A model generated the notes under the pieces. The model was not told where the DNA came from. It did no database searches and saw nothing but the letters and a program-made list of their open reading frames with translations. This document shows positions 1 through 64,000 of a stretch of 64,000 bases of DNA, piece by piece. Numbering within the stretch: position 1 is the first letter of the stretch; each line of letters begins with the position of its first letter. The position numbers and the translations under genes were made by a program. The stretch comes from Zoogloea sp. (lineage in GTDB: Bacteria; Pseudomonadota; Gammaproteobacteria; Burkholderiales; Rhodocyclaceae), in the NCBI GenBank assembly GCA_016703645.1, contig JADJBR010000004.1, forward strand, positions 62,001 through 126,000, given 5' to 3'.

Positions 1-137
1 GAAGGCCTGGAGAGGTGGTCGGGTTAGGGCCGCGTTCGTCCTGAGGTCCAGGCGGAGAAGGGCTTTGAGTTGTCTGCCCCTTGTAATCGGCAGAAAGGAG
101 ACAAGCTTAAGCCCGACGCGCCATGGCCCGGTCGCAG

Positions 138-1859
138 TTACTTCTTCCAGGTGTCGCGCAGCGTGACCGTGCGATTGAACACCGGTGCGCCATCCCTGGA
201 GTCGATCCGGTCGGCCACGAAGTAGCCGTGACGCTCGAACTGGAAGCGTGCTTCAGGTCGGGCGGCTCGCAGGGCGGGCTCCAGTTGTGCGGTGATGATC
301 TTCAGACTGTCACGGTTGATGTCCTCCAGGAAATCCCGCTCAACCCCGTCGGCATCGCCCTCGCGTCTGGCGCCGGGGTAGGCGCAGGCGAAGAGGCGGT
401 CATAGAGGCGAACCTCGGCAGTATAGGCGTGGGCCACCGCGACCCAGTGCAGGTTGCCCTTGACCTTGTAGTTGTCCGCACCCGGGGTACCGGATTTGGA
501 GTCGGGCATGTATTCGCACAGTACCGCCGTGATGTTGCCGTTTTCATCCTTCTGGCAGCCGGTGCATTTGACCACATAGCCATAGCGCAGCCTCGCCATG
601 TTGCCGGGGTAGAGGCGATGGTAGCCCTTGACGGGGGTTTCCATGAAGTCTTCGCGCTCGATCCAGAGCTCCCGCCCGAAGGGCATCTCACGCTTGCCCA
701 GCTCTGGGAAAAGTGGGTGGTTGGGGGCGTGGCAGCGTTCGGTGTGGCCTTCGGGGTAATTGGTGATGATCAGTTTGAGCGGATCAAGCACGGCGACGCG
801 ACGTTCTGCGGCCTCGTTGAGATGCTCGCGCATGCAGTCCTCAAGGACGCTCATGTCAATCCATGAATCACCTTTGGATACGCCGATGCGATCGGCGAAG
901 CGGCGAAAGCCTTCCGGCGTGAAGCCGCGACGGCGGGCGCCAACGAGGGTGGGAAGGCGGGGGTCGTCCCAGCCGGCCACGTGCTTTTCGTCCACCAGCT
1001 GGATCAGTTTGCGCTTGGACAGCACCACGTAGGTCAGGTTGAGGCGGGCAAACTCGATCTGGCGCGGAACCGGGCGGGGGAAGAATCCGCCATCGGCCAG
1101 GCTGTCCAGCAGCCAGTCATAAAAGGGGCGCTGATCCTCGAACTCCAGGGTGCAGATGGAATGGGTCACATCCTCAAGGGCATCCTCGATGGGGTGTGCA
1201 AAGGTATACATCGGATACACGCACCACCGGTCCCCGGTCCGATGATGTGTGGCATGGCGGATGCGATAGATGGCCGGGTCACGCAGGTTGATGTTGGGCG
1301 AAGCCATGTCGATCTTCGCGCGCAGGATGTGGGTGCCGTCCGGGAATTCGCCCGACTTCATGCGCTGGAAGAGTTCGAGGTTTTCGGTGACGCTGCGGTT
1401 GCGGTAGGGGCTGTCGGTGCCGGGCGTCGACAGGGTGCCGCGGTAGGCGCGCATTTCTTCCGCAGACAGGGAGTCCACATAGGCCTTGCCCACCGTGATC
1501 AGGTGCTCGGCCATGGCGTACATCTTGTCGAAGTAGTCCGACGCAAAGTACAGGTGCTCCCCCCAGTCGAAACCCAGCCACTGCACCGCCTCGATGATGG
1601 CATCGACGTATTCCTGCTCTTCCTTGGTCGGATTCGTGTCATCGAAGCGCATGTGGCAGGCACCGCCGTAGGCTTCCGCGAGACCGAAGTTCAGGCAGAT
1701 GCTCTTGGCGTGACCGTAATGCAGGTAGCCATTGGGCTCAGGCGGAAAGCGCGTTTCAACCCGTCCGGACCATTTGCCGAGACGGCGATCTTCGTCAATG
1801 ATGTTGCGGATGAAATTGCTGGGGGTGGCATCGGAGGCCGGGGCGGTGGGAGCGGTCAT
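138..1859 (-). CDS. glnS: Glutamine--tRNA ligase
   Basis: Charges tRNA-Gln with glutamine in the cytoplasm. The 573-residue product has the class I HIGH-type motif (PNGYLHYGHAKS, about residues 42-53) and the KMSKS-type loop (VLSKRK, about residue 280). The C-terminal anticodon-binding beta-barrels follow to the end. Length fits the bacterial GlnRS family. The start used gives MTAPTAPASDATPSNFIRN and matches the family N-terminus. No operon partner is seen; the next gene is divergent. Highly conserved housekeeping gene, little doubt. Confidence 0.97.
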   Translation of the reverse strand: MTAPTAPASDATPSNFIRNIIDEDRRLGKWSGRVETRFPPEPNGYLHYGHAKSICLNFGLAEAYGGACHMRFDDTNPTKEEQEYVDAIIEAVQWLGFDWGEHLYFASDYFDKMYAMAEHLITVGKAYVDSLSAEEMRAYRGTLSTPGTDSPYRNRSVTENLELFQRMKSGEFPDGTHILRAKIDMASPNINLRDPAIYRIRHATHHRTGDRWCVYPMYTFAHPIEDALEDVTHSICTLEFEDQRPFYDWLLDSLADGGFFPRPVPRQIEFARLNLTYVVLSKRKLIQLVDEKHVAGWDDPRLPTLVGARRRGFTPEGFRRFADRIGVSKGDSWIDMSVLEDCMREHLNEAAERRVAVLDPLKLIITNYPEGHTERCHAPNHPLFPELGKREMPFGRELWIEREDFMETPVKGYHRLYPGNMARLRYGYVVKCTGCQKDENGNITAVLCEYMPDSKSGTPGADNYKVKGNLHWVAVAHAYTAEVRLYDRLFACAYPGARREGDADGVERDFLEDINRDSLKIITAQLEPALRAARPEARFQFERHGYFVADRIDSRDGAPVFNRTVTLRDTWKK

Positions 1860-2084
1860 CGGGAGGCTTACCTTGACGGGCGCGGGCGGGGGGCCGCCGG
1901 GTTCGAAAAATCATCAGATTGTAGCCGATGGTGGGGGGGGCGATGGGCTCCGGGTCAGGCGGGCGCCCGGGTATCGAGTGTGAACGATGTCGCGTGGGTG
2001 GGCGCTGAAACGTTTTTCTCGTTGTCCGTGTGCAATGTTTGCCACCGGAATCCTTGCGTACAGGGTAAAAAGCCTGCCTGATTG

Positions 2085-2099
2085 TGTTGAAATTTAACA
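2085..2099. promoter_or_regulatory. Near-palindrome upstream of the TonB receptor gene
   Basis: TGTTGAAATTTAACA is a nearly perfect inverted repeat about 50 bp before the receptor start, in an AT-rich patch inside GC-rich DNA. It could be an operator or promoter element. No known regulator consensus was assigned. Confidence 0.25.
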
Positions 2100-2150
2100 A
2101 TCTGGTGCGGGCGATGTTGTGTTTCCGCGTGTCATTTATTGAGAGTCCCC

Positions 2151-4181
2151 ATGACCATTCGATTTGCCCACTGCTTCCTCGTACCGGCATTGTGTTGCGG
2201 TCTTGCTGCGCGTGCCCAAGACGCATCGCTGGCAGACCTGAGCTTGGAGGAGCTGGTCAGGCTCGATGTCACGGCGGTATCCCGCAAGGCACAGAAGCTC
2301 TCGGATACGCCCGCAGCGGTGACGGTGCTATCGGCCGCCGACATCCGGCGCAGTGGCGCCCGCAGCGTGCCCGAAGCCCTGCGCGAGGTTCCCGGCGTGA
2401 TCGTTGCGCAGATTGGCGCCGGACGGTGGTCGGTGGGGGTTCGTGGCGGTGAGGGGCGGTTCTCCAACAAGCTGCTTGTCCAGATTGACGGCCGCAGCAT
2501 CTACAGTCCCTTGTTCTCCGGGGTGTTCTGGGAGGCCCTTGATGTGGTCCTTGAAGACATCGAGCGGATCGAGGTGATTCGCGGCCCCGGTGCTTCCCTA
2601 TGGGGCGCGAACGCGGTGAATGGGGTGATCAACATCATCACCCGCAAGGCAACGGCAACCGTTGGAAGCCTGGTGTCCGCCACGGTGGATGATGGCGGGC
2701 ATTCGTCCCTGTCGGTACGCCAGGGTATCAGTCTGGGGGATGCCGGAGCCCTGCGCGTCTTTGCCAAAGGCAGTGAGCTCGGTGGTTCGCGGACCCGGGA
2801 TGGTGCGTCCGAGCCGGATTACAACCGTGGCTGGCTGGCGGGCTTTCGCATGGATGGTGCGGGGTCCGGGGTGGACGCCTGGACGCTGCAGGGCAACAGC
2901 AGCCGCCGGACGAGTGGTGAGAACATCATTGCCACATCCCTGACGGGTGAGCCGGCCCCGCTCTCCCTCGATTTCGTGTTCGAGAGTGCCAGCCTGCTGG
3001 GGCGTTACAACTGGGGCCTTGCCGGAGGAGAAGCCTCCATCCAGGCCTACGTGGATCATCAGTTCGCCAACGTCGGCACCTACGGCAAGGGTACGGTCAA
3101 CACGGCAGACCTGGATTTCCAGCATCGCCTGGTTCCTTACGGTGTCCATGAAATCATGTGGGGGCTTGGCGGGCGGATGTTGCAGACGGAAATCGCTGCG
3201 GCCTCATCGGTGTTGAGCATCACCCCACCGCGACGACAGTCCCGGGTATTCAGTGCATTTGTGCAGGATGAGATCACCCTGGTTCCCCAGACCTGGAAGC
3301 TGACTGTTGGCGGTCGCTTCGAGTATTCCAGCCGGTCACGCTTCGAGCCCCAGCCGACTGCTCGGCTGATGTGGACGCCCAACATGGAAGACAGCGTTTG
3401 GGCGAGCTGGTCCCGGGCGGCACGCACGCCTTCCATCGGCGAGAGTGATGCAACCATTCTTTTCGGCGCCCAGCCGACGCCGCCGGGATCCCCGTTTCCG
3501 ATGGTGGTACTGGCCTCCCGGCCCGGAGAAGGCTGGAACCGACGTGCCGAGCGGGTGGATACGCTGGAACTGGGCTACCGCCGGAACCTGGGCAACGGCA
3601 GCTTTGAGGCCGTGTTGTTCCACAACGACTACCATCGCCTGATCTCCGAGCAGACAGACCCCAACGGACTGGTTTTTCCGACTTCGCCGCTGCCCGTCGC
3701 GCCCTTCGTCGCGCCGATCCAGTACTTGCAGCGGGGCAGCCAGTCTGCGGCACGCAGCCACGGGATCGAGGTGGGCGCGGATCTCCCCCTCACCGCCGCC
3801 TTGCGTCTGCAGGCCAGCTACACACTCATGGATACCCGTGTCCGGCGCAGCGCCGATGCCGCCGCCAATGCGACGGCTCGACATCTGGAGGAGTCCGCGC
3901 CACAGCACTGGGGCAGCCTGCGCATGACGGTGAATCTGGGGGGCGGCCAGGAGTTCGATGTGGCCGCCCGGCGGGTTGGCGCCATCGGCACGGGCGACGT
4001 ACCCGCCTACACGGCGGTGGACCTCCGCTATGCATGGCGGGTGAACCGCTATTTCGACCTGTATTTCATCGCCCAGAACCTGTTCGACCCGCTTCACCTT
4101 GAGTACGTGTCCAACTTCTTCCCTGGGCAGCCGGTATACCAACCCCGGCGTGCCTTCATCCAGGGTGTGTGGCGTTTCTGA
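2151..4181 (+). CDS. TonB-dependent outer-membrane receptor
   Basis: Outer-membrane beta-barrel receptor of about 676 residues. The ATG at 2151 gives a signal peptide (MTIRFAHCFLVPALCCGLAARAQ). It is followed by a plug domain (SDTPAAVTVLSAADIRRSG ... EVIRGPGASLWGANAVNGVINIITRKA, about residues 45-165) and a barrel ending in an aromatic residue (GVWRF), as expected for BAM-dependent insertion. A TTG start four codons upstream is possible but less likely. It is followed by a YfiR-type protein, a CHASE8-type hybrid kinase and an EAL protein, which suggests it feeds a periplasmic signal rather than acting only in uptake. The substrate cannot be told from sequence. Confidence 0.92.
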   Translation: MTIRFAHCFLVPALCCGLAARAQDASLADLSLEELVRLDVTAVSRKAQKLSDTPAAVTVLSAADIRRSGARSVPEALREVPGVIVAQIGAGRWSVGVRGGEGRFSNKLLVQIDGRSIYSPLFSGVFWEALDVVLEDIERIEVIRGPGASLWGANAVNGVINIITRKATATVGSLVSATVDDGGHSSLSVRQGISLGDAGALRVFAKGSELGGSRTRDGASEPDYNRGWLAGFRMDGAGSGVDAWTLQGNSSRRTSGENIIATSLTGEPAPLSLDFVFESASLLGRYNWGLAGGEASIQAYVDHQFANVGTYGKGTVNTADLDFQHRLVPYGVHEIMWGLGGRMLQTEIAAASSVLSITPPRRQSRVFSAFVQDEITLVPQTWKLTVGGRFEYSSRSRFEPQPTARLMWTPNMEDSVWASWSRAARTPSIGESDATILFGAQPTPPGSPFPMVVLASRPGEGWNRRAERVDTLELGYRRNLGNGSFEAVLFHNDYHRLISEQTDPNGLVFPTSPLPVAPFVAPIQYLQRGSQSAARSHGIEVGADLPLTAALRLQASYTLMDTRVRRSADAAANATARHLEESAPQHWGSLRMTVNLGGGQEFDVAARRVGAIGTGDVPAYTAVDLRYAWRVNRYFDLYFIAQNLFDPLHLEYVSNFFPGQPVYQPRRAFIQGVWRF

Positions 4182-4192
4182 GGACTTGCCCG

Positions 4193-4744
4193 GTGTTACG
4201 CCACCTCTCCCGGTTCGCATTGTTCCTGGCCCTCGGGCTGGCGGGGTTGCCCGTGGTGGTGGCCTCCCAGCCCGGCGAGTACCAGATCAAGGCGGCCTAC
4301 CTGATCAACTTTGCCCGCTACGTGGAATGGCCGGCCAGTCGTTTGCCGCTGGGTGCGGTGCTGCGCCTGTGCGTGCTCGGCCGTGATCCGTTCGGGGGGG
4401 CTTTGCTTGGCCTGGACGGACGGCAGGTGCAGGGGCGCGAGGTGCGCTTCCGTCCGGTCGATAGTCTTGAGCAGGCCCTGGAGTGTCATCTCGTGTTTGT
4501 CTCCGGCTCGGAGGAGCGCCGGTTGGGCTTGATCCTGCGGGGCCTGGCAGGCCGGGGGGTGCTCTCGGTCAGCGACATCGAGGGCTTCGCCGAGGTGGGT
4601 GGAGGCATAGGGATGGTCACCGAGGATGATCGGGTCCGTTTCGACATCAATCAGGCGACCCTTGCCAGGGACGGCCTCCGGGCCAGCTCCCAGCTCCTGC
4701 GCCTTGGGCGACAGGTGTTTGGCACCGAAAGGACGTCCCGATGA
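4193..4744 (+). CDS. YfiR-family periplasmic protein (DUF4154)
   Basis: Small exported protein of about 183 residues. A hydrophobic signal peptide ends near VVASQ. The family core follows ([20 protein letters not shown] ... [10 protein letters not shown] ... [31 protein letters not shown]). In Pseudomonas, YfiR is a periplasmic repressor of the CHASE8 diguanylate cyclase YfiN. The next gene here also has a CHASE8-like sensor, so YfiR control of that kinase is inferred. The GTG at 4193 has AGGA 8 bases upstream. A GTG at 4169, overlapping the receptor stop, is the alternative. The stop overlaps the kinase start (ATGA). Confidence 0.85.
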
Positions 4745-7518
4745 AGCCGCTGCGAGACCGCCCCATCGGTGCCAAGCTCGGCATCGTGGTCATCCTGAGT
4801 GTATTGATTGCCCTCAGTGTCGCCTTGCTGACGATCTTCATCATCGAGGTTCGCACGGAACTGCGCCGTGCTGACGAGGATGCCATGACGCTTTCCGAAA
4901 TCGTTGCGGACAGTGCCATATCCCCGCTGCGGTTCGACGATCCGCAGGTGGCACGCACGCTGCTGGCGTCGTTGCGTTACCACGAGCGCGTGGCGACGGC
5001 GATGCTCGTGCGCGCGGATGGTTCCGTGTTTGCAAGCTACCCCTCCGATCTTGGCGACGATGCGTCGCGAGTCGCCGCATTGCAGTTACGCGCCGGCCAG
5101 GAGTCTGCCCAGGGTACGGTACAAGGGGGGCTGCTGCAGCGCCTCGTCACCCAGCCGCTGCACAGTGATGGTGAGGATCTCGGGGTGCTGGTCATTGAAT
5201 TCGATCTGCATTCCATCCTGCGCCGGATTGTCCTTTGGATCGGCTTTGCCTCGTTCGGGTTGCTTGTCGGGTTGGTGGCAGCGGGTCTTTTCATCCGGCG
5301 TGTGAGGGGGATGATCGTCCATCCGCTGCAGCAGCTTGCTCAGATCGTGCGCGAAGTGGGCGCCGAAAAGCGCTACGACCTGCGTGCCCCGGCGGGGTAC
5401 GCAGATGAAGTGGGTGAGTTGATCGCCGGTTTCAATGGCATGCTGGGCGAGATTGCCGTCCGTGACCGGGAGCTCACCTTGCACCGGGAGCACCTGGCGT
5501 CCGAAGTGGCTGTCCGTACCGCCGAACTCCAGGCAGCCAAGGAGCAGGCGGAGGCCGCCAGCCGAGCCAAGTCCCAGTTCCTGGCCAACATGAGCCACGA
5601 GATCCGTACGCCGATGAACGGCGTGATGGGCATGATAGGCCTGTTGCGGCAGACGCCCCTGGTGGAGCGCCAGGGGCACTTTGTTGATATGCTCGACCAC
5701 TCCGCCTGTGCGCTCATGGAAATCATCAACGACGTGCTCGACGTATCGAAAATCGAGGCCGGCCGCCTTGAACTCGAGAGCCTGCCGTTCTCGCTTCGCG
5801 ACACCGTAGACCAGGTGGCAGCCCTGTTTGCCACCTCAGCCCACGAACGCGGGCTGCTGCTGCGCCTGCACATCGACCGGGAGGTGCCGGAATCGGCGGT
5901 GGGTGATGCGCTGCGCGTCCGTCAGGTGCTCAACAACCTGGTGTCGAACGCCCAGAAGTTTACCGAGGAGGGCGAGATCGCCATCCACATCTCCCGGGTC
6001 ACCGGTAAGCGGACTGGTTGTATGCGCCTGCGCGCTGAAGTGCGTGACACGGGCATCGGCGTGCCCCGTGGGGCCGGCGCGCGGCTCTTCCAGTCCTTCT
6101 CCCAGGCCGACAATTCCATGGCGCGGCGCTTCGGCGGAACGGGGCTCGGTCTTTCCATTGCAAAGCAACTGGTTGAGCTGATGAATGGCGAAATCGGCTA
6201 CGTCACGGAGCCGGGGCAGGGGTCGTGTTTCTGGGTCGAGTTTGAACTGGGTGTTGATTCCTCGGCGGACCCGGGCCGGCCGACCCTGATGGGGCGTACC
6301 GCCCTGTTGGCCATTGCGGATCCGCTGCTGCGCGATGAGCTCACCGAGCAGTTGGCGTTCCTGGGGTGTCGCAGCGAATTTGCATTCGACCTGCCGGCTG
6401 TGGATGAAATGCTCTCCGACGGCACGGGCTTCGATTGGCTGGTGGTGGATGCCCCCTTCGGGGGCGGCGGGTGCTTTGCGTCGCTCGGCAGTCTGCGGGC
6501 TCGCCGCGGGTGCCCGCAGCTAGCGGCGGTGGTCGGTGTCGGCCGAGAGGGCGAGGACGAAGCACGTGCGGCCGGTGCCACCGTCACGGTGGCGCGTCCC
6601 CTCATCGGGGCCGAGATTCGCCGCTTCCTGATCAGTGAGCTGGCGCAACCCGATGCGGCACTGTCCGCCACGGGGAAGACCCTTGCCGCCCATGTGCTGG
6701 TGGCCGAGGATCACCCGGTGAATCGCGAAGTGGTGACCGCCGTGCTGCAATCCCTTGGATGCCGCGTTTCCGTGGCCGAGAATGGCCGCGAGGCGCTTGA
6801 GCGATGCTGTGCGGAGCGGTTCGATCTGGTCCTGATGGATATTCAGATGCCTGAAATGGACGGCCGCCAGGCCACCGTGGGTATCCGTGCCCATGAGGCC
6901 CGGGCTGGCTGGCCGCGCCTGCCGATCATTGCCCTGACGGCCAACGCGCTCAAGGAGGATCGCGATGCCTGTCTCGCCGCAGGAATGGACGATTACCTGG
7001 TCAAGCCTGTGTCGCGGGAGCAGCTATGGGCGGTATTGAGTCGCTGGCTGCGCGATGCGCTGCCGTCCGATCCCGATGGGCCGGCACCCCGGGCTTTCCC
7101 GGTGTCCGAGGCGCAGCCCCGGAACCTCGAGCCGGCCATGGACATGGATCTCCTGATGTCCCTGCCCGGCGTGAACGGCAATCGTGCATCTCCCATGCTG
7201 CAGCGGCTGATTCCCCTTTTCGTGGGCGAGACCGAGCGGAACCTGCTGGCTTTGCGGGCAGGCGTTGAGAGTTCGGACGCCGAGGCGGTGCGGGCGCTTG
7301 CCCACAAGATGAAATCGGGCTGTCTGGCGGTCGGTGCAACATGGCTGGCCAGCCGGGCGCGTAGCCTGGATGAACGGATCAAGGCCGGCGGAACCCCGAC
7401 CGGTGCGGATATTGATGCCATTGCCGAGGCCTGGACGGCCTGCAAACAGGTTCTCCTGCGGGAGAAGCTGATCGGCGTGGATTTACTGGATCGGGCTGAC
7501 AGCCTGATGGAACGATGA
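4741..7518 (+). CDS. Hybrid sensor histidine kinase (CHASE8-HAMP-HisKA-HATPase-REC-Hpt)
   Basis: Inner-membrane phosphorelay kinase, 925 residues. Two membrane helices (about 14-36 and 157-180) flank a CHASE8-like periplasmic sensor ([25 protein letters not shown] region). HAMP (about 180-235) and a coiled coil follow. The HisKA domain has phospho-acceptor His286 in [10 protein letters not shown]. The ATPase domain carries N and G boxes ([26 protein letters not shown]). A degenerate receiver-like segment (about 520-640) precedes a true receiver with Asp700 ([11 protein letters not shown]) and a C-terminal Hpt domain with His855 (LAHKMKSG). It overlaps both neighbours by 4 bases, so it is translationally coupled to the yfiR-like gene and to the REC-EAL gene, its likely output. 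Confidence 0.93.
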
Positions 7519-9698
7519 CGGCAACTGAAAGCGCCCGCATACTTGTTGTGGACGATGATCCCCTGACCCGCCTGATGGCCTCCGAGGCGCTGCGCGAGGG
7601 GGGCTTCGTGACGCTGGAGGCGCAAGACGGTGCACAGGCGCTCGGCATGTTCGACGCGGCCGTGCCGGATCTGGTCCTGCTGGATGTGATGATGCCCGGT
7701 CTGAGCGGCTTCGAGGTCTGCGAGCAGATTCGTGCCCGGCCCAACGGTGCGTTGGTGCCGATCATCATGCTCACCGGGCTGGATGATGGCGACTCCGTGC
7801 AGCGCGCGTTCGACGTCGGTGCCACCGACTTCATCTCGAAGCCGATCAACTGGACCCTATTGCGTTTCCGCATTCGTTACGTACTGCGTTCGGCCCAGGT
7901 CATGAAGGAGCTGACGCGCAACAAGGAAAGCCTCTCCAACGCCCAGCGCATTGCCCGTCTCGGAAGCTGGGAGTGGCTCGTCGGAGATGACCGGGTACAG
8001 CGCTCCGATCAGTACTACCGGCTTTTTGGCCAGCCAGCCAGCGCTTTCGGCGCAGGGATGGAGGCCGTGCTGGACCATGTCTATCTGCCGGACCGGCCCC
8101 TTGTGGCGGCGGCCCTTGAAGGCGCCCGCCGCGGCGTCGGCTTCCAGCTCACCTATCGGGTGGTATGGCCAGACGGGAGCGTCCGGACCGTTGTGGAAAC
8201 CGTCGAGCCCGGGGACTCAAGCGAAGGGGCCGGACTGGTGATGGAGGGCAGCGCCCAGGACATCACCGATCAGGTCGATGCCCAGCGGCGAATCCGTCAG
8301 CTTGCGTACTATGACCACCTCACCGGGCTCCCCAATCGGGAGTTCTTCCGCGAAAACCTTCTTGGCGCAGCCGTGCGCTGCCTGCGTAACGACAGCCGAT
8401 GTGCCGTGATGGTGGTGGATATCGACCGCTTCGCGCGCATCAACGACAGCCTGGGCCCCGAGCGGGGGGATCAGGTGCTTCAGGTCATCGGCCACCGGCT
8501 ACGGGAGTGCATGGGTGACCGGGCGCCCGCCGAGCCGGCCGGCGGAGGCGCCTTGCCCAGCTTCAAGGTGGCGCGTCTTGCCGCCGATGAATTCGGCATC
8601 CTGATGCCGGACGTGGGGCATCTGGATGAGGCGGTGGCGGTCGCCCATCGCTTGCTGGGGGTGGTGCGTGCCCCCATTCACGTGCCCGGGCAGGACATCA
8701 CCCTGTCTGCCCGCATCGGGCTTGCGGTGATGCCTGATCATACCGGCGACGCCGACGCCCTCCTGAAGGCCGCCGAGACCGCCCTCAACCGGGCCAAGCG
8801 TACCAATGGCGAGCCGGTTGCCCTGTTTTCCGAGGAGATGAAGGTCGCCGCCTTTCTGCGCTTCACGCTTGAGGGTGAGTTGCGCCGGGCCATCGGCGAT
8901 CATGAGTTGCGGGTCGTCTATCAACCCATCGTCGATGCCGCGACCGGCATGATTGTGAAAGCAGAGGCCCTCGTGCGCTGGCCTCACATGGGTCGCGGGC
9001 CCGTACCGCCGCCCGAGTTCATCTCCCTGGCCGAGGAGACGGGCATGATCGTGCCCCTCAGCCGCGAGGTTTTCGAGCGCGTATGTGCCGACATTGCCGA
9101 GCTCGAGGCCGACATGCCTCCCGGCTTCCGGATCAGCGTCAATCTCTCGGGGGTCAATTTCATGGACGCCCAGCTGATCCCCACCGTGCGTGCGGAACTG
9201 GCCAAGGCCGGTGTGCCGGCCTCGCGCATCGAGTTTGAGCTCACCGAAACGGTGCTGATGCGTGACCTGGATTACGCCACGGGCATCCTGGCCCAGTTGC
9301 GGGAAATGGGTGTGCGGGTGGCCGTGGATGATTTCGGCACGGGCTACTCATCCCTTGCCTATCTGCGCCGTCTGGCCGTGGATACCCTGAAGATCGACAG
9401 ATCCTTTGTGAGCGAACTGGACGATGGTCAGGGGATCGCGATCGTCGAAGCAGTGATCGGGCTGGCACACAGCCTCGGCCTGGAAGTGGTCGCAGAGGGC
9501 GTCGAGACGATCTCCCAGCTGGCGGCGCTGCACCAGCGTGGCTGTCATCTGATCCAGGGTTATCTGTTTGCACGGCCCATGTCGGCCAAAATGCTTTCCC
9601 AGGCCTTGCAGAGCGGCATCCGCATGCCCCCCGGCTTGTCCCTGCCCATGGTCGGGAAGGATGAGGGCATGTTTCTGGGTTCCTTCAGCAGCCCATAG
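7515..9698 (+). CDS. Response regulator with PAS, degenerate GGDEF and EAL domains
   Basis: Cytoplasmic c-di-GMP phosphodiesterase-type output protein, 727 residues. It has an N-terminal receiver ([19 protein letters not shown], lysine in ISKPINW), a PAS-like segment (about 145-255), a GGDEF domain whose signature is changed to AADEF ([11 protein letters not shown]), and a complete EAL domain. EAL evidence includes [40 protein letters not shown] and EGVE. The cyclase half is therefore probably inactive or GTP-sensing, while the EAL half looks catalytic. The start overlaps the kinase stop (ATGA), so phosphotransfer from that kinase is likely. Confidence 0.92.
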
Positions 9699-9830
9699 AC
9701 CTTGCGGCGGCTGGCGCGCGCTTTCCCGGGCGTGGGGCACGGCAAACCCATTGGTCGGGCTGGCCGGGCGCAGAGCGGCGGGATCGTCCCGGGCTGTCGG
9801 GCCACGAGACTGCAAATCCCTCCCCCGGGG

Positions 9831-11123
9831 TCACGCGCTCCGCTGTGCCGGGCGAATGGCAATGGACAGGCGATGTCCTTCAGTGGCTTCCAGCTCCCGC
9901 AACTGACGGATCAGGCTCTCGTCGAGCACAAAATCGGCTGCCAGCAGCATCACGCCGTCCCGCGTGACCAGATCGCGCGCCAGCACCATGCCCGGCTTCA
10001 GGGAGGATGGGCTGAGTTCGTTGCCCGTGCTGACCGCCGTCTCCGTCGCGCCCAGCACCTCCACCAGGGCGTCCACCACCTGGGGGCAATAGCGCTTGCC
10101 GCGGTTCTGCTGGATGAAGGCCACGGCCTCGTCCAGCTTCAGCTTGCGTGGCGAAAGGGTGCCGATCTGCAGGGCGTCGAAGTCGTTGGCGACCGCAAGT
10201 ACGCGTGCCCCATAGGGGATGGCCAGACCGGATAGCCGGTCCGGGTAGCCTTGACCATCCCAGCGCTCGTGGTGCCCACGGATGAAGCTGCCGGCCTTGC
10301 GCAGGTTTTCCAGGCCCATCAGGGCGGCCTGGCCGGTGACCGGGTGCTTGCGCAGCAGGCCCAGTTCGTCCCCGCTCATGTGAGAAACGGGTTTGGACAG
10401 CAGTTCGTCGGGCAGGCCGATCTTTCCCACATCGTGGAGCAGCCCGGCCAGCATCACGTCCTGGGCCTCGGTGGCCGGAAAGTTGAGCTTGATGGCGATC
10501 TTGCGGGCCAGGTCCGCCACCCGGCGGGAGTGGCCCGAACTGACACCTTCACGCAGTTCGATCAGATTGGAGAACACCCGGATGGAGGTCAGGAAGCTCT
10601 GCTTGAGCTTCTCGTGGGCGATTTTCAGCTCGCCGGTACGGGCCTCGACCTTTTCCTCGAGGCTGGCATTGAGGGACTTGAGTTCCTCGTTCTGGCTGCG
10701 GGTAAGCGCCTCCAGGCGGGCCTTCTCGCGTTCGAGGGCCTTGCGCTCAAGGGCTTCCCGGACGGTCAGCACCACGTCCTGATCATTCCAGGGCTTGGAG
10801 ATGTAGCGCGCAATCTGGCCGGCGTTGATGGCGGCGACGGTGGATTCCATGTCCGCGTAGCCGGTCAGGAGCAGGCGCACCGTGTCCGGATGGCGGCGGC
10901 GGGCCTCGGCCAGGAAGGTGGCGCCGTCCATCCCGGGCATGCGCATGTCGGAGATGATCAGGTCCACATGTTCCTGGCTCAGCATCTCCAGCCCTTCGGC
11001 ACCGCCTCCCGCGACCAGCACCTTGTAGCCATGGGGGCGGAACAGGCGTCGCAGGGATGACAGGATGTTGGCCTCGTCATCGACGCATAGCAGGGTGAAA
11101 CTCTCTTCGGTGGATGTACTCAT
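9831..11123 (-). CDS. Response regulator with HD-GYP phosphodiesterase domain
   Basis: Product of about 430 residues (RpfG-like). The N-terminal receiver reads LLCVDDEANILSSLRRLF, LIISDMRMPGMDG, ISKPWNDQD. A coiled-coil linker (about 135-190) leads to an HD-GYP domain with HDVGKIGLPDELL and HHERWDGQGYP. HD-GYP proteins hydrolyse c-di-GMP. The start is placed at MSTSTEESFTLL, overlapping the upstream kinase stop by 4 bases; longer in-frame sequence upstream is the kinase gene in another frame. Last gene of a five-gene minus-strand operon. Its partner kinase is probably the adjacent gene. Confidence 0.93.
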   Translation of the reverse strand: MSTSTEESFTLLCVDDEANILSSLRRLFRPHGYKVLVAGGGAEGLEMLSQEHVDLIISDMRMPGMDGATFLAEARRRHPDTVRLLLTGYADMESTVAAINAGQIARYISKPWNDQDVVLTVREALERKALEREKARLEALTRSQNEELKSLNASLEEKVEARTGELKIAHEKLKQSFLTSIRVFSNLIELREGVSSGHSRRVADLARKIAIKLNFPATEAQDVMLAGLLHDVGKIGLPDELLSKPVSHMSGDELGLLRKHPVTGQAALMGLENLRKAGSFIRGHHERWDGQGYPDRLSGLAIPYGARVLAVANDFDALQIGTLSPRKLKLDEAVAFIQQNRGKRYCPQVVDALVEVLGATETAVSTGNELSPSSLKPGMVLARDLVTRDGVMLLAADFVLDESLIRQLRELEATEGHRLSIAIRPAQRSA

Positions 11124-12931
11124 TCTTGGGCTCCGGCAGATGCCTCCTGATGAACGGGAAGGGTGATGCGGAAGCGCGTCCCCGCCCCGGGGGTGCTGCT
11201 TGCGCTGATGTTGCCGCGGTGCTTCTTGACGATGCCGTAGGACAGGGACAGCCCCAGGCCCGTCCCCTTGCCGATGGGCTTGGTGGTGAAGAAGGGGTCG
11301 AAGACCTTGTCGAGAACATCGGGGGGGATGCCCTGGCCATCGTCGGCCACTTCTATCCAGACCATCTCCCCATCCCGGCCCGTGCGAACGGTGATGGTGC
11401 CCCGGCGTCCGTCGGGCATGGCCTGGGCCGCATTCACGAAGAGGTTCATGAAAACCTGGTTGAGCTGGGAGGGCAGACACTCCACCAGGGGCAGCGCCCC
11501 ATACTCGCGGACCACGTCGGCCCGGTACTTGATTTCGTTGCTGGCGATGTTGAGGGTGCTGTCCAGCCCATGGTGCAGGTCGGCGGCTTGCCAGTCCTGG
11601 GTCGTCTCCGCGCGGGAGAAGTCGCGCAGATCCTGGACGATCTGGCGTACCCGGTTGGTGCCTTCCTCGGACTCGCCAAGCAACTGGTGGATGTCGTCGC
11701 GCAGGTAGTCGAAGTCTGCGGCCTTCTTCGCCACTTCGATCCTGGCCCGGTGTTCGGGCGGCAGGGCTGCTTCACCCTCTTCATAGCAGCTCACGACGCC
11801 CAGCAACTGCGCCACATAGCCCTTCAAGCTACGGATGTTTGAATTCACATAGCCGATGGGATTGTTGATCTCATGGGCCACGCCGGCCGCGAGCTGGCCG
11901 ATGGAGGCCATCTTCTCGGACTGGACCAGTTGCTGACGGGTGTCCTGCAGGCGCACATTGAGTTCGGTCAGTTCAGCGTAACGCCTGAGCAATTCCTCCT
12001 CCGCCTGCTCCCTGCGCGCAATATCCTCCTCGAGGCTGGCCTTGGCGCGCTGTAGCTGCTCGGTGCGGCGAGCGACCTTGGCTTCCAGGTCGGCATGCAT
12101 GCGCAGGAGTTCCGTTTCGGCGGACTTGCGCTCGGAGATGTCCTGGAGTGTTTCGATGGCACCGATGACCTCGCCCAGGGCATTGCGCAGGGGGGCCGCG
12201 GTGAAGTAGAGCCAGCGCCCCTTTTCACCCATGGTGGGAAAGAAGTCCTCCGCCTCGTAGGCACCTTCGATGGTCGGAGAGCGCCGGAGCTTCTTGCCAC
12301 CATAAAGTCTCAGCATGTCCTCGATCTGCCCCGACACAATGAGGTCGGCCATGATCGGGCGCTTCTCAGGATAGAAGGCCGACCACTGATTGCAGGTTCC
12401 GATCAGCTCGCTGGCTTTCAGTCCGATCACTTGTTCACAGGCACGGTTCCAGTGGGTGACGGTATGCCGGGCATTGATGACCAGGGTCGGGACGGGGTCG
12501 GCATCGATGATCTGGGTCAGCAGTTGCTGAGCCTGCTTCTGGGCGGCCTCCGCACGTTTGCGCTCGGTCACGTCGATGAAGTTGCAGACGATGGTCCGCT
12601 TCCCCTGGATTTCCTCATGGGAGACCACCAGCTCGACCCAGCGCTCATCGCCCGACTTGGTGAGCAGCAGCGTCTCGTAGCGGCCGACCGCATGTTCGCC
12701 TTCCAGCCGGGCCTGACCCCGCTCGCGGATGGTGTTGCCGACGCTGGCGGGGTAGACGGCCCAGAAGTCCTTTTCGATGAGTTCCGCCGGGGTGAATCCG
12801 CTCAGCCGGGACATGGCCTTGTTGGCATAAAGTACCTTGCCCCCCCGATGCAGGAGCAGGCCTGAACTGAGCGAGTCGGCGAGGGGGAAAAGGGTGCCGG
12901 GCAAGGGATACACGTTGGTCGGGGCCGTCAT
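11120..12931 (-). CDS. PAS-domain sensor histidine kinase
   Basis: Soluble kinase of 603 residues with no membrane segment. Two PAS domains (about 10-130 and 140-265) are followed by a coiled coil (270-335), an H-box (GVAHEINNPIGYVNSN, about residue 355) and an HATPase domain (NQVFMNLFVNAAQAM, EVADDGQGIPPDVLDKVFDPFFTTK, GTGLGLSLSYGIVKKH). The domain order predicts a cytoplasmic redox, ligand or energy sensor. It overlaps the downstream REC-HD-GYP gene by 4 bases, implying a cognate pair that adjusts c-di-GMP. Confidence 0.92.
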   Translation of the reverse strand: MTAPTNVYPLPGTLFPLADSLSSGLLLHRGGKVLYANKAMSRLSGFTPAELIEKDFWAVYPASVGNTIRERGQARLEGEHAVGRYETLLLTKSGDERWVELVVSHEEIQGKRTIVCNFIDVTERKRAEAAQKQAQQLLTQIIDADPVPTLVINARHTVTHWNRACEQVIGLKASELIGTCNQWSAFYPEKRPIMADLIVSGQIEDMLRLYGGKKLRRSPTIEGAYEAEDFFPTMGEKGRWLYFTAAPLRNALGEVIGAIETLQDISERKSAETELLRMHADLEAKVARRTEQLQRAKASLEEDIARREQAEEELLRRYAELTELNVRLQDTRQQLVQSEKMASIGQLAAGVAHEINNPIGYVNSNIRSLKGYVAQLLGVVSCYEEGEAALPPEHRARIEVAKKAADFDYLRDDIHQLLGESEEGTNRVRQIVQDLRDFSRAETTQDWQAADLHHGLDSTLNIASNEIKYRADVVREYGALPLVECLPSQLNQVFMNLFVNAAQAMPDGRRGTITVRTGRDGEMVWIEVADDGQGIPPDVLDKVFDPFFTTKPIGKGTGLGLSLSYGIVKKHRGNISASSTPGAGTRFRITLPVHQEASAGAQE

Positions 12932-12934
12932 GGT

Positions 12935-13768
12935 CTATCCCAGCAGGGTCTCGAAGCTGTCAAAACCGGCCCGGGTTTCGGTCAGCACCCCGTTGAGTGC
13001 TTCCCAGCCAAGGTCCAGCGCATCCACGGTTTGGGCGTCCAGGCGCGGCACCTGGCCCGTTTCGGCGCCATCCAGATCCAGAGCGTGGGCAATTGCGTCC
13101 GCGTAGTGAACGATACCGGCCAGTCCACCCGGAACACCTCGGGCGGGGTCGTGGTGCCAGGCCAGGGCGTCGATGATCTCGGCGGGAAAGTTCCAGCGCC
13201 GGGCCAGCTCCGCGCCCACCGTACTGTGATCGAACCCGAAATGTCGGAACTCGGCCTCCACCAGCGTGCAGTCCCGGGTCTGCGCATCGGCCAGCACGCC
13301 GCATAGCTCCTCGGGGTAGATCGTCATCATGGCCAGTCGGCCGATATCGTGGAGCAGGCCGGCGACAAATAGGGGTTCGGGTGGGCGCCTGAGGGGGCGG
13401 GCCAGGGCCCGGGCGGCAGCGGCCACGCCGAGAACGTGCCGCCAGAAGCGGCTCTGGCTGAATTCCGGGCAACGTCCCCCCGGCAGGCCCGTGATGACGG
13501 CTGCAGCCAGCACGAGAGAGCGTACCGAAGACAGGCCGAGCACGACGATTGCATCGTGGATGGAGCCAACCCGTGACTGCAGCCCGTAGAAGGGCGAGTT
13601 GGCGACCCGCAGGACGCGGGCCGCGATGGCCTGATCCTGGGCGATGCGCTTCGCGAGTGCGTCGATGTCGGTGTCGGCGCCACTCATGGACTGCAGAACT
13701 TCCATGGCCACCACCGGCATGGCCGGCAGCTTGTGGACGTGACTGACCATCTCTTCGAGGCGAGTCAT
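12935..13768 (-). CDS. HDOD-domain signalling protein
   Basis: Product of 277 residues made almost entirely of an HDOD domain. The opening is LEEMVSHVHKLPAMPVVAMEVLQ. The core includes LAKRIAQDQAIAARVLRVANSPFYGL, AIVVLGLSSVRSLVLAA, GLLHDIGRLAMM and FDHSTVGAELARRWNFPAEIIDALAWHH. HDOD proteins are mostly non-catalytic adaptors in c-di-GMP and chemosensory pathways. Start overlaps the previous stop (ATGA) and the next kinase starts 3 bases past its stop, so it sits in the middle of the operon. Confidence 0.9.
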   Translation of the reverse strand: MTRLEEMVSHVHKLPAMPVVAMEVLQSMSGADTDIDALAKRIAQDQAIAARVLRVANSPFYGLQSRVGSIHDAIVVLGLSSVRSLVLAAAVITGLPGGRCPEFSQSRFWRHVLGVAAAARALARPLRRPPEPLFVAGLLHDIGRLAMMTIYPEELCGVLADAQTRDCTLVEAEFRHFGFDHSTVGAELARRWNFPAEIIDALAWHHDPARGVPGGLAGIVHYADAIAHALDLDGAETGQVPRLDAQTVDALDLGWEALNGVLTETRAGFDSFETLLG

Positions 13769-14079
13769 TGGCCGGTCTCCTGGCGGAAGGCCAGCACGGC
13801 ATGCAGCAGGGCCTGGGAGCCGGCCTCATCGGCGGTATGGCGGAACAGGTACATGACCCGCGCGCGGATTCTCTCCTGCTTGCGCGCCCGTGCTTCCGCA
13901 TCTTCGGGGCGTACCACGAGGAGCGTGGCGACGTCTCTCCGTCGCAGGCCGTCCAGCTGCACCTCGGTGAGACTGAGTCCGGCGGGCAGGAGCACGGCGC
14001 CCGAGTGGTCGAGGACCGGGGCGGCCAGCACGGTGCCCGGCAGCACTTCGGCGAGGGGGAGTGTCAGGGTGTCATCCAT
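13765..14079 (-). CDS. Small protein resembling HD-GYP/HDOD accessory segments
   Basis: About 104 residues starting MDDTLTLPLAEVLPGTVLAAPVL. The pattern LPGTVLAAPVLDHSGAVLLPAGLSLTEVQLDGLRRRDVATLLV resembles the short beta-rich segment commonly attached to HD-GYP and HDOD proteins, here as a free gene. A helical tail (EDAEARARKQERIRARVMYLFRHTADEAGSQALLHAVLAFRQ) follows. It overlaps its upstream neighbour by 16 bases and the HDOD gene by 4. Function unknown; probably a partner of the HDOD protein. Confidence 0.75.
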   Translation of the reverse strand: MDDTLTLPLAEVLPGTVLAAPVLDHSGAVLLPAGLSLTEVQLDGLRRRDVATLLVVRPEDAEARARKQERIRARVMYLFRHTADEAGSQALLHAVLAFRQETGQ

Positions 14080-15626
14080 GGCACATCGGCACGACAGGTA
14101 AAGGTCAGCAGGCAACCACGGTGCGGCGACCGGGCGCCAAGGGGGTGGGCCTCGACCCGGAACAGCCGGGTGCCGCAATGCAGCTCCGCCTGACCGGTGC
14201 CGGTCTGGAGCAGCCCGCGGAACTCATCGGGAAGAACTTCTTCGGCCCCCAGGCCAAGCAGGGGCGCCTGGTCGGAAAAGAGCTTTTCGGCGGCGTCATT
14301 GGCAAAGGCGATCATGCCGTCGGGATCTACGCCGAGGACCGGCAGGGGCATCACGGCCAGGGCTTCCTGGGTCAGGCTGAGGGTGGCTTCGTCCAGGCCG
14401 AGGCGGCGCTCCCGCTCGGCCAGCACGGTGGTAAGGCGCTCGTTGATGCGTTCCAGTTCCTGGTTGGCGTGGTGCAGCTCGGCGGCCAGACGCTGGTTCT
14501 CGTCGGACATGGCCTTGCGCCGGAAGGCCTCCTCGATATTGGCCCGCAGCATTGCATCGTCCCAGGGCTTGGTCAGGAACTTGTAGATGGCCCCTTCGTT
14601 GATCGCGTCGGTGACCGACTGCAGGTCGGTGTAGCCCGACAGTACGAGGCGCACGGTGTCCGGACACATGTCCTTGGCCTTGTGGAGGAATTCGACCCCC
14701 GTCATGGCCGGCATGCGCTGATCGGAGACGATGACATCCACCCGGTTGGAGGCCAGGATTTCGAGCCCCTGCTTGCCGCTGGTGGCGGTCAGGATGGTGT
14801 AAGCGTCGCGGCGGAGAAGCCGCCGCAGGGAAGAGAGGATGTTTTCCTCATCATCGACCAGCAGCAGCGTCCGCTCGGCCGTGGGATGGTGCATCAGGCT
14901 TCCGTCCAGGGGCTCATCCCTGGACAGCAGTGCCCCGAAGGCCTCGGGGGGGATTCCGCCCGACAGCAGCGGACCCTGGAGGTAGTCGCAACCGCAGGCC
15001 TGCATGACCGAGGCGGAATGGGCGCTGGCAATGCCCTTGGCGCACACCTTCAGATTCATGTTGTGGGCCCGGGTGACCAGCGCCCGGACAATGGCCACGC
15101 CTTCGGGGTCGGTCGTGACGTTCTGGACCAGTCCGGCCGGCACCTCGATGCCGTCCACCGGGAGGCGTCCTGTCCAGGCAAGAAGGGCATTGGCCTGACT
15201 GGCGGCGCTGATGATGAAGCGGACGCCGCAGGCCTTGAGGTGCCGGAGGGTGGCCGCGCTCGTGTCGGGTATGTCGCCCTGCCCGGTGATGATGTTGAGT
15301 TCGAGGCATCCGGGTTCCAGTCGGGAATCCAGCAGCAGGCTGTTCAGGGCGCTGGCAAAATCCGGATCGCAGAGTGCCTCCAGATGGGCTCCCACGGTCA
15401 GGACCAGGCGTCGTCCGCTGACCGAGTTCCATGCGCTGGCCTGTCGGCAGCCGTGCCCTAGCGAAGCCAGGCCCGCCGGGTCGGCACTGCGTATGACCAC
15501 ATTGTCCTCGCGACGGGGGGTGACCACGTAGAGCTTCGCCCCGACGAGCAGGCCGCTCCGGCTGTCGAAGCGCGGCTGGTACAGGAGGGGGGGTGCGTCG
15601 TTGGCGATTTGGTCGGGGTTGTCCAT
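14064..15626 (-). CDS. Degenerate EAL-REC-PAS signalling protein
   Basis: About 520 residues from MDNPDQIANDAPPLLYQPRF. The first ~250 residues have EAL-fold shape (LLYQPRFDSRSGLLVGAKLYV, ELNIITGQ, GIEVPAGLVQNV, VCAKGIAS). The catalytic signature EAL reads AKL and the DDFGTG loop is absent, so phosphodiesterase activity is unlikely. A receiver follows (LLVDDEENILSSLRRLLRR, VIVSDQRMPAMTG, LTKPWDD), then a coiled coil and a PAS-like C-terminus. First gene of the minus-strand operon. It probably acts as a c-di-GMP or protein-binding adaptor. Upstream in-frame codons exist but look non-coding. Confidence 0.85.
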   Translation of the reverse strand: MDNPDQIANDAPPLLYQPRFDSRSGLLVGAKLYVVTPRREDNVVIRSADPAGLASLGHGCRQASAWNSVSGRRLVLTVGAHLEALCDPDFASALNSLLLDSRLEPGCLELNIITGQGDIPDTSAATLRHLKACGVRFIISAASQANALLAWTGRLPVDGIEVPAGLVQNVTTDPEGVAIVRALVTRAHNMNLKVCAKGIASAHSASVMQACGCDYLQGPLLSGGIPPEAFGALLSRDEPLDGSLMHHPTAERTLLLVDDEENILSSLRRLLRRDAYTILTATSGKQGLEILASNRVDVIVSDQRMPAMTGVEFLHKAKDMCPDTVRLVLSGYTDLQSVTDAINEGAIYKFLTKPWDDAMLRANIEEAFRRKAMSDENQRLAAELHHANQELERINERLTTVLAERERRLGLDEATLSLTQEALAVMPLPVLGVDPDGMIAFANDAAEKLFSDQAPLLGLGAEEVLPDEFRGLLQTGTGQAELHCGTRLFRVEAHPLGARSPHRGCLLTFTCRADVPWMTP

Positions 15627-15814
15627 CGGATCTCCGGGCGCGAGGCGGCGTGCGGCAGGCGACGGGATCGGGTCTCGGCAACACGCCTGCCCATCACGGT
15701 CTGTCGCAGCGGATATCGGCCTGGCGGGGGGCGGCTTGAGGAATAAAGTCACGTCGTCGCCCGATACCGCGGTGTGGCGGGCAGCCGGAGCCCGGGCGGA
15801 GTAAAATCCCGCCC

Positions 15815-16219
15815 ATGCCGAGCCACGCGCCCCATTTTCCCGTCCTTTCCCTTGTCGCCATCGGCCTTGGTGCCGCCTTCGGCGCCTGGTTGCGCTGGTG
15901 GCTGGGCCTGCGCTTGAACCCCATGTTGTCCCAGATGCCCCTCGGCACCCTCGCGGCCAACCTGCTTGGTGGCTATCTGGTGGGGGTCGCCGTGGCCGTG
16001 TTCGCCCTTCGCCCCGAGCTAGCCCCTGAAGTGCGCTTGTTCGTCGTGACCGGCTTTCTGGGTGGCCTCACCACGTTTTCCTCGTTCTCGGCAGAGGTCG
16101 TCCACCTGATTGATACGGCCCGCTATGCCTGGGCGGCCGGTGCCGCCGCCTTGCATCTGTTCGGCTCCCTGTCGATGACCGCGCTGGGCATGTGGACCGT
16201 GCACAGCCTGCGTGCCTGA
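15815..16219 (+). CDS. crcB: Fluoride ion channel CrcB
   Basis: Inner-membrane dimeric fluoride exporter (Fluc family), 134 residues, four hydrophobic helices. Family motifs are present: GAAFGAWLRWWLG, GTLAANLLGGYLVG, and GFLGGLTTFSSFSAEVVHL, where the Thr-Thr-Phe-Ser segment lines the pore. Length matches the family. I looked for a fluoride riboswitch in the 190 bases before it and did not recognise one. The divergent neighbour is the c-di-GMP operon. Confidence 0.95.
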   Translation: MPSHAPHFPVLSLVAIGLGAAFGAWLRWWLGLRLNPMLSQMPLGTLAANLLGGYLVGVAVAVFALRPELAPEVRLFVVTGFLGGLTTFSSFSAEVVHLIDTARYAWAAGAAALHLFGSLSMTALGMWTVHSLRA

Positions 16220-16267
16220 TCCTGCGTCCTCATTCCCGATTGATTTCCCGCTTCCGCTGCAATCCCG

Positions 16268-19200
16268 ATGGCCTCTCCGCAAGACCGGCAAGATCCGTAT
16301 TCCCTCCTTGAACAGTGCCTGTCGGCCGACCGTCCGGCCCTGCGCCGCGATCTGCGCCGCCTGCCCGCTCGCCCCCGCAGTCTGGCGGATCTGCCCGAAG
16401 CGCTGCGGCTGCGCATTGCCGACTCCGCTGCCCGGCTGATTGCCCGCGCCAACGGCCTGCCCAAGCCGGATTTCCCCCCGACCTGCCGGTCAATCAGCGC
16501 AAGGACGAGATCGCCGAGGCCATCCGTAAGCACCAGGTGGTCATCGTGTGTGGCGAAACCGGCTCCGGCAAGACCACCCAGTTACCCAAGATCTGCCTGG
16601 CGCTGGGCCGTGGGGTTGCCGGCCTGATCGGCCACACCCAGCCGCGGCGGATCGCCGCCCGGGCCACCGCCAGCCGCATCGCCCAGGAACTGAAGAGCGA
16701 GCTGGGCAGCACCGTCGGCTACAAGATCCGCTTCACCGACCGCATCGGCCCCCAGAGCTACATCAAGCTGATGACCGACGGCATCCTGCTGGCCGAGACC
16801 CAGGGCGACCCACTGCTCTCCGCCTACGACACGCTGATCATCGACGAGGCCCACGAGCGCAGCCTGAACATCGATTTCCTGCTCGGCTACCTGCGCCAGC
16901 TACTGCAGAAGCGGCCGGACATGAAGCTCATCGTGACCTCCGCCACCCTGGATGCCGAGCGCTTCGCCCGCCACTTCGGTCGCGGAGACACGCCCGCCCC
17001 GGTGATCGAGGTGTCCGGCCGCCTCTTTCCCATCGAGATGCGCTACCGGCCGGTGGAGCGGGACGAACCCAAGCCCGTGCGCCCCGGCGAACCCGCACCG
17101 CGCCAGGACAACCGCGGCCCGGACCGGGATCTCTACGACGCCCTGGTGGACGCGGTGGACGAGGCCCACCGCAGCGGCCCCGGCGACGTGCTGGTGTTCC
17201 TGCCCGGGGAGCGCGAGATCCGCGAAGCCGCCGAGGCCCTGCGCAAGGCCCACCACGCCGCCGGCACCGAGATCCTGCCCCTGTTTGCCCGCCAGTCGGC
17301 CCAGGACCAGGCCCGGGTCTTTGCCCCGTCCAAGGGGCGCCGGGTGGTGTTGGCCACCAACGTGGCCGAAACCTCCCTCACCGTGCCGGGCATCCGCTAC
17401 GTGGTGGATACCGGCCTGGCCCGGCTCAAGCGCTACAGCCACCGCAACAAGGTGGAGCAATTGCAGATCGAGAAGATCGCCCAGTCGGCCGCCCGTCAGC
17501 GGGCCGGGCGCTGCGGCCGGGTCAGCGACGGCGTGTGCTTCCGCCTGTACGACGAGGACGACTTCAACAAGCGGCCTGCCCACACCGATCCGGAGATCCT
17601 GCGCTCGTCCCTGGCCGGGGTGATCCTGCGCATGAAGTCCCTCAAGCTTGGCGAGGTGGCGGACTTCCCCTTCATCGACGCACCCCTGCCGCGCATGGTG
17701 GCCGACGGCTATCAGCTGCTGGCCGAGCTGGGTGCGGTGGAGGAGGTGGAGGGGGCGACGGCCATGAACCTCACCCCTGTCGGCCGCGAGCTGGCCAAGT
17801 TGCCCCTGGACCCGAAGATCGGCCGCATGATCCTCGCCGCCCGCGACCGGGGCAGCCTGGCCGAGGTGCTGGTGATCGCTGCCGCCCTGTCCACCCAGGA
17901 CGTACGCGAGCGCCCGCCCGAGCGTCAGGCCGCCGCCGACCAGGCCCACGCCCGTTTCCGCGGCACCGAGCACGAGCAGAAGTCCGAGTTCCTGTGGTTC
18001 TGGAACCTGTGGAAGGCCTGGGAGGAGGTCCAGCGCCACGAGACCTCCAGCAAGCAGAAGGCCTGGTGCAAGAAGAACTTCCTGTCCTGGCTGCGCCTGC
18101 GCGAGTGGCGCGACGTGTTCAACCAGCTGCACACCCTGTGCGCCGAGCACGGCTGGAAGGAGAACGACAAGCCGGCCAGCTATGAAGCCATCCACAAGGC
18201 CCTGCTCACCGGCCTGATGGGCCACGTGGGCTGCAAGATCGAGGATGCCTCGGGGCCGGCCGCCGGCAGCTACCTGGGTGCCCGCGGCATCAAGTTCTGG
18301 CCACACCCGGGTTCGGCCATCGCCAAGAAGGCCGGCAAGTGGATCATGGGCGCCGAGCTGGTGGATACCTCGCGCCTGTTTGCCCGCTGCCTCGCCCGCA
18401 TCGAGCCGGAGTGGCTGGAGGAGGTGGGTGAGCACCTCCTCAAGCGCCAGGTATCCGAGCCCCACTGGTCCAAGGCCAGCGGCGCCGTTCGGGCCTGGGA
18501 GCGCGGCACCCTGTACGGCCTCACCGTGTATCCGCGGCGTGGGGTGAGCTACCGGGAGATCGACCCGGCCCTGTGCCGCGAGCTGTTCATCCGCGAAGGC
18601 CTGGTCCAGGGCGAGATCGCCGAAGGCCCGGCCCGGGGCATGGCCTTCCTGGCCCACAACCGGCGCCTGGTGGCCGAGATCGAACGCCTGGAGCACAAGT
18701 CCCGGCGCCCCGATGTGTTGGTGGACGAAGAGCTCATCTACGCCTTCTATGACGCCAAGCTGCCCTCGGAAGTACTCGATCTGGCCAGCCTCGAGGCCTG
18801 GCGCAAGCGCACCGAAAAGGCAGAGCCCAAGGCCCTGCAGCTCACCCGCGACCAGCTCATGCGCCACGACGCGGAGGGCATCACCACTGATCGCTTTCCG
18901 TCCAACCTGGATGTGCTGGGGCAGAAGCTCAAGCTCACCTACCTGCACGCGCCAGGCGAATCCGACGACGGCGTGACCCTGACGGTGCCCCTGGCCATGC
19001 TCAACCAGGTGCCAGCCAACCGCTGCGAATGGCTGGTGCCCGGCCTGCTGGAAGAGAAGGTGATGGCCCTGCTGAAGACCGTGCCCCAGAAGCACCGCCA
19101 CCGCCTGCAGCCCATGGCCGAGAGCGCCGGTGCCTTCATGGCGCGCTTCGATGGGGGTGATTTCGACACGGACGAGCCGCTTATCAAGATGCTCCAGCGC

Positions 19201-20340
19201 TTTGTGGAAGAGCGGGTGTCCCTGAAGCTGCCCATGGAGAGCTTCCGCCCGGAGAACCTCAACCCTCACTGTTTCATGAACTTCCGTGTGCAGGACGAGC
19301 ACGGCCGCATCATCGGCCAGTCCCGCAACCTGGCGGAACTGCGGGCCAAGTATCGGGACCAGGTGGCGGCCCGCTTCCAGTCGGCGCGCATCGTGCCGGC
19401 GGCGGAGACCCCGGCGCCAAAGAAGGGGCCCGCGCCGGAGGGCCGGCAGAGTACCCCCGCAGCGGCGGCGCCCGCCAGCGACAAGGCCCTGGCCGGCTTC
19501 ACTGGCTGGACTTTCGGTGCCCTCCCCGAACTGCTGGAGGTGAAGGTGGCCGGGCGCGACATCGTCGGATTCCCTGCCCTCCACGATGATGGCAGCAGCG
19601 TCTCCCTGCGCCCCTACGACACGCCGGAGGAGGCGGCCCGGGTGCATCGGGGGGGCCTGGCCCGCCTGTTTGCGCTGGAGCTGTCGGCCCAGGTGAAGGC
19701 CATCGAAAAGCTGCCGGGCATCCGCGACCTGGCCCTGCAGTTCATCAACTACGGTTCAGAGGCCGAGCTCAAGGCCCAGCTAGTCACCGCCACCCTGGAG
19801 CGCTGCTGCCTGCTGGAGCCGCTGCCCGGCGATGCCGACAGCTTTGCCCGGCGCTGCCAGGAGGCCAAGCCGCGCATCACCCTGGTGGCCCAGGAGCTGA
19901 TGCGCCTCACCAGCCAGCTGATCGTCGAGCACGCCACCATGACCAAGCGCGTGGCCGGGCTGAAGACCTTCCCCGACGTGGTGGCCGACATCAACGCCCA
20001 GGTGGCCAGACTGATGCCGAAGAACTTCCTGGTGGCGCTCCCATACGAGCGCATCGCCCAGATCCCCCGCTACCTGAAGGGGGTGACGGTGCGCATCGAC
20101 AAGCTGCGCACCAGCCCGGCCCGGGACGCCCAGTTGATGGCCGACTGGAAGGGGCTGGCCCAGCCCTTCGAGCGCGAATGGCTGGCCAAGGCCAAGGCCG
20201 GGGTGACCGACCCGCAGCTAGAGGAATTCCGCTGGATGCTGGAGGAGCTGCGGGTGGGGCTGTTTGCCCAGGAGCTCAGAACGCCCATGCCGGTGTCGGT
20301 GAAGCGCCTGCAGAAGATCTGGGACAGCCGGCCGCGGTAA
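16268..20340 (+). CDS. hrpA: ATP-dependent RNA helicase HrpA, apparent frameshift near 16474-16479
   Basis: DEAH-box helicase of about 1,357 residues if one base is restored. The true N-terminus (MASPQDRQDPYSLLEQCLS ... LPKPDFP) starts at 16268. At a run of six C (16474-16479) the reading must move to the next frame to continue DLPVNQRKDEIAEAIRKHQ. The main frame then has Walker A GETGSGKTTQ, DEAH in IIDEAHERSLN, SATL and QRAGRCGR, followed by the long HrpA C-terminal region, ending at 20340. A seventh C would repair it. Sequencing error, a real inactivating deletion and slippage are all possible. The main frame is also open from 16315, but those first residues (MPVGRPSGPAPRSAPP) do not look like HrpA. 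Confidence 0.9.
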
Positions 20341-20349
20341 AGTGACGGT

Positions 20350-20374
20350 GGCGCGTGCCACGCCGGCACGCGCC
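20350..20374. terminator. GC-rich hairpin after hrpA
   Basis: Perfect 10-bp stem (GGCGCGTGCC / GGCACGCGCC) with a 5-base loop, 10 bases after the hrpA stop. There is no T-run, so intrinsic termination is uncertain; it may stabilise mRNA ends. Confidence 0.5.
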
Positions 20375-20402
20375 TGGCCCCCTGTTCAACGGAGTCTGCC
20401 CC

Positions 20403-20816
20403 ATGAATGAAGCCCTTCCCGTACCGGACCTGCGCGGGGTCAGCCCCTCGCTGGTGCGCCTCACCCACGTGATCTACCTCCTGCATGCGTTCGCCGTGGT
20501 GGTGGGCGTGACGTCGTCGGCGGCCACCGTGGCCGGCGGCTTCGTGTTCGGCCTGCCGTCCCTGCTGGCGGTGATTCTCAACTACATCAAGCGTGGGGCA
20601 GTGCGCGGCACCTGGCTCGACAGCCACTTCAGCTGGCAGATCCGCACCTTCTGGTTCACCCTGCTGTGGCTGGTGCTGTCCGGCCTGGTGATGCTGACCA
20701 TCATCGGCATCCCGGTGGCCGCCTGGCTGATGATCCCGGTGCTCGGGCTGTGGGTGGGGTATCGCGTGGTACGCGGCTGGCTGGCCCTGTCGGGTGCCCG
20801 CCCGGTGGGCGCCTGA
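20403..20816 (+). CDS. Small membrane protein (DUF4870-like)
   Basis: About 137 residues from the ATG at 20403. Three hydrophobic stretches are seen: LVRLTHVIYLLHAFAVVVGV, FWFTLLWLVLSGLVMLTII and GIPVAAWLMIPVLGLWVGYRVV. The pattern NYIKRGAVRGTWLDSHFSWQIRTFW is typical of small conserved proteobacterial inner-membrane proteins of the DUF4870 type. No catalytic motif. Function unknown; follows hrpA with no obvious functional link. Confidence 0.75.
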   Translation: MNEALPVPDLRGVSPSLVRLTHVIYLLHAFAVVVGVTSSAATVAGGFVFGLPSLLAVILNYIKRGAVRGTWLDSHFSWQIRTFWFTLLWLVLSGLVMLTIIGIPVAAWLMIPVLGLWVGYRVVRGWLALSGARPVGA

Positions 20817-20821
20817 GTGCT

Positions 20822-21403
20822 TCAGCAGCCGCCGGGCTGATAGATCAGCAGCGTATGCACTACCGCGCCCTGGTGGCGTACCGTGAAGCGATGGCCGCGC
20901 AGGAAGGGCGCGCAGGTCCGCGTCTCATCTGTGCTGGCCAAGCCCGTCTCCCCGTAGAAATCGCGGATCGCCCGGCGTAGTTCGCGGGAGGTGTAGTGGG
21001 GAAAGGCCGGCATCGGCATGGCCAGGATGCCGGCATCCACCATGAAGCGCTGACCCTGGCGGCGCAGCGGACGGGAGGCGGAAAGACCCTGCTTCCAGCC
21101 ATCGAGCTCCAGGTGGGGGCCTTCGTAGTCGCAACGCATCACCGTCACGGCCCGGGCCTCGATGCTGAAGGGGCCACTGACGCCCCGCGTCGGCTTCACC
21201 ACGATATGGCTGACGGTGGCCCGGGCGTCCAGGTCGTACTCGTAGGCCGTCACCGCACCGGCGCTACCGTTGGCCTCGGCCAGCAGGGTGCTGCCTGCCC
21301 AGGCCTGGATGCGGGAGAAGGGTTGTTGCGTGTCGCCTGCCCGGAGCGTGGGGGTGGCGGCCAGCAGGACCAGGGGCAGCATGAGGCGAGCGGGGAGAGG
21401 CAT
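20822..21403 (-). CDS. Exported hypothetical protein
   Basis: About 193 residues beginning MPLPARLMLPLVLLAATPTLRAGD, a clear signal peptide. The mature part has no motif that I recognise and includes three cysteines (MRCDYEG, RTCAPF, the C-terminal Cys in QPGGC). The segment AFPHYTSRELRRAIRDFYGETGLAS may be helical. The start is chosen for the signal peptide; 26 further in-frame codons upstream look non-coding. It converges with the membrane-protein gene, 5 bases away. Periplasmic location is inferred; role unknown. Confidence 0.7.
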   Translation of the reverse strand: MPLPARLMLPLVLLAATPTLRAGDTQQPFSRIQAWAGSTLLAEANGSAGAVTAYEYDLDARATVSHIVVKPTRGVSGPFSIEARAVTVMRCDYEGPHLELDGWKQGLSASRPLRRQGQRFMVDAGILAMPMPAFPHYTSRELRRAIRDFYGETGLASTDETRTCAPFLRGHRFTVRHQGAVVHTLLIYQPGGC

Positions 21404-21556
21404 GGAAGTGCTCCGAGACAGGCAGGGAGGGGGCGTGCCGACCCTCGGGCACCTGCCCGCCGGGAGCGCGCCGGTACGCATTTAAGAAAAGGGGCTTGAA
21501 TCTTCGCCCGCCAGCCCCGATGCTAAACACCATTGTCCATTCTTGCTCAACTTCCC

Positions 21557-22396
21557 ATGCGTGATTTTTCCCTGGATGTCAGCGAATCCGAGTTCGATAC
21601 GGCGGTCATCGCCCTGTCCCGCCGGGTGCCGGTGCTGGTGGATTTCTGGGCACCCTGGTGCGGACCCTGCCGTACCCTCAAGCCCCTGCTCGAAAAGCTG
21701 GCCGTCGAGTACGGCGGTCGCTTCGTGCTGGCCAAGATCAACTCCGATGAAGCCCAGGCGGTGGCCGCCCGCTATGCGGTGCGCAGCATTCCGGCCGTCA
21801 AGCTGTTCGTGAATGGCGAAGTGGTGGACGAGTTTGCGGGTGCCCTGCCCGAAGGCCAGGTGCGCGCCTTTCTCGACGGGCATCTGCCGGACGAGGCCGA
21901 GCGCCTGCGCCTGAGTGCCGAGGGCATTGCCGATCCGCTGCTGCGGGCCGAGCGGCTGCGTCAGGCAGCAAGCCTGTCCGGTGGCCGGCAGTCCATTGTC
22001 CTGGAACTGGTGGGCGCGCTCCTCGATGCCCGCCTCGTGGAGGATGCCGCAGCGGGCCTGGAGACCATTGCGGCCCAGGATCGGGACGAGGCCTGGCGAT
22101 CATTGAAGGCCCGGCTGGATCTGATGAACGGAGCCTCGGCGCTGGACGAGTCGGCCCTGGCGGTGCGCATTGGTGCCGATGCAAAGGACTTTGAGGCCCG
22201 CTTTGCCCTGGCGACGGCGCTCGCCGGGCGGGGAGAGTGGGGTGCCGCTTTTGAGCACCTGCTCGAGGTTGTGCTGCGTGATCGGGCGGATGCCCGTGGC
22301 AAGGCACGGGATACGCTGGTGGAGTGGTTTGGCCTGTGTCCGGACGCAAAGGCCGTGATGAGCGCCCGGCGTCAGCTATCCATGTATCTGAATTAG
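21557..22396 (+). CDS. ybbN: Thioredoxin-domain co-chaperone (YbbN/CnoX-like)
   Basis: About 279 residues. The N-terminal thioredoxin domain has the active site WCGPC (VDFWAPWCGPCRTLKPLLEKL) and the cis-proline segment RSIPAVKLFVNG. It is followed by an alpha-helical TPR-like region (about 115-279), the layout of YbbN/CnoX, which protects proteins from oxidation and hands them to GroEL or DnaK. The E. coli protein lacks the CxxC redox pair, whereas this one keeps it. The ATG at 21557 is preferred to an upstream TTG at 21533. Confidence 0.88.
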   Translation: MRDFSLDVSESEFDTAVIALSRRVPVLVDFWAPWCGPCRTLKPLLEKLAVEYGGRFVLAKINSDEAQAVAARYAVRSIPAVKLFVNGEVVDEFAGALPEGQVRAFLDGHLPDEAERLRLSAEGIADPLLRAERLRQAASLSGGRQSIVLELVGALLDARLVEDAAAGLETIAAQDRDEAWRSLKARLDLMNGASALDESALAVRIGADAKDFEARFALATALAGRGEWGAAFEHLLEVVLRDRADARGKARDTLVEWFGLCPDAKAVMSARRQLSMYLN

Positions 22397-22501
22397 CGAG
22401 CTCGTGTCCCTCAGCCCCGGTTTCTGGAAAATTTTACAAAAACCTGTTTCGACCGGCAGGTTCGATACTTTTCATGTTCTTCTTCAATTGCTTAGTTTTC
22501 T

Positions 22502-22517
22502 TGGCGTGAAGCTTGCT
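22502..22517 (+). promoter_or_regulatory. Putative sigma-54 (-24/-12) promoter of the PEP-CTERM gene
   Basis: TGGCGTGAAGCTTGCT fits the RpoN consensus TGGCAC-N5-TTGCT, with GG at 22503-22504 and GC at 22515-22516 spaced by 10 bases. It lies 42 bases before the ATG at 22560. PEP-CTERM protein genes in relatives are known to be controlled by RpoN with the PrsK/PrsR pair, so the match makes sense. An inverted repeat (AACCTG ... CAGGTT, about 22440-22461) lies upstream. Confidence 0.7.
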
Positions 22518-22559
22518 CCAAGGCTCGAACTTTGTTTTCACTGAGCGAAGAGGTAATAA

Positions 22560-23501
22560 ATGAAAAGAAATTTTGCGATTCTGGTCGCTTCCCTGATGGC
22601 CATGGGCAGCATGGGGGCGGCGCAGGCCGACGTACTGACGGTGAATGGCTCCGTGGCCACCCTGCCCGGTACCACCCAGACCTTCGGTCCGACGACCAAC
22701 TCCACCTACGTTTCCGACGGTTTGTCCATCTATGACCTCGTCGGCAACTCCTCGTCCGCATCGGCCTGGGGCAACGACCACGGTACCTATCGGGCCTCGT
22801 CTTCCGGCACCGGCACCTTTGACAGCATGTCGCGCTTCCAGCGCAGCCTGGAAGTGGTGAACAACCTGGGCGGCGACGCGAGCTTCGCCCTCAACTTCTT
22901 CATCTACTACGGCGGTATTTACATCGACAACTACTACGGTGTGACGGGTAGCGGTTCGGTGGGTTACGACCTCAAGATCAACACCGGTGCAACCAGTCTT
23001 TACAAGAGCTCGGCAGTGCTTGATTCGAACGGCAATGTCTCCGTCGTCAACGCCCTGAACGGCGCCTCCCTGTCCAGCAGCGGTAGCTACCACTCCTACT
23101 CGTGGGGTGGCACCTACGTGACGCTCGACCTGGGTGTGCTGGGTGCCGGCGAGAGCAAGACCATCGATTTCGACCTGGTGTCCACCGCCGTGGGCAGTTT
23201 CGGGGCGGAGAGCTATGCCTGCGGTGAATGGGGCTATGGTGAGCAACCCGTGGCCTTCGCCGTCGCGGTGGATGATGGCTACGGTGGCTATGGTGGCTAT
23301 GGCGGCGGTACCTGTTATCGCAGCGCCTACGCCGGGGGCGGTCTGGGTGATCCCAACAACGTGAGCTCCACCCTTCCGCCCGGGGGCGCGAACTTCCAGG
23401 TGACCGGTTCTTTGCTGAACCAGGTGCCCACCCCCGCCAGCCTGCCGCTCGTGGGCGTCGGGCTCGCTGCACTGGGTGCCCTCCGGCGCCGTCGGCGTTG
23501 A
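22560..23501 (+). CDS. PEP-CTERM sorting-domain exported protein
   Basis: 313 residues. It has a signal peptide (MKRNFAILVASLMAMGSMGAAQAD), a Ser/Gly/Tyr-rich low-complexity mature part, a GYGGYGGYGGG repeat near residue 240, and a C-terminal exosortase sorting signal. The signal is VPTPASLPLVGVGLAALGAL followed by RRRRR: motif, membrane helix, basic tail. The motif is VPTP rather than the usual VPEP. Such proteins are processed by exosortase and are linked to biofilm or floc matrix. It lies behind a sigma-54-type promoter and is followed by a terminator hairpin, so it is probably monocistronic. Confidence 0.88.
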   Translation: MKRNFAILVASLMAMGSMGAAQADVLTVNGSVATLPGTTQTFGPTTNSTYVSDGLSIYDLVGNSSSASAWGNDHGTYRASSSGTGTFDSMSRFQRSLEVVNNLGGDASFALNFFIYYGGIYIDNYYGVTGSGSVGYDLKINTGATSLYKSSAVLDSNGNVSVVNALNGASLSSSGSYHSYSWGGTYVTLDLGVLGAGESKTIDFDLVSTAVGSFGAESYACGEWGYGEQPVAFAVAVDDGYGGYGGYGGGTCYRSAYAGGGLGDPNNVSSTLPPGGANFQVTGSLLNQVPTPASLPLVGVGLAALGALRRRRR

Positions 23502-23529
23502 TCAGGCTTCGCAGTTTCGGTTAGCCTTT

Positions 23530-23553
23530 GCGGGCCGCCTGAGGGCGGCCCGC
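23530..23553 (+). terminator. Strong hairpin after the PEP-CTERM gene
   Basis: Perfect 10-bp stem GCGGGCCGCC / GGCGGCCCGC with a TGAG loop, 28 bases after the stop. Followed by a weak T-containing stretch (TTCACTT). Likely transcription terminator. Confidence 0.7.
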
Positions 23554-23579
23554 TTCACTTCGACCGACCACAACCGATC

Positions 23580-24785
23580 ATGGCCACGATTGCACTCATC
23601 TGGGAACTGGGTTCCGACTATGGCCATATTGGCCGATTCCTGCCGATTGCCCTTGAACTGAAGGCCCGCGGGCACCGGCCGGTCATGATCCTGCGGGATA
23701 TCTCGCGGGCTGACGAGATGCTCGGCCGGCACGGGATCGAGTACCTGCAGGCGCCCCTGTGGCTGCCGCCGGTCCAGGGTTTGCCGGCCCCCATCAATTT
23801 CACTGAATCGCTCTTCCTGTTTGGATTCCTGCAGCCCGCGGGATTGCTGTCGGTGCTGCGCGCCTGGCGCGCGGTGCTGGCTTTGCTCAAGCCCGACCTG
23901 CTGATTTTCGACCACGCGCCGACGGCCCTGCTGGCGAGCCGCGGGCTGGGCCTGCCGCGCCTCGTCACGGGCAACAGTTTTGCGGTGCCACCGCGGCGCA
24001 CCCCGCTGCCCCTCTACGAATGGTGGAATCCCAAGGCGGGCGCCCCCCAGCGGGAGCTGGACTGCGAAGAGCGGCTGCTACGCAACGCCAATCATGCCCT
24101 TTCCGCACTGGGGGCGCCGCCGATGACCTGCGTTGCCGACCTCTACGACGCCGAGGTGACCCACATTACCGGCGCGCCCGAGCTCGACGTCTATGGTCCG
24201 CGGGATGCTGCGTGCTACGTGGGCGCGATCAATGCGCTCGATCAGGGGGTTGAGCCCCGCTGGCCGGCGGGTCCGGCCCGGCGGGTGTTTGCCTACCTGA
24301 AGCCCCGATATATGCACTTCGATGCGGTCGTTACCGCGCTCGCCCGCCTGGACGCCAGTGTGCTGGTCTTCGCCCCTGGCCTCGCCCGCCAGAACATGCT
24401 GCGTCTGCAGGCGGCAAATCTGGCTTTCAGCACCGAGCCCCTGCGGATGCGCAGCGTGCGCGAGCAGGTGGAGATGGCTGTCTGCCACGCGGGCGGGATG
24501 GTGGACGTGATGCTCCAGGCCGGGCGGCCGGTCTTCCTGCTGCCCATGCAGATGGAGCAGACCATGACGTCACGGCGCGTGGACGAGTTGGGCTGCGGGC
24601 TCTTCCATATCGCCCAGCAGGGGCCCAGGGAGCTGGAGAAGGGTCTCAAGCGGGTATTCAGCACGCCGGCCTATGCGGAGCACGCACTCGCTTACCAGCA
24701 GCGCAACGCCAACTTCACCCAGGCCTTTGCCATGGAGCGGATGATCGGCGGCTGCGAAGCCCTGCTGGCCAACGCTGCCCGCTGA
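23580..24785 (+). CDS. Glycosyltransferase, GT1/UDP-glycosyltransferase-like
   Basis: 401 residues with a GT-B layout. The N-terminal half begins ATIALIWELGSDYGHIGRFLPIALELKARGH, the acceptor-side motif of MGT/UGT-type enzymes. The C-terminal half holds the donor-site segment AVCHAGGMVDVMLQAGRPVFLLPMQMEQ, matching the HGG...G.P...P...Q signature. Acceptor unknown; glycolipid, macrolide-like or surface glycan are all possible. It converges with the displaced EF-G 3' end. Confidence 0.85.
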   Translation: MATIALIWELGSDYGHIGRFLPIALELKARGHRPVMILRDISRADEMLGRHGIEYLQAPLWLPPVQGLPAPINFTESLFLFGFLQPAGLLSVLRAWRAVLALLKPDLLIFDHAPTALLASRGLGLPRLVTGNSFAVPPRRTPLPLYEWWNPKAGAPQRELDCEERLLRNANHALSALGAPPMTCVADLYDAEVTHITGAPELDVYGPRDAACYVGAINALDQGVEPRWPAGPARRVFAYLKPRYMHFDAVVTALARLDASVLVFAPGLARQNMLRLQAANLAFSTEPLRMRSVREQVEMAVCHAGGMVDVMLQAGRPVFLLPMQMEQTMTSRRVDELGCGLFHIAQQGPRELEKGLKRVFSTPAYAEHALAYQQRNANFTQAFAMERMIGGCEALLANAAR

Positions 24786-24796
24786 TTTCAAGAAAA

Positions 24797-24817
24797 AGCC
24801 CCGCACGGGGCGGGGCT
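24797..24817 (-). terminator. Intrinsic terminator, original end of the EF-G-like gene
   Basis: 8-bp stem AGCCCCGC / GCGGGGCT with a 5-base loop. On the minus strand it is followed by TTTTTCTT. It therefore terminates minus-strand transcription arriving from the EF-G 3' fragment at 24840-25004. It may also serve the convergent glycosyltransferase gene. Confidence 0.75.
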
Positions 24818-24839
24818 GATCGATCGCGCCGGTGAGGTC

Positions 24840-25004
24840 TTACTGCTCGCCCCCCCGCTTGCCCACGTGCTCCCGGGCCAGACGCTGCTGCACCTCGTTG
24901 GGTGCCGGTTCGTAGTGGCTGAAGGCGATGCTGCAACTGCCGTCGCCACCGCTGATGGACTTGAGGCGGGACTCGAAGCCTTCCATCTCGGCCATGGGCA
25001 CCTG
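24840..25004 (-). pseudogene. Displaced 3' end of the EF-G-like gene (left direct repeat)
   Basis: Encodes the last ~54 residues of the EF-G-like protein, from MAEMEGFESRLKSIS to KRGGEQ and TAA. It aligns without gaps to 42783-42947 with 8 mismatches in 165 bases. Seven mismatches are synonymous and one is Asp/Glu, so both copies evolved under protein-level selection and represent two alleles rather than decay. The sequence stops matching exactly at 25004/42947. With the adjacent terminator at 24797-24817, this looks like the original gene end, cut off when the island entered. Confidence 0.88.
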
Positions 25005-25015
25005 TGCGGAATAAT

Positions 25016-26176
25016 TTATTTTTTATTCTTACGCGACAGATTACAGTCGAGATCGCTCCATTCCGCCTGGTCAAAATGGCTTGCCTCCGTGGCAAACAAT
25101 TCCTCCCGCCAAGCTTTTACAAGCTTTTGAAATGCCGCTCTTTCATTCTGGATGAGCCTATCGAAGCGCTCGCGGTAATCCGGCGGCACCAGACCGCGAT
25201 AGCGGATCGGCATCATCAGCTCGAGAATCTCCGGGTACTCATCTCGTTGAGACAAGGCAACCTGCAGTCGCCGAAAATCTTCTTTTAAGGTCTTGTCTGT
25301 GCATCCGATGGTCAGGCACATTTCCTGGACGGTCATTTCAGCATCGATGCGCACCGCGGGTTCCAGAGACAGCCACATCTCAAATACTTGCTGGTGGCGC
25401 TTGCCCAACGTGATGAAATTTGATTTCCCCGGCATCTTGATTTTCATTCCGGGAATTTGCTCTGCCACATTCCCCAGCAAATCAAGCAGTGTTTTCTTTC
25501 GGATCTTTGAAAATAGGGTTGCATTGGGGACGCGCTTGCTGTTCATGTTCTCGATGAGGACTGGTTTCTTGCCGCCCTCGTCGTCCAAGTCATCATCGAC
25601 CGCCACCTCGAATTTCAGCTCGCGCTTCCTTTTTCTGATTGCGTCGAGATACTTGCGGTTAACCGTTTGCACCATGCAGCTCAAGGAGGCCGGAAGTCCA
25701 TTCAGTAAACTGATCATGGCTTCCGAGGCAGCTTCCTCGGGTTCCAGATCCACGGTCAAATAGGACCTACGTTTAAGCACTCCAGCCCAGCCCAGCAATG
25801 CCGCCTGGCCAGAAGGCTGATGCAGCCATTTCAAAAGGTCTGCGGCCAGAAAGGCCAGACGAATGGTCTCGCGGGGGGAACGCTGCTCATTCAGCGCGTA
25901 TTTGATCAGCGGCAGCAAATCGCCCTGCAGCATTCCCAGACCAAATACAGCTTGCTCCGCCTCCTTCCGGCTGGTGATGAACTGCAGGAATAAATCATCG
26001 GTGTCGAAATTCAGCGAGCCGTCGAAGCTCTCGCGCTCCTTTGCCTCGCTCTCAGTTGCAGGTACCAGTTCTTCCAGTTGCTCAGCCAGCAGTTGCGCCA
26101 TTCCAGCGCGTGCGCGGGCCATGTCTCCCGCCCCGTATGCGTCGACAATGGCTTGTTCGATTTCGTCGTAGTGCAT
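25016..26176 (-). CDS. Possible divergent sigma-factor-like regulator
   Basis: About 386 residues from the ATG at 26176 (MHYDEIEQAIVDAYGAGDMARARAG); GGGGAAAG lies just upstream. Base composition is clearly more AT-rich than the flanks, consistent with acquisition. I do not recognise a named family. The segment EEAASEAMISLLNGLPASLSCMVQTVNRKYLDAIRKRKREL looks like sigma-70 region 2. MTVQEMCLTIGCTDKTLKEDFRRLQVAL looks like a region-4 helix-turn-helix. It is transcribed away from the SEDS operon and could direct transcription from the four shared elements found in the island. The regulator role is inference; it could also be a generic HTH protein. Confidence 0.6.
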   Translation of the reverse strand: MHYDEIEQAIVDAYGAGDMARARAGMAQLLAEQLEELVPATESEAKERESFDGSLNFDTDDLFLQFITSRKEAEQAVFGLGMLQGDLLPLIKYALNEQRSPRETIRLAFLAADLLKWLHQPSGQAALLGWAGVLKRRSYLTVDLEPEEAASEAMISLLNGLPASLSCMVQTVNRKYLDAIRKRKRELKFEVAVDDDLDDEGGKKPVLIENMNSKRVPNATLFSKIRKKTLLDLLGNVAEQIPGMKIKMPGKSNFITLGKRHQQVFEMWLSLEPAVRIDAEMTVQEMCLTIGCTDKTLKEDFRRLQVALSQRDEYPEILELMMPIRYRGLVPPDYRERFDRLIQNERAAFQKLVKAWREELFATEASHFDQAEWSDLDCNLSRKNKK

Positions 26177-26254
26177 GCTTTCCCCGAGAGTCCAGTCAAT
26201 CAATTCAGCATACCGCAGCAGAATTTCGGGACGGAAAGTTTATTTTTTCTGAAT

Positions 26255-26288
26255 CCTCCGGACCGGCGCGCTGCCCAGACGTCTCTTC
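26255..26288 (+). promoter_or_regulatory. Shared island element, copy 1 (before the SEDS gene)
   Basis: CCTCCGG, 13-base spacer, then CCAGACGTCTCTTC, 31 bases before the SEDS ATG. A T-run lies just upstream. The same two blocks with the same 13-base spacing occur at 28099, 30607 and 41991. The CGTCT block resembles -10 elements of ECF sigma factors. Probable promoter. Confidence 0.7.
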
Positions 26289-26318
26289 GATCACCACAAC
26301 CCAGATCGAGGAGTCGTC

Positions 26319-28079
26319 ATGCCTAGTCCGAACCACCCGCCTACCACAACCGAAGCGCGTGAGCAAACCGCCGCTAGGCGCTTGGGCTACCTCGTCAGCG
26401 AGACGCTACTGACGATGCTAGCTGCCGTGGTACTGCACCGCTTGGCCCATGAAGCGGCTCTTCATCATCAGACGCTGAGCGGTCTTGGCGACCGCTACGG
26501 CCTTGTGCCATTCGCTGAGTGGGCTCTGGGCTGGACCGGACCTGTCCCGGAGGACAGGTCCGCTTACGCAGTCTGGTTGCGCTGGGCTGCCCCGATCTGG
26601 TTGCCGGTCTGGGCCCTGCTCGGTGGTCTTGGGATGCTGCTGGCCCGCAGTCGCATGCGGCCGTTGTCGCCGCTGCTTGGCGTGATCGCCGGACTGCTGA
26701 TCGGTCTGTTTGGATGGCCGTTCCCCTTTACGTTTGGTCTGCAGAGCGCTGGTAGCGCCCATATCTTGTGGCCGGGCGCGGGCTTGATCGCCGGGCTCCT
26801 GGCCTGGGCCTTGATTCCCAAGTCCGGCGTCGGTGCCTTGTCTCCCTCAACGCTGCCGCAAGCCGTCTTGTGGCCGGTGTTCGCGCTCATCAGCGGCATG
26901 GCTTGGCTCGCCTTGGCAGACTTTGCGGCAGGGGCCGACCCGAAAGCCCAGTACCTGGGTATCGAAGGTGCCCAGGGGCTGCTGCTGGCCACCCTCGCGG
27001 CCTTGTTGCTGGCGCTGCTGCGTCCTCGCATTGCAGAAAACGTGCTGGCGGTGGCCGAAGGTCTGACCCGCTGCGCGAGCCATCCGCGTCATCGCTGGTC
27101 CTTGCTCGGCGCAGGCCTGCTGCTCGCGGTTCTGCTGGGCCTGCTCGGACGCTCTCCCGACGCGGCGCTACTGGGAATCAAGGGGCTTGGCCAGCCCCAT
27201 CTGAGCGGTGAGATTCTGCGCGCCTTGGCCATGCTGGCCATCGCCTGGGTGGCTTACCGGAGTGGGGAATGGTCGGCCGGCATCCGCTGGCGTTTTCTGA
27301 TCATCACCCTCGCGCTGGTCGTTCTCGGCCTCTGGGTCTCCAAGGACGGCGGGCCTTTGCTCATCATCGGCATGCTTGGGCTGCTGTGGCTGGCAATCTG
27401 GCCGGTGAGGGCCCTCATTGCCAGGCATCGCCGGGGGCAGGCCGCCGTGCTGGCACTGGCTCTGCTCATCGGTGGCACGGCGCTCTGGCGGACCCTGCTC
27501 ATCGACATTGCCCCCCGCTTTTCGCTGCTCGCCCAGTCGCGGGAGGTGGATCGGATGCAGCCCGAGCACAGCCGTCGGGACGACATGATGCGCGTGCAAT
27601 GGTTGATTTCCGCAGCGCCTGCAACAGGCTTCGGCCCCGGCAGAACACCCTGGTGCGGCGCCGCAGCCCACGTTGGTGAGAAAGCATGCAGGAAAGGTTC
27701 TGCCCTCCGCGAGGGCGCGCCGCTGCAAACCCCTGAGGACTACGCTCCGGCCCTCTGGGCGGCCTACTACGGATTGCCGGTCACGCTGTTGGCCATAGGT
27801 CTTGTGCCCCTGTGGTTGCTTGCGCTGCTCCTTGCGGCAAGCCCCGCCCGCTGGCCGCGCCCCGGGCACTTCAAGCTCGACGACATGGCCGCCTATGCGC
27901 TGTTCTGGGCCATCGCCATCGCCTCCTTGGGAATGTTGTCGCAAACCCTCATCGCCCTGGGGGGCACGCTGCGCTGGAGCCAGCTTTCCGGCTTACCCCT
28001 ACCGCTCATGGCATACGGAAAGCTCAGCCTCATCGTCATCGCCAGCTGGATGGGGCTCGCACAGCGCGACGCCAACTAA
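26319..28079 (+). CDS. SEDS-family (FtsW/RodA-like) membrane protein
   Basis: 586 residues with about 12-14 hydrophobic segments. C-terminal signatures resemble SEDS glycan polymerases: SKDGGPLLIIGMLGLLWL in place of the usual DLG/G region, a large extracytoplasmic loop (about 395-475), then LGGTLRWSQLSGLPLPLMAYGKLSLIVIASWMGLAQR, which parallels the family's GxLPltGxxLPFxSYGGSS end. FtsW/RodA polymerise lipid II with a partner class B PBP, and a PBP-like gene follows directly. Overall divergence is high, so a peptidoglycan role is likely but not certain. RBS GAGGAG precedes the ATG. Confidence 0.78.
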   Translation: MPSPNHPPTTTEAREQTAARRLGYLVSETLLTMLAAVVLHRLAHEAALHHQTLSGLGDRYGLVPFAEWALGWTGPVPEDRSAYAVWLRWAAPIWLPVWALLGGLGMLLARSRMRPLSPLLGVIAGLLIGLFGWPFPFTFGLQSAGSAHILWPGAGLIAGLLAWALIPKSGVGALSPSTLPQAVLWPVFALISGMAWLALADFAAGADPKAQYLGIEGAQGLLLATLAALLLALLRPRIAENVLAVAEGLTRCASHPRHRWSLLGAGLLLAVLLGLLGRSPDAALLGIKGLGQPHLSGEILRALAMLAIAWVAYRSGEWSAGIRWRFLIITLALVVLGLWVSKDGGPLLIIGMLGLLWLAIWPVRALIARHRRGQAAVLALALLIGGTALWRTLLIDIAPRFSLLAQSREVDRMQPEHSRRDDMMRVQWLISAAPATGFGPGRTPWCGAAAHVGEKACRKGSALREGAPLQTPEDYAPALWAAYYGLPVTLLAIGLVPLWLLALLLAASPARWPRPGHFKLDDMAAYALFWAIAIASLGMLSQTLIALGGTLRWSQLSGLPLPLMAYGKLSLIVIASWMGLAQRDAN

Positions 28080-28098
28080 GCCGGAATTTCTCGGAAAT

Positions 28099-28132
28099 CC
28101 TCCGGATGGGGCATTGCCCCGTGCGTCTCTAC
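28099..28132 (+). promoter_or_regulatory. Shared island element, copy 2 (before the PBP-like gene)
   Basis: CCTCCGG, 13 bases, then CCGTGCGTCTCTAC; 10 of 14 bases of the second block match copy 1, including CGTCTCT. It ends 15 bases before the ATG at 28148, so the PBP-like gene can be transcribed on its own as well as from the SEDS gene. Confidence 0.65.
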
Positions 28133-28147
28133 AAGCAAGAGCCACCC

Positions 28148-30285
28148 ATGGAGTCCCTCAAAATGCCCTACGCCCGGTCCCGCCCCAGTCGTTCGCCCCT
28201 TGTCGCCAGTGTCCTTGTGCTGTTCTCCCTGGGCGTTGTCCTGCTCATCGCGCTTGCCAGCGCCCTGGTTGTCCGGCGGGAGACGCTCCCTGACTTCCAC
28301 ATCCATGCCGAGCGCGTCGACGCCCTGCGCTGGCTAGCGCAGCACCTGGTTCCCGCGCAAGGGGGCGAAACCCCGCCGCCGTGCCGCCCCGATGACCGCC
28401 TGTGCATCGCCGCCACGGCAATCAACCTGCGCCTGGCCAAGGCGCCTGGGCCCCAGATCCTTCAACTGGATGACGCCGCCCCCGATCCCGGTGAGCAGGC
28501 AGCTCTCATCCGTGTTGCAGAGGAGCTCGCCAGAAAACCGGCAAGCACGGACATCAATCAGGTCCTGAAGGACAGCCTGCTGAACGACTTCGAACTGCGC
28601 GGCAACCCCTTCCGACTGCCGGGCTGCGTCTATGGAGGCAGCGGCATGGAGCGCAAGCGCCTACCTTCCCGAAGCCGCTGCATCGACGGAACGCCGCTGG
28701 ACACCGATAAGCACTTCCCCCCCGGCATGGTGCCAATCCGCAAGCTGCTGGCGGACTTCCGCCAACCGTGGGATGGCGCATCCTTCCGTGAGCATGCGGG
28801 CCTCGCTGTCGGGCGCGACACCTGGCTGACCCTCGATGCTGACAAACAGACGCTCGCCCAGCGAACCGCCGCCTGCTACACCGGCGACCCGAAAGCCTGC
28901 GCCGGAGCCTGGTGGTACCCCGCCCGCCACGCGTCGGCCATGTACGAGCAGGCCCGCGCACGCAGCGTTGGCATCACTCTCATTGATGTGCAAAGCGGCG
29001 CCATCCTGGCCATGGCGGCCAGCCATAGCCGCTGCTTCCAGGCACATGCCGCGGGCAATCCTGCCCCGCAAGGCTGCCCGCAGGTTCCCGACCCTCGACC
29101 GCGTATGAATCGTCTTGCCAATCCAGCCATCGAGGCCGAGATGCCCGGGTCACTCTACAAGCCCCAGCAGGCCCTTGCGCTCCTGTCCGCCGGCAACCTG
29201 ACAGAAAGCGAAAGGGCAAAGCTGCCCGACATCCTGCGGCGTTCCGACAGTGAAGCCATGATCGACCTCTATCTCTGCCAGGAACGAGGCTTCGACAAGG
29301 CCTGCATCGCCCGCCGTGTCGGCGCCCTTGAAAAACGGCTCGCCGCATCCGGTTTCAATCAATGCGCCCCGGGCAAACGCGGCTGCCAGGCCGAGCTCGA
29401 CCTGCTCGGCGCCGGGCCCCACAGCGGCGCAACGCTCATTCACCTCGCCTACAAAGACCGCCAGGTCACCCGTGAAACCAAGCCCCTCCAGCGTCCGGTC
29501 TTTGGTGCTCGCGCATTGGTCGACAAGGACGGGCGCTCCCTCGCAAGCAGCGTTGCCGAACTGAGCCCGGCTGCCATGGATGCATGTTACAAGCACGGAA
29601 ACAAGCAGCGCTGGCGCGGTTGCCAGGGCAAGGCGCTGATCGACCTGATCGCGGAGCTCTACGGCCAGGGCAACGCCCGCGCTTCGCTGCTCGGCATGGC
29701 TGGTGGCTGGCTCGATCTTGCCGCTGCAGCCGCGCAGGGCGCCCAGGCGCCGCGTCCCCATCTGCTGGCCGCCTACCTGGACGACCAGGGCAGCCGGCAC
29801 ACGGTTCACCCCACCGCAACGCACGGCATTGATGGCGAACATGCCCGTTTCGTGCTCGCCGCCCTCCAGCACGTCACCGCGAGGGCTCGGCTGCCGCCGC
29901 CTGCAAGGCCGCCAGCAGCGTTGGGGGCGCGCTCGACTGTCGGGCGCCCGCAAATGGCCTTCGCATCCAGGCCAAAACCGGAACACCGCTCATGCCGGCG
30001 GACCGGCTTGAATATCGCCCTGATCAACTCACCGCCTGGCGCCAGCGCTGTGGGGCAAAGGGCGAATGTGGCCTTCGCCCCCTGAAGTGGTTCGCCGCCC
30101 TTGTCACGCCCCCCGGCGCGTCGCGCCCCAGCACCCTGGTCATCGTGCGTGCCGAGCGTAACTGGTATCTCGACGGCCACATCGATGACGCCGGCGACAG
30201 CAGCGCCGATGGCAACGTCGCAGCGGAGATCGGCCTCGCCCTGATCAATGTGCTCCACACCCCCGGCAAGGAGATGCAGCCATGA
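28148..30285 (+). CDS. Penicillin-binding-protein-like transpeptidase, apparent frameshift near 29878
   Basis: About 712 residues if one base is restored. One N-terminal membrane anchor (SPLVASVLVLFSLGVVLLIALASALVV) is followed by a periplasmic domain. Features are VGITLIDVQSGAILAMAAS, the SxxK motif MPGSLYKP (Ser335, Lys338), a position SDSEAM where SxN is expected, and KTGT (QAKTGTPLMP, about residue 610). The frame breaks at GTCACC|GCGAG (29873-29883): one extra C gives VTREGSAAAACK and leads into the KTGT segment, ending at 30285. Without it the protein runs into non-family sequence and stops at 30085. Likely partner of the SEDS protein. Sequencing error and true loss cannot be separated here. 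Confidence 0.78.
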
Positions 30286-31895
30286 ACCCCGGCAAGCTCA
30301 CCGCCTGCAGCAATACCCGCAATTGGCGGGCCCTCCATGAAGAGATCCAGCGCCTCTACGCCGCTGCACGCCACCGCTACCCCCGCGCCGACCACTGGCG
30401 GCTCAGCCTGATGGTCGACCCCCGCCTGCTGCCGGTCGGCCAGGCCAAGGCACCTTCAGGCCTGATGGCGCTCCATGCCGCGCTCAGCGAAGCGGGCCTG
30501 TTCCATGCCGTTGATGCCCGGCTCGACGACAGCCGGGGCGGCCCGCCCTGCCATCGGATCACCTTTCATTTCCTGCCCTACAAAAATCGAACAATTTTTT
30601 CAAAACCCTCCGGCGCCCACTACACGCCGGGCGTCTATTTCAACACGCAGCCAGATTGCGCCAACCCGGAAAGGCCTCCGCCTTACTTCAAGGTGCAAAC
30701 CGGCTCCCGACCAAACCCGTGTGCCCAGGAGATTGAAATGCCCGACTTCACCATCCGCCCCGCAACGTTTGCCAACACGCTGACCAAGGAGAACGCCGCC
30801 ATGCCCAACGATCAGAAGCAGGAAATCGTGAAACGCAGCCTTTTGAGCAAGCTCGAAGAACTCATCTTCGGCAAGCCCCACGATCCCTGGCTCGAAATTC
30901 GCACTGACGACATCCCGCCGGAAGAGGGCAGGGGAGACGTGGCGCCGCCCCTGCAGGCCTTCAACAATGCCCTCACCGACGCCACCGCCAGCTTCATCCG
31001 CGACTACGTCGCCCCCCTGCACGCCGAAGATCGCAAGACCGGCTTCCTGCTGCGCTCCATCGAGGTCGCCATTCCCGATGCAAACCTCCCGGTCCTGCGC
31101 GTTATCGCCGAAATGCCCGCCGAAACGCGCAACCGCATCGCCCTGGCGCGCTGCCTCAAGGCCCAGGGCGCAAAAGAGCAGCTCGTCTTCGATCAGTTCT
31201 ACGGCCTCAACGTCGTTGCCTCCGACACACTGGTCGATGGCTTCCTCCTGCGTCCCCTGATGGCCAGCGAAGGCAGCCGCCTCAACCTCACCTTCCGTTT
31301 CAGCGGCGACTACGTCTCCCTCCCCGAAACGATCGCCGATCTCATCCCCGACGAAACGTCCATCCCCGTTGAGAGAAAGCCGCTCGAACTGGTGCGCAAC
31401 GCGCGCCCCGACACCCAGATCGATGCGCCGTGCACCGCCGATCCCGGCAAGCACACCCCCATCCGCATGCCCCGTCCCGCCGACCCCGGCAAGCACACAC
31501 CCATCCGCATGCCGCGCAGCGACAGCCACCAGCCCCTGTTCTACATCACCATCATCGAGAAAGCCGGCGAGCAGCGCATCCCGGTCGACCTCAAGATGCT
31601 CCCGCTCACCATCGGCTCGGCACCGAAGCACGCCCGGGACATCACCATCCATCCTGACCGCAGCGTGGGGGCGGGTATCGAGAGCTTCACCTCGGGCGAG
31701 CACCTCGAAATCATCGAATACAACCCCACCACCCAGCTGCTTTACGTCCACAACAAGGGCCGCAACGGCACCTATGAGGGCGGCATCCGGCTCACGGATC
31801 GCTTCACCCTCACACTTGCCGGCAAGAAGCTTCTTTCCCTCGGCGGCCCGGAGGGCGAGGAGGGCGTCGCACAGGTGCGCATCGAGGCTGCCTGA
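30282..31895 (+). CDS. FHA-domain protein (long ORF, possibly two cistrons)
   Basis: An open frame of 537 residues whose start overlaps the PBP-like stop (ATGA). The C-terminal ~105 residues form an FHA phosphothreonine-binding domain (LPLTIGSAPKHARDITIHP, SFTSGEHLEI, VHNKGRNGTYEGG). The middle (about 174-370) is unknown, with a 14-residue tandem repeat before the FHA domain. The first ~105 residues look like a separate small protein. A shared promoter element lies inside the ORF at 30607, and ATGs at 30738 (AGGAGA 5 bases upstream) and 30801 (AAGGAGA upstream) have good RBSs. The FHA protein may therefore really start there, giving about 364-386 residues. It likely binds phospho-targets of the kinase downstream. 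Confidence 0.75.
   Translation: MNPGKLTACSNTRNWRALHEEIQRLYAAARHRYPRADHWRLSLMVDPRLLPVGQAKAPSGLMALHAALSEAGLFHAVDARLDDSRGGPPCHRITFHFLPYKNRTIFSKPSGAHYTPGVYFNTQPDCANPERPPPYFKVQTGSRPNPCAQEIEMPDFTIRPATFANTLTKENAAMPNDQKQEIVKRSLLSKLEELIFGKPHDPWLEIRTDDIPPEEGRGDVAPPLQAFNNALTDATASFIRDYVAPLHAEDRKTGFLLRSIEVAIPDANLPVLRVIAEMPAETRNRIALARCLKAQGAKEQLVFDQFYGLNVVASDTLVDGFLLRPLMASEGSRLNLTFRFSGDYVSLPETIADLIPDETSIPVERKPLELVRNARPDTQIDAPCTADPGKHTPIRMPRPADPGKHTPIRMPRSDSHQPLFYITIIEKAGEQRIPVDLKMLPLTIGSAPKHARDITIHPDRSVGAGIESFTSGEHLEIIEYNPTTQLLYVHNKGRNGTYEGGIRLTDRFTLTLAGKKLLSLGGPEGEEGVAQVRIEAA
30607..30640 (+). promoter_or_regulatory. Shared island element, copy 3 (inside the FHA ORF)
   Basis: CCTCCGG, 13 bases, then CCGGGCGTCTATTT. 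Preceded by a T6 run as in copies 1 and 4. It lies 98 bases before the alternative FHA start at 30738, which supports that start. Confidence 0.6.
31437..31520 (+). repeat. 42-bp tandem repeat in the FHA gene
   Basis: Two adjacent 42-bp units encode ADPGKHTPIRMPRP and ADPGKHTPIRMPRS. The repeat forms a basic, proline-containing linker before the FHA domain. Threonines in it could be phosphorylation sites, which is speculation. Confidence 0.85.
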
Positions 31896-32003
31896 ACACG
31901 GCATGACAAGCCGCTATCCCTTAAAATCGATAGCGGCGCCCGGCGTGGTGCTGGCGGCCCTCGTGCCTGCAGCACCAAGCCACCCACGTAAAGCACACAG
32001 ACC

Positions 32004-32831
32004 ATGACCCATTACCCGTTCCCCTCCCCGTGCGCCAGTGGCAGCCAGTTCCTGAAGGGCTGGCAAATCGCCTGGGCGCAGATCGATGGCAGCCGTCACC
32101 TCATCAACGAAGACCGGCTCGCCCATCGCGCTGTGCAGTTTCCCGGCGAAGCGAGCCAGGCGCTCTTTGCCGCCCTCGCCGACGGTGTTGGCGGTGGTGC
32201 ACGGGGCGACGTCGCGGCGCAAGCCCTGGTCGAGTACAGCGTCGCCCTGCATCCGTCCGACTACCTGCGCGCTGCCGCTATCGCCACCCACTTGGCCGGC
32301 GCCGATGAGCACGTCCAGGCCGCCCTGCGCGAAGTCACCTTCGCCCCCGGCGCTACCACCCTGGCAGCAGCCTGGCTGGGCAGCGATGGCCGCGGCCACA
32401 TCCTGCGCGTGGGGGATTCCCGACTTTACCGCCTTACCCCAAAAGCCATCGAGCCCCTCACCTGCGACCAAACCTACGCCTACACCGGCGAGCCCGTGCC
32501 CGACGGCTACGCCCCCGACGATCTCGCCAACATGGTAGGCACCGGCCACATGGGCGAACCTGAAATCCAGCCCATCCACCTCGCCCCCGGCAGCCACCTG
32601 CTGCTGTGCTCCGATGGCCTGCATCGCGGCCTTGATGATGCGGCACTTCACAACGGCTTCTACGCCGCCCTGAACACCCACAAGGGCCAACTCGAACCCA
32701 CCGCCCGTGCGCTCTGCCAAGCCGCCCGCGCCGCCGGCAGCGAAGATGACATCAGCCTCATCCTCATCGGCCGCTCGTCGCCGCCCCAAGCCACCGGCTG
32801 GCGGCGCTGGTGGCCGTTCCGAACCAGGTAG
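32004..32831 (+). CDS. PP2C-family serine/threonine phosphatase
   Basis: 275 residues, soluble. Metal-binding and catalytic motifs of the bacterial PP2C/PppA type are present: INEDR, ALADGVGGGARGDVAAQALVE, GATTLAAAWL, LRVGDSRLYRL, LLLCSDGLHRGLDD and GSEDDISLILI. It dephosphorylates Ser/Thr phosphoproteins and should counter the adjacent kinase-like protein. It sits between the FHA and kinase genes, the classic trio in actinobacterial cell-wall operons and in type VI secretion control. The upstream gap of 108 bases shows no copy of the shared island element. Confidence 0.92.
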   Translation: MTHYPFPSPCASGSQFLKGWQIAWAQIDGSRHLINEDRLAHRAVQFPGEASQALFAALADGVGGGARGDVAAQALVEYSVALHPSDYLRAAAIATHLAGADEHVQAALREVTFAPGATTLAAAWLGSDGRGHILRVGDSRLYRLTPKAIEPLTCDQTYAYTGEPVPDGYAPDDLANMVGTGHMGEPEIQPIHLAPGSHLLLCSDGLHRGLDDAALHNGFYAALNTHKGQLEPTARALCQAARAAGSEDDISLILIGRSSPPQATGWRRWWPFRTR

Positions 32832-32879
32832 TCGTCCGCCCGTTCATACATCCCCGCTTATCGCTGAAACCCAGACGCC

Positions 32880-34991
32880 ATGAAAGATCACGCCGAAGAC
32901 CAGGCCTCCCCGTTCAGCTCCCGCTGGGAAAAAACCTGTGCGCTGTTCGACCCCACCATCTCCATTCGCGAGCACGCCATCGTGTCACCGGACGGGGCCA
33001 AGCGTGTGTGGTTCAGCCGCGACTGGAGAAACTACGACAACGGTGCGGCCGTATGGACCAAGAAATACGACAAGCTCGGCTACGATCTGCGTAGCTTCAA
33101 TACCGCCGAGCGCGATATCTTGCAGTCGCTCAAGCTCCTGCCGAACTGCTACCAGTTGGTCGAGAACTACGACAAGACCAGCAAGCTTGCCCCGCTCGAC
33201 CCAAAAGCCCAAAGGTCGGGGAGCTACATCGCCATGACCGACATGGGCCCCACGGCCTACGACTGGCTTGAGTGGCCCGTGCGCGTCGGTGTCGAACGCC
33301 GGCGTCTCGACAACCTCTTCGCGCTTCCGGGCAACTTCATTCGTCTTGCGCTCGCCGGGCTGCGATCGCTCAGCGATATCCACGACAAGAACTTCGTGCA
33401 CCTGGACTATCGCCTGCCCAATGTGTGCCTTGCCCCGCGAGGCAGGTCGATCCCTTGCAAGGATCGCGAGGGTGACTACCTCAAGATCCAGCTCGACTGG
33501 CACACCCTCAAGGCCATCGATTTCGGATTTTCCATCGCCCGTGGCAAAACCCCCTATACCCTGCTGCCGCCCCTGGAGGATGCGACCTCCGCAGCGAGGG
33601 CGCTCATCAAGCAGGTGGAAGAGATCGGGCGCGACAGGTTCAATAGCCTGATGCCCACCGAACGCAATGCGCTCAAGGCCCGTGATTTCTCCGACGTACA
33701 GCACAATCACACCTTCTGGACGAGCCATTGCCCCGGCACCCTCGACCGCCTGCGTGCCATCGACTGGCGCGAAGACTGCTATCAGTTTGGCAAACAGCTA
33801 CAGATGGTTCGTGAGAACGCCAGGCTGCTCGAATTCGCCGACCAATACCGCAATCTCCCAAATGTGGGTGGGGTCATATCCGCCATCGAGGAACTGCCGG
33901 AAAAACTGATTGCCCTCGGCCAACGTGTCGTCGCCTACCCGGCGCTCGGCTCGCCCGAAGCGGCGGAGCTTGAGCAGCAACGCAAAGACACCTACCGCCT
34001 GCGCATCCGCGAGCTCGAAATCGCCATCCGGGACATGCCCCCCGACTGGTCCACCGACGAGGTGCTGATCTTCCGCAGCGACATCGAACCCCACGCCAGA
34101 GCTGAGCCCAGGCACACCGCCGTCCGCCCGTCCGAGCCCTGGCTAGGCAAGTTGCCGTGGAAGAAAGTCGCCATCGCCGTGGCAGGCAGTGCAGCCCTTT
34201 TTGCCGTCCTGCCCAGCCTGCAAGCGTGGACCAAGTCCATGAGCACCCCCCCGCTTGTCGCCGAGGCCGATCCGCCCGCCCAGCCTCCGGCCGAACCTTC
34301 GAGGCCCGCCGCACGCCCCCCCGCCCAGCCGCAACCCACCCAGGAAGAACTCGCCGCCCGCCGCGCTGCCGAAGAAGCCGCCAATGCCGCCCAGATCAAA
34401 GCCGCCGCCCTTGCCGCCTGGCGCAAGGAAGCTGCCGAGATCGAGCAGACCCCGTGGTGGCGCAACAACACCGGCAAGCCCACGGCGGCCCAGCTCGCCT
34501 GGGTGCGCGAAACCCAGCGCCTCGCCAGCGAATACGCCGAACTCGCTCCCCTCATCGACCTCGCCGGTCTGCACTGCTCCGGCCGCGCCGCGCCGCTGAT
34601 CGCCCGCAGCAGCGCCGAATGCGGCCGCCGTCTGAGCGCCGTTCTCCAGCACGCCGACTTTGACCCCGACAAGCAACAAGACTTGCTCAAACGGATCGTC
34701 GTCATCCTCGAGGCCCGGGTTTACAACCACCAGCCCGCCCAGGCCGACACCGCTTTCGCCACAGCCATCCTGTCCGGCCTGACGGCCCTCGGCGGCCAAG
34801 TTGCCCCGTTCGCTTTCCACGCCAGCTACATCCAGGGCTGCGTGCAGCAACCCATGCAACTCGCCGCCGCCGGCAAGCAACTCGAAACCTTGCTCGAACG
34901 CTGGCCCAAAAGCGGCACGGCCCGCGAAGCCCGCCGCCTGGAATGGCCCGAACGCCTCCAGCGGGGTGACAATCTGTGCGTGAATCCTTGA
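32880..34991 (+). CDS. Membrane-anchored protein-kinase-like protein
   Basis: 703 residues. The N-terminal ~300 residues are a divergent protein-kinase fold: FVHLDYRLPN holds the catalytic-loop His174, Asp176 and Asn181, and KAIDFGFSI holds the DFG at Asp214. The usual HRDxK is HLDxR, and the glycine-rich loop and ATP lysine are not obvious, so activity is probable but unproven. One membrane helix lies near residues 428-447 (WKKVAIAVAGSAALFAVLPSL). A Pro/Ala-rich stalk and a helical periplasmic domain with several Cys follow. The topology (cytoplasmic kinase, extracytoplasmic sensor) parallels PknB-type kinases. Directly followed by the FGE genes, whose exported products could be its ligands or partners. 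Confidence 0.82.
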   Translation: MKDHAEDQASPFSSRWEKTCALFDPTISIREHAIVSPDGAKRVWFSRDWRNYDNGAAVWTKKYDKLGYDLRSFNTAERDILQSLKLLPNCYQLVENYDKTSKLAPLDPKAQRSGSYIAMTDMGPTAYDWLEWPVRVGVERRRLDNLFALPGNFIRLALAGLRSLSDIHDKNFVHLDYRLPNVCLAPRGRSIPCKDREGDYLKIQLDWHTLKAIDFGFSIARGKTPYTLLPPLEDATSAARALIKQVEEIGRDRFNSLMPTERNALKARDFSDVQHNHTFWTSHCPGTLDRLRAIDWREDCYQFGKQLQMVRENARLLEFADQYRNLPNVGGVISAIEELPEKLIALGQRVVAYPALGSPEAAELEQQRKDTYRLRIRELEIAIRDMPPDWSTDEVLIFRSDIEPHARAEPRHTAVRPSEPWLGKLPWKKVAIAVAGSAALFAVLPSLQAWTKSMSTPPLVAEADPPAQPPAEPSRPAARPPAQPQPTQEELAARRAAEEAANAAQIKAAALAAWRKEAAEIEQTPWWRNNTGKPTAAQLAWVRETQRLASEYAELAPLIDLAGLHCSGRAAPLIARSSAECGRRLSAVLQHADFDPDKQQDLLKRIVVILEARVYNHQPAQADTAFATAILSGLTALGGQVAPFAFHASYIQGCVQQPMQLAAAGKQLETLLERWPKSGTAREARRLEWPERLQRGDNLCVNP

Positions 34992-35016
34992 CCCTGGCCT
35001 CGCTCTACCCACCACC

Positions 35017-36180
35017 ATGACAAACCGTCTTCGCCCCTCCCGCCTTTCAAGCGCCCTGGTCTCTATTCTGTTCAGCCTGCCCGTCTGCGCCGCCGGGCTT
35101 GGCGGTGGCTTGGAGGACTACACCCCACCTCAGCCCCCCGCCAAACCCAAACCCCAGGTGGTCGAAAAGATCGTCGAGAAGCCGGTCAAAGACCCTGCCA
35201 CCGAAAGGCGCGCCCAGGCCGCCGAAACGGACAGCCGCAACAAGGACGCGGAAATCGCCCGCCTGAAAGCCGAGCTGGACAAAGCCCGCAAGCAGCCCCC
35301 CAAAGTGTTCGAGCGGGTGGTGGAAAAGGTGGTCGAAAAGCCCGTCCCCGTCCCCGCCGGTGATCCGGCCGCCGCCTGCAGGAAGAACGGCGCTTGGCAA
35401 GCCGCCTGCGGCTTTGCCACCTACCCCGCCGGACCGGTGTTCCGGGTAGTGGGTGGCAATCTGAGCTTCGCAATGGGCTCACCCGCAACGGAGAAGGGTA
35501 GGGAAATCGACGAGGGCCCCCAGCGCCAGGTGCGCTTCCGGCACCGCTTTGCGCTGGCCGAAACCGAAGTCACGGTGGCCCAATACCTCACTTGCGTGGA
35601 CGAGGGCGGCTGCAAGGAGCCTGAATGGCGTGAGGCAGGCGCCCCCACTTCTTACCGGGAACGCAACGCCCATTTGCCCGACAGCCCGATCACTGGCGTC
35701 AGCTGGACCAACGCTAAGGAGTATGTGACCTGGCTGAGCCGCAAGAGCGGGCACACCTACACCCTACCCACCGAAGCCCAGTGGGAACATGCCGCCCGTG
35801 GTAACCAGCGCGGAAGCTGGTACTTTGGCAATAATGTAAGCCAGTTCAAGGACCACGCTTGGTCTATCGAAAACGCCGGCGGCAAACTGCACCCGGTGGG
35901 CAGCACCCGGCTCAATACCCATCCCTGGGGCCTCAAGGACATGGCCGGCAATGCCTGGGAATGGGTGGAAGACTGCAGGCACGACAGCTACAAGAGCGCG
36001 CCGGCAAACGGCGACCAGGCCTGGGAAGGCGCAAATGGCGGAGATTGCAGCCAGCGCATACTTCGCGGCGGCTCCTGGGTCAGCCTTACGTGGTACACCC
36101 GCGCCGCCGACCGCGTCGGGAGCTCGGCCGACTACCGCGGCGACATCGTCTCGTTCCGTCCCTCCCGGATGCTGCCGTGA
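35017..36180 (+). CDS. Exported FGE/C-type-lectin-fold protein, copy 1 (DGR target type)
   Basis: 387 residues. The N-terminal signal sequence ends LPVCAAG (a weak lipobox is possible). It is followed by a Pro/Lys/Val-rich segment (VVEKIVEKPVKD), a short coiled coil and an FGE-sulfatase domain from about residue 135: AETEVTVAQYL, PITGVSWTNAKEYVTWLS, YTLPTEAQWEHAARG, NTHPWGLKDMAGNAWEWVEDC, ILRGGSW. The catalytic cysteines of true formylglycine-generating enzymes, expected after GGSW, are missing, so it is probably a binding protein. Residues 349-387 are a DGR-like variable region. It starts 25 bases after the kinase stop, so it is probably co-transcribed. Confidence 0.9.
   Translation: MTNRLRPSRLSSALVSILFSLPVCAAGLGGGLEDYTPPQPPAKPKPQVVEKIVEKPVKDPATERRAQAAETDSRNKDAEIARLKAELDKARKQPPKVFERVVEKVVEKPVPVPAGDPAAACRKNGAWQAACGFATYPAGPVFRVVGGNLSFAMGSPATEKGREIDEGPQRQVRFRHRFALAETEVTVAQYLTCVDEGGCKEPEWREAGAPTSYRERNAHLPDSPITGVSWTNAKEYVTWLSRKSGHTYTLPTEAQWEHAARGNQRGSWYFGNNVSQFKDHAWSIENAGGKLHPVGSTRLNTHPWGLKDMAGNAWEWVEDCRHDSYKSAPANGDQAWEGANGGDCSQRILRGGSWVSLTWYTRAADRVGSSADYRGDIVSFRPSRMLP
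36061..36177 (+). other. DGR-like variable region of FGE copy 1
   Basis: Encodes LRGGSW ... SFRPSRMLP. Compared with copy 4, 14 codons after GGSW differ by 17 bases, every one at codon position 1 or 2, none at position 3. The 3' part from TCGTTCCGTCCC to beyond the stop is identical. This is the pattern left by adenine-directed mutagenic retrohoming. Confidence 0.75.
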
Positions 36181-36186
36181 GGCAGC
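36171..36186 (+). repeat. Stop-codon hairpin at the end of variable region 1
   Basis: GCTGCC-GTGA-GGCAGC, a 6-bp stem with a 4-base loop holding the TGA stop. Repeated after all four FGE genes. DGR target sites need a short hairpin or cruciform just after the variable region; this fits in size and place. Confidence 0.65.
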
Positions 36187-36231
36187 TCAGCCCATGGCAC
36201 CCTTACTCCTTTACCCCGTGGAAGCAAAGAA

Positions 36232-37419
36232 ATGACAGCCAGTAATGAACCTGATGAGGGCGAGGAAGCGGCAGCGGGGTTCGGGGGCGCAGCCCCCGAT
36301 GGTTTGCAGAACGCCTGCCTTTATGCTGTCCTTGCGTTTTCCCTGTTCAGCCTTCCTATCTGCGCCGCGGGTCTGGGCGGGTTGAATGACGAGTACGTCC
36401 CGCCGCCGCCCGTGAAGCCCAGGCCGCAGGTAGTCGAAAGAGTCGTTGAAAAGCCGGTCAAGGATCCTGCTGCCGAAAGGCGCGCCCAGGCCGCCGAGGC
36501 GGAAATCGCCCGCCTGAAGGCCGAGCTGGACAAAGCCAACAGGCTCACCGACCCGGCGTCCGCCTGCCTGAAGAACGGCGCCTGGCAAGCCGCTTGCGGC
36601 TTTGCCGCCTATGCGGGTGGGCCTGTGTTCCGGGTGGTGGGCGGAGATTTGCGATTCATGATGGGTACCGCAAAGGGCGCGGACAGCATGGCTGATGATT
36701 ACGAAGGCCCGCAGCGCCAGGTCAGTTTCCGGCGCCGCTTTGCCCTGGCGGAAACCGAAGTCACGGTGGCGCAGTACCTGGTCTGTGTAAAGGACGGCGG
36801 CTGCAAGGAACCCGAATGGCGTGAAGCGGGCAGTGAAGAGCACTATCAGACTGGAGGGAACGCCTATTACCGGGACATCAATGTCGATCAACCGGACTCC
36901 CCGATCACGGGGGTCAGCCTGCACGACGCACGGGCCTACGTGGCGTGGCTGAGCCGCAAGACGAGGCAGGTCTATACCTTGCCAACTGAAGCTCAGTGGG
37001 AATACGCCGCTCGCGGCGGCCGTACGGGGCGCTGGTATTTCGGCGACGACGAAAGTCAGTTGAGGGACCATGCATGGTACGACGCCAACTCGGGTGACAA
37101 ACTGCACCCGGTGGGCAGCACGCGGCTCAACACCCACCCCTGGGGCTTGAAGGACATGGCCGGCAATGCTTCTGAGTGGGTGGAAGACTGCCGGCATGAC
37201 AATTACACCAATTCCCCGGCAAACGGCGACAAGGCCTGGGAGGGCGCCAATGACGGAGATTGCTCCTGGCATGTGGTTCGCGGCGGTTCGTGGCGCGAGG
37301 GTGCATGGGGTAGCCGTGCCGCCAGCCGCCTCTGGGTCTCGACTGACAGGCGCGATTGGCTTCCATTCAGCGAAAGAGGCAATAGTGTTTCGTTCCGTCC
37401 CATCCGAATGCTGCCGTGA
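36232..37419 (+). CDS. Exported FGE/C-type-lectin-fold protein, copy 2, with chimeric N-terminus
   Basis: 395 residues. The first ~28 residues (MTASNEPDEGEEAAAGFGGA...) are homologous to the start of the Avd gene at 40352, not to the other FGE proteins. The frame then joins a signal-like helix (YAVLAFSLFSLPICAAGLGGLNDEY) and the FGE domain (AETEVTVAQYLVC, TLPTEAQWEYAARGG, NTHPWGLKDMAGNASEWVEDC, VVRGGSW). A tandem duplication junction created the chimera, and export may be impaired. Its variable region is longer than in the others (TDRRDWLPFSERGNSVSFRPIRMLP). No FGE catalytic Cys. Confidence 0.87.
   Translation: MTASNEPDEGEEAAAGFGGAAPDGLQNACLYAVLAFSLFSLPICAAGLGGLNDEYVPPPPVKPRPQVVERVVEKPVKDPAAERRAQAAEAEIARLKAELDKANRLTDPASACLKNGAWQAACGFAAYAGGPVFRVVGGDLRFMMGTAKGADSMADDYEGPQRQVSFRRRFALAETEVTVAQYLVCVKDGGCKEPEWREAGSEEHYQTGGNAYYRDINVDQPDSPITGVSLHDARAYVAWLSRKTRQVYTLPTEAQWEYAARGGRTGRWYFGDDESQLRDHAWYDANSGDKLHPVGSTRLNTHPWGLKDMAGNASEWVEDCRHDNYTNSPANGDKAWEGANDGDCSWHVVRGGSWREGAWGSRAASRLWVSTDRRDWLPFSERGNSVSFRPIRMLP
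37276..37416 (+). other. DGR-like variable region of FGE copy 2
   Basis: Encodes VRGGSW ... SFRPIRMLP, the most divergent of the four with an in-frame insertion of about 8 codons. Third positions also differ, so this copy has probably not been refreshed from the same template recently. Confidence 0.6.
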
Positions 37420-37425
37420 GGCAGC
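37410..37425 (+). repeat. Stop-codon hairpin at the end of variable region 2
   Basis: Same GCTGCC-GTGA-GGCAGC hairpin as the other three copies, although the flanking variable region is divergent. Confidence 0.65.
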
Positions 37426-37536
37426 TCATCCCTCTATCCGTGGGAACAACCGTCGTGCAATACATCGTTTGCTGCGGGTAGCGCGCCCACGCATCTGAGC
37501 GCGACGCCGCCCATTAACCTTGCCCCACCTGCCACC

Positions 37537-38769
37537 ATGCCGAACCTCCTTTACCCTACCCGCCTTGCCAGCGCTCTGGCTGCTGCCCTGTTCAGTCTTC
37601 CGGTTTGCGCTGCGGGTCTGGGCGGGTTGAATGACGAGTACACCCCGCCGCCGGCACCCGTGAAACCCAAACCGCAGGTGGTCGAAAAGATCGTCGAAAA
37701 GCGGGTCAGAGACCATGCCACTGAAAAGCGCGCCCAGATCGCCGAGGCAGAAAGCAAGAGGAAGGACGTGGAGATCGCCCGGCTGAGGGCGCTGGAGGAT
37801 AAGAACGCGCAGTTGCAGGCTGAACTGGACAAAGCTCGCAAGCAGTCGCCCAAGGTGGTGGAGCGGGTGGTAAAGAAGCCCGTGGTGGTGCCGCTGCAGC
37901 CCAGTACACCCGTCCTCGCCAGCGATCCGGCGTCCGCCTGTTGGAAGAACGGCGCCTGGGAAGCCGCCTGCGGTTTTGCCGCCTACGCCGGCGGGCCGCT
38001 GTTCCGGGTGGTGGGCGGCAACCTGAACTTCACCATGGGCTCGCCCTCCACTGAGAACGGCAGGTATTACTGGGAAGCCCCCCGGCATCAGGTGAGCTTC
38101 CAACGCCGCTTTGCACTAGCCGAAACCGAGCTTACGGTGGCCCAGTACTTGGCCTGTGTGGATGACGGCGGCTGCAAGGAGCCCGAGTGGCGGGAAGCGG
38201 GCAGCCAGCACCACTACCAGACCGGCAGCGGTAATCTTTACACCAGTCGCAACGCCCACCAGCCGGACAGCCCGATCACCGGGGTGAGCTGGGACAACGC
38301 CAAGGCCTACGTTGCCTGGCTGAGCCGCAAGACGGGGCAGACCTACACCCTTCCCACTGAAGCCCAGTGGGAATACGCCGCCCGCGGCGGCCAGAGTGGC
38401 CGCTGGTACTTTGGCGACGACGAAAGCCAGCTCAAGGACCACGCCTGGTACGACGCCAATTCCGGCGCCAAGCTGCACCCGGTGGGCAGCACCCGCCTCA
38501 GCACCCACCCCTGGGGGCTGAGAGACATGGCCGGCAACGCCAGGGAGTGGGTGGAAGACTGCTGGCACGACAGCTACACCAATGCCCCGGCAAGCGGCGA
38601 CACGGCCTGGGCAGGCGCCAATGGTGGAAGCTGCGGCCTGCGTGTGCTCCGCGGCGGTTCCTGGGAAGGCTTTGCGAGGTTCACCCGCGCCGCCGACCGC
38701 TACAGCGTCTACTCGGCCGTCGACCGCAACTACCTGGTCTCGTTTCGTCCCGCCCGGATGCTGCCGTGA
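37537..38769 (+). CDS. Exported FGE/C-type-lectin-fold protein, copy 3
   Basis: 410 residues. Signal sequence MPNLLYPTRLASALAAALFSLPVCAAG, proline-rich segment, coiled coil (ESKRKDVEIARLRALEDKNAQLQAELDKARK), then the FGE domain (AETELTVAQYLACVDDGGC, TYTLPTEAQWEYAARGG, STHPWGLRDMAGNAREWVEDC, VLRGGSW). Variable tail: EGFARFTRAADRYSVYSAVDR. No catalytic Cys after GGSW. 117 bases separate it from copy 2; that gap holds no ORF, only a sequence similar to the one before copy 4 (CGGGTAGCGCGCC). Confidence 0.9.
   Translation: MPNLLYPTRLASALAAALFSLPVCAAGLGGLNDEYTPPPAPVKPKPQVVEKIVEKRVRDHATEKRAQIAEAESKRKDVEIARLRALEDKNAQLQAELDKARKQSPKVVERVVKKPVVVPLQPSTPVLASDPASACWKNGAWEAACGFAAYAGGPLFRVVGGNLNFTMGSPSTENGRYYWEAPRHQVSFQRRFALAETELTVAQYLACVDDGGCKEPEWREAGSQHHYQTGSGNLYTSRNAHQPDSPITGVSWDNAKAYVAWLSRKTGQTYTLPTEAQWEYAARGGQSGRWYFGDDESQLKDHAWYDANSGAKLHPVGSTRLSTHPWGLRDMAGNAREWVEDCWHDSYTNAPASGDTAWAGANGGSCGLRVLRGGSWEGFARFTRAADRYSVYSAVDRNYLVSFRPARMLP
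38647..38766 (+). other. DGR-like variable region of FGE copy 3
   Basis: Encodes LRGGSW ... SFRPARMLP. The frame around TRAADR and YLVSFRP is conserved, while the codons between vary, mostly as NNC-type codons (TAC, AGC, GTC, GAC, AAC) expected from mutated AAC codons. Confidence 0.7.
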
Positions 38770-38775
38770 GGCAGC
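38760..38775 (+). repeat. Stop-codon hairpin at the end of variable region 3
   Basis: GCTGCC-GTGA-GGCAGC, identical to the other copies. Confidence 0.65.
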
Positions 38776-38820
38776 TCAGCCCCTGGCCCCCTTGCCCCTT
38801 TATCCCGTGGAGACGACACG

Positions 38821-38955
38821 ATGACCGAATGGAATGAACCTGATCAGGGCGATGCAGCTTCCGAAGCGGGGTTGGGGGGGCGCGGCCCCCGACGGCTTGC
38901 AAAACGCCCGGCTTACCCCAACTTGGTCGACCGCAAACCGGAATACAAATCGTGA
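38821..38955 (+). pseudogene. Fragment of the Avd gene start between FGE copies 3 and 4
   Basis: Opens MTEWNEPDQGDAASEAGLGG like the Avd gene at 40352 (MTEWDEGDQGDGAPEAGLGG). A G7 run here, against G6 there, shifts the frame, and it stops after 44 codons before any Avd helix. It marks the unit of tandem duplication: FGE gene, hairpin, start of avd. Confidence 0.75.
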
Positions 38956-39025
38956 CACCTGTTACGGGTAGCGCGCCCCGCGTATACCCGTGACTTCGTC
39001 ATTTACCCTTGCCCTACCTGCCTCC

Positions 39026-40300
39026 ATGCCGAACCTTTCCTGCCCCACCCGCCTTGCCAGCGCTCTGGCTGCTGCCCTGTTCAGTCTTCCGGTTTGCGCT
39101 GCGGGCCTGGGGGGGTTGAATGACGACTACACCCCGCCGCCGGCACCGGTGAAATCCAAGCCCCAAGTGGCGGAGAAAGTGGTCGAAAAGATCGTCGAAA
39201 AGCCGGTCAAAGATCCCGCCACCGAAAAGCGCGCCCAGACCGCCGAAGCGGAGCGCAGACGGCTCGAGGCAGAAAGCAAGAGGAAGGACGCTGAGATCGC
39301 CCGGCTGAGGGCGCTGGAGGATAAGAACGCACAATTGCAGTCCGAACTGGATAAGGCCCGCAAGCAGCCGCCCAAGGTTGTCGAGCGGGTGGTGGAGAAG
39401 GTGGTCGAAAAGCCGGTGGTGGTGTCCTCGCAACCCAGCGCGCCCGTCCCTGCCAACGACCCGGCATCCGCCTGCTGGAAGAACGGTGCCTGGGAAGCCG
39501 CCTGCGGTTTTGCCGCCTACTCCGGTGGGCCGGTGTTTCGCGTGGTGGGCGGAAACCTGAGCTTCAGCATGGGTTCGCCTGCGACAGAGAAGGATAGGGA
39601 TGACGACGAAGGCCCTCTGCACCCGGTCAGTTTCCAGCGTCGCTTTGCGCTGGCGGAAACCGAAGTCACGGTGGTCCAGTACTTGGCCTGTGTGGATGAC
39701 GGCGGCTGTAAGGAGCCTCACTGGCGCGAGGTAGGCAGCCAATACCACTACCAGACCGGCAGCGATAATTTCTACACCAGTCGCAACGCCCATCAGCCGA
39801 CCAGCCCGATCACCGGGGTGAGCTGGGCGAACGCCAAGGACTACGTGGCGTGGCTGAGCCGCAAGAGCGGGCAGAGCTTCACCCTTCCAACGGAAGCCCA
39901 GTGGGAATATGCCGCCCGCGGCGGTCAGAGCGGGCGCTGGTACTTTGGCGACGACGAAAGCCAGTTGAAGGACCACGCCTGGTACGGTGCTAACGCGGGC
40001 AGCAAGCTGCACCCGGTGGGCAGCACCCGCCTCAACACCCACCCCTGGGGCCTCAAGGACATGGCGGGCAATGCCCGGGAATGGGTGGAAGACTGCTCGC
40101 ACAGCAATTACGCCAATGCCCCGGCAAACGGCGACAAGGCCTGGGAAGGCGCCAATGGCGGAGATTGCGGTACGCGCGTGCTCCGCGGTGGTTCCTGGGA
40201 CAGCGTTACGTGGTTCACCCGCGCCGCCAACCGCGACAGGGGCACGTCCGGCATCCGCGGCAGCTACCTCTCGTTCCGTCCCTCCCGGATGCTGCCGTGA
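39026..40300 (+). CDS. Exported FGE/C-type-lectin-fold protein, copy 4
   Basis: 424 residues from the ATG at 39026 (MPNLSCPTRLASALAAALFSLPVCAAG), which matches the copy-3 start. A GTG at 38990 would add 12 residues. Signal sequence, Pro-rich segment, coiled coil longer than in the other copies, and FGE domain (AETEVTVVQYLACVDDGGC, FTLPTEAQWEYAARGG, NTHPWGLKDMAGNAREWVEDC, VLRGGSW). Variable tail DSVTWFTRAANRDRGTSGIRGSYLSFRPSRMLP. Closest to the avd-RT gene, so by usual DGR layout the most direct retrohoming target. Confidence 0.9.
   Translation: MPNLSCPTRLASALAAALFSLPVCAAGLGGLNDDYTPPPAPVKSKPQVAEKVVEKIVEKPVKDPATEKRAQTAEAERRRLEAESKRKDAEIARLRALEDKNAQLQSELDKARKQPPKVVERVVEKVVEKPVVVSSQPSAPVPANDPASACWKNGAWEAACGFAAYSGGPVFRVVGGNLSFSMGSPATEKDRDDDEGPLHPVSFQRRFALAETEVTVVQYLACVDDGGCKEPHWREVGSQYHYQTGSDNFYTSRNAHQPTSPITGVSWANAKDYVAWLSRKSGQSFTLPTEAQWEYAARGGQSGRWYFGDDESQLKDHAWYGANAGSKLHPVGSTRLNTHPWGLKDMAGNAREWVEDCSHSNYANAPANGDKAWEGANGGDCGTRVLRGGSWDSVTWFTRAANRDRGTSGIRGSYLSFRPSRMLP
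40181..40297 (+). other. DGR-like variable region of FGE copy 4
   Basis: Encodes LRGGSW ... SFRPSRMLP. Differs from copy 1 only at codon positions 1 and 2 after GGSW (17 differences), then is identical through the stop hairpin. Confidence 0.75.
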
Positions 40301-40306
40301 GGCAGC
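40291..40306 (+). repeat. Stop-codon hairpin at the end of variable region 4
   Basis: GCTGCC-GTGA-GGCAGC, as in the other copies; about 46 bases before the avd-RT remnant start. Confidence 0.65.
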
Positions 40307-40351
40307 TCAGCCCATGGCCCCCTTACCCCTTTACCCCGTGGGAGCGACAAG

Positions 40352-40960
40352 ATGACCGAATGGGATGAAGGTGATCAGGGCGACGGAGCGCCCGAAGCGG
40401 GGTTGGGGGGCGCAGCCCCCGACGGTTTGCAGAGCGCCCGCCCCGCCCAGCGCCCCAACCTGGCACTGGGCAAGGCCACCCTCTTTGCCACCTGGCTGAT
40501 CCCGGTGCTGGAGGGCTTTCCGCGCAGCCAGCGCTTTTTGCTGGGCGACCGGCTGCAGGGCAACACCCTGGACATCATCGAGGGGCTGGTCGAAGCCGGC
40601 TACCAGAAACAGCCGCAAGACACGCTGCGCCGGGTGAATGTGCTGCTTGAAAAACAGCGTGTGCTGTTTCGCCTGGCCTACAACCTGCGCCTCCTGGATG
40701 GGCGCCGCTACGAACTGGCCGCCCGCAAGCTTGATGAAATCGGCGAAAAGGTGGCCTGTATCATCGACGGCTCCAACGAGCAGGTGCGCTGCGACGGGCT
40801 TTTTACCGGCGATGATCTGCTTATCCCGCTTGAGCGCAGCCGCGGCCTGCCGCTGGGCAACCTGACCAGGCAGATGTTGGGCAATTTCTTCCTCGACCGT
40901 TTTGACCACTTTGTAAAGGCTCGCCCATGGCCGCTTTGCCCACAGCCATGGGCTGCGTGA
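40352..40960 (+). CDS. avd: Avd-like protein fused to an internal fragment of a DGR reverse transcriptase
   Basis: 202 residues. After a ~33-residue leader, residues ~40-135 are a four-helix Avd-type domain (ATWLIPVLEGFPRSQRFLLGDRLQGNTLDIIEGLVEAGY, RRVNVLLEKQRVLFRLAYNLRLLDGRRYELAARKLDEIGEKV). The frame then jumps into reverse-transcriptase sequence: GDDLLIPLERSRGLPLGNLT followed by RQMLGNFFLDRFDHFVK, typical of DGR enzymes (RGLPIGNLTSQ...DHFVK). It ends before the YxDD catalytic box. The 5' part of the RT, the usual place of the template repeat between avd and rt, and the RT 3' half are all missing. This looks like deletion decay of a DGR; retrohoming would need an RT elsewhere. Confidence 0.8.
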   Translation: MTEWDEGDQGDGAPEAGLGGAAPDGLQSARPAQRPNLALGKATLFATWLIPVLEGFPRSQRFLLGDRLQGNTLDIIEGLVEAGYQKQPQDTLRRVNVLLEKQRVLFRLAYNLRLLDGRRYELAARKLDEIGEKVACIIDGSNEQVRCDGLFTGDDLLIPLERSRGLPLGNLTRQMLGNFFLDRFDHFVKARPWPLCPQPWAA

Positions 40961-41157
40961 CAAGCGGTTTCCACAGGGTTGGTTTGCGGAAAAGTGTCGT
41001 CCCACCCCTATGCTGCCAGCCAGCATCCAGGCCCGGCAGGCAATGGCAGCAAACGCCCGGTGTCTCTGGCCGCAAGGCGACACCGGGCGTCCCACCGCTA
41101 CTTTCTTCGCGGCCTTGCTCTATGATGAAGCCGGATTGTGTTTTGGGAGACGAAGAC

Positions 41158-41448
41158 ATGAAGCCCTCTGAAGCCTTGGCGTCGAACCGTGCCGCGATCC
41201 GGCTTGTGGTCGAGTCTCACCGTGCCCGCAATGCTCGGGTCTTCGGCTCGGTGCTGCACGGCCAGGACACTGACAGCAGTGACCTGGATATCCTGATCGA
41301 CCCGACCCCGGAGACGACGCTGATGGACGTGGCCGCCATTCAGGTCGAACTGCAACGCCTGCTCGGCGTGCCGGTCGATGTGCTGACGCCCGGGGCGCTG
41401 CCCGACACCTTCCGCAGTGTGGTGGTGGCTGAGGCGGTGCCGGTATGA
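41158..41448 (+). CDS. mntA: MNT-type nucleotidyltransferase (MntA-like antitoxin)
   Basis: About 96 residues from the ATG at 41158 (GGGAGA upstream). Contains the minimal nucleotidyltransferase motif GSVLHGQDTDSSDLDILID. In type VII toxin-antitoxin pairs, MntA AMPylates the HEPN toxin HepT to silence it. The next gene is a HEPN protein starting in the stop codon (ATGA overlap), which confirms the pairing. Confidence 0.88.
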   Translation: MKPSEALASNRAAIRLVVESHRARNARVFGSVLHGQDTDSSDLDILIDPTPETTLMDVAAIQVELQRLLGVPVDVLTPGALPDTFRSVVVAEAVPV

Positions 41449-41795
41449 GCAAGGCGATGCCCGTGCCGGACTACCTCGGGCACATCCTCGAAGCGATCGA
41501 GCGCATCGACCGTTACACGGAAGACATGGATGAAGTGGCCTTCCTGAACAGCGAGCTGGTTCAAGACGCCGTAATCCGCAACATCGAGATCATCGGCGAG
41601 GCATCGAACAACATCCTGCGCATTGCCCCTGAATTCGCCGCACAGCACGACGACATTCCATGGCAGGTCATGTACACGATGCGCAACCGCGTCTCGCATG
41701 GCTACGCCAAGGTGGACCTTGAAATCGTCTGGAAGACGATTCAGGGCGATCTGCCGCGGCTCTATCAGCAGGTACGTGCCATTTCGGTTCGATGA
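41445..41795 (+). CDS. hepT: HEPN-domain toxin (HepT-like)
   Basis: 116 residues, all-helical HEPN fold. The conserved stretch MRNRVSHGYAKVDLEIVW carries the Arg/His motif of HEPN ribonucleases followed by Tyr, the site AMPylated by MntA in characterised pairs. Partner of the MNT gene upstream. Likely stabilises the island or acts as a stress or phage-defence module. Confidence 0.88.
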   Translation: MSKAMPVPDYLGHILEAIERIDRYTEDMDEVAFLNSELVQDAVIRNIEIIGEASNNILRIAPEFAAQHDDIPWQVMYTMRNRVSHGYAKVDLEIVWKTIQGDLPRLYQQVRAISVR

Positions 41796-41990
41796 GACCC
41801 CAGCCAGATCGGTTTTGAGCCCCCGGCAGGGACGGTTACGTGCGCTTTGCACGCACGGCTCGCGTGCGCAGGCAAGTTGCTCCTGGGCCTCCGGGCTGAA
41901 GACAACGCGAAGGCTCATCGCGCCTTGTTCAGCTTGGCGCCGGGCCGCGGGGCTTCGCTGGTCACGCTTTTTTTGCGATCCCGGATTTTT

Positions 41991-42024
41991 CCTCCGGTTT
42001 GCCGAGGGCTCCAGACGTCTCTTC
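41991..42024 (+). promoter_or_regulatory. Shared island element, copy 4 (before the HD gene)
   Basis: CCTCCGG, 13 bases, then CCAGACGTCTCTTC; both blocks are identical to copy 1 while the spacer is unrelated. A T-run precedes it. 40 bases before the HD gene start. Links this gene to the SEDS/PBP/FHA regulon. Confidence 0.7.
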
Positions 42025-42063
42025 ACTCAAGCCGGTCATTTTCCGGTATCGAGGAGAAACGTC

Positions 42064-42615
42064 ATGAACACCCACAACACCGACCCCTGTCTGCTGGTCA
42101 ATGCCACGCGTATCGCTTTGCTCGCCCATGGGCATGCCCTCCGCAAGGATGGCCAGCCGTTTCTGTGCCACCCGGTGGCGGTCTGGCGTGAACTGGTAAG
42201 GGCAGGGATAGGCGACCCCCATTTGCATGCGCTGGCGTTGGTGCATGACGTGCTGGAGGAGTCCGCCGGTGAAGCTGCCGTGTTCCGCGGCCGGATTCGT
42301 GACGGGCTGGGCGCGCCGCTGCTGGCCGACCTGGAATGGCTGACCGATGATCCGGCACTGTCCAGTGCGGAGCGCAAGGCGCTCCAGCTGCAAAAGTTTC
42401 GGGCGGCGCCGTGGGCCGCGAAGGTGGTAAAGCTGGCCGACCGGGTTGCCAACCTGGCCTCTGCCCCGCCGCAATGGGGCACTCAGCGCTGCCTGGCCTA
42501 CGCCGCCCATTCACAGCAGCTACTGGCCTTGCTGCGCGGCACCCATGGTGGGCTGGAGGCACGCCTGAGCGAGCGGCTGCAGAGTGCGCCGTGGTGTCTG
42601 GGTAAGTCGGTTTAG
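42064..42615 (+). CDS. HD-domain hydrolase (RelA/SpoT hydrolase-like)
   Basis: 183 residues, soluble. RelA/SpoT-type HD motifs are present: HALRKDGQPFLCHPVAVWREL, HALALVHDVLEES and AKVVKLADRVANLASAP. This corresponds to a stand-alone hydrolase domain (MESH1-like), so it may degrade (p)ppGpp or a related nucleotide; substrate not shown. Behind its own copy of the shared island element, and the last gene before the right repeat. Confidence 0.82.
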   Translation: MNTHNTDPCLLVNATRIALLAHGHALRKDGQPFLCHPVAVWRELVRAGIGDPHLHALALVHDVLEESAGEAAVFRGRIRDGLGAPLLADLEWLTDDPALSSAERKALQLQKFRAAPWAAKVVKLADRVANLASAPPQWGTQRCLAYAAHSQQLLALLRGTHGGLEARLSERLQSAPWCLGKSV

Positions 42616-42662
42616 GGGCGGAGGGGCAGGTTCAATCTTGAATCGGTAAGGCTGTGTCGGCT

Positions 42663-42687
42663 GCCCCCAACTGCATAGGTTGGGGGC
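42663..42687. terminator. Symmetric hairpin near the right island end
   Basis: Perfect 9-bp stem GCCCCCAAC / GTTGGGGGC with a 7-base loop, between the convergent HD and EF-G-like genes. No T-run. May end transcription in both directions, replacing the EF-G terminator left behind at 24797-24817. Confidence 0.55.
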
Positions 42688-42782
42688 GAACTCATTGGGC
42701 CTTGGTGGATTGATCGACATGCCGTTGAACGAAGTCCGCGGGCGAATGAATTCGACCCCACGAGTTTTCCTTCGCTCAGCCC

Positions 42783-42947
42783 TTACTGCTCGCCACCCCG
42801 TTTGCCCACGTGTTCCCGGGCGAGACGCTGCTGGACGTCGTTGGGCGCCGGTTCGTAGTGGCTGAAGGCGATGCTGCAACTGCCGTCGCCACCGCTGATG
42901 GACTTGAGGCGGGATTCGAAGCCTTCCATCTCGGCCATGGGCACCTG
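42783..42947. repeat. Right 165-bp direct repeat (3' end of the EF-G-like gene)
   Basis: Same orientation and length as 24840-25004, 157 of 165 bases identical. Similarity ends exactly at CACCTG on both sides. Candidate attachment-site duplication. Confidence 0.85.
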
Positions 42948-44834
42948 GCTGGTGATCTCCGTCCAGCCGGGCTGCGGGCTGTCGGTGCCGGTGACGCGAC
43001 CGCGGCGGCCGGCGAGTTCGGCGCTGATGCCACCGAAGTGCTCGTCGGCAACCCGCACGGTCAGGGTGATCAGCGGCTCCAGCACTACCGGCCGGGCGCC
43101 CTGGACGGCTTCCTGCAGGGCGTGGCGGGAGGCGGTGACGAAGGAGATTTCGTTGGAGTCCACCGCGTGGTGCTTGCCATCGAACACCGTCACCTTCAGA
43201 TCCTGTAGCGGGAAGCCGGCCATCACGCCTTCGGCGATGGCCTGGCGCACACCCTTTTCCACTGCGGGCATGAAGTTGTAGGGGATGGTACCGCCCTTCA
43301 CCTCGTCGGCCAGCTCCAGCCCGGCGCCCCGTTCCAGGGCTTCGACGCGCAGGGCCACTTCGCCGAACTGGCCGGCGCCGCCGCTCTGCTTCTTGTGGCG
43401 GTAGCGGGCTTCGGCGCTGCCGGCGATGGTCTCCCGGTAGGGGATGGCCGGCGGCTTGGTGCCGAGGGTGAGGTTCCAGCGGGTCTTGAGGGTGTCGAGT
43501 ACCGACTTGAGATGCACCTCGCCGAGGCCGCGGATCACGGTCTCCTTGGCCTGGAGGTTGTGCTCGACGGACAGGCAGGGGTCTTCATCAAGGAGGCGGT
43601 GCAGGGCTTCGGAGAGCTTCTGTTCGTCACCGTGTTTCTCTGCCGTCAGGGCCAGGCCGAACACGGCCTGGGGATAGCGCGGCGCCACCAGGTGGAAGTG
43701 GTCCTCGTCGTGGGAGTCGTGGAGGACGGCGTCCCGGTGGATGTCGTCCACCCGGGCCACGGCGCAGATGTCGCCGGGAATGCCGATGTCGATCTCGGTC
43801 TGGGTCTTGCCCTGGACGCGCAGCAGGTGACTGACCTTGAAAGGCTTGCGGGCGTCGCCGATGAAGAGCTGGGTGTTGGGTGTGACCGTGCCCTGGTGGA
43901 TGCGGAACAGGCCGAGTTTGCCGCGGAAGGGGTCGTTGCTCACCTGGAAGACGTGGGCGATGACGTGCTTGTCGGCGTCGGTGGTGGCCTCGACGGCTTC
44001 GGCGGCCGGGCCTTCACCCTTCAGGAAGCGGGGCGGGTTGCCTTCGGTGGGGTCGGGCAGCAGGCGGCCCATGATGTCCAGGAGCTCGCGGATGCCGGCG
44101 CCCGTGCGGGCCGAGGTGAAGCACACGGGGATCAGGTGGCCCTCGCGCAGGGCGATCTCGAAGGGGTCGTGGAGCTGCTCCGGCTGCAGGGACTCGCCCT
44201 GTTCCAGATAGAGGGCCATCAGCGCCTCATCCACCTCGACCACCTGGTCGACGATGCGGTCGTGGGCCTCGCGCACACTGGAGAAGGCGGGAACGGCATC
44301 GTAGTCGGGCTGGAAGAAGCAGTCGATGACGCTGGCGCCGCCCGCGGTGGGCAGGTTGATGGGCAGGCATTCCTTGCCAAAGCTCTCGACGATGCGCTCC
44401 ATCAGGGCGCCGAAGTCCACGGCCGGGGCGTCGATGCGATTGACCACGATCATCCGGCATTTGTCGGCAGAAAGCTCCATGACCTTGCGGGTCAGGGTTT
44501 CGACGCCGGCGGCAGCGTTGATCACCACCACCGCGGTTTCGACCGCCGGCAGGGTGGCCAGGGCCCGGCCGAGGAAATCGGGCAGGCCCGGGGTGTCGAG
44601 GATGTTCACCCAGTGCTCGGCCCATTCCAGGTGGGCGAGGGCGCTGTTGAGGGAGTGCCCGAAGGCCTTCTCCTGGGGGTCGTAGTCGCTGACCGTGTCG
44701 CCCTTCTCGACCGAACCGGGTGCGCCGATGGCGCCGGCAGTGGCCAGCAGTTTCTCCAGCAGCGTTGTCTTGCCGCTGCCGGACTGGCCGAGAAGGCTGA
44801 GGTTGCGGATGTCGCGGACCGAGGTGGGTGTCAT
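42783..44834 (-). CDS. Elongation factor G-like GTPase
   Basis: 683 residues from MTPTSVRDIRNLSLLGQSGSGKTTLLEKLL. G motifs: GQSGSGKTT (G1), DTPGLPDF (G3) and NRID (G4). Domains II-V follow, to KRGGEQ. The P-loop is GQSGSGKT rather than AHIDAGKT, which marks the divergent EF-G-like group rather than the main translocase. The start has GGGAG upstream; a longer frame to 44915 looks non-coding. Its 3' end is the site of island insertion. Confidence 0.9.
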   Translation of the reverse strand: MTPTSVRDIRNLSLLGQSGSGKTTLLEKLLATAGAIGAPGSVEKGDTVSDYDPQEKAFGHSLNSALAHLEWAEHWVNILDTPGLPDFLGRALATLPAVETAVVVINAAAGVETLTRKVMELSADKCRMIVVNRIDAPAVDFGALMERIVESFGKECLPINLPTAGGASVIDCFFQPDYDAVPAFSSVREAHDRIVDQVVEVDEALMALYLEQGESLQPEQLHDPFEIALREGHLIPVCFTSARTGAGIRELLDIMGRLLPDPTEGNPPRFLKGEGPAAEAVEATTDADKHVIAHVFQVSNDPFRGKLGLFRIHQGTVTPNTQLFIGDARKPFKVSHLLRVQGKTQTEIDIGIPGDICAVARVDDIHRDAVLHDSHDEDHFHLVAPRYPQAVFGLALTAEKHGDEQKLSEALHRLLDEDPCLSVEHNLQAKETVIRGLGEVHLKSVLDTLKTRWNLTLGTKPPAIPYRETIAGSAEARYRHKKQSGGAGQFGEVALRVEALERGAGLELADEVKGGTIPYNFMPAVEKGVRQAIAEGVMAGFPLQDLKVTVFDGKHHAVDSNEISFVTASRHALQEAVQGARPVVLEPLITLTVRVADEHFGGISAELAGRRGRVTGTDSPQPGWTEITSQVPMAEMEGFESRLKSISGGDGSCSIAFSHYEPAPNDVQQRLAREHVGKRGGEQ

Positions 44835-44938
44835 GCTTGCTCCCTTGTCGTTAGAGTTCTGAAGACTGGATGCGCGGATAGGCAAAAGTATCTGCCTCTG
44901 CACGTGCCGCGACAACGACTCAGGTCAACAAAGCGCTG

Positions 44939-46666
44939 TCACCAGGCGAATCCCTGGCGTGGGGTGTCAGGGGCCGGCGGGGGCGACAAGTTGGGCAACA
45001 GGTGCTGCAGGGCGTGGTCTTCGGTGCGGTAGGCCGCCTGGGGTGCCAGGTCGTTCCACAGCCCGGTGCGCTCCATTACGTCGATGACCTGCTTCTTGAG
45101 GCCGCAGCAGGCCAGGCAGCGCCCGCCGTCGGCCAACTGGCGGTGGACGCGGCGCAGGGTATCGATGCCGCTGGCGTCGATGTCGTTGATGCCGGCGCAG
45201 GACAGCAGCAGCACCTTGAGGCGGGGGTGGTCGCGGCCGACGGCAAGCACGGCATCTTCGAAGGTGGCGGCGTTGACGAAGTGGAGCGGGCCGTCGAAGC
45301 GCAGGATGGCGAGTTCCGGGTGGGGCGGCGGCAGGTTAAAGCGGGCTGCGTCCCGCCAGGTGCCGTCCGGATGGCGCCCGAGGACGGCCACCCGGGGTTT
45401 CATGCTGCGGTAGATCAGCAGCGCCAGGGACAGGATCAGGCCGGCCAGGATGCCGATCTCGATGTGGGGTGCGAAGGCCAGGGTGGCGACAAAGCTGACG
45501 GTGCCGGCCAGACCGTCGTCCCGGCTGGTGCGCCAGGCTTCCCGCAGCTGGGCGGGCGAGAGCAGGGTGGCCAGGGTGACCAGAATGACGGCAGCCAGTA
45601 CCGGCAGCGGAATATGGGCGATCAGCCCGGGCATGCTCAGCAGGGCGGCCAGCACCATCAGGGCGCCGACCACCGAGGCCAGTCCGGTACGGGCACCGCT
45701 GCTGAGCAGGAAGGCCGAACGCCCGAAGGAGCCGCTGACCGGGTAGGCCTGGCACACCGAGGCGGTGAGCTTGGCCAGGCCCTGGCCAATGAGTTCCTGA
45801 TTGCCGTCCCAGCGCTGGCCGGTGCGCGCCGAGGCCACCTTGCAGCTCGACATGGCCTCCAGGAAGCTGACCAGGGCCAGTACGAAGGCCGAGGGCAGCA
45901 GGTCCACGGTCTGGCCCCAGTCGGCCCGGGGCAGGGCAAAGGCCAGGGTTTCGGCGGGCAGGGCGCCGACGACCCGCCCGCCCTCCGCTTCGAAGCCTGT
46001 CAGCCAGGCCACCACGCTCAGCCCCGCCACCACGATGAGCACCCCCGGCCAGCGTGGCAGCAGGCGCCGCAGGGCCACCAGCAGGCCGATGGCGGCGAGG
46101 CCCAGGGCGGCGGAGGGCAGGTGGATGTCGGGAAGTGCCCGGGCCAGGTCGATGACGGCCTCGGCGAAGGGGCGCTGGCCGAAGGTGGGCAGCCCGAGCA
46201 GGGTCGGTAGCTGGGCGGCGCAGATCAGCAGGGAGCAGGCATTGATGAAGCCATGGAGCACCGGATGGGACAGCAGGTCCGAGAAATGGGCCAGGCGCAG
46301 CATCCCGAAGGCCACCTGGAGGAGGCCGGCCAGCAGGGCCAGTTGTACGGCCAGCACGAGGTAGGTTTCGGAGCCGGGCAGGGCCAGGGGGGCCAGACTG
46401 GTGGCCGTCAGCAGGCTGGTCAGGGCCACCGGCCCGGTGTTGAGCTGGGCGGACGACCCGAACAGGGCGCCGACGATGCACGGCAGCAGGGACGCATACA
46501 GGCCCACATAGGGCGGCAGGCCGGCCAACTGGGCATAGGCAAGGGCCTGGGGAATGGCCACCAGGGCCACCGTGAAGCCCGCCATCAGATCGGCGCGCAG
46601 GGAGGTTCTGTCGAGTTGACTGCGCCAGGCAAGAAAGGGCAGAAATCGGGCGAGGCGAGGCGGCAT
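44939..46666 (-). CDS. SulP-family anion transporter with STAS domain
   Basis: About 575 residues from MPPRLARFLPFLAW. The membrane domain starts with the SulP signature region (DLMAGFTVALVAIPQALAYAQLAGLPPYVGLYASLLPCIVGALFGSSAQLNTGP) and has about 12-14 helices. A C-terminal STAS domain (LKVLLLSCAGINDIDASGIDTLRRVHRQL) follows. SulP proteins carry sulfate, bicarbonate or C4-dicarboxylates; the substrate is not evident. Upstream of and co-directional with the EF-G-like gene, 104 bases apart. Confidence 0.92.
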   Translation of the reverse strand: MPPRLARFLPFLAWRSQLDRTSLRADLMAGFTVALVAIPQALAYAQLAGLPPYVGLYASLLPCIVGALFGSSAQLNTGPVALTSLLTATSLAPLALPGSETYLVLAVQLALLAGLLQVAFGMLRLAHFSDLLSHPVLHGFINACSLLICAAQLPTLLGLPTFGQRPFAEAVIDLARALPDIHLPSAALGLAAIGLLVALRRLLPRWPGVLIVVAGLSVVAWLTGFEAEGGRVVGALPAETLAFALPRADWGQTVDLLPSAFVLALVSFLEAMSSCKVASARTGQRWDGNQELIGQGLAKLTASVCQAYPVSGSFGRSAFLLSSGARTGLASVVGALMVLAALLSMPGLIAHIPLPVLAAVILVTLATLLSPAQLREAWRTSRDDGLAGTVSFVATLAFAPHIEIGILAGLILSLALLIYRSMKPRVAVLGRHPDGTWRDAARFNLPPPHPELAILRFDGPLHFVNAATFEDAVLAVGRDHPRLKVLLLSCAGINDIDASGIDTLRRVHRQLADGGRCLACCGLKKQVIDVMERTGLWNDLAPQAAYRTEDHALQHLLPNLSPPPAPDTPRQGFAW

Positions 46667-46896
46667 GGCGCAGGTGGGCGTTCCGGAGCGGGTGTCGGGC
46701 GGGAGTTTAGCGCGGCTTGCCGGCCGGTGTCCCTTGACCGGGGCGGCGGGCATGGGGCTGCATGGTCACGGGCCGCGGCCCCCGTGCCGGATGCGCCCCA
46801 CCCGCCTTACGTACACGTAAATCCTGATTGACCGGGGCAGCGCTTCCGGGAGATGCTGGCAAGCCGTAAAAAGCCCGTCAGCGGGTGGATGATTCG

Positions 46897-48120
46897 ATGA
46901 ACGCCGTCGCGCCCCCCGAACCGGTCACGCCGATCTCTTACTGGCCCATGGTCCTCACGGCATCCGCCGTGCTGATGATCACCATGGGCATCCGGCAGTC
47001 CCTCGGCCTGTATGTCTCTCCCCTCAATACGGCCACCGGGCTGGGGTTGGCCAGCATCAGTTTTGCGCTTGCCGTGGGGCAGTTCATGTGGGGAGCCTCC
47101 CAGCCGATCTTCGGCGCCGTGGCCGACCGCTACGGCCCGGGAGGATCCCTCTTCACCGGGGCGGCCCTGCTGGTTCTCGGGCTGGTCCTGACGCCTTTCG
47201 TCAGCAGCGAGTTCGGCCTTACCGTGACCCTCGGCGTGATGGTGGCCGCCGGTGCCGGGGCCGGCAGTTTTTCGATCCTGATCGGCGCCCTGGCCCAGCG
47301 TCTGCCGCCCGAAAGGCGGGCCTTTGCATCCGGCTTCATCAATGCCGGCGGGTCCTTTGGGCAGTTCCTGTTTGCGCCCCTCTCCCAGTTCCTGATCGCC
47401 GGCTTCGGCTGGGCCACCGCCCTGTTCGGCCTGGCGGCCTGTGCCCTGGCGACGATTCCGCTGTCGTGGCCCCTGCGCCACAAGGTTGAGCACCCCCCTT
47501 CCGCTGCCGCCGATCTCGGGCTGCGGCAGCAGTTGCGCGTGGCCCTGCGTGACCGTAGCTACTGGTGTCTGCACGCCGGCTTCTTTACCTGCGGCTTCCA
47601 CATCGCCTTCCTCGTCACCCACCTGCCCGGGGCGGTGGATCTGTGTGGTCTGCCGGCCAGCGTGTCGGCGGTGTCCCTGGCCCTGATCGGTCTGGCCAAC
47701 ATCGTCGGCAGCCTGGGGGCCGGTGCGCTTGGCCAGCACTACCGCATGAAGTGGATCCTGGCCGTGATGTACGGCTCCCGCGCCGTGCTGGTGGCCCTCT
47801 ATCTGATCGCGCCGAAGACGGACATCACCTTCTACGCCTTCTCCATCGGTCTTGGGCTGACCTGGCTGGCCACCGTGCCCCCCACGGCCGGCCTGGTGGG
47901 CAAGCTCTTCGGCCTGCGTTACCTGGCCACCCTGTTCGGCCTGACCCTGCTGTCCCACCAGATCGGCGGCTTCTTCGGTGCGTGGCTGGGGGGGCTGGCC
48001 ATGGTGAATTTCGGCAACTATGACTGGATGTGGTATGCCGATATCGTGTTGGCTTCGCTGGCGGTGCTGGTGAATGTGCCTATCCGCGAGGCGCATCCGC
48101 GGCGGGTCGCCGCCGTTTGA
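46897..48120 (+). CDS. Major facilitator superfamily transporter
   Basis: About 407 residues, 12 predicted helices. MFS loop motif GAVADRYGPG after helix 2; the N-terminal part resembles OFA/oxalate-formate or monocarboxylate-type permeases (MGIRQSLGLYVSPLNTATGLGLASISFALAVGQFMWGASQP). Substrate unknown. Start at the ATG 46897, preceded by GGGTGG; a GTG at 46885 is the alternative. Confidence 0.9.
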   Translation: MNAVAPPEPVTPISYWPMVLTASAVLMITMGIRQSLGLYVSPLNTATGLGLASISFALAVGQFMWGASQPIFGAVADRYGPGGSLFTGAALLVLGLVLTPFVSSEFGLTVTLGVMVAAGAGAGSFSILIGALAQRLPPERRAFASGFINAGGSFGQFLFAPLSQFLIAGFGWATALFGLAACALATIPLSWPLRHKVEHPPSAAADLGLRQQLRVALRDRSYWCLHAGFFTCGFHIAFLVTHLPGAVDLCGLPASVSAVSLALIGLANIVGSLGAGALGQHYRMKWILAVMYGSRAVLVALYLIAPKTDITFYAFSIGLGLTWLATVPPTAGLVGKLFGLRYLATLFGLTLLSHQIGGFFGAWLGGLAMVNFGNYDWMWYADIVLASLAVLVNVPIREAHPRRVAAV

Positions 48121-48134
48121 GCCCCGGGGCAGGC

Positions 48135-49259
48135 TCAGCCCTTGTCCCGGAAGGGCAGGCGTTCCGACAATTCGTCCAGATAGGCGTCCATGCCGCCCCG
48201 TTCCTGGGCCAGGAAGCGGGCCACGGCGTCGCGAAAGCGCGGGTCGGCGATCCAGTGGGCGGAGACGGTGCGCACCGGTTCGAGGCCGCGGGACAGCTTG
48301 TGCTCGCCCTGGGCGCCGCCTTCGAAGTGTTGCAGGCCTGCACGGATGGCGTAGTCGATGGCCTGGTAGTAGCAGGCTTCGAAATGTAGACACGGGATGA
48401 ATTCGATGGCGCCCCAGTAGCGGCCGTACAGGGTTGCTTCGTCGCGCAGGAAGAAGCTGGCGGCGACGGGGGAACCGGCCCGCTCGGCGATCATCAGCAC
48501 ACAGGCGTCCGGCGAGCGGCGTCCGAAATCCTCGAAGAAGGCGCGGCTCAGATAGGGCGTGGAGCGGTGCTCGGCGTAGGTCAGGCTGTAGCAGGCGTGG
48601 AAGAAGGCCCATTCCTCCGGGCCGATTTCAGCGCCCCTGAGGATGCGGAAGACCACTCCGGCCTCGGCCACCTTACGGCGCTCCTGGCGGATCTTCTTGC
48701 GCTTCGGCTGGGCCAGATGGGCGAGGAAGTCATCAAAATCCCGATAGCCGCTGTTGTGCCAGTGAAACTGCACGCCGTGGCGAATCTCCATGCCGGCCGC
48801 CTGCATCCAGCCGGCTTCGTCCGCATCGGGAAAGAGGATGTGCAGGGACGAGGTGCCGCTGCGCTCCACTTCCTCGCGCACCGCGTGGATCAGCAGGCGC
48901 CGGCTGGCCTCGTCGCGCCCGGGAACGCGCTGCCCCGGGACCGGGGTGAAGGGCACGGCCGCCAGCCACTTGGGGTAGTAGTCCAGCCCATGGCGCCAAT
49001 AGGCGTCGGCCCAGGCCCAGTCGAAGACGTATTCGCCGTAGGAGTGGGTCTTGAGATAGAGGGGCATGGCGGCCAGCAGGGTGTCGCCCTCCCAGAGGGC
49101 GGCGTGGCGGGGCGTCCAGCCCGTGCGCGGGGAAACGCAACCGGAGGTTTCCAGGGCCGACAGGTAGGCATGGGACAGGCTGGGCTGATCGCCAGCCAAC
49201 GCATCCCAGGCCGGGGCGGGGATCTCGTCGATGGCGGAATGGAGATGGAGACGGGGCAT
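48135..49259 (-). CDS. GNAT-like protein of the DUF482 family
   Basis: About 374 residues from MPRLHLHSAIDEIPAPAWDAL. Family segments: FLSHAYL-type opening (SLSHAYLSALETSGCVSPRTGW), YGEYVFDWAWADAY, FHWHNSGYRDFDDFLAHLAQPKRKKIRQERRKV, and ATLYGRYWGAIEFIPCLHFEACYYQAIDYAI. The fold is an acyl-CoA/aminoacyl-tRNA dependent transferase (GNAT/FemAB-like); databases often call it peptidoglycan biosynthesis protein, which is not proven. Converges with the MFS gene. Confidence 0.85.
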   Translation of the reverse strand: MPRLHLHSAIDEIPAPAWDALAGDQPSLSHAYLSALETSGCVSPRTGWTPRHAALWEGDTLLAAMPLYLKTHSYGEYVFDWAWADAYWRHGLDYYPKWLAAVPFTPVPGQRVPGRDEASRRLLIHAVREEVERSGTSSLHILFPDADEAGWMQAAGMEIRHGVQFHWHNSGYRDFDDFLAHLAQPKRKKIRQERRKVAEAGVVFRILRGAEIGPEEWAFFHACYSLTYAEHRSTPYLSRAFFEDFGRRSPDACVLMIAERAGSPVAASFFLRDEATLYGRYWGAIEFIPCLHFEACYYQAIDYAIRAGLQHFEGGAQGEHKLSRGLEPVRTVSAHWIADPRFRDAVARFLAQERGGMDAYLDELSERLPFRDKG

Positions 49260-49363
49260 GTGCGCTTCGGGCCGGATTTGATGACAGGATACAAGCAAGC
49301 CAAGCCCTCCGCGCAGGCGTCGTGCACGCGGCTTGCACTGCCTTCGCGGTATAGTGTTGCCCC

Positions 49364-50983
49364 ATGAAAACCCCTCTTACCGTCGCTGTCGCCCAGCTCA
49401 ATTGTGTCGTGGGCGACATTTCCGGCAATGCGCGCCGGATCCTGGATGCGGTGGCCCGGGCGAAGGCTGCGGGCGCCGATGTGGTGTTGACCCCCGAGCT
49501 GGCCCTGTGCGGCTATCCGCCGGAAGATCTGCTGCTGCGCCCCGCCTTCCTGCAGGCCTGTGCTGATGAGCTTGCCGCGCTGGCGGCCCAGGTGCAGGGC
49601 ATCACGGCGCTGGTGGGCTATCCCGCCGAGCAGGACGGCCTGCGCTTCAATGCGGCGGCGGTGATCCGCGATGGCCGCATCGTCGATACCTATTTCAAGC
49701 ACCGCCTGCCCAACTACGAGGTCTTCGACGAGGAGCGCTACTTCGAGCCCGGCCATGAGGCCTGCGTGTTCGAACTCAAGGGCGTGCGCATCGGCGTGAA
49801 CATCTGCGCCGACGTATGGGAGTCCGGTGCCGCCGAGGTGGCCCGGGATGCCGGCGCCGAGCTCTTGCTGGTGCTCAACGCCTCGCCCTTCCACATGAAC
49901 AAGCAGCAGCGCCGTTACGAGGTCATGCGCGAGCGCATCGCCGATACCGGGCTGCCGGTGGCCTACTGCAACCTGGTGGGCGGGCAGGATGAGCTGGTTT
50001 TCGATGGGGGCTCCTTCGCCCTCGACCAGGATGGTCTGCTGGCCTGGCAGGGGGCGTCCTTTGTGGATGAACTGACCCTGTTGCAGTTCTCCGATGGCGT
50101 GTGGCGTGACCAGGGCGTGCCCGATATGCGCCCCGTGGAGGCCGACGTATACGACGCGCTGGTGCTGGGGGTACGCGACTACCTGGGCAAGAACGGATTT
50201 CCGGGCGCCCTGATCGGGTTGTCGGGGGGCGTCGATTCGGCCCTGACCCTGGCTATCGCCGTCGATGCCCTGGGGGCAGACAAGGTGCGGGCGGTGATGA
50301 TGCCTTCACCCTACACGGCCCGGATGAGCCTGGACGACTCCCGTGAGATGGTGCGCTGGCTGGGCGTGCGCTATGACGAGATCTCCATTGAGCCGGCCAT
50401 GAAGACCTTCGCCGACATGCTGGCGCCCCAGTTCGCCGGTCTGCCGGAGGACACCACCGAAGAAAACCTCCAGTCGCGCATCCGCGGCATGCTGCTGATG
50501 GCCCTGTCCAACAAGACCGGCGCCATCGTGCTGACCACCGGCAACAAGAGCGAGATGGCGACCGGCTACGCCACCCTGTATGGCGACATGGCTGGCGGGT
50601 TTGCGGTCATCAAGGACATCTACAAGACCTTCGTCTATCGCCTGTGTGCCTGGCGCAATGCCCAGCCGGGCGGGCCGGTGATCCCCGAGAATATCCTGAC
50701 CCGCCCGCCGTCGGCGGAGCTGAAGCCCGACCAGTGCGACCAGGACTCCCTGCCGCCCTACGAGGTGCTGGATGCGATCATTGCTGCGTACATGGAGGAA
50801 GACCTGTCGCCGCCGGAGATCATCGCCCGGGGCTACCCGGAGGCCGATGTGCGCCGCACCGTGGGCATGCTCCGGCGCAATGAGTACAAGCGCCGTCAGG
50901 CACCACCGGGTGTTCGCGTGACCCAGCGTGGTTTTGGCAAGGACTGGCGCTACCCCATCACTTCCCGCTACCGGGACGCCTGA
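49364..50983 (+). CDS. nadE: Glutamine-dependent NAD+ synthetase
   Basis: 539 residues. The N-terminal nitrilase-type glutaminase domain has PELALCGYPPEDLL (Glu), KHRLPNYEVFDEERYF (Lys) and GVNICADVWE (nucleophile Cys). The C-terminal ATP-pyrophosphatase synthetase domain has GLSGGVDSALTLAI, TTGNKSEMATGYATLYGDMAGGFAVIKD. It makes NAD+ from deamido-NAD, ATP and ammonia taken from glutamine. Located just before the PII gene, a common arrangement in betaproteobacteria. Confidence 0.96.
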   Translation: MKTPLTVAVAQLNCVVGDISGNARRILDAVARAKAAGADVVLTPELALCGYPPEDLLLRPAFLQACADELAALAAQVQGITALVGYPAEQDGLRFNAAAVIRDGRIVDTYFKHRLPNYEVFDEERYFEPGHEACVFELKGVRIGVNICADVWESGAAEVARDAGAELLLVLNASPFHMNKQQRRYEVMRERIADTGLPVAYCNLVGGQDELVFDGGSFALDQDGLLAWQGASFVDELTLLQFSDGVWRDQGVPDMRPVEADVYDALVLGVRDYLGKNGFPGALIGLSGGVDSALTLAIAVDALGADKVRAVMMPSPYTARMSLDDSREMVRWLGVRYDEISIEPAMKTFADMLAPQFAGLPEDTTEENLQSRIRGMLLMALSNKTGAIVLTTGNKSEMATGYATLYGDMAGGFAVIKDIYKTFVYRLCAWRNAQPGGPVIPENILTRPPSAELKPDQCDQDSLPPYEVLDAIIAAYMEEDLSPPEIIARGYPEADVRRTVGMLRRNEYKRRQAPPGVRVTQRGFGKDWRYPITSRYRDA

Positions 50984-51024
50984 AAGCGGGTGCCACGAGC
51001 CAATCCGCATGCCTTTCCGGCTAG

Positions 51025-51393
<369 letters not shown>

Positions 51394-51415
51394 GCCCTTT
51401 CGATTCTTCGCCCTA

Positions 51416-51444
51416 AAGCCCGGTGATGCCGGGCTTGTTTTTTT
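51416..51444 (+). terminator. Intrinsic terminator after the PII gene
   Basis: 8-bp stem AAGCCCGG / CCGGGCTT, 5-base loop, then GTTTTTTT. Textbook rho-independent terminator, 23 bases after the stop. Confidence 0.92.
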
Positions 51445-51540
51445 GCGCGCCGGATCGCGAGCGGCAAAGCGGGCGCTTTTTGTTGTTGTCGCGCGGCTTT
51501 GCGTAAAATGCCGGGTTTCACGCATTCCCGGATTCCCGTC

Positions 51541-52938
51541 ATGGCCGCTACCGTCCGTACCCGCTTCGCCCCCAGCCCCACCGGCTACCTGCACATCGGG
51601 GGCGCACGCACGGCGCTCTTCTCGTGGGCCTATGCCCGTCGCCACGGCGGCCAGTTCATCCTGCGCATCGAGGATACCGACGTGGCCCGGTCCACGCCCG
51701 AGGCGGTGCAGGCCATTCTGGATGGCATGAGCTGGCTCGACCTGAAGTGGGACGAAGGCCCCTTCTACCAGATGCAGCGCATGGAGCGGTACAAGGGGGT
51801 GATCCAGGAGATGCTGGCGGCCGGTACCGCCTACCCCTGCTACATGCCGCCGGAAGAACTCGACGCCCTGCGCGAGGCGCAGCGCGCCCGTGGCGAGAAG
51901 CCCCGCTACGACGGGCGCTGGCGCCCCGAGGCCGGCAAGGTGCTGCCTGCGCCGCCGGCCGGTGTTGCGCCGGTGATCCGTTTCAGGAACCCCGCCGACG
52001 GCGTGGTGGCCTGGGATGATCTGGTCAAGGGCCGCATCGAGATCGCCAATGCCGAGATGGACGACCTCATCATTGCCCGTGCCGACGGTACGCCCACCTA
52101 CAACTTCTGCGTGGTGGTGGACGATTGGGACATGGGCATCACTCAGGTGATCCGCGGTGACGACCATGTGAACAACACGCCGCGCCAGATCAACATCCTG
52201 AAGGCCCTGGGTGCCGTGGTGCCGCAATACGCCCACCTGTCCATGATCCTGGGGGATGACGGCCAGAAGCTGTCCAAGCGCCACGGCGCGGTGAGCGTGA
52301 CCCAGTATGACGACGATGGCTACCTGCCCGAAGCCGTCATCAACTACCTGGCCCGCCTCGGCTGGAGCCACGGGGACGACGAGATCTTCACCCGGGAGCA
52401 ACTGGTGGAATGGTTCGACCTGGATCACATCACCCCGTCGGCGGCCCAGTTCAATACCGAGAAGCTCAACTGGCTCAACGCCCATTACATCAAGCAGGCC
52501 GACGATGGCCGCCTGGCCGCCGATGTGAGCCGCCGCCTCGCCCGCCGCGGCGTGAGCCCGGAAGCCGGCCCGGCACTGGAGGCGATCATCGCCCTGTACA
52601 AGGACCGGTCAAGCACGCTCAATGCCCTGGCCGATGCGGCGGAGCCCTTTTACATCGACCTCCACCCGGCGCCCGAGCTGATGGCCCAGCACCTCACCGA
52701 ACCGGCCCGGGAGGCCCTGAGCACCCTGCGTGGCAAGCTCGCTGATACGGCCTGGGAAAAGCCGGCGTTGAACGCCGCCATCAAGGAGACCTGCGCCGCC
52801 CATGGCCTGAAAATGCCCCAGGTGGCCATTCCCCTGCGGGTTGCCATCCTTGGTCAGCCCCAGACGCCATCCATCGACGCGGTGCTGGAAACCATGGGCC
52901 GCGAACGTGTACTGGGGCGGCTTGACCGGGTGCTCTGA
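51541..52938 (+). CDS. gltX: Glutamate--tRNA ligase
   Basis: 465 residues from [27 protein letters not shown], which carries the HIGH-type motif. KLSKRHG is the KMSKS-type loop (about residue 242), and [16 protein letters not shown] is also conserved. Charges tRNA-Glu. An upstream in-frame start would add 14 residues not seen in the family. Confidence 0.96.
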
Positions 52939-52951
52939 GCCTTGTTCAGTG

Positions 52952-52974
52952 GCAGGGGCTATCGCAGCCCCTGC
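52952..52974. terminator. Hairpin between convergent gltX and fdx
   Basis: Perfect 9-bp stem GCAGGGGCT / AGCCCCTGC with a 5-base loop, midway between the two stops (10 bases from the fdx stop). Probable two-way terminator without a strong T-run. Confidence 0.6.
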
Positions 52975-52983
52975 AGGTCGGTT

Positions 52984-53322
52984 TCAGCCGTGTTCCCGTG
53001 CGTGATTGCGGGAGTGCTTGGGGATCTCAATCAGCAGGTCGCCCTCGCCGATCTTCACGCAGCAGGCCAGGCGGGAGTCGGCCTGAAGGGCCCAGGCCGA
53101 GTCGAGTTGGTCTTCTTCCAGGTCGGTGCTGGGCGCAACACTCGCACCACCCTGGCGGATATAGACGTGGCAGGTGGCGCAGGCGGCCACCTTTTCGCAG
53201 GCGTGCTCAAGGGGAACGCCGTGGGCCAGCAGGGCATCGCACAGGGATTGGCCCGGTTTCGACTCGAAATTGACGCCGTCAGGGCACAGGTGCGGATGGG
53301 GCAGGACGCGGACGGTGCTCAT
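52984..53322 (-). CDS. fdx: 2Fe-2S ferredoxin of the Isc system
   Basis: 112 residues, adrenodoxin-type. Cluster ligands CEKVAACATCHVYI and a later Cys in SRLACCVKI follow the C-X5-C-X2-C ... C pattern. Supplies electrons for Fe-S cluster assembly. Its ATG shares a base with the hscA stop, so the two are coupled. Last gene of the operon. Confidence 0.93.
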   Translation of the reverse strand: MSTVRVLPHPHLCPDGVNFESKPGQSLCDALLAHGVPLEHACEKVAACATCHVYIRQGGASVAPSTDLEEDQLDSAWALQADSRLACCVKIGEGDLLIEIPKHSRNHAREHG

Positions 53323-55199
53323 CAAAGGGTCTCCAGGCTGCGGCCGGCAAGGGCGCGTTTGATGCTTGCGTCCATGCGCCGGGCGGCGAAATCGGCGCTG
53401 GCAAGGTTGAGCGCGTCGGTGGCCGCGCGGATCTTGCGCGTATCGCCTTCATCGGTCTCCAGCAGTTCGGCCAAAGCATAGATGGCCGTTTGCAGGACTT
53501 CCCGTTCGGGGGGGGCGAGGAGGGCTGCACCGTCGGTTGCGAGGGCCGCCTCGGTGGCATCGATGAGGCGTCGGGCCTCCACTTGCGCTTCGCGCAGCAT
53601 GCGGGTAGCGGCGTCGATCTCGCCGGTACCGTAGGCGTCCAGCAGCATGCGCGCGACTTCCCCGTCACCGAGGCCATAGGAGGGTTTGACCTCCACGTGG
53701 GCTTCGACGCCGCTGGTCTGCTCCCGGGCGGTGACCGACAGCAACCCGTCGGCATCGATCTGGAAGGTGACACGGATACGTGCCGCGCCGGCCACCATGG
53801 GCGGAATGCCGCGCAGGGTGAAGCGGGCCAGGGAGCGGCATTCGGAGACGATCTCGCGCTCCCCCTGCACGACGTGCACGCTCATGGCGGTCTGGCCGTC
53901 CTTGTAGGTGGTGAAGTCCTGGGCGCGGGCGGTGGGGATGGTGCTGTTGCGGGGCACGATCTTTTCCACCAGGCCGCCCATGGTTTCGAGGCCCAGGGAC
54001 AGGGGGCACACGTCGAGCAGCAGCCAGTCGGCTTCGCTGTCGGACTTGCGGTTGCCGGCCAGCACATCGGCCTGCATGGCGGCGCCCAGGGCGACGACTT
54101 GGTCGGGGTCGAGATTGTTCAGGGGGGCTGTGCCGAAGAGCTTTTCGACGGCCGTCTGAACATGAGGCATGCGGGTGGAGCCGCCGACCATCACCACGCC
54201 CTTGATGTCTTCCGCGCCGAGGTTGGCGTCGCGCAGGGCCTTGCGTACCGGGCGCAGGCTGCGGGCCACCAGATCGGCGGTGAGTTCGCTGAAGAGCGTG
54301 CGGCTGACCGGCACCTGGATCGACAGATTGTTGCTGAAACTGCAGGTGGCGACCACTTGCTCCTGGCCGGAGAGGCTTTCCTTGACGCTGCGGGCAAGGG
54401 CCAGCAGGCGCCGCCGGTCTTCCACCGGCATGTCGTCGGGCAGGCTGGCCTGGGCCTTCAGCCAGTCGGCCAGGCACTGATCGAAGTCGTCGCCGCCCAG
54501 GGCCGGGTCGCCATTGGTGGCGAGCACTTCAAACACGCCCCGGGTGAGCTTGAGGATGGAGATGTCGAAGGTGCCGCCGCCCAGGTCATAGACGGCGAAG
54601 ATGCCCTCGGCGGCGTTGTCCAGGCCGTAGGCAATGGCTGCGGCCGTCGGTTCGTTGAGCAGACGCAGGACATTGAGGCCGGCCAGGCGGGCGGCGTCCT
54701 TGGTTGCCTGGCGCTGGGCGTCATCAAAGTAGGCCGGCACGGTGATGACCACGCCAGTGAGTTCTCCGCCGAGGCTGGCTTCGGCGCGCTCGCGCAGATT
54801 GCGCAGGATGTCTGCAGAGACTTCCACCGGTGTCTTGCGTCCGGCACGGGTTTCGATGCCGACCATGCCGGGGCCGTCGCTGAGCAGGTAGTGGCTGCGC
54901 ATGGACTCGTCGGCGTCGGCGAGGGCGCGGCCCATCAGGCGCTTGACCGAGGCAATGGTATTGAGGGGGTCGTCGGCCTGGCCGGCGCGGGCCTCGCGGC
55001 CGACGACCATCTCCGTTTCGCCGTAGTGGACCACCGAGGGCAGCAGGATGTGCCCGGATTCGTCGGCCAGGGCCTTGGCCATGCCGCTGGCCACGGTGGC
55101 AACGAGGGAGTTGGTGGTGCCGAGGTCGATGCCGACGGCCAGGCGGTGCTGGTGGGGGGCTGCAGCCAGCCCCGGCTCGGCGATTTGCAGCAGCGCCAT
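53322..55199 (-). CDS. hscA: Hsp70-type chaperone HscA
   Basis: 625 residues from [10 protein letters not shown]. ATPase motifs [50 protein letters not shown] and [12 protein letters not shown], then a substrate-binding domain. HscA releases clusters from IscU (recognising an LPPVK peptide, present in the IscU here). Its usual J-partner HscB is not encoded next to it, which is unusual. Upstream in-frame sequence belongs to the iscA gene in another frame. Confidence 0.93.
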
Positions 55200-55221
55200 G
55201 ATGGGTTCTCCCTTTACGTGG

Positions 55222-55545
55222 TCAGACGGCGAAACTCTCACCGCAGCCGCATTCGGCCTTGGCATTCGGGTTGTTGAACTTGAAGCCCTCGTTGAGCCCT
55301 TCACGGACGAAGTCCAGTTCGGTGCCCTCCAGGTAGGGAAGACTGCGCGGGTCCACCAGCAGCTTGACGCCGGCGCATTCAAAGATCAGATCCTCGGGCT
55401 GGCTCTCGTCGGCAAATTCCAGGGCGTAGGCCATGCCAGAGCAGCCGCTGGTCTTGACGGCAAGGCGCAGGCCTACGCCCTTGCCGCGCTTGTCGAGGGT
55501 TTTCAGGATGTGCCGGGCAGCCTTCTCGGTAACGGTGACGCTCAT
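55222..55545 (-). CDS. iscA: A-type Fe-S carrier IscA
   Basis: 107 residues from [17 protein letters not shown]. Three conserved Cys: SGCSGM and CGCG near the end. Family segment [17 protein letters not shown] identifies IscA. Carries iron or Fe-S clusters to targets. 22 bases before hscA. Confidence 0.93.
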
Positions 55546-55555
55546 GATGCCGACC

Positions 55556-55909
55556 TCACACGGAGAAGGAACTGCCGCAGCCGCAGGTGCTGGTGGCGTT
55601 CGGATTGCGGATGACGAAGCGCGAGCCTTCGAGACCATCCTCGTAGTCGATCTCGGCGCCCATCAGGTACTGGGTGCTCATGGAGTCGATCAGCAGGGTG
55701 ACGCCCGACTGCTCGATGCGCAGGTCGTCGTCGTTGGCGACTTCGTCGAAGGAGAATCCGTACTGGAAGCCGGAGCAGCCACCGCCACTCACATAGACGC
55801 GCAGCTTGAGTTCGGTGTTGCCCTCTTCGGCGATGAGCTCGGCAACCTTGCCGGCGGCGGCCTGGGTGAAGACGACGGGGGCGGGCATTTCGGTGACGGC
55901 GGTGTTCAT
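55556..55909 (-). CDS. erpA: Fe-S cluster insertion protein ErpA
   Basis: 117 residues. [33 protein letters not shown] and [16 protein letters not shown] match ErpA more closely than IscA. A second A-type carrier in the same operon; in E. coli erpA is elsewhere. 10 bases upstream of iscA. Confidence 0.9.
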
Positions 55910-55920
55910 GGCGTGACTCC

Positions 55921-56343
55921 TCAGGGGGCAACAGGGGTGCAGATCGGGGTTTCGGTTTCAGTGCTGCCGTGCTTCGAGCGGTAGTCGGCAACGGCGGCCT
56001 TGATGGCATCTTCCGCAAGGATCGAGCAGTGGATCTTGACCGGGGGCAGGGCCAGCTCCTCTGCGATCTCGGTGTTCTTGATCTCCAGGGCCTGGCTCAG
56101 GGTTTTGCCCTTCACCCATTCGGTGACGAGCGAACTGGAGGCAATGGCCGAGCCACAGCCATAGGTCTTGAACTTGGCGTCCTCGATGACACCTTCGGCG
56201 GAAACCTTGATCTGCAGGCGCATCACGTCGCCGCAGGCGGGGGCGCCGACCATGCCGGTGCCCACGTCCTCGTCGTCCTTGCCAAAGGCGCCGACGTTAC
56301 GGGGGTTCTCGTAGTGCTCGATGACTTTTTCGCTATAGGCCAT
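55921..56343 (-). CDS. iscU: Fe-S cluster scaffold IscU
   Basis: 140 residues. Cluster ligands in [17 protein letters not shown] and [10 protein letters not shown]; HscA-recognition motif LPPVK precedes the last Cys. The C-terminal tail is slightly longer than typical ([14 protein letters not shown]) and adds a Cys. Stand-alone IscU type, not the longer three-domain NifU. Confidence 0.95.
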
Positions 56344-56382
56344 GATGGTTCTCCGGGGGGGGGCTCTGTCAGGTTGCGGGAG

Positions 56383-57597
56383 TCAGTGGGCAGCCCACTG
56401 GATGCTTTCGAGATCGATGCCCTCGCGCACCATTTCCCAAAGGGGGCTGAGTTCGCGCAGCTTGGCAACTGCGTCGGTGACCAGGGCGATGGTGGTGTCA
56501 ACTTCGGCCTCGGTGGTGAAGCGGCCGATGGAGAAACGGATGGAGCTATGGGCCAGTTCGTCGTTGCGGCCCAGGGCTCGCAGCACGTAGGAAGGTTCCA
56601 GGCTGGCCGAGGTGCAGGCCGAACCCGAGGACACCGCCAACTGCTTGATGCCCATCAGCAGGGATTCGCCTTCCACATAGTTGAAGCTGACGTTGAGGTT
56701 GTGGGGCACGCGGGCGTCCAGATCACCATTCAGGTAGACCTCTTCCATGGTGGACAGGCCCGCCCACAGGCGATCACGCAGCCAGCGGATGCGCTCGTTC
56801 TCCACTGCCATGCTGTTTCGGGCGATGGCGTAGGCTTCACCCATGCCGACGATCTGATGGGTGGGCAGGGTGCCCGAGCGCAGGCCACGCTCATGGCCAC
56901 CACCGTGGATCAGGGCTTCCAGGCGCACGCGCGGTTTGCGCCGCACATACAGGGCGCCGATGCCCTTGGGTCCGTAGGACTTGTGGGCCGACAAGGACAG
57001 CAGGTCGATGGGGGTCTTTGCCAGGTCGATTTCCACCTTGCCGGCGGCCTGGGCGGCATCCACATGGTAGATGACGCCCTTTTCGCGGCACAGGGCGCCG
57101 ATGGCGGCCACGTCCTGGATCACGCCGATTTCGTTGTTCACATACATGGTGGACACCAGCACCGTGTCCGGGCGGATGGCGGCGGCGAGCTTTTCCAGGT
57201 CGATCAGGCCGTTGGGTTCCACGTCCAGGTAGGTCACGGTGAAACCCTCCCGCTCCAGCTCGCGGCAGGTGTCGAGCACCGACTTGTGCTCGGTCTTCGG
57301 GGTGATCAGGTGCTTGCCGCGGGATGCCGCGTAAAAGCGTGCCGCGCCCTTGATCGCCAGGTTGTTGGACTCGGTGGCGCCCGATGTCCAGACGATCTCC
57401 TTGGGGTCGGCACCAATCAGTGTAGCTACCTGCTCGCGGGCAAGCTCCACGGCTTCTTCGGCGACCCAGCCATAGGCATGGGAACGGCTCGCCGGGTTGC
57501 CGAAGAGTTCAGTGAGGTAGGGAATCATCTTGGCGGCCACCCGGGGGTCAACCGGGGTGGTCGCAGCGTAATCGAGATAGATCGGTTGGGTTGTCAT
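56383..57597 (-). CDS. iscS: Cysteine desulfurase IscS
   Basis: 404 residues, PLP enzyme. [14 protein letters not shown] start, PLP lysine in [18 protein letters not shown], and the mobile-loop catalytic Cys in [17 protein letters not shown]. Delivers sulfur to IscU. First gene of the minus-strand isc operon; no iscR is upstream. Instead a sigma-54 promoter and NifA-type site precede it, so it may be nitrogen-fixation regulated. Confidence 0.95.
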
Positions 57598-57635
57598 GGG
57601 CCTTGTTCTCCGCTGGGGGCTTTTACGGAAACGTC

Positions 57636-57651
57636 AGCAACTTCGATGCCA
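57636..57651 (-). promoter_or_regulatory. Putative sigma-54 promoter of the isc operon
   Basis: Reading the minus strand: TGGCATCGAAGTTGCT, nearly identical to TGGCAC-N5-TTGCT, with GG and GC 10 bases apart. It is 38 bases before the iscS ATG. It lies in the 446-base gap between iscS and nifA, which holds no other gene that I can support. Confidence 0.75.
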
Positions 57652-57744
57652 AGCCGGGAGATGTTGTGCAGGTTATTGAATACAAAGGATTGTTGTATTT
57701 CTGCCGGCGGGATTTCGTGATCTGGCAGGCCGCTTTGTAGGCTT

Positions 57745-57760
57745 TGTCGGATTTCACACA
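57745..57760. promoter_or_regulatory. NifA-type upstream activator site for the isc operon
   Basis: TGTCGGATTTCACACA fits TGT-N10-ACA. It is about 95 bases upstream of the iscS -24 element, the usual NifA distance. It could also act on nifA itself, 284 bases to the right. Confidence 0.65.
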
Positions 57761-58043
57761 CGTATCCTGGCGACAGCCGCGCGGGGGCACCATTGCGGGG
57801 CGCCGTGCGCTGCGACGGGGCACCGCAGGCCGGGTGGCAGTGTTGCAGTGCAAGGCTCTGGTCGCCTTGACTTTTTGTGCATCGCGGTGGAACGCGGCTC
57901 TCCGCGGTATTCCGCGCCAGTCAAGCATCTATGGCCTCTAGGTACGAGCCTTGCTTCTGTTCGTCCTCATATCCTGTCGTGGCGACCTGGCGTCCCGCGG
58001 CACCTGCCGGCACGCTGACCGGTGTATTTTCAGGAGGCTCGTC

Positions 58044-59690
58044 ATGAACGCGGTCATGCACATGCGGGCTCAGACCGAACTCGCCACCATCTACGAAATC
58101 AGCAAGATCCTGACTTCCAGCCTGGATGTGTCCAAGACCTGTCGTGAAGCGCTCAACGTGCTGGCCAACAACATGGGCTACCGGCGCTGCATGATCATTG
58201 TGGACACCGAGGAGGGAGAGCTGCATCTGCTGGCGGCGGTTGGCCTGAGCCCCGAGGAGTACGATGCCGGGCACTACCGCCCGGGCGAGGGCATCATCGG
58301 CAAGGTGTATTCAAACGGCATGCCTGCCGTGGTGCACGATCTTGCCGCCGAGCCCTTCTTCCTCAACCGGACGGGCGCCCTTGATCATATCGACGGGGAG
58401 CGCATCGCCTTGGCGGCGATGCCCATCCGTGTCGCCAAGGAAGTGGTCGGGGTGATCACCATCGACCGGGTCAGCGAGCGGGCGGGTGGCGGCTTCAATG
58501 ATGACATTCGCCTGATGACCATGACGGCCAGTCTGGTGGGGCAGGCCCTTGCGTTGCAGCGCACGGTGCTGGCCGAGCGCAACCAGCTGATCAGTGAAAG
58601 CCGGCGTCTGCGCCAGGAGCTGAAAGGCCGTTTCCGGCTCGACAACGTGATTGGCGTTTCGAAGCGCATGCAGGACGTCTTCGCCGAGGTCCATCAGGCC
58701 GGACCATCCCGCTCTACGGTGCTGCTGCGCGGCGAGAGTGGCACCGGTAAGGAGGTCATTGCCCGGGCGCTGCATACCCTGTCGCCGCGCAAGGATGGTC
58801 CGTTTGTGAAGGTCAACTGCGCTGCGCTTACCGAGAGCCTGCTCGAGTCAGAACTCTTCGGTCACGAGAAGGGCAGCTTCACGGGTGCGGTCGGCGAGCG
58901 CAAGGGGCGCTTCGAGATGGCCGACAAGGGCACGCTCTTCCTCGACGAGATCGGTGATATCTCCCCCGCGTTTCAGGCAAAGCTGCTGCGTGTGTTGCAG
59001 GAGCGGGAGTTCGAGCGGGTTGGTGGAAACCGGTCGATCAAGGTGGACGTGCGATTGGTGTTCGCCACCAATCGCAATCTGGAGAAGATGGTGGCGGCGG
59101 GTGAATTTCGCGCCGACCTGTATTACCGCATCAATGTCGTGAGCCTCTTCCTGCCCCCCCTGCGGGAACGTCGAGAGGACATCCCGCCGCTGATTGCCTA
59201 CTTCCTTGACCGCTACAACAAGGACAACGGTCGTGAGCTGAGAATCACGCAGGAAGCCCTCAATGTGCTGGTGAATTGTTACTGGCCGGGCAACGTGCGC
59301 GAACTTGAGAATTGTGTCGAGCGCACGGCAACCATGGCCCGGGGCGACACCATCAACGAACTTCACTTTCCGTGTCAGACCAATCGCTGTCTCACCCAGA
59401 CCCTTCACCATGTGGACAAGGATGATGCGGTGGCGCCCGTACACGGGCATGGGCATGGGCATGGTGGTCCGTTCGAGATCTCCGTGCCTGTCCCCGAGCT
59501 TCCCCATCGAACGTCCGCGCCCGAGCGCCTGTTTGGCGAGGAAATGCCGGAAGGGGAGAAGGAGCGCCTCATCTGGGCCATGGAGCGCAGTGGCTGGGTC
59601 CAGGCAAAGGCCGCGCGCTTGCTCAACATCACTCCCCGTCAGATGGGCTACGCGTTGCAGAAATTCGATATCGAGGTGCGCCGCTTCTGA
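58044..59690 (+). CDS. nifA: Nif-specific sigma-54 activator NifA
   Basis: 548 residues from the ATG at 58044, with AGGAGG 6 bases upstream. N-terminal GAF domain (about 15-170), then AAA+ domain (LLRGESGTGKEVIARALH Walker A, SELFGHEKGSFTGAV the GAFTGA loop as GSFTGA, GTLFLDEIGDI Walker B), and a C-terminal HTH (VQAKAARLLNITPRQMGYALQKF). The linker has Cys412, Cys424, Cys444 and Cys449 spaced C-X11-C-X19-C-X4-C, the signature of oxygen-sensitive NifA. A HGHGHGHG tract follows. No own -24/-12 site is clear upstream. Confidence 0.96.
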   Translation: MNAVMHMRAQTELATIYEISKILTSSLDVSKTCREALNVLANNMGYRRCMIIVDTEEGELHLLAAVGLSPEEYDAGHYRPGEGIIGKVYSNGMPAVVHDLAAEPFFLNRTGALDHIDGERIALAAMPIRVAKEVVGVITIDRVSERAGGGFNDDIRLMTMTASLVGQALALQRTVLAERNQLISESRRLRQELKGRFRLDNVIGVSKRMQDVFAEVHQAGPSRSTVLLRGESGTGKEVIARALHTLSPRKDGPFVKVNCAALTESLLESELFGHEKGSFTGAVGERKGRFEMADKGTLFLDEIGDISPAFQAKLLRVLQEREFERVGGNRSIKVDVRLVFATNRNLEKMVAAGEFRADLYYRINVVSLFLPPLRERREDIPPLIAYFLDRYNKDNGRELRITQEALNVLVNCYWPGNVRELENCVERTATMARGDTINELHFPCQTNRCLTQTLHHVDKDDAVAPVHGHGHGHGGPFEISVPVPELPHRTSAPERLFGEEMPEGEKERLIWAMERSGWVQAKAARLLNITPRQMGYALQKFDIEVRRF

Positions 59691-59763
59691 TCCCTCCCTG
59701 GCGTGAGCACCTGGCTTGGCGCTGTGGCCGCAGCGCCTTGCTGATTGAGCATGCATGCGGATG

Positions 59764-59785
59764 CCGGAGTGCTTATATACTCCGG
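59764..59785. promoter_or_regulatory. Inverted repeat before the PAS-GGDEF gene
   Basis: CCGGAGT / ACTCCGG, 7-bp arms with an 8-base centre containing TTATAT, 40 bases before the ATG at 59826. The TATA-like centre suggests a promoter -10 inside an operator. Confidence 0.4.
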
Positions 59786-59825
59786 AATTGCCGATATCCG
59801 CATCGCCGAGGCCACAGCTCCGCCC

Positions 59826-61121
59826 ATGCCCAACTCCGAAAACCTGCCGTCTTCCGCCGTGGCCTTTCCACCCGCGGCGGAAGTGCTGTTCGATCAGCTT
59901 GCGGACGCGGTCTATCTCATTGATCCGGAATCGTCCCGCATCGTGTGGGGCAATCGGAAAGCATGGGAAAGCCTCGGCTTGAGCCGCGAGGATGTGCTGG
60001 ACCACAGTGTGCTCAGCCTGCAGATGGATGTGCATGGGCTGCCCCAGTGGTCCGAGATTGCCACGGCCATACGCAGCACCGATTGCTTCCGCTTCATCGG
60101 TCGGCACCGCCATCAGCAGGGGTATGAGCTTGCCGTGGAGGTCAATACCACCCATTTCGAGCTTGATGGCAGGAGCTATTTCCTGTCGGTTGCCCGGGAC
60201 ATCACCCGCCGGGTGGCCCAGGAGGACAGCACCCCACGCCGGGAGAAGCAGCTCTGGTTTGCCCTCAACGAGGCCACTGACGGTCTGTGGGACTGGGATG
60301 TCGCCACCGGTGTCCTGTTCTTCAGCCCCCAGCTCAAGCGCATGCTCGGCTACGGCCCCGACGAGATGGCGCCGGTACTCGAAACCTGGAGCGACAACGT
60401 CCATCCGGAGGACGCGCCCGGGGTGATGGCCGTGCTCCAGGAGCATCTTCAGGGCCGCCGTACCCGCTACGAAGCGGAGTACCGCATCCGCAATCGCAAC
60501 GGTCACTACATCTGGGTCCACGACCGGGGCCGGGTGTGCGAATACGGCCCCGATGGCCAGCCCCTGCGGGCGGTCGGCATGGTTCAGGACATCAGCACCC
60601 GCAAGCAGATGGAGCTGCAGCTTCAGGCGCTGGCCTCCAGCGACATGCTCACCGGCCTGGCCAATCGCTACCAGGGCACCACTTTCCTCAAGTCCCAGAC
60701 CGAGTTGTGCCAGCGCCTGGGTCTTCCCCTGGGCCTGGCCTTCCTTGACATCGACAACTTCAAGGCCATCAACGACGTCTACGGCCATCTCACCGGTGAT
60801 CGCGTGCTGCAGGAGGTCGGGCGAGCCGTGAAGGGGGCCGTGCGTGGTGCTGACCTCGTGTGCCGCTGGGGGGGCGAAGAATTCATTGTGATCGCCCCCA
60901 ACACGACGGCCGAGCAGATGGCCCTTGTGGCCGAAAAGGTCCGTCTTGCGGTGCTCAACGAGCTGACCGGCCAGGAGCCGCCGGTCACCATCAGTGTGGG
61001 TGTGGCGGCCTCTTCGGGGCGTGCCATCGACTCGAATGCGCTGATGGCGCGGGCCGATTCGGCCTTGTACCGGGCCAAGGACAAGGGTCGCAACCGGGTC
61101 GAACTCGCCCCGGAAGAGTGA
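59826..61121 (+). CDS. PAS-PAS diguanylate cyclase
   Basis: 431 residues from MPNSENLPSS. Two PAS domains (about 15-130 and 140-265; ALNEATDGLWDWDVATGVLFFSP, EYRIRNRNGHYIWVHDRGRV) are followed by GGDEF (DMLTGLANR, FLDIDNFKAINDVYGHLTGD, CRWGGEEFIVI). The GGEEF active site is intact, so it probably makes c-di-GMP. There is no obvious I-site RxxD before GGEEF. A TTG start at 59745 is possible. Lies between nifA and nifB, so an oxygen or redox cue is plausible but unproven. Confidence 0.9.
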   Translation: MPNSENLPSSAVAFPPAAEVLFDQLADAVYLIDPESSRIVWGNRKAWESLGLSREDVLDHSVLSLQMDVHGLPQWSEIATAIRSTDCFRFIGRHRHQQGYELAVEVNTTHFELDGRSYFLSVARDITRRVAQEDSTPRREKQLWFALNEATDGLWDWDVATGVLFFSPQLKRMLGYGPDEMAPVLETWSDNVHPEDAPGVMAVLQEHLQGRRTRYEAEYRIRNRNGHYIWVHDRGRVCEYGPDGQPLRAVGMVQDISTRKQMELQLQALASSDMLTGLANRYQGTTFLKSQTELCQRLGLPLGLAFLDIDNFKAINDVYGHLTGDRVLQEVGRAVKGAVRGADLVCRWGGEEFIVIAPNTTAEQMALVAEKVRLAVLNELTGQEPPVTISVGVAASSGRAIDSNALMARADSALYRAKDKGRNRVELAPEE

Positions 61122-61495
61122 TCCGGAAAACCTCGCGGCGCATCAAGAGATCTTGGCGGGCGGTTCGGGTTCGCTCTGAGAGGCCCCGCCGAGGGGCACG
61201 GCAAGCATCGCGGGGGCGATCCCGGGCCGCGCGGTGGAGCCGTCACATGCTCCCGGTCTTGAGCCTCGCCTGACGGTCGGAGTGTTCTCTTCGGGCGACT
61301 TGTGGGGCGACTTCAGTTGCCCGGCCCGCCCTCCGGCCACCGTCGGTGCATCCGGCGTGCCCTTTCGGCGAATCTCTCTCCCTCTTGAATCCGCGTCGGG
61401 TCGCTGTGCGGCGCCCCTGGTCGAATGCACGGAATCTCCGGTGGCCGGGGCATGGCACCGGGCATCCGTCGCCCCTGGATACGGTCTGTCCGCTT

Positions 61496-61511
61496 TGTCG
61501 CAAGCCCGACA
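61496..61511. promoter_or_regulatory. NifA upstream activator site 1 of nifB
   Basis: TGTCGCAAGCCCGACA, TGT-N10-ACA with extra symmetry (TGTCG / CGACA). About 100 bases before the -24 element. The 560-base gap 61122-61681 holds these control sites and no gene that I can support. Confidence 0.8.
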
Positions 61512-61535
61512 TGCGCCCTTCAGGACACCGACGAT

Positions 61536-61551
61536 TGTCTTGACCGCGACA
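61536..61551. promoter_or_regulatory. NifA upstream activator site 2 of nifB
   Basis: TGTCTTGACCGCGACA, TGT-N10-ACA, exactly 40 bases after site 1 (about four helical turns, same DNA face), favouring cooperative NifA binding. A weak IHF-like AT-rich stretch lies between it and the promoter. Confidence 0.78.
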
Positions 61552-61607
61552 TTCCCCGTTTTTTCCGCTTGCTCCGCAACTCAATGATCTGAAAAGAAAA
61601 TATGCCC

Positions 61608-61623
61608 TGGCATGGATCTGGCT
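61608..61623 (+). promoter_or_regulatory. Sigma-54 promoter of nifB
   Basis: TGGCATGGATCTGGCT: GG at 61609-61610 and GC at 61621-61622, 10 bases apart. One mismatch in each block against TGGCAC-N5-TTGCT. Together with two NifA sites this is a standard nif promoter; the transcript would start about 50 bases before the ATG. Confidence 0.8.
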
Positions 61624-61681
61624 ATCCGACTCTCAAACGAGACCTATACGTCCCCCCGAACAGAGACAAGGAGCCGCCCCC

Positions 61682-63253
61682 ATGCAAAGCGCCTACATCA
61701 GCCTTGGTGACCTGAAAGCCAATCGCAACGCACTGGCAGAGCCCGCCGCCAGTGAATCCGCCGGAGGCTGTTCCAGCTCCGGCGGGTCCGGCAAGTCCAG
61801 CTGTGGTTCGTCGGGTGGCCCCGACGACATGCCCACCGAGATCTGGGACAAGGTCAAGAACCATCCCTGTTACTCGGAAGAAGCCCACCACCACTTTGCC
61901 CGTATGCACGTGGCAGTGGCGCCGGCCTGCAACATCCAGTGCAACTACTGCAATCGCAAGTACGACTGCAGTAACGAGAGCCGCCCGGGTGTGGTCAGCC
62001 AGAAGCTCACCCCCGATCAGGCGGTGAAGAAGGTGCTGGCCGTGGCCAGCGAGATTCCCCAGATGACCGTGCTCGGCATTGCCGGCCCCGGCGACGCTCT
62101 GGCCAATCCGAAGAAGACCTTCGACACCATGCGCCAGCTCACCGAAAAGGCGCCCGACATCAAGCTGTGTCTTTCCACCAATGGTCTGGCCCTGCCGGAA
62201 ATGGTCGACGAGATCTGCAAGCACAACATCGACCACGTGACCATCACCATCAACATGGTGGACCCGGAGATCGGTGCCAAGATCTACCCGTGGATCTTCT
62301 GGAACCACCAGCGGGTCACCGGCGTCGAGGCTGCCCGCATCCTGCACGAACAGCAGATGAAGGGCCTGGAGATGCTCACCGCCCGCGGCGTGCTCACCAA
62401 GATCAACTCGGTGCTGATCCCCGGCATCAACGATGAGCACCTGATCGAGGTGAATCGCGAGGTCAAGAAGCGCGGTGCCTTCCTGCACAACATCATGCCG
62501 CTGATCAGCGAGGCCGAGCACGGCACCCACTTCGGCCTCACCGGCCAGCGTGGCCCCACCGCCCAGGAACTGAAGGCCGTGCAGGATGCCTGCATGGGCG
62601 GCGCCAACCTGATGCGTCACTGCCGCCAGTGCCGCGCCGACGCGGTCGGCCTGCTCGGCGAAGACCGTAGCGAAGAATTCACCCTCGACAAGATCGAGGA
62701 GATGGACATCGTCTATGACATCGATAAGCGTCGCGCCTACCAGGAGAAGGTCGAGGCCGAGCGCCAGGCCCAGCACCAGGCCAAGGTGGATGCCCTGGCC
62801 GATGCCCTGGACGCCAGCCTGATCGCCGGCCAGGAAGACCTGAAGGTGCTGGTGGCCGTGGCCACCGAAGGCCAGGGCCGGGTGAACCAGCACTTCGGCC
62901 ACGCCACCGAGTTCCAGATCTTCGAAGTCAGCCGCAAGGAAGCCCTGTTTGTCGGCCACCGCCGCGTGGATCTGTACTGCCAGGGTGGCTATGGCGAGGA
63001 CGAGCAACTGCCCTCCATCGTCAATGCCATCAACGACTGCCACGCCGTGCTGGTCTCCAAGATCGGCGCCTGCCCCCGTGATGAACTGAAGGCAGCCGGC
63101 ATCGAGCCGGTCGAGGAGTACGCCCACGAGTTCATCGAGAAGGCTGCGCTGAACTGGTTTGCCGACTACTGCACTCGCGTGGCCAGCGGCGCCATCGTCC
63201 ATCAGGAGCGCGGTGATGCCCGCATCCGCCAGGGCGCCGTGATGGCGGCCTGA
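61682..63253 (+). CDS. nifB: FeMo-cofactor biosynthesis protein NifB
   Basis: 523 residues. Radical-SAM enzyme that builds NifB-co, the precursor of all nitrogenase cofactors. A Ser/Gly/Cys-rich leader comes first, then the radical-SAM motif C-X3-C-X2-C (Cys83, Cys87, Cys90 in [10 protein letters not shown]), [28 protein letters not shown], and a fused NifX-like C-terminal domain ([27 protein letters not shown]). First gene of a NifA/sigma-54 operon with fdxN and an IscA-like gene. Confidence 0.97.
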
Positions 63254-63296
63254 CCTGTTCCCCCCATTTCGTACCCACTACCGCAAGGAGACCATC

Positions 63297-63491
63297 ATGG
63301 CCTACAAAATCATCGGTTCCACCTGCTCCGGTTGCTCCGCTTGCGACCCGGAATGTCCCAACGACGCCATCCGCGAAAAGAGCGGCGTCTTCATCATCGA
63401 CCCGGCCAAGTGCACGGAATGCGAAGGTCACTTCGACACGCCCCAGTGCGTGGCGGTGTGCCCGGTCGATGGCTGCATCGTGAAGGCTTGA
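63297..63491 (+). CDS. fdxN: 2[4Fe-4S] ferredoxin FdxN
   Basis: 64 residues. Two cluster motifs: [12 protein letters not shown] and C-X2-C-X8-C-X3-C in [18 protein letters not shown] with a later Cys. The enlarged second motif is typical of nif-linked ferredoxins; FdxN is thought to supply electrons to NifB. 43 bases after nifB, with AAGGAGA upstream. Confidence 0.94.
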
Positions 63492-63493
63492 TC

Positions 63494-63877
63494 ATGCTGC
63501 CCAATGTGACTGTGAATCCGGCTGCCGAGAAATTCATGCGCCGCATGGTGCGTTTTGCGGGGCAGGGCGAGGGCGCCGGTTTCCGCCTCACCGTGAGTGC
63601 AGGCGGTTGCTCGGGCTACAGCTCCGAGTTCACCGTCGAGGGCGCGCCCCTGGCCGGCGACGAGGTGCTGTCGGTCGGTGATCTCAAGCTCTTCCTGCCG
63701 GCCGAATCGCGGCTGATGCTGGAAGGCGTGACCATCGACTTCTCCGATACGCCCACCGCCAGCGGTCTGACCTTCTTCAACCCCAACGCCGGCGCCTGTG
63801 GCTGCTCTTCCAGCAGCACCAGCGCACCGCCGCCGGGGGTGGTGAAGGTGGATATCGGCTCCATCCGGCGCAGCTGA
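63494..63877 (+). CDS. IscA/HesB-like protein of the nif cluster
   Basis: 127 residues, starting 2 bases after the fdxN stop. A-type carrier Cys in SAGGCSGY and CGCSSS; less like IscA/ErpA than the copies in the isc operon, with a Ser/Pro-rich tail. Such genes commonly sit beside nifB-fdxN and probably deliver Fe-S clusters to nitrogenase proteins. Confidence 0.88.
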   Translation: MLPNVTVNPAAEKFMRRMVRFAGQGEGAGFRLTVSAGGCSGYSSEFTVEGAPLAGDEVLSVGDLKLFLPAESRLMLEGVTIDFSDTPTASGLTFFNPNAGACGCSSSSTSAPPPGVVKVDIGSIRRS

Positions 63878-63890
63878 GGCGGAGACGGGC

Positions 63891-64000
63891 ATGTCGACCA
63901 GCGGATCGCCCGGTGCCACCCCCGGCTTCGAGGACGCCGTCCTCGGGGCCGGGCTGACGCCAGCCGTCGAGGCGCTGATCGACAAGGCCGGACGTGCCGG
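63891..64000 (+). CDS. Start of an unidentified gene, cut by the window edge
   Basis: Open frame from ATG 63891 (GGCGGAGA upstream) to the window end, 36 codons: MSTSGSPGATPGFEDAVLG... and LTPAVEALIDKAGRAG. 13 bases after the IscA-like gene, so probably in the nifB operon. Too short to identify. Confidence 0.6.
   Translation, partial: MSTSGSPGATPGFEDAVLGAGLTPAVEALIDKAGRA

Follow-up and report, generated by a model that had tools for sequence, protein, structure and literature searches.

The window analysed here is a stretch of 64,000 nucleotides from a Zoogloea sp. genome. Four homologous genes stand in it in tandem, each ending in GGSW...SFRPxRMLP as originally noted, and all four match the FGE-sulfatase family PF03781 in a profile search, with E values from 2e-40 to 8e-45. 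Identity to copy 4 is 82% for copy 3, 75% for copy 1 and 70% for copy 2. Each copy opens with a signal-like start, judged by eye, which is followed by a charged stalk and then by the FGE-sulfatase domain; on the strength of the signal-peptide-like start the products are probably exported. The catalytic pair of FGE enzymes consists of two cysteines located shortly after the GGS[W/F] motif. None of the four copies has a cysteine from GGSW onward, and therefore the catalytic pair is absent, as had been proposed. We infer that the targets are binding or recognition proteins.

No close relative of the targets was found outside their own genome. Matches at E 1e-30 were found in 9 of 60 relatives and at E 1e-50 in 1 of 150 genomes of the family, the own genome being counted in both cases. 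A search of a collection of genome contigs returned one distant planctomycete FGE, and a search of viral contigs returned none. An AlphaFold run on four sequences gave no usable model (mean pLDDT 34).

The array is preceded by a PP2C-type phosphatase gene and by a gene for a protein of 703 residues, which we take to be kinase-like from motifs recognised by eye. The latter has no match in Pfam, NCBIfam or PHROG and none better than E 0.25 in the PDB, and among 60 relatives it is present in its own genome only (0 of the 59 others). The probably exported targets may possibly work together with the products of these two genes. The features of the locus are summarized in Table 1, where DGR stands for diversity-generating retroelement, a bacterial system that purposely rewrites the ends of target proteins. 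We also note a nucleotidyltransferase and HepT pair, of the MntA/HepT-like toxin-antitoxin type, directly after the broken cassette described in the next section.

Table 1. Features of the target array and its surroundings, in window coordinates
Feature	Position	Strand	Remarks
PP2C-type phosphatase	32004..32831	+	PF13672 E 3.3e-14; upstream of targets
Kinase-like gene (presumed)	32880..34991	+	703 aa; motifs recognised by eye; upstream of targets
Target gene copy 1	35017..36180	+	387 aa; PF03781 E 2.7e-42; DGR-type variable end
Variable region core, copy 1	36079..36156	+	identity to copy 4 runs on to 36198
Inverted repeat over stop codon	36171..36186	+	6 bp, GTGA loop; identical in sequence at each of the four copies; evidence weak
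Target/avd junction relic after copy 1	36181..36319	+	aligns with 40301-40442 (144 columns, 82%)
Hairpin 3' of copy 1	36281..36299	+	G-N-A triloop (GCA) on a stem of 8 bp; candidate mark of a target
Target gene copy 2	36232..37419	+	395 aa (ORF list); PF03781 E 2.1e-40; DGR signature absent
Target gene copy 3	37537..38769	+	410 aa; PF03781 E 8.2e-45; signature equivocal
Target/avd junction relic after copy 3	38770..38910	+	aligns with 40301-40440 (142 columns, 87%)
Hairpin 3' of copy 3	38876..38890	+	6 bp, GCG loop
Target gene copy 4	38990..40300	+	436 aa; PF03781 E 8.8e-43; DGR-type variable end
Variable region core, copy 4	40199..40276	+	compared with copy 1
Remnant ORF	40352..40960	+	202 aa; Avd then RT fragment in frame; adjoins copy 4 downstream
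Hairpin 3' of copy 4	40406..40420	+	G-N-A triloop; 6 bp, GCA loop
RT fragment	40757..40918	+	residues 136-189 of the remnant, aligned with 196-249 of the RT frame (392 aa) in L085
Nucleotidyltransferase / HepT pair	41158-41448 and 41445-41795	+	PF18765 E 1e-7; PF01934 E 6e-29

The Avd and reverse transcriptase remnant

An accessory Avd gene, which the original prediction did not cover, adjoins the targets downstream of copy 4. The Avd part of this remnant matches phrog_3206 (E 4.2e-14) and the bAvd family PF22296, with 39.5 bits against a cut-off of 40 and with 41 bits in a second search. It continues in frame into a piece of a reverse transcriptase (RT) that matches phrog_1423 (E 5.5e-5) and shares 59% identity over 54 residues with the RT of L085, another locus of the genome. 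The fragment contains the GLPxGNLTxQ box and stops before YxDD; about 195 residues are missing before it and about 140 after it. An intact DGR reverse transcriptase is thus absent from the array, where only the piece corresponding to residues 196-249 remains, and the window part of the contig has no match to RVT_1. A repeat element was considered as the cause of the deletion and rejected, as the sequence from 40900 to 41130 is single copy at E 0.001. The remnant is matched in 3 of 60 relatives, own genome counted, and in none of the 22 congeners searched.

The stretch that joins copy 4 to avd recurs after copies 3 and 1, which suggests that the array probably grew by duplication of a unit comprising a target and the start of avd. 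The stretch was not found after copy 2, and the 5' end of the ORF listed for copy 2 overlaps the relic of the avd start.

Codon positions, adenines and the search for a template

Copies 1 and 4 differ after GGSW at 17 of 78 bases, with 10, 7 and 0 differences at codon positions 1, 2 and 3, and the differences are spread over 14 codons as counted by eye on the alignment. This is followed by 48 identical bases (36151-36198), the identity extending 18 bases beyond the stop codon. Upstream of GGSW, the same two genes differ by 51/45/127 at the three positions over 350 codons, and the absence of third-position change after GGSW is significant (Fisher p 1.4e-6). These counts bear out the pattern originally reported, in which the changes near the end spare the third position while third-position differences are common elsewhere in the genes. 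The Nei-Gojobori estimates give dS 0.68 and dN 0.154 for the FGE domain before GGSW and dS 0 and dN 0.278 after it. Control pairs of variable regions with known templates in the same genome behave alike, with 7/9/0 for L017, 9/12/0 for L018 and 8/8/1 for L016 compared with the remote target L084.

The claim that all four genes carry DGR-type ends holds for copies 1 and 4; the other two lack a clean signature. Copy 3, which is one codon longer, gives 11/7/4 against copy 1 and 14/6/4 against copy 4 with the best single gap, and its signature is equivocal with four third-position differences. Copy 2 exceeds copies 1 and 4 in length by 8 codons; it has 10 third-position differences to copy 1, 10 to copy 4 and 15 to copy 3, and no DGR signature is shown for it.

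A query with an inferred template in the own genome gave 27 matches: three of the four genes (copy 2 being absent), 18 weak matches and six other templates, namely C7:1522k, C7:1332k, C7:1885k, C7:648k, C10:531k and C4:241k. Each of the six directly follows a TGG codon, as do the variable regions, and the alignment register was therefore not a matter of choice. On the template C7:1522k, 16 of the 17 variable sites fall on adenines (28 A among 78 bases; p 2.5e-8, or 3.4e-5 when restricted to codon positions 1-2), and on the other five 12-15 of the 17 sites do so, with p within positions 1-2 from 5.5e-5 to 0.015. These p values are uncorrected and come from templates that are themselves related; all six are paralogous, and the cognate one is missing.

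The adenine-bearing template that was expected somewhere in the genome did not come to light, which is the first of the two outcomes that the original prediction had named as counting against it. The 24-base 3' end, with at most 3 mismatches, occurs in the whole genome at four places, which are the four genes themselves. The actual variable region of copy 4 as a query returned the four genes and 27 weak matches of 14-27 bases. Copies 1 and 4 show 16-25 non-adenine mismatches in 84 positions to each of the six templates, copies 2 and 3 being left out of these counts because of their extra codons. The ten template and variable-region pairs that belong to the six templates show 0, 0, 0, 0, 0, 1, 1, 2, 2 and 10. 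None of the six templates matches, and the genome, in 10 contigs, is rated 100% complete; the rewriting of copies 1 and 4 therefore seems to have ended in this genome, provided that no variant absent from the assembly retains the missing parts. The targets had been described as made hypervariable; the marks of DGR variation stand in copies 1 and 4, and for the genome as assembled the statement belongs in the past tense, as no template was found and the RT is reduced to a fragment.

Hairpins and the other DGRs of the genome

The sequences 3' of the variable regions were scanned for hairpins with a perfect stem of at least 6 bp and a G-N-A triloop, within 150 bases of the variable core. Such hairpins are present at 7 of 17 variable regions (copies 1 and 4, L020, two at L083, L015 and L085), where the G-N-A class was defined post hoc after the hairpins had been seen and the 17 regions, which include paralogous pairs, are not independent. 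None of 8 templates has one. Across 583,416 strand-bases there are 24, equal to 0.006 per 150 bases, and this background count includes the scored hits. The GCG loop at copy 3 and the absence of a G-N-A hairpin at copy 2 are in step with the lack of a clean signature in these copies. No stem with any triloop was found at 7 of the 17 regions (copy 2 and both regions each of L017, L018 and L086), and at L016 and L084 the loop reads AGC. The inverted repeat over the stop codon is a weak candidate for a DGR hairpin: about 17% of random 110-mers would hold a stem of this kind, and 0 of 13 paralogous variable regions have it at that place.

RVT_1 is matched 16 times in the genome, in some cases by several pieces of one gene. 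Four open DGR-type RT frames (L015, L016, L017 and L018) adjoin templates. The gene order in L085 and L016 is target, avd, RT and template, and in L015 the template lies between the target and avd. L015 (G000:C7:640000-655000) has an open RT frame of 375 residues; unlike other pairs, its template and variable region differ by 10 non-adenine mismatches in 84. At L020 (G000:C7:1515000-1528000) the RT is split into two frames of 291 and 174 residues, either by recent decay or by a sequencing frameshift, and the template and variable region are 1 non-adenine mismatch apart. The template of L016 (G000:C10:525000-540000) matches the variable region at 9514 of L084 (G000:C10:600000-618000), ~78 kb away, with 1 non-adenine mismatch, compared with 2 to its own local variable region. 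At L083 (G000:C4:233000-250000; C4:241k) a template core at 8647 has 0 and 2 non-adenine mismatches to its two variable regions, at 8344 (+) and 9287 (-). A search of the 17 kb of L083 with four RT motif strings gave one isolated GIPLG and zero YxDD-type boxes, with zero RVT_1 matches, and it is possible that its targets are acted on in trans.

A probably frozen array and its relation to known systems

The same-genome controls, the placement of variable sites on the adenines of paralogous templates, and the adjoining Avd/RT remnant together give good support to the view that the variation in copies 1 and 4 arose through a DGR. Most likely, what survives here is a decayed DGR that rewrote its targets at an earlier time and left them as frozen variants. 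The ancestral cassette would have contained a probably exported target of FGE/C-type-lectin fold, followed by avd, RT and a template repeat, and tandem duplication of the target gene with the start of avd would have given four targets. As long as template and RT were present, copying of the template RNA, error-prone at adenines, would have yielded cDNA that was substituted for the ends of copies 1 and 4 at least. These two would thereby have kept the same third positions and 3' sequence and acquired 14 scrambled codons. Deletions would then have taken approximately the first half of the RT, everything after the 54-residue piece, and the template, so that the variants became frozen. We infer this order of events, as well as the location of the template and the loss of activity. 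If the cassette had the gene order of L085 and L016, the second deletion would have taken the template too; the arrangement in L015 makes the place of the lost template uncertain.

The absence of any synonymous difference after GGSW between copies 1 and 4 suggests that the last rewriting is not very old. This also fits a cassette that is broken only in the assembled variant, while other cells keep RT and template and still diversify the targets, a situation for which DGR 3 and DGR 7 of Thiohalocapsa PB-PSB1 provide a published precedent (PMC10907252). We regard this as quite unlikely here. The targets might also still be rewritten in trans from a template elsewhere in the genome by another of its RTs, given the four open RT frames beside templates and the remote target L084 with its single non-adenine mismatch to the L016 template. 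The search could overlook a template whose anchor is much shorter or has diverged; nevertheless, no template with this 3' end was found and the six that were found are too distant, by 16-25 non-adenine mismatches, which makes rewriting in trans most improbable.

An explanation that dispenses with a retroelement is that gene conversion first made copies 1 and 4 alike at their ends, after which diversifying selection altered 14 codons. The copies are tandem, their identity runs 18 bases beyond the stop codon, and selection would act on surface positions of this fold. However, 17 nonsynonymous changes stand against 0 synonymous ones, the changed sites coincide with adenines of paralogous templates, and Avd and RT remains adjoin the genes, and we hold this explanation to be highly improbable as well.

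The decayed array may also be viewed against the genome as a whole, with its six templates, the template/target pair for which no RT was found in 17 kb, the remote target and the array itself, for which no template was found. These could be components of one dispersed DGR network whose templates, RTs and targets have separated. Its targets would be marked by a downstream G-N-A triloop hairpin in place of the GRNA tetraloop of the phage type, and the targets of the window would have dropped out of it with the decay of their hairpins (absent at copy 2, with an altered loop at copy 3), template and RT. We put this forward tentatively and find it rather doubtful.

Read as a decayed DGR, the array preserves a fossil record of targeted hypermutation that brings its own controls, in which four paralogous targets, two of them with rewriting marks, lie beside a fragment of the enzyme gene, within a genome that retains other DGRs with open RT frames. 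This suggests that rewriting marks outlive the machinery, and surveys that begin with the RT would miss such loci. The template/target pair of L083, near which no RT was found, makes trans action directly testable.

Treponema TvpA (PDB 2y3c) and other FGE/C-type-lectin DGR targets have a related domain and a variable end after GGSW. The whole targets differ, and among solved structures the targets of the window score better with PvdO (5hha; E 3.6e-35), which is not known to be a DGR target, than with TvpA (E 3.6e-20). Known phage target hairpins are GC-rich, with stems of 7-10 bp and 4-base GRNA loops located 4-34 bp downstream (PMC3240598). The candidate GC-rich inverted repeats 3' of the present variable regions resemble the BPP-1 type as described there, but they consist either of 6 bp with a GTGA loop over the stop codon or of 6-10 bp with 3-base G-N-A loops further away. 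The DiGReF survey lists DGRs with up to four variable regions (PMC3521204), and their paralogous neighbouring targets, arising from gene duplication, are comparable to those of the array. In contrast, the multi-variable-region DGRs it describes keep RT and template, neither of which is complete here, and two of our four copies are without a clean signature.

In aggregate-forming and multicellular bacteria, genomes with more than one DGR have been described, together with loci that lack parts and with probable action in trans, and Accumulibacter is named among the bacteria with multiple DGRs (PMC10907252). Thiohalocapsa PB-PSB1 is similar in having several DGRs per genome, loci without RT or template, FGE/C-type-lectin targets and candidate remote targets. 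MITE-like repeats have replaced lost parts there, whereas here the stretch that follows the RT fragment is single copy. The Thiohalocapsa targets carry NTPase or vWA parts, in contrast to the stand-alone targets with a signal-like start in the present array. The DGR is a known kind of system, and the array in the window is a new instance of it.
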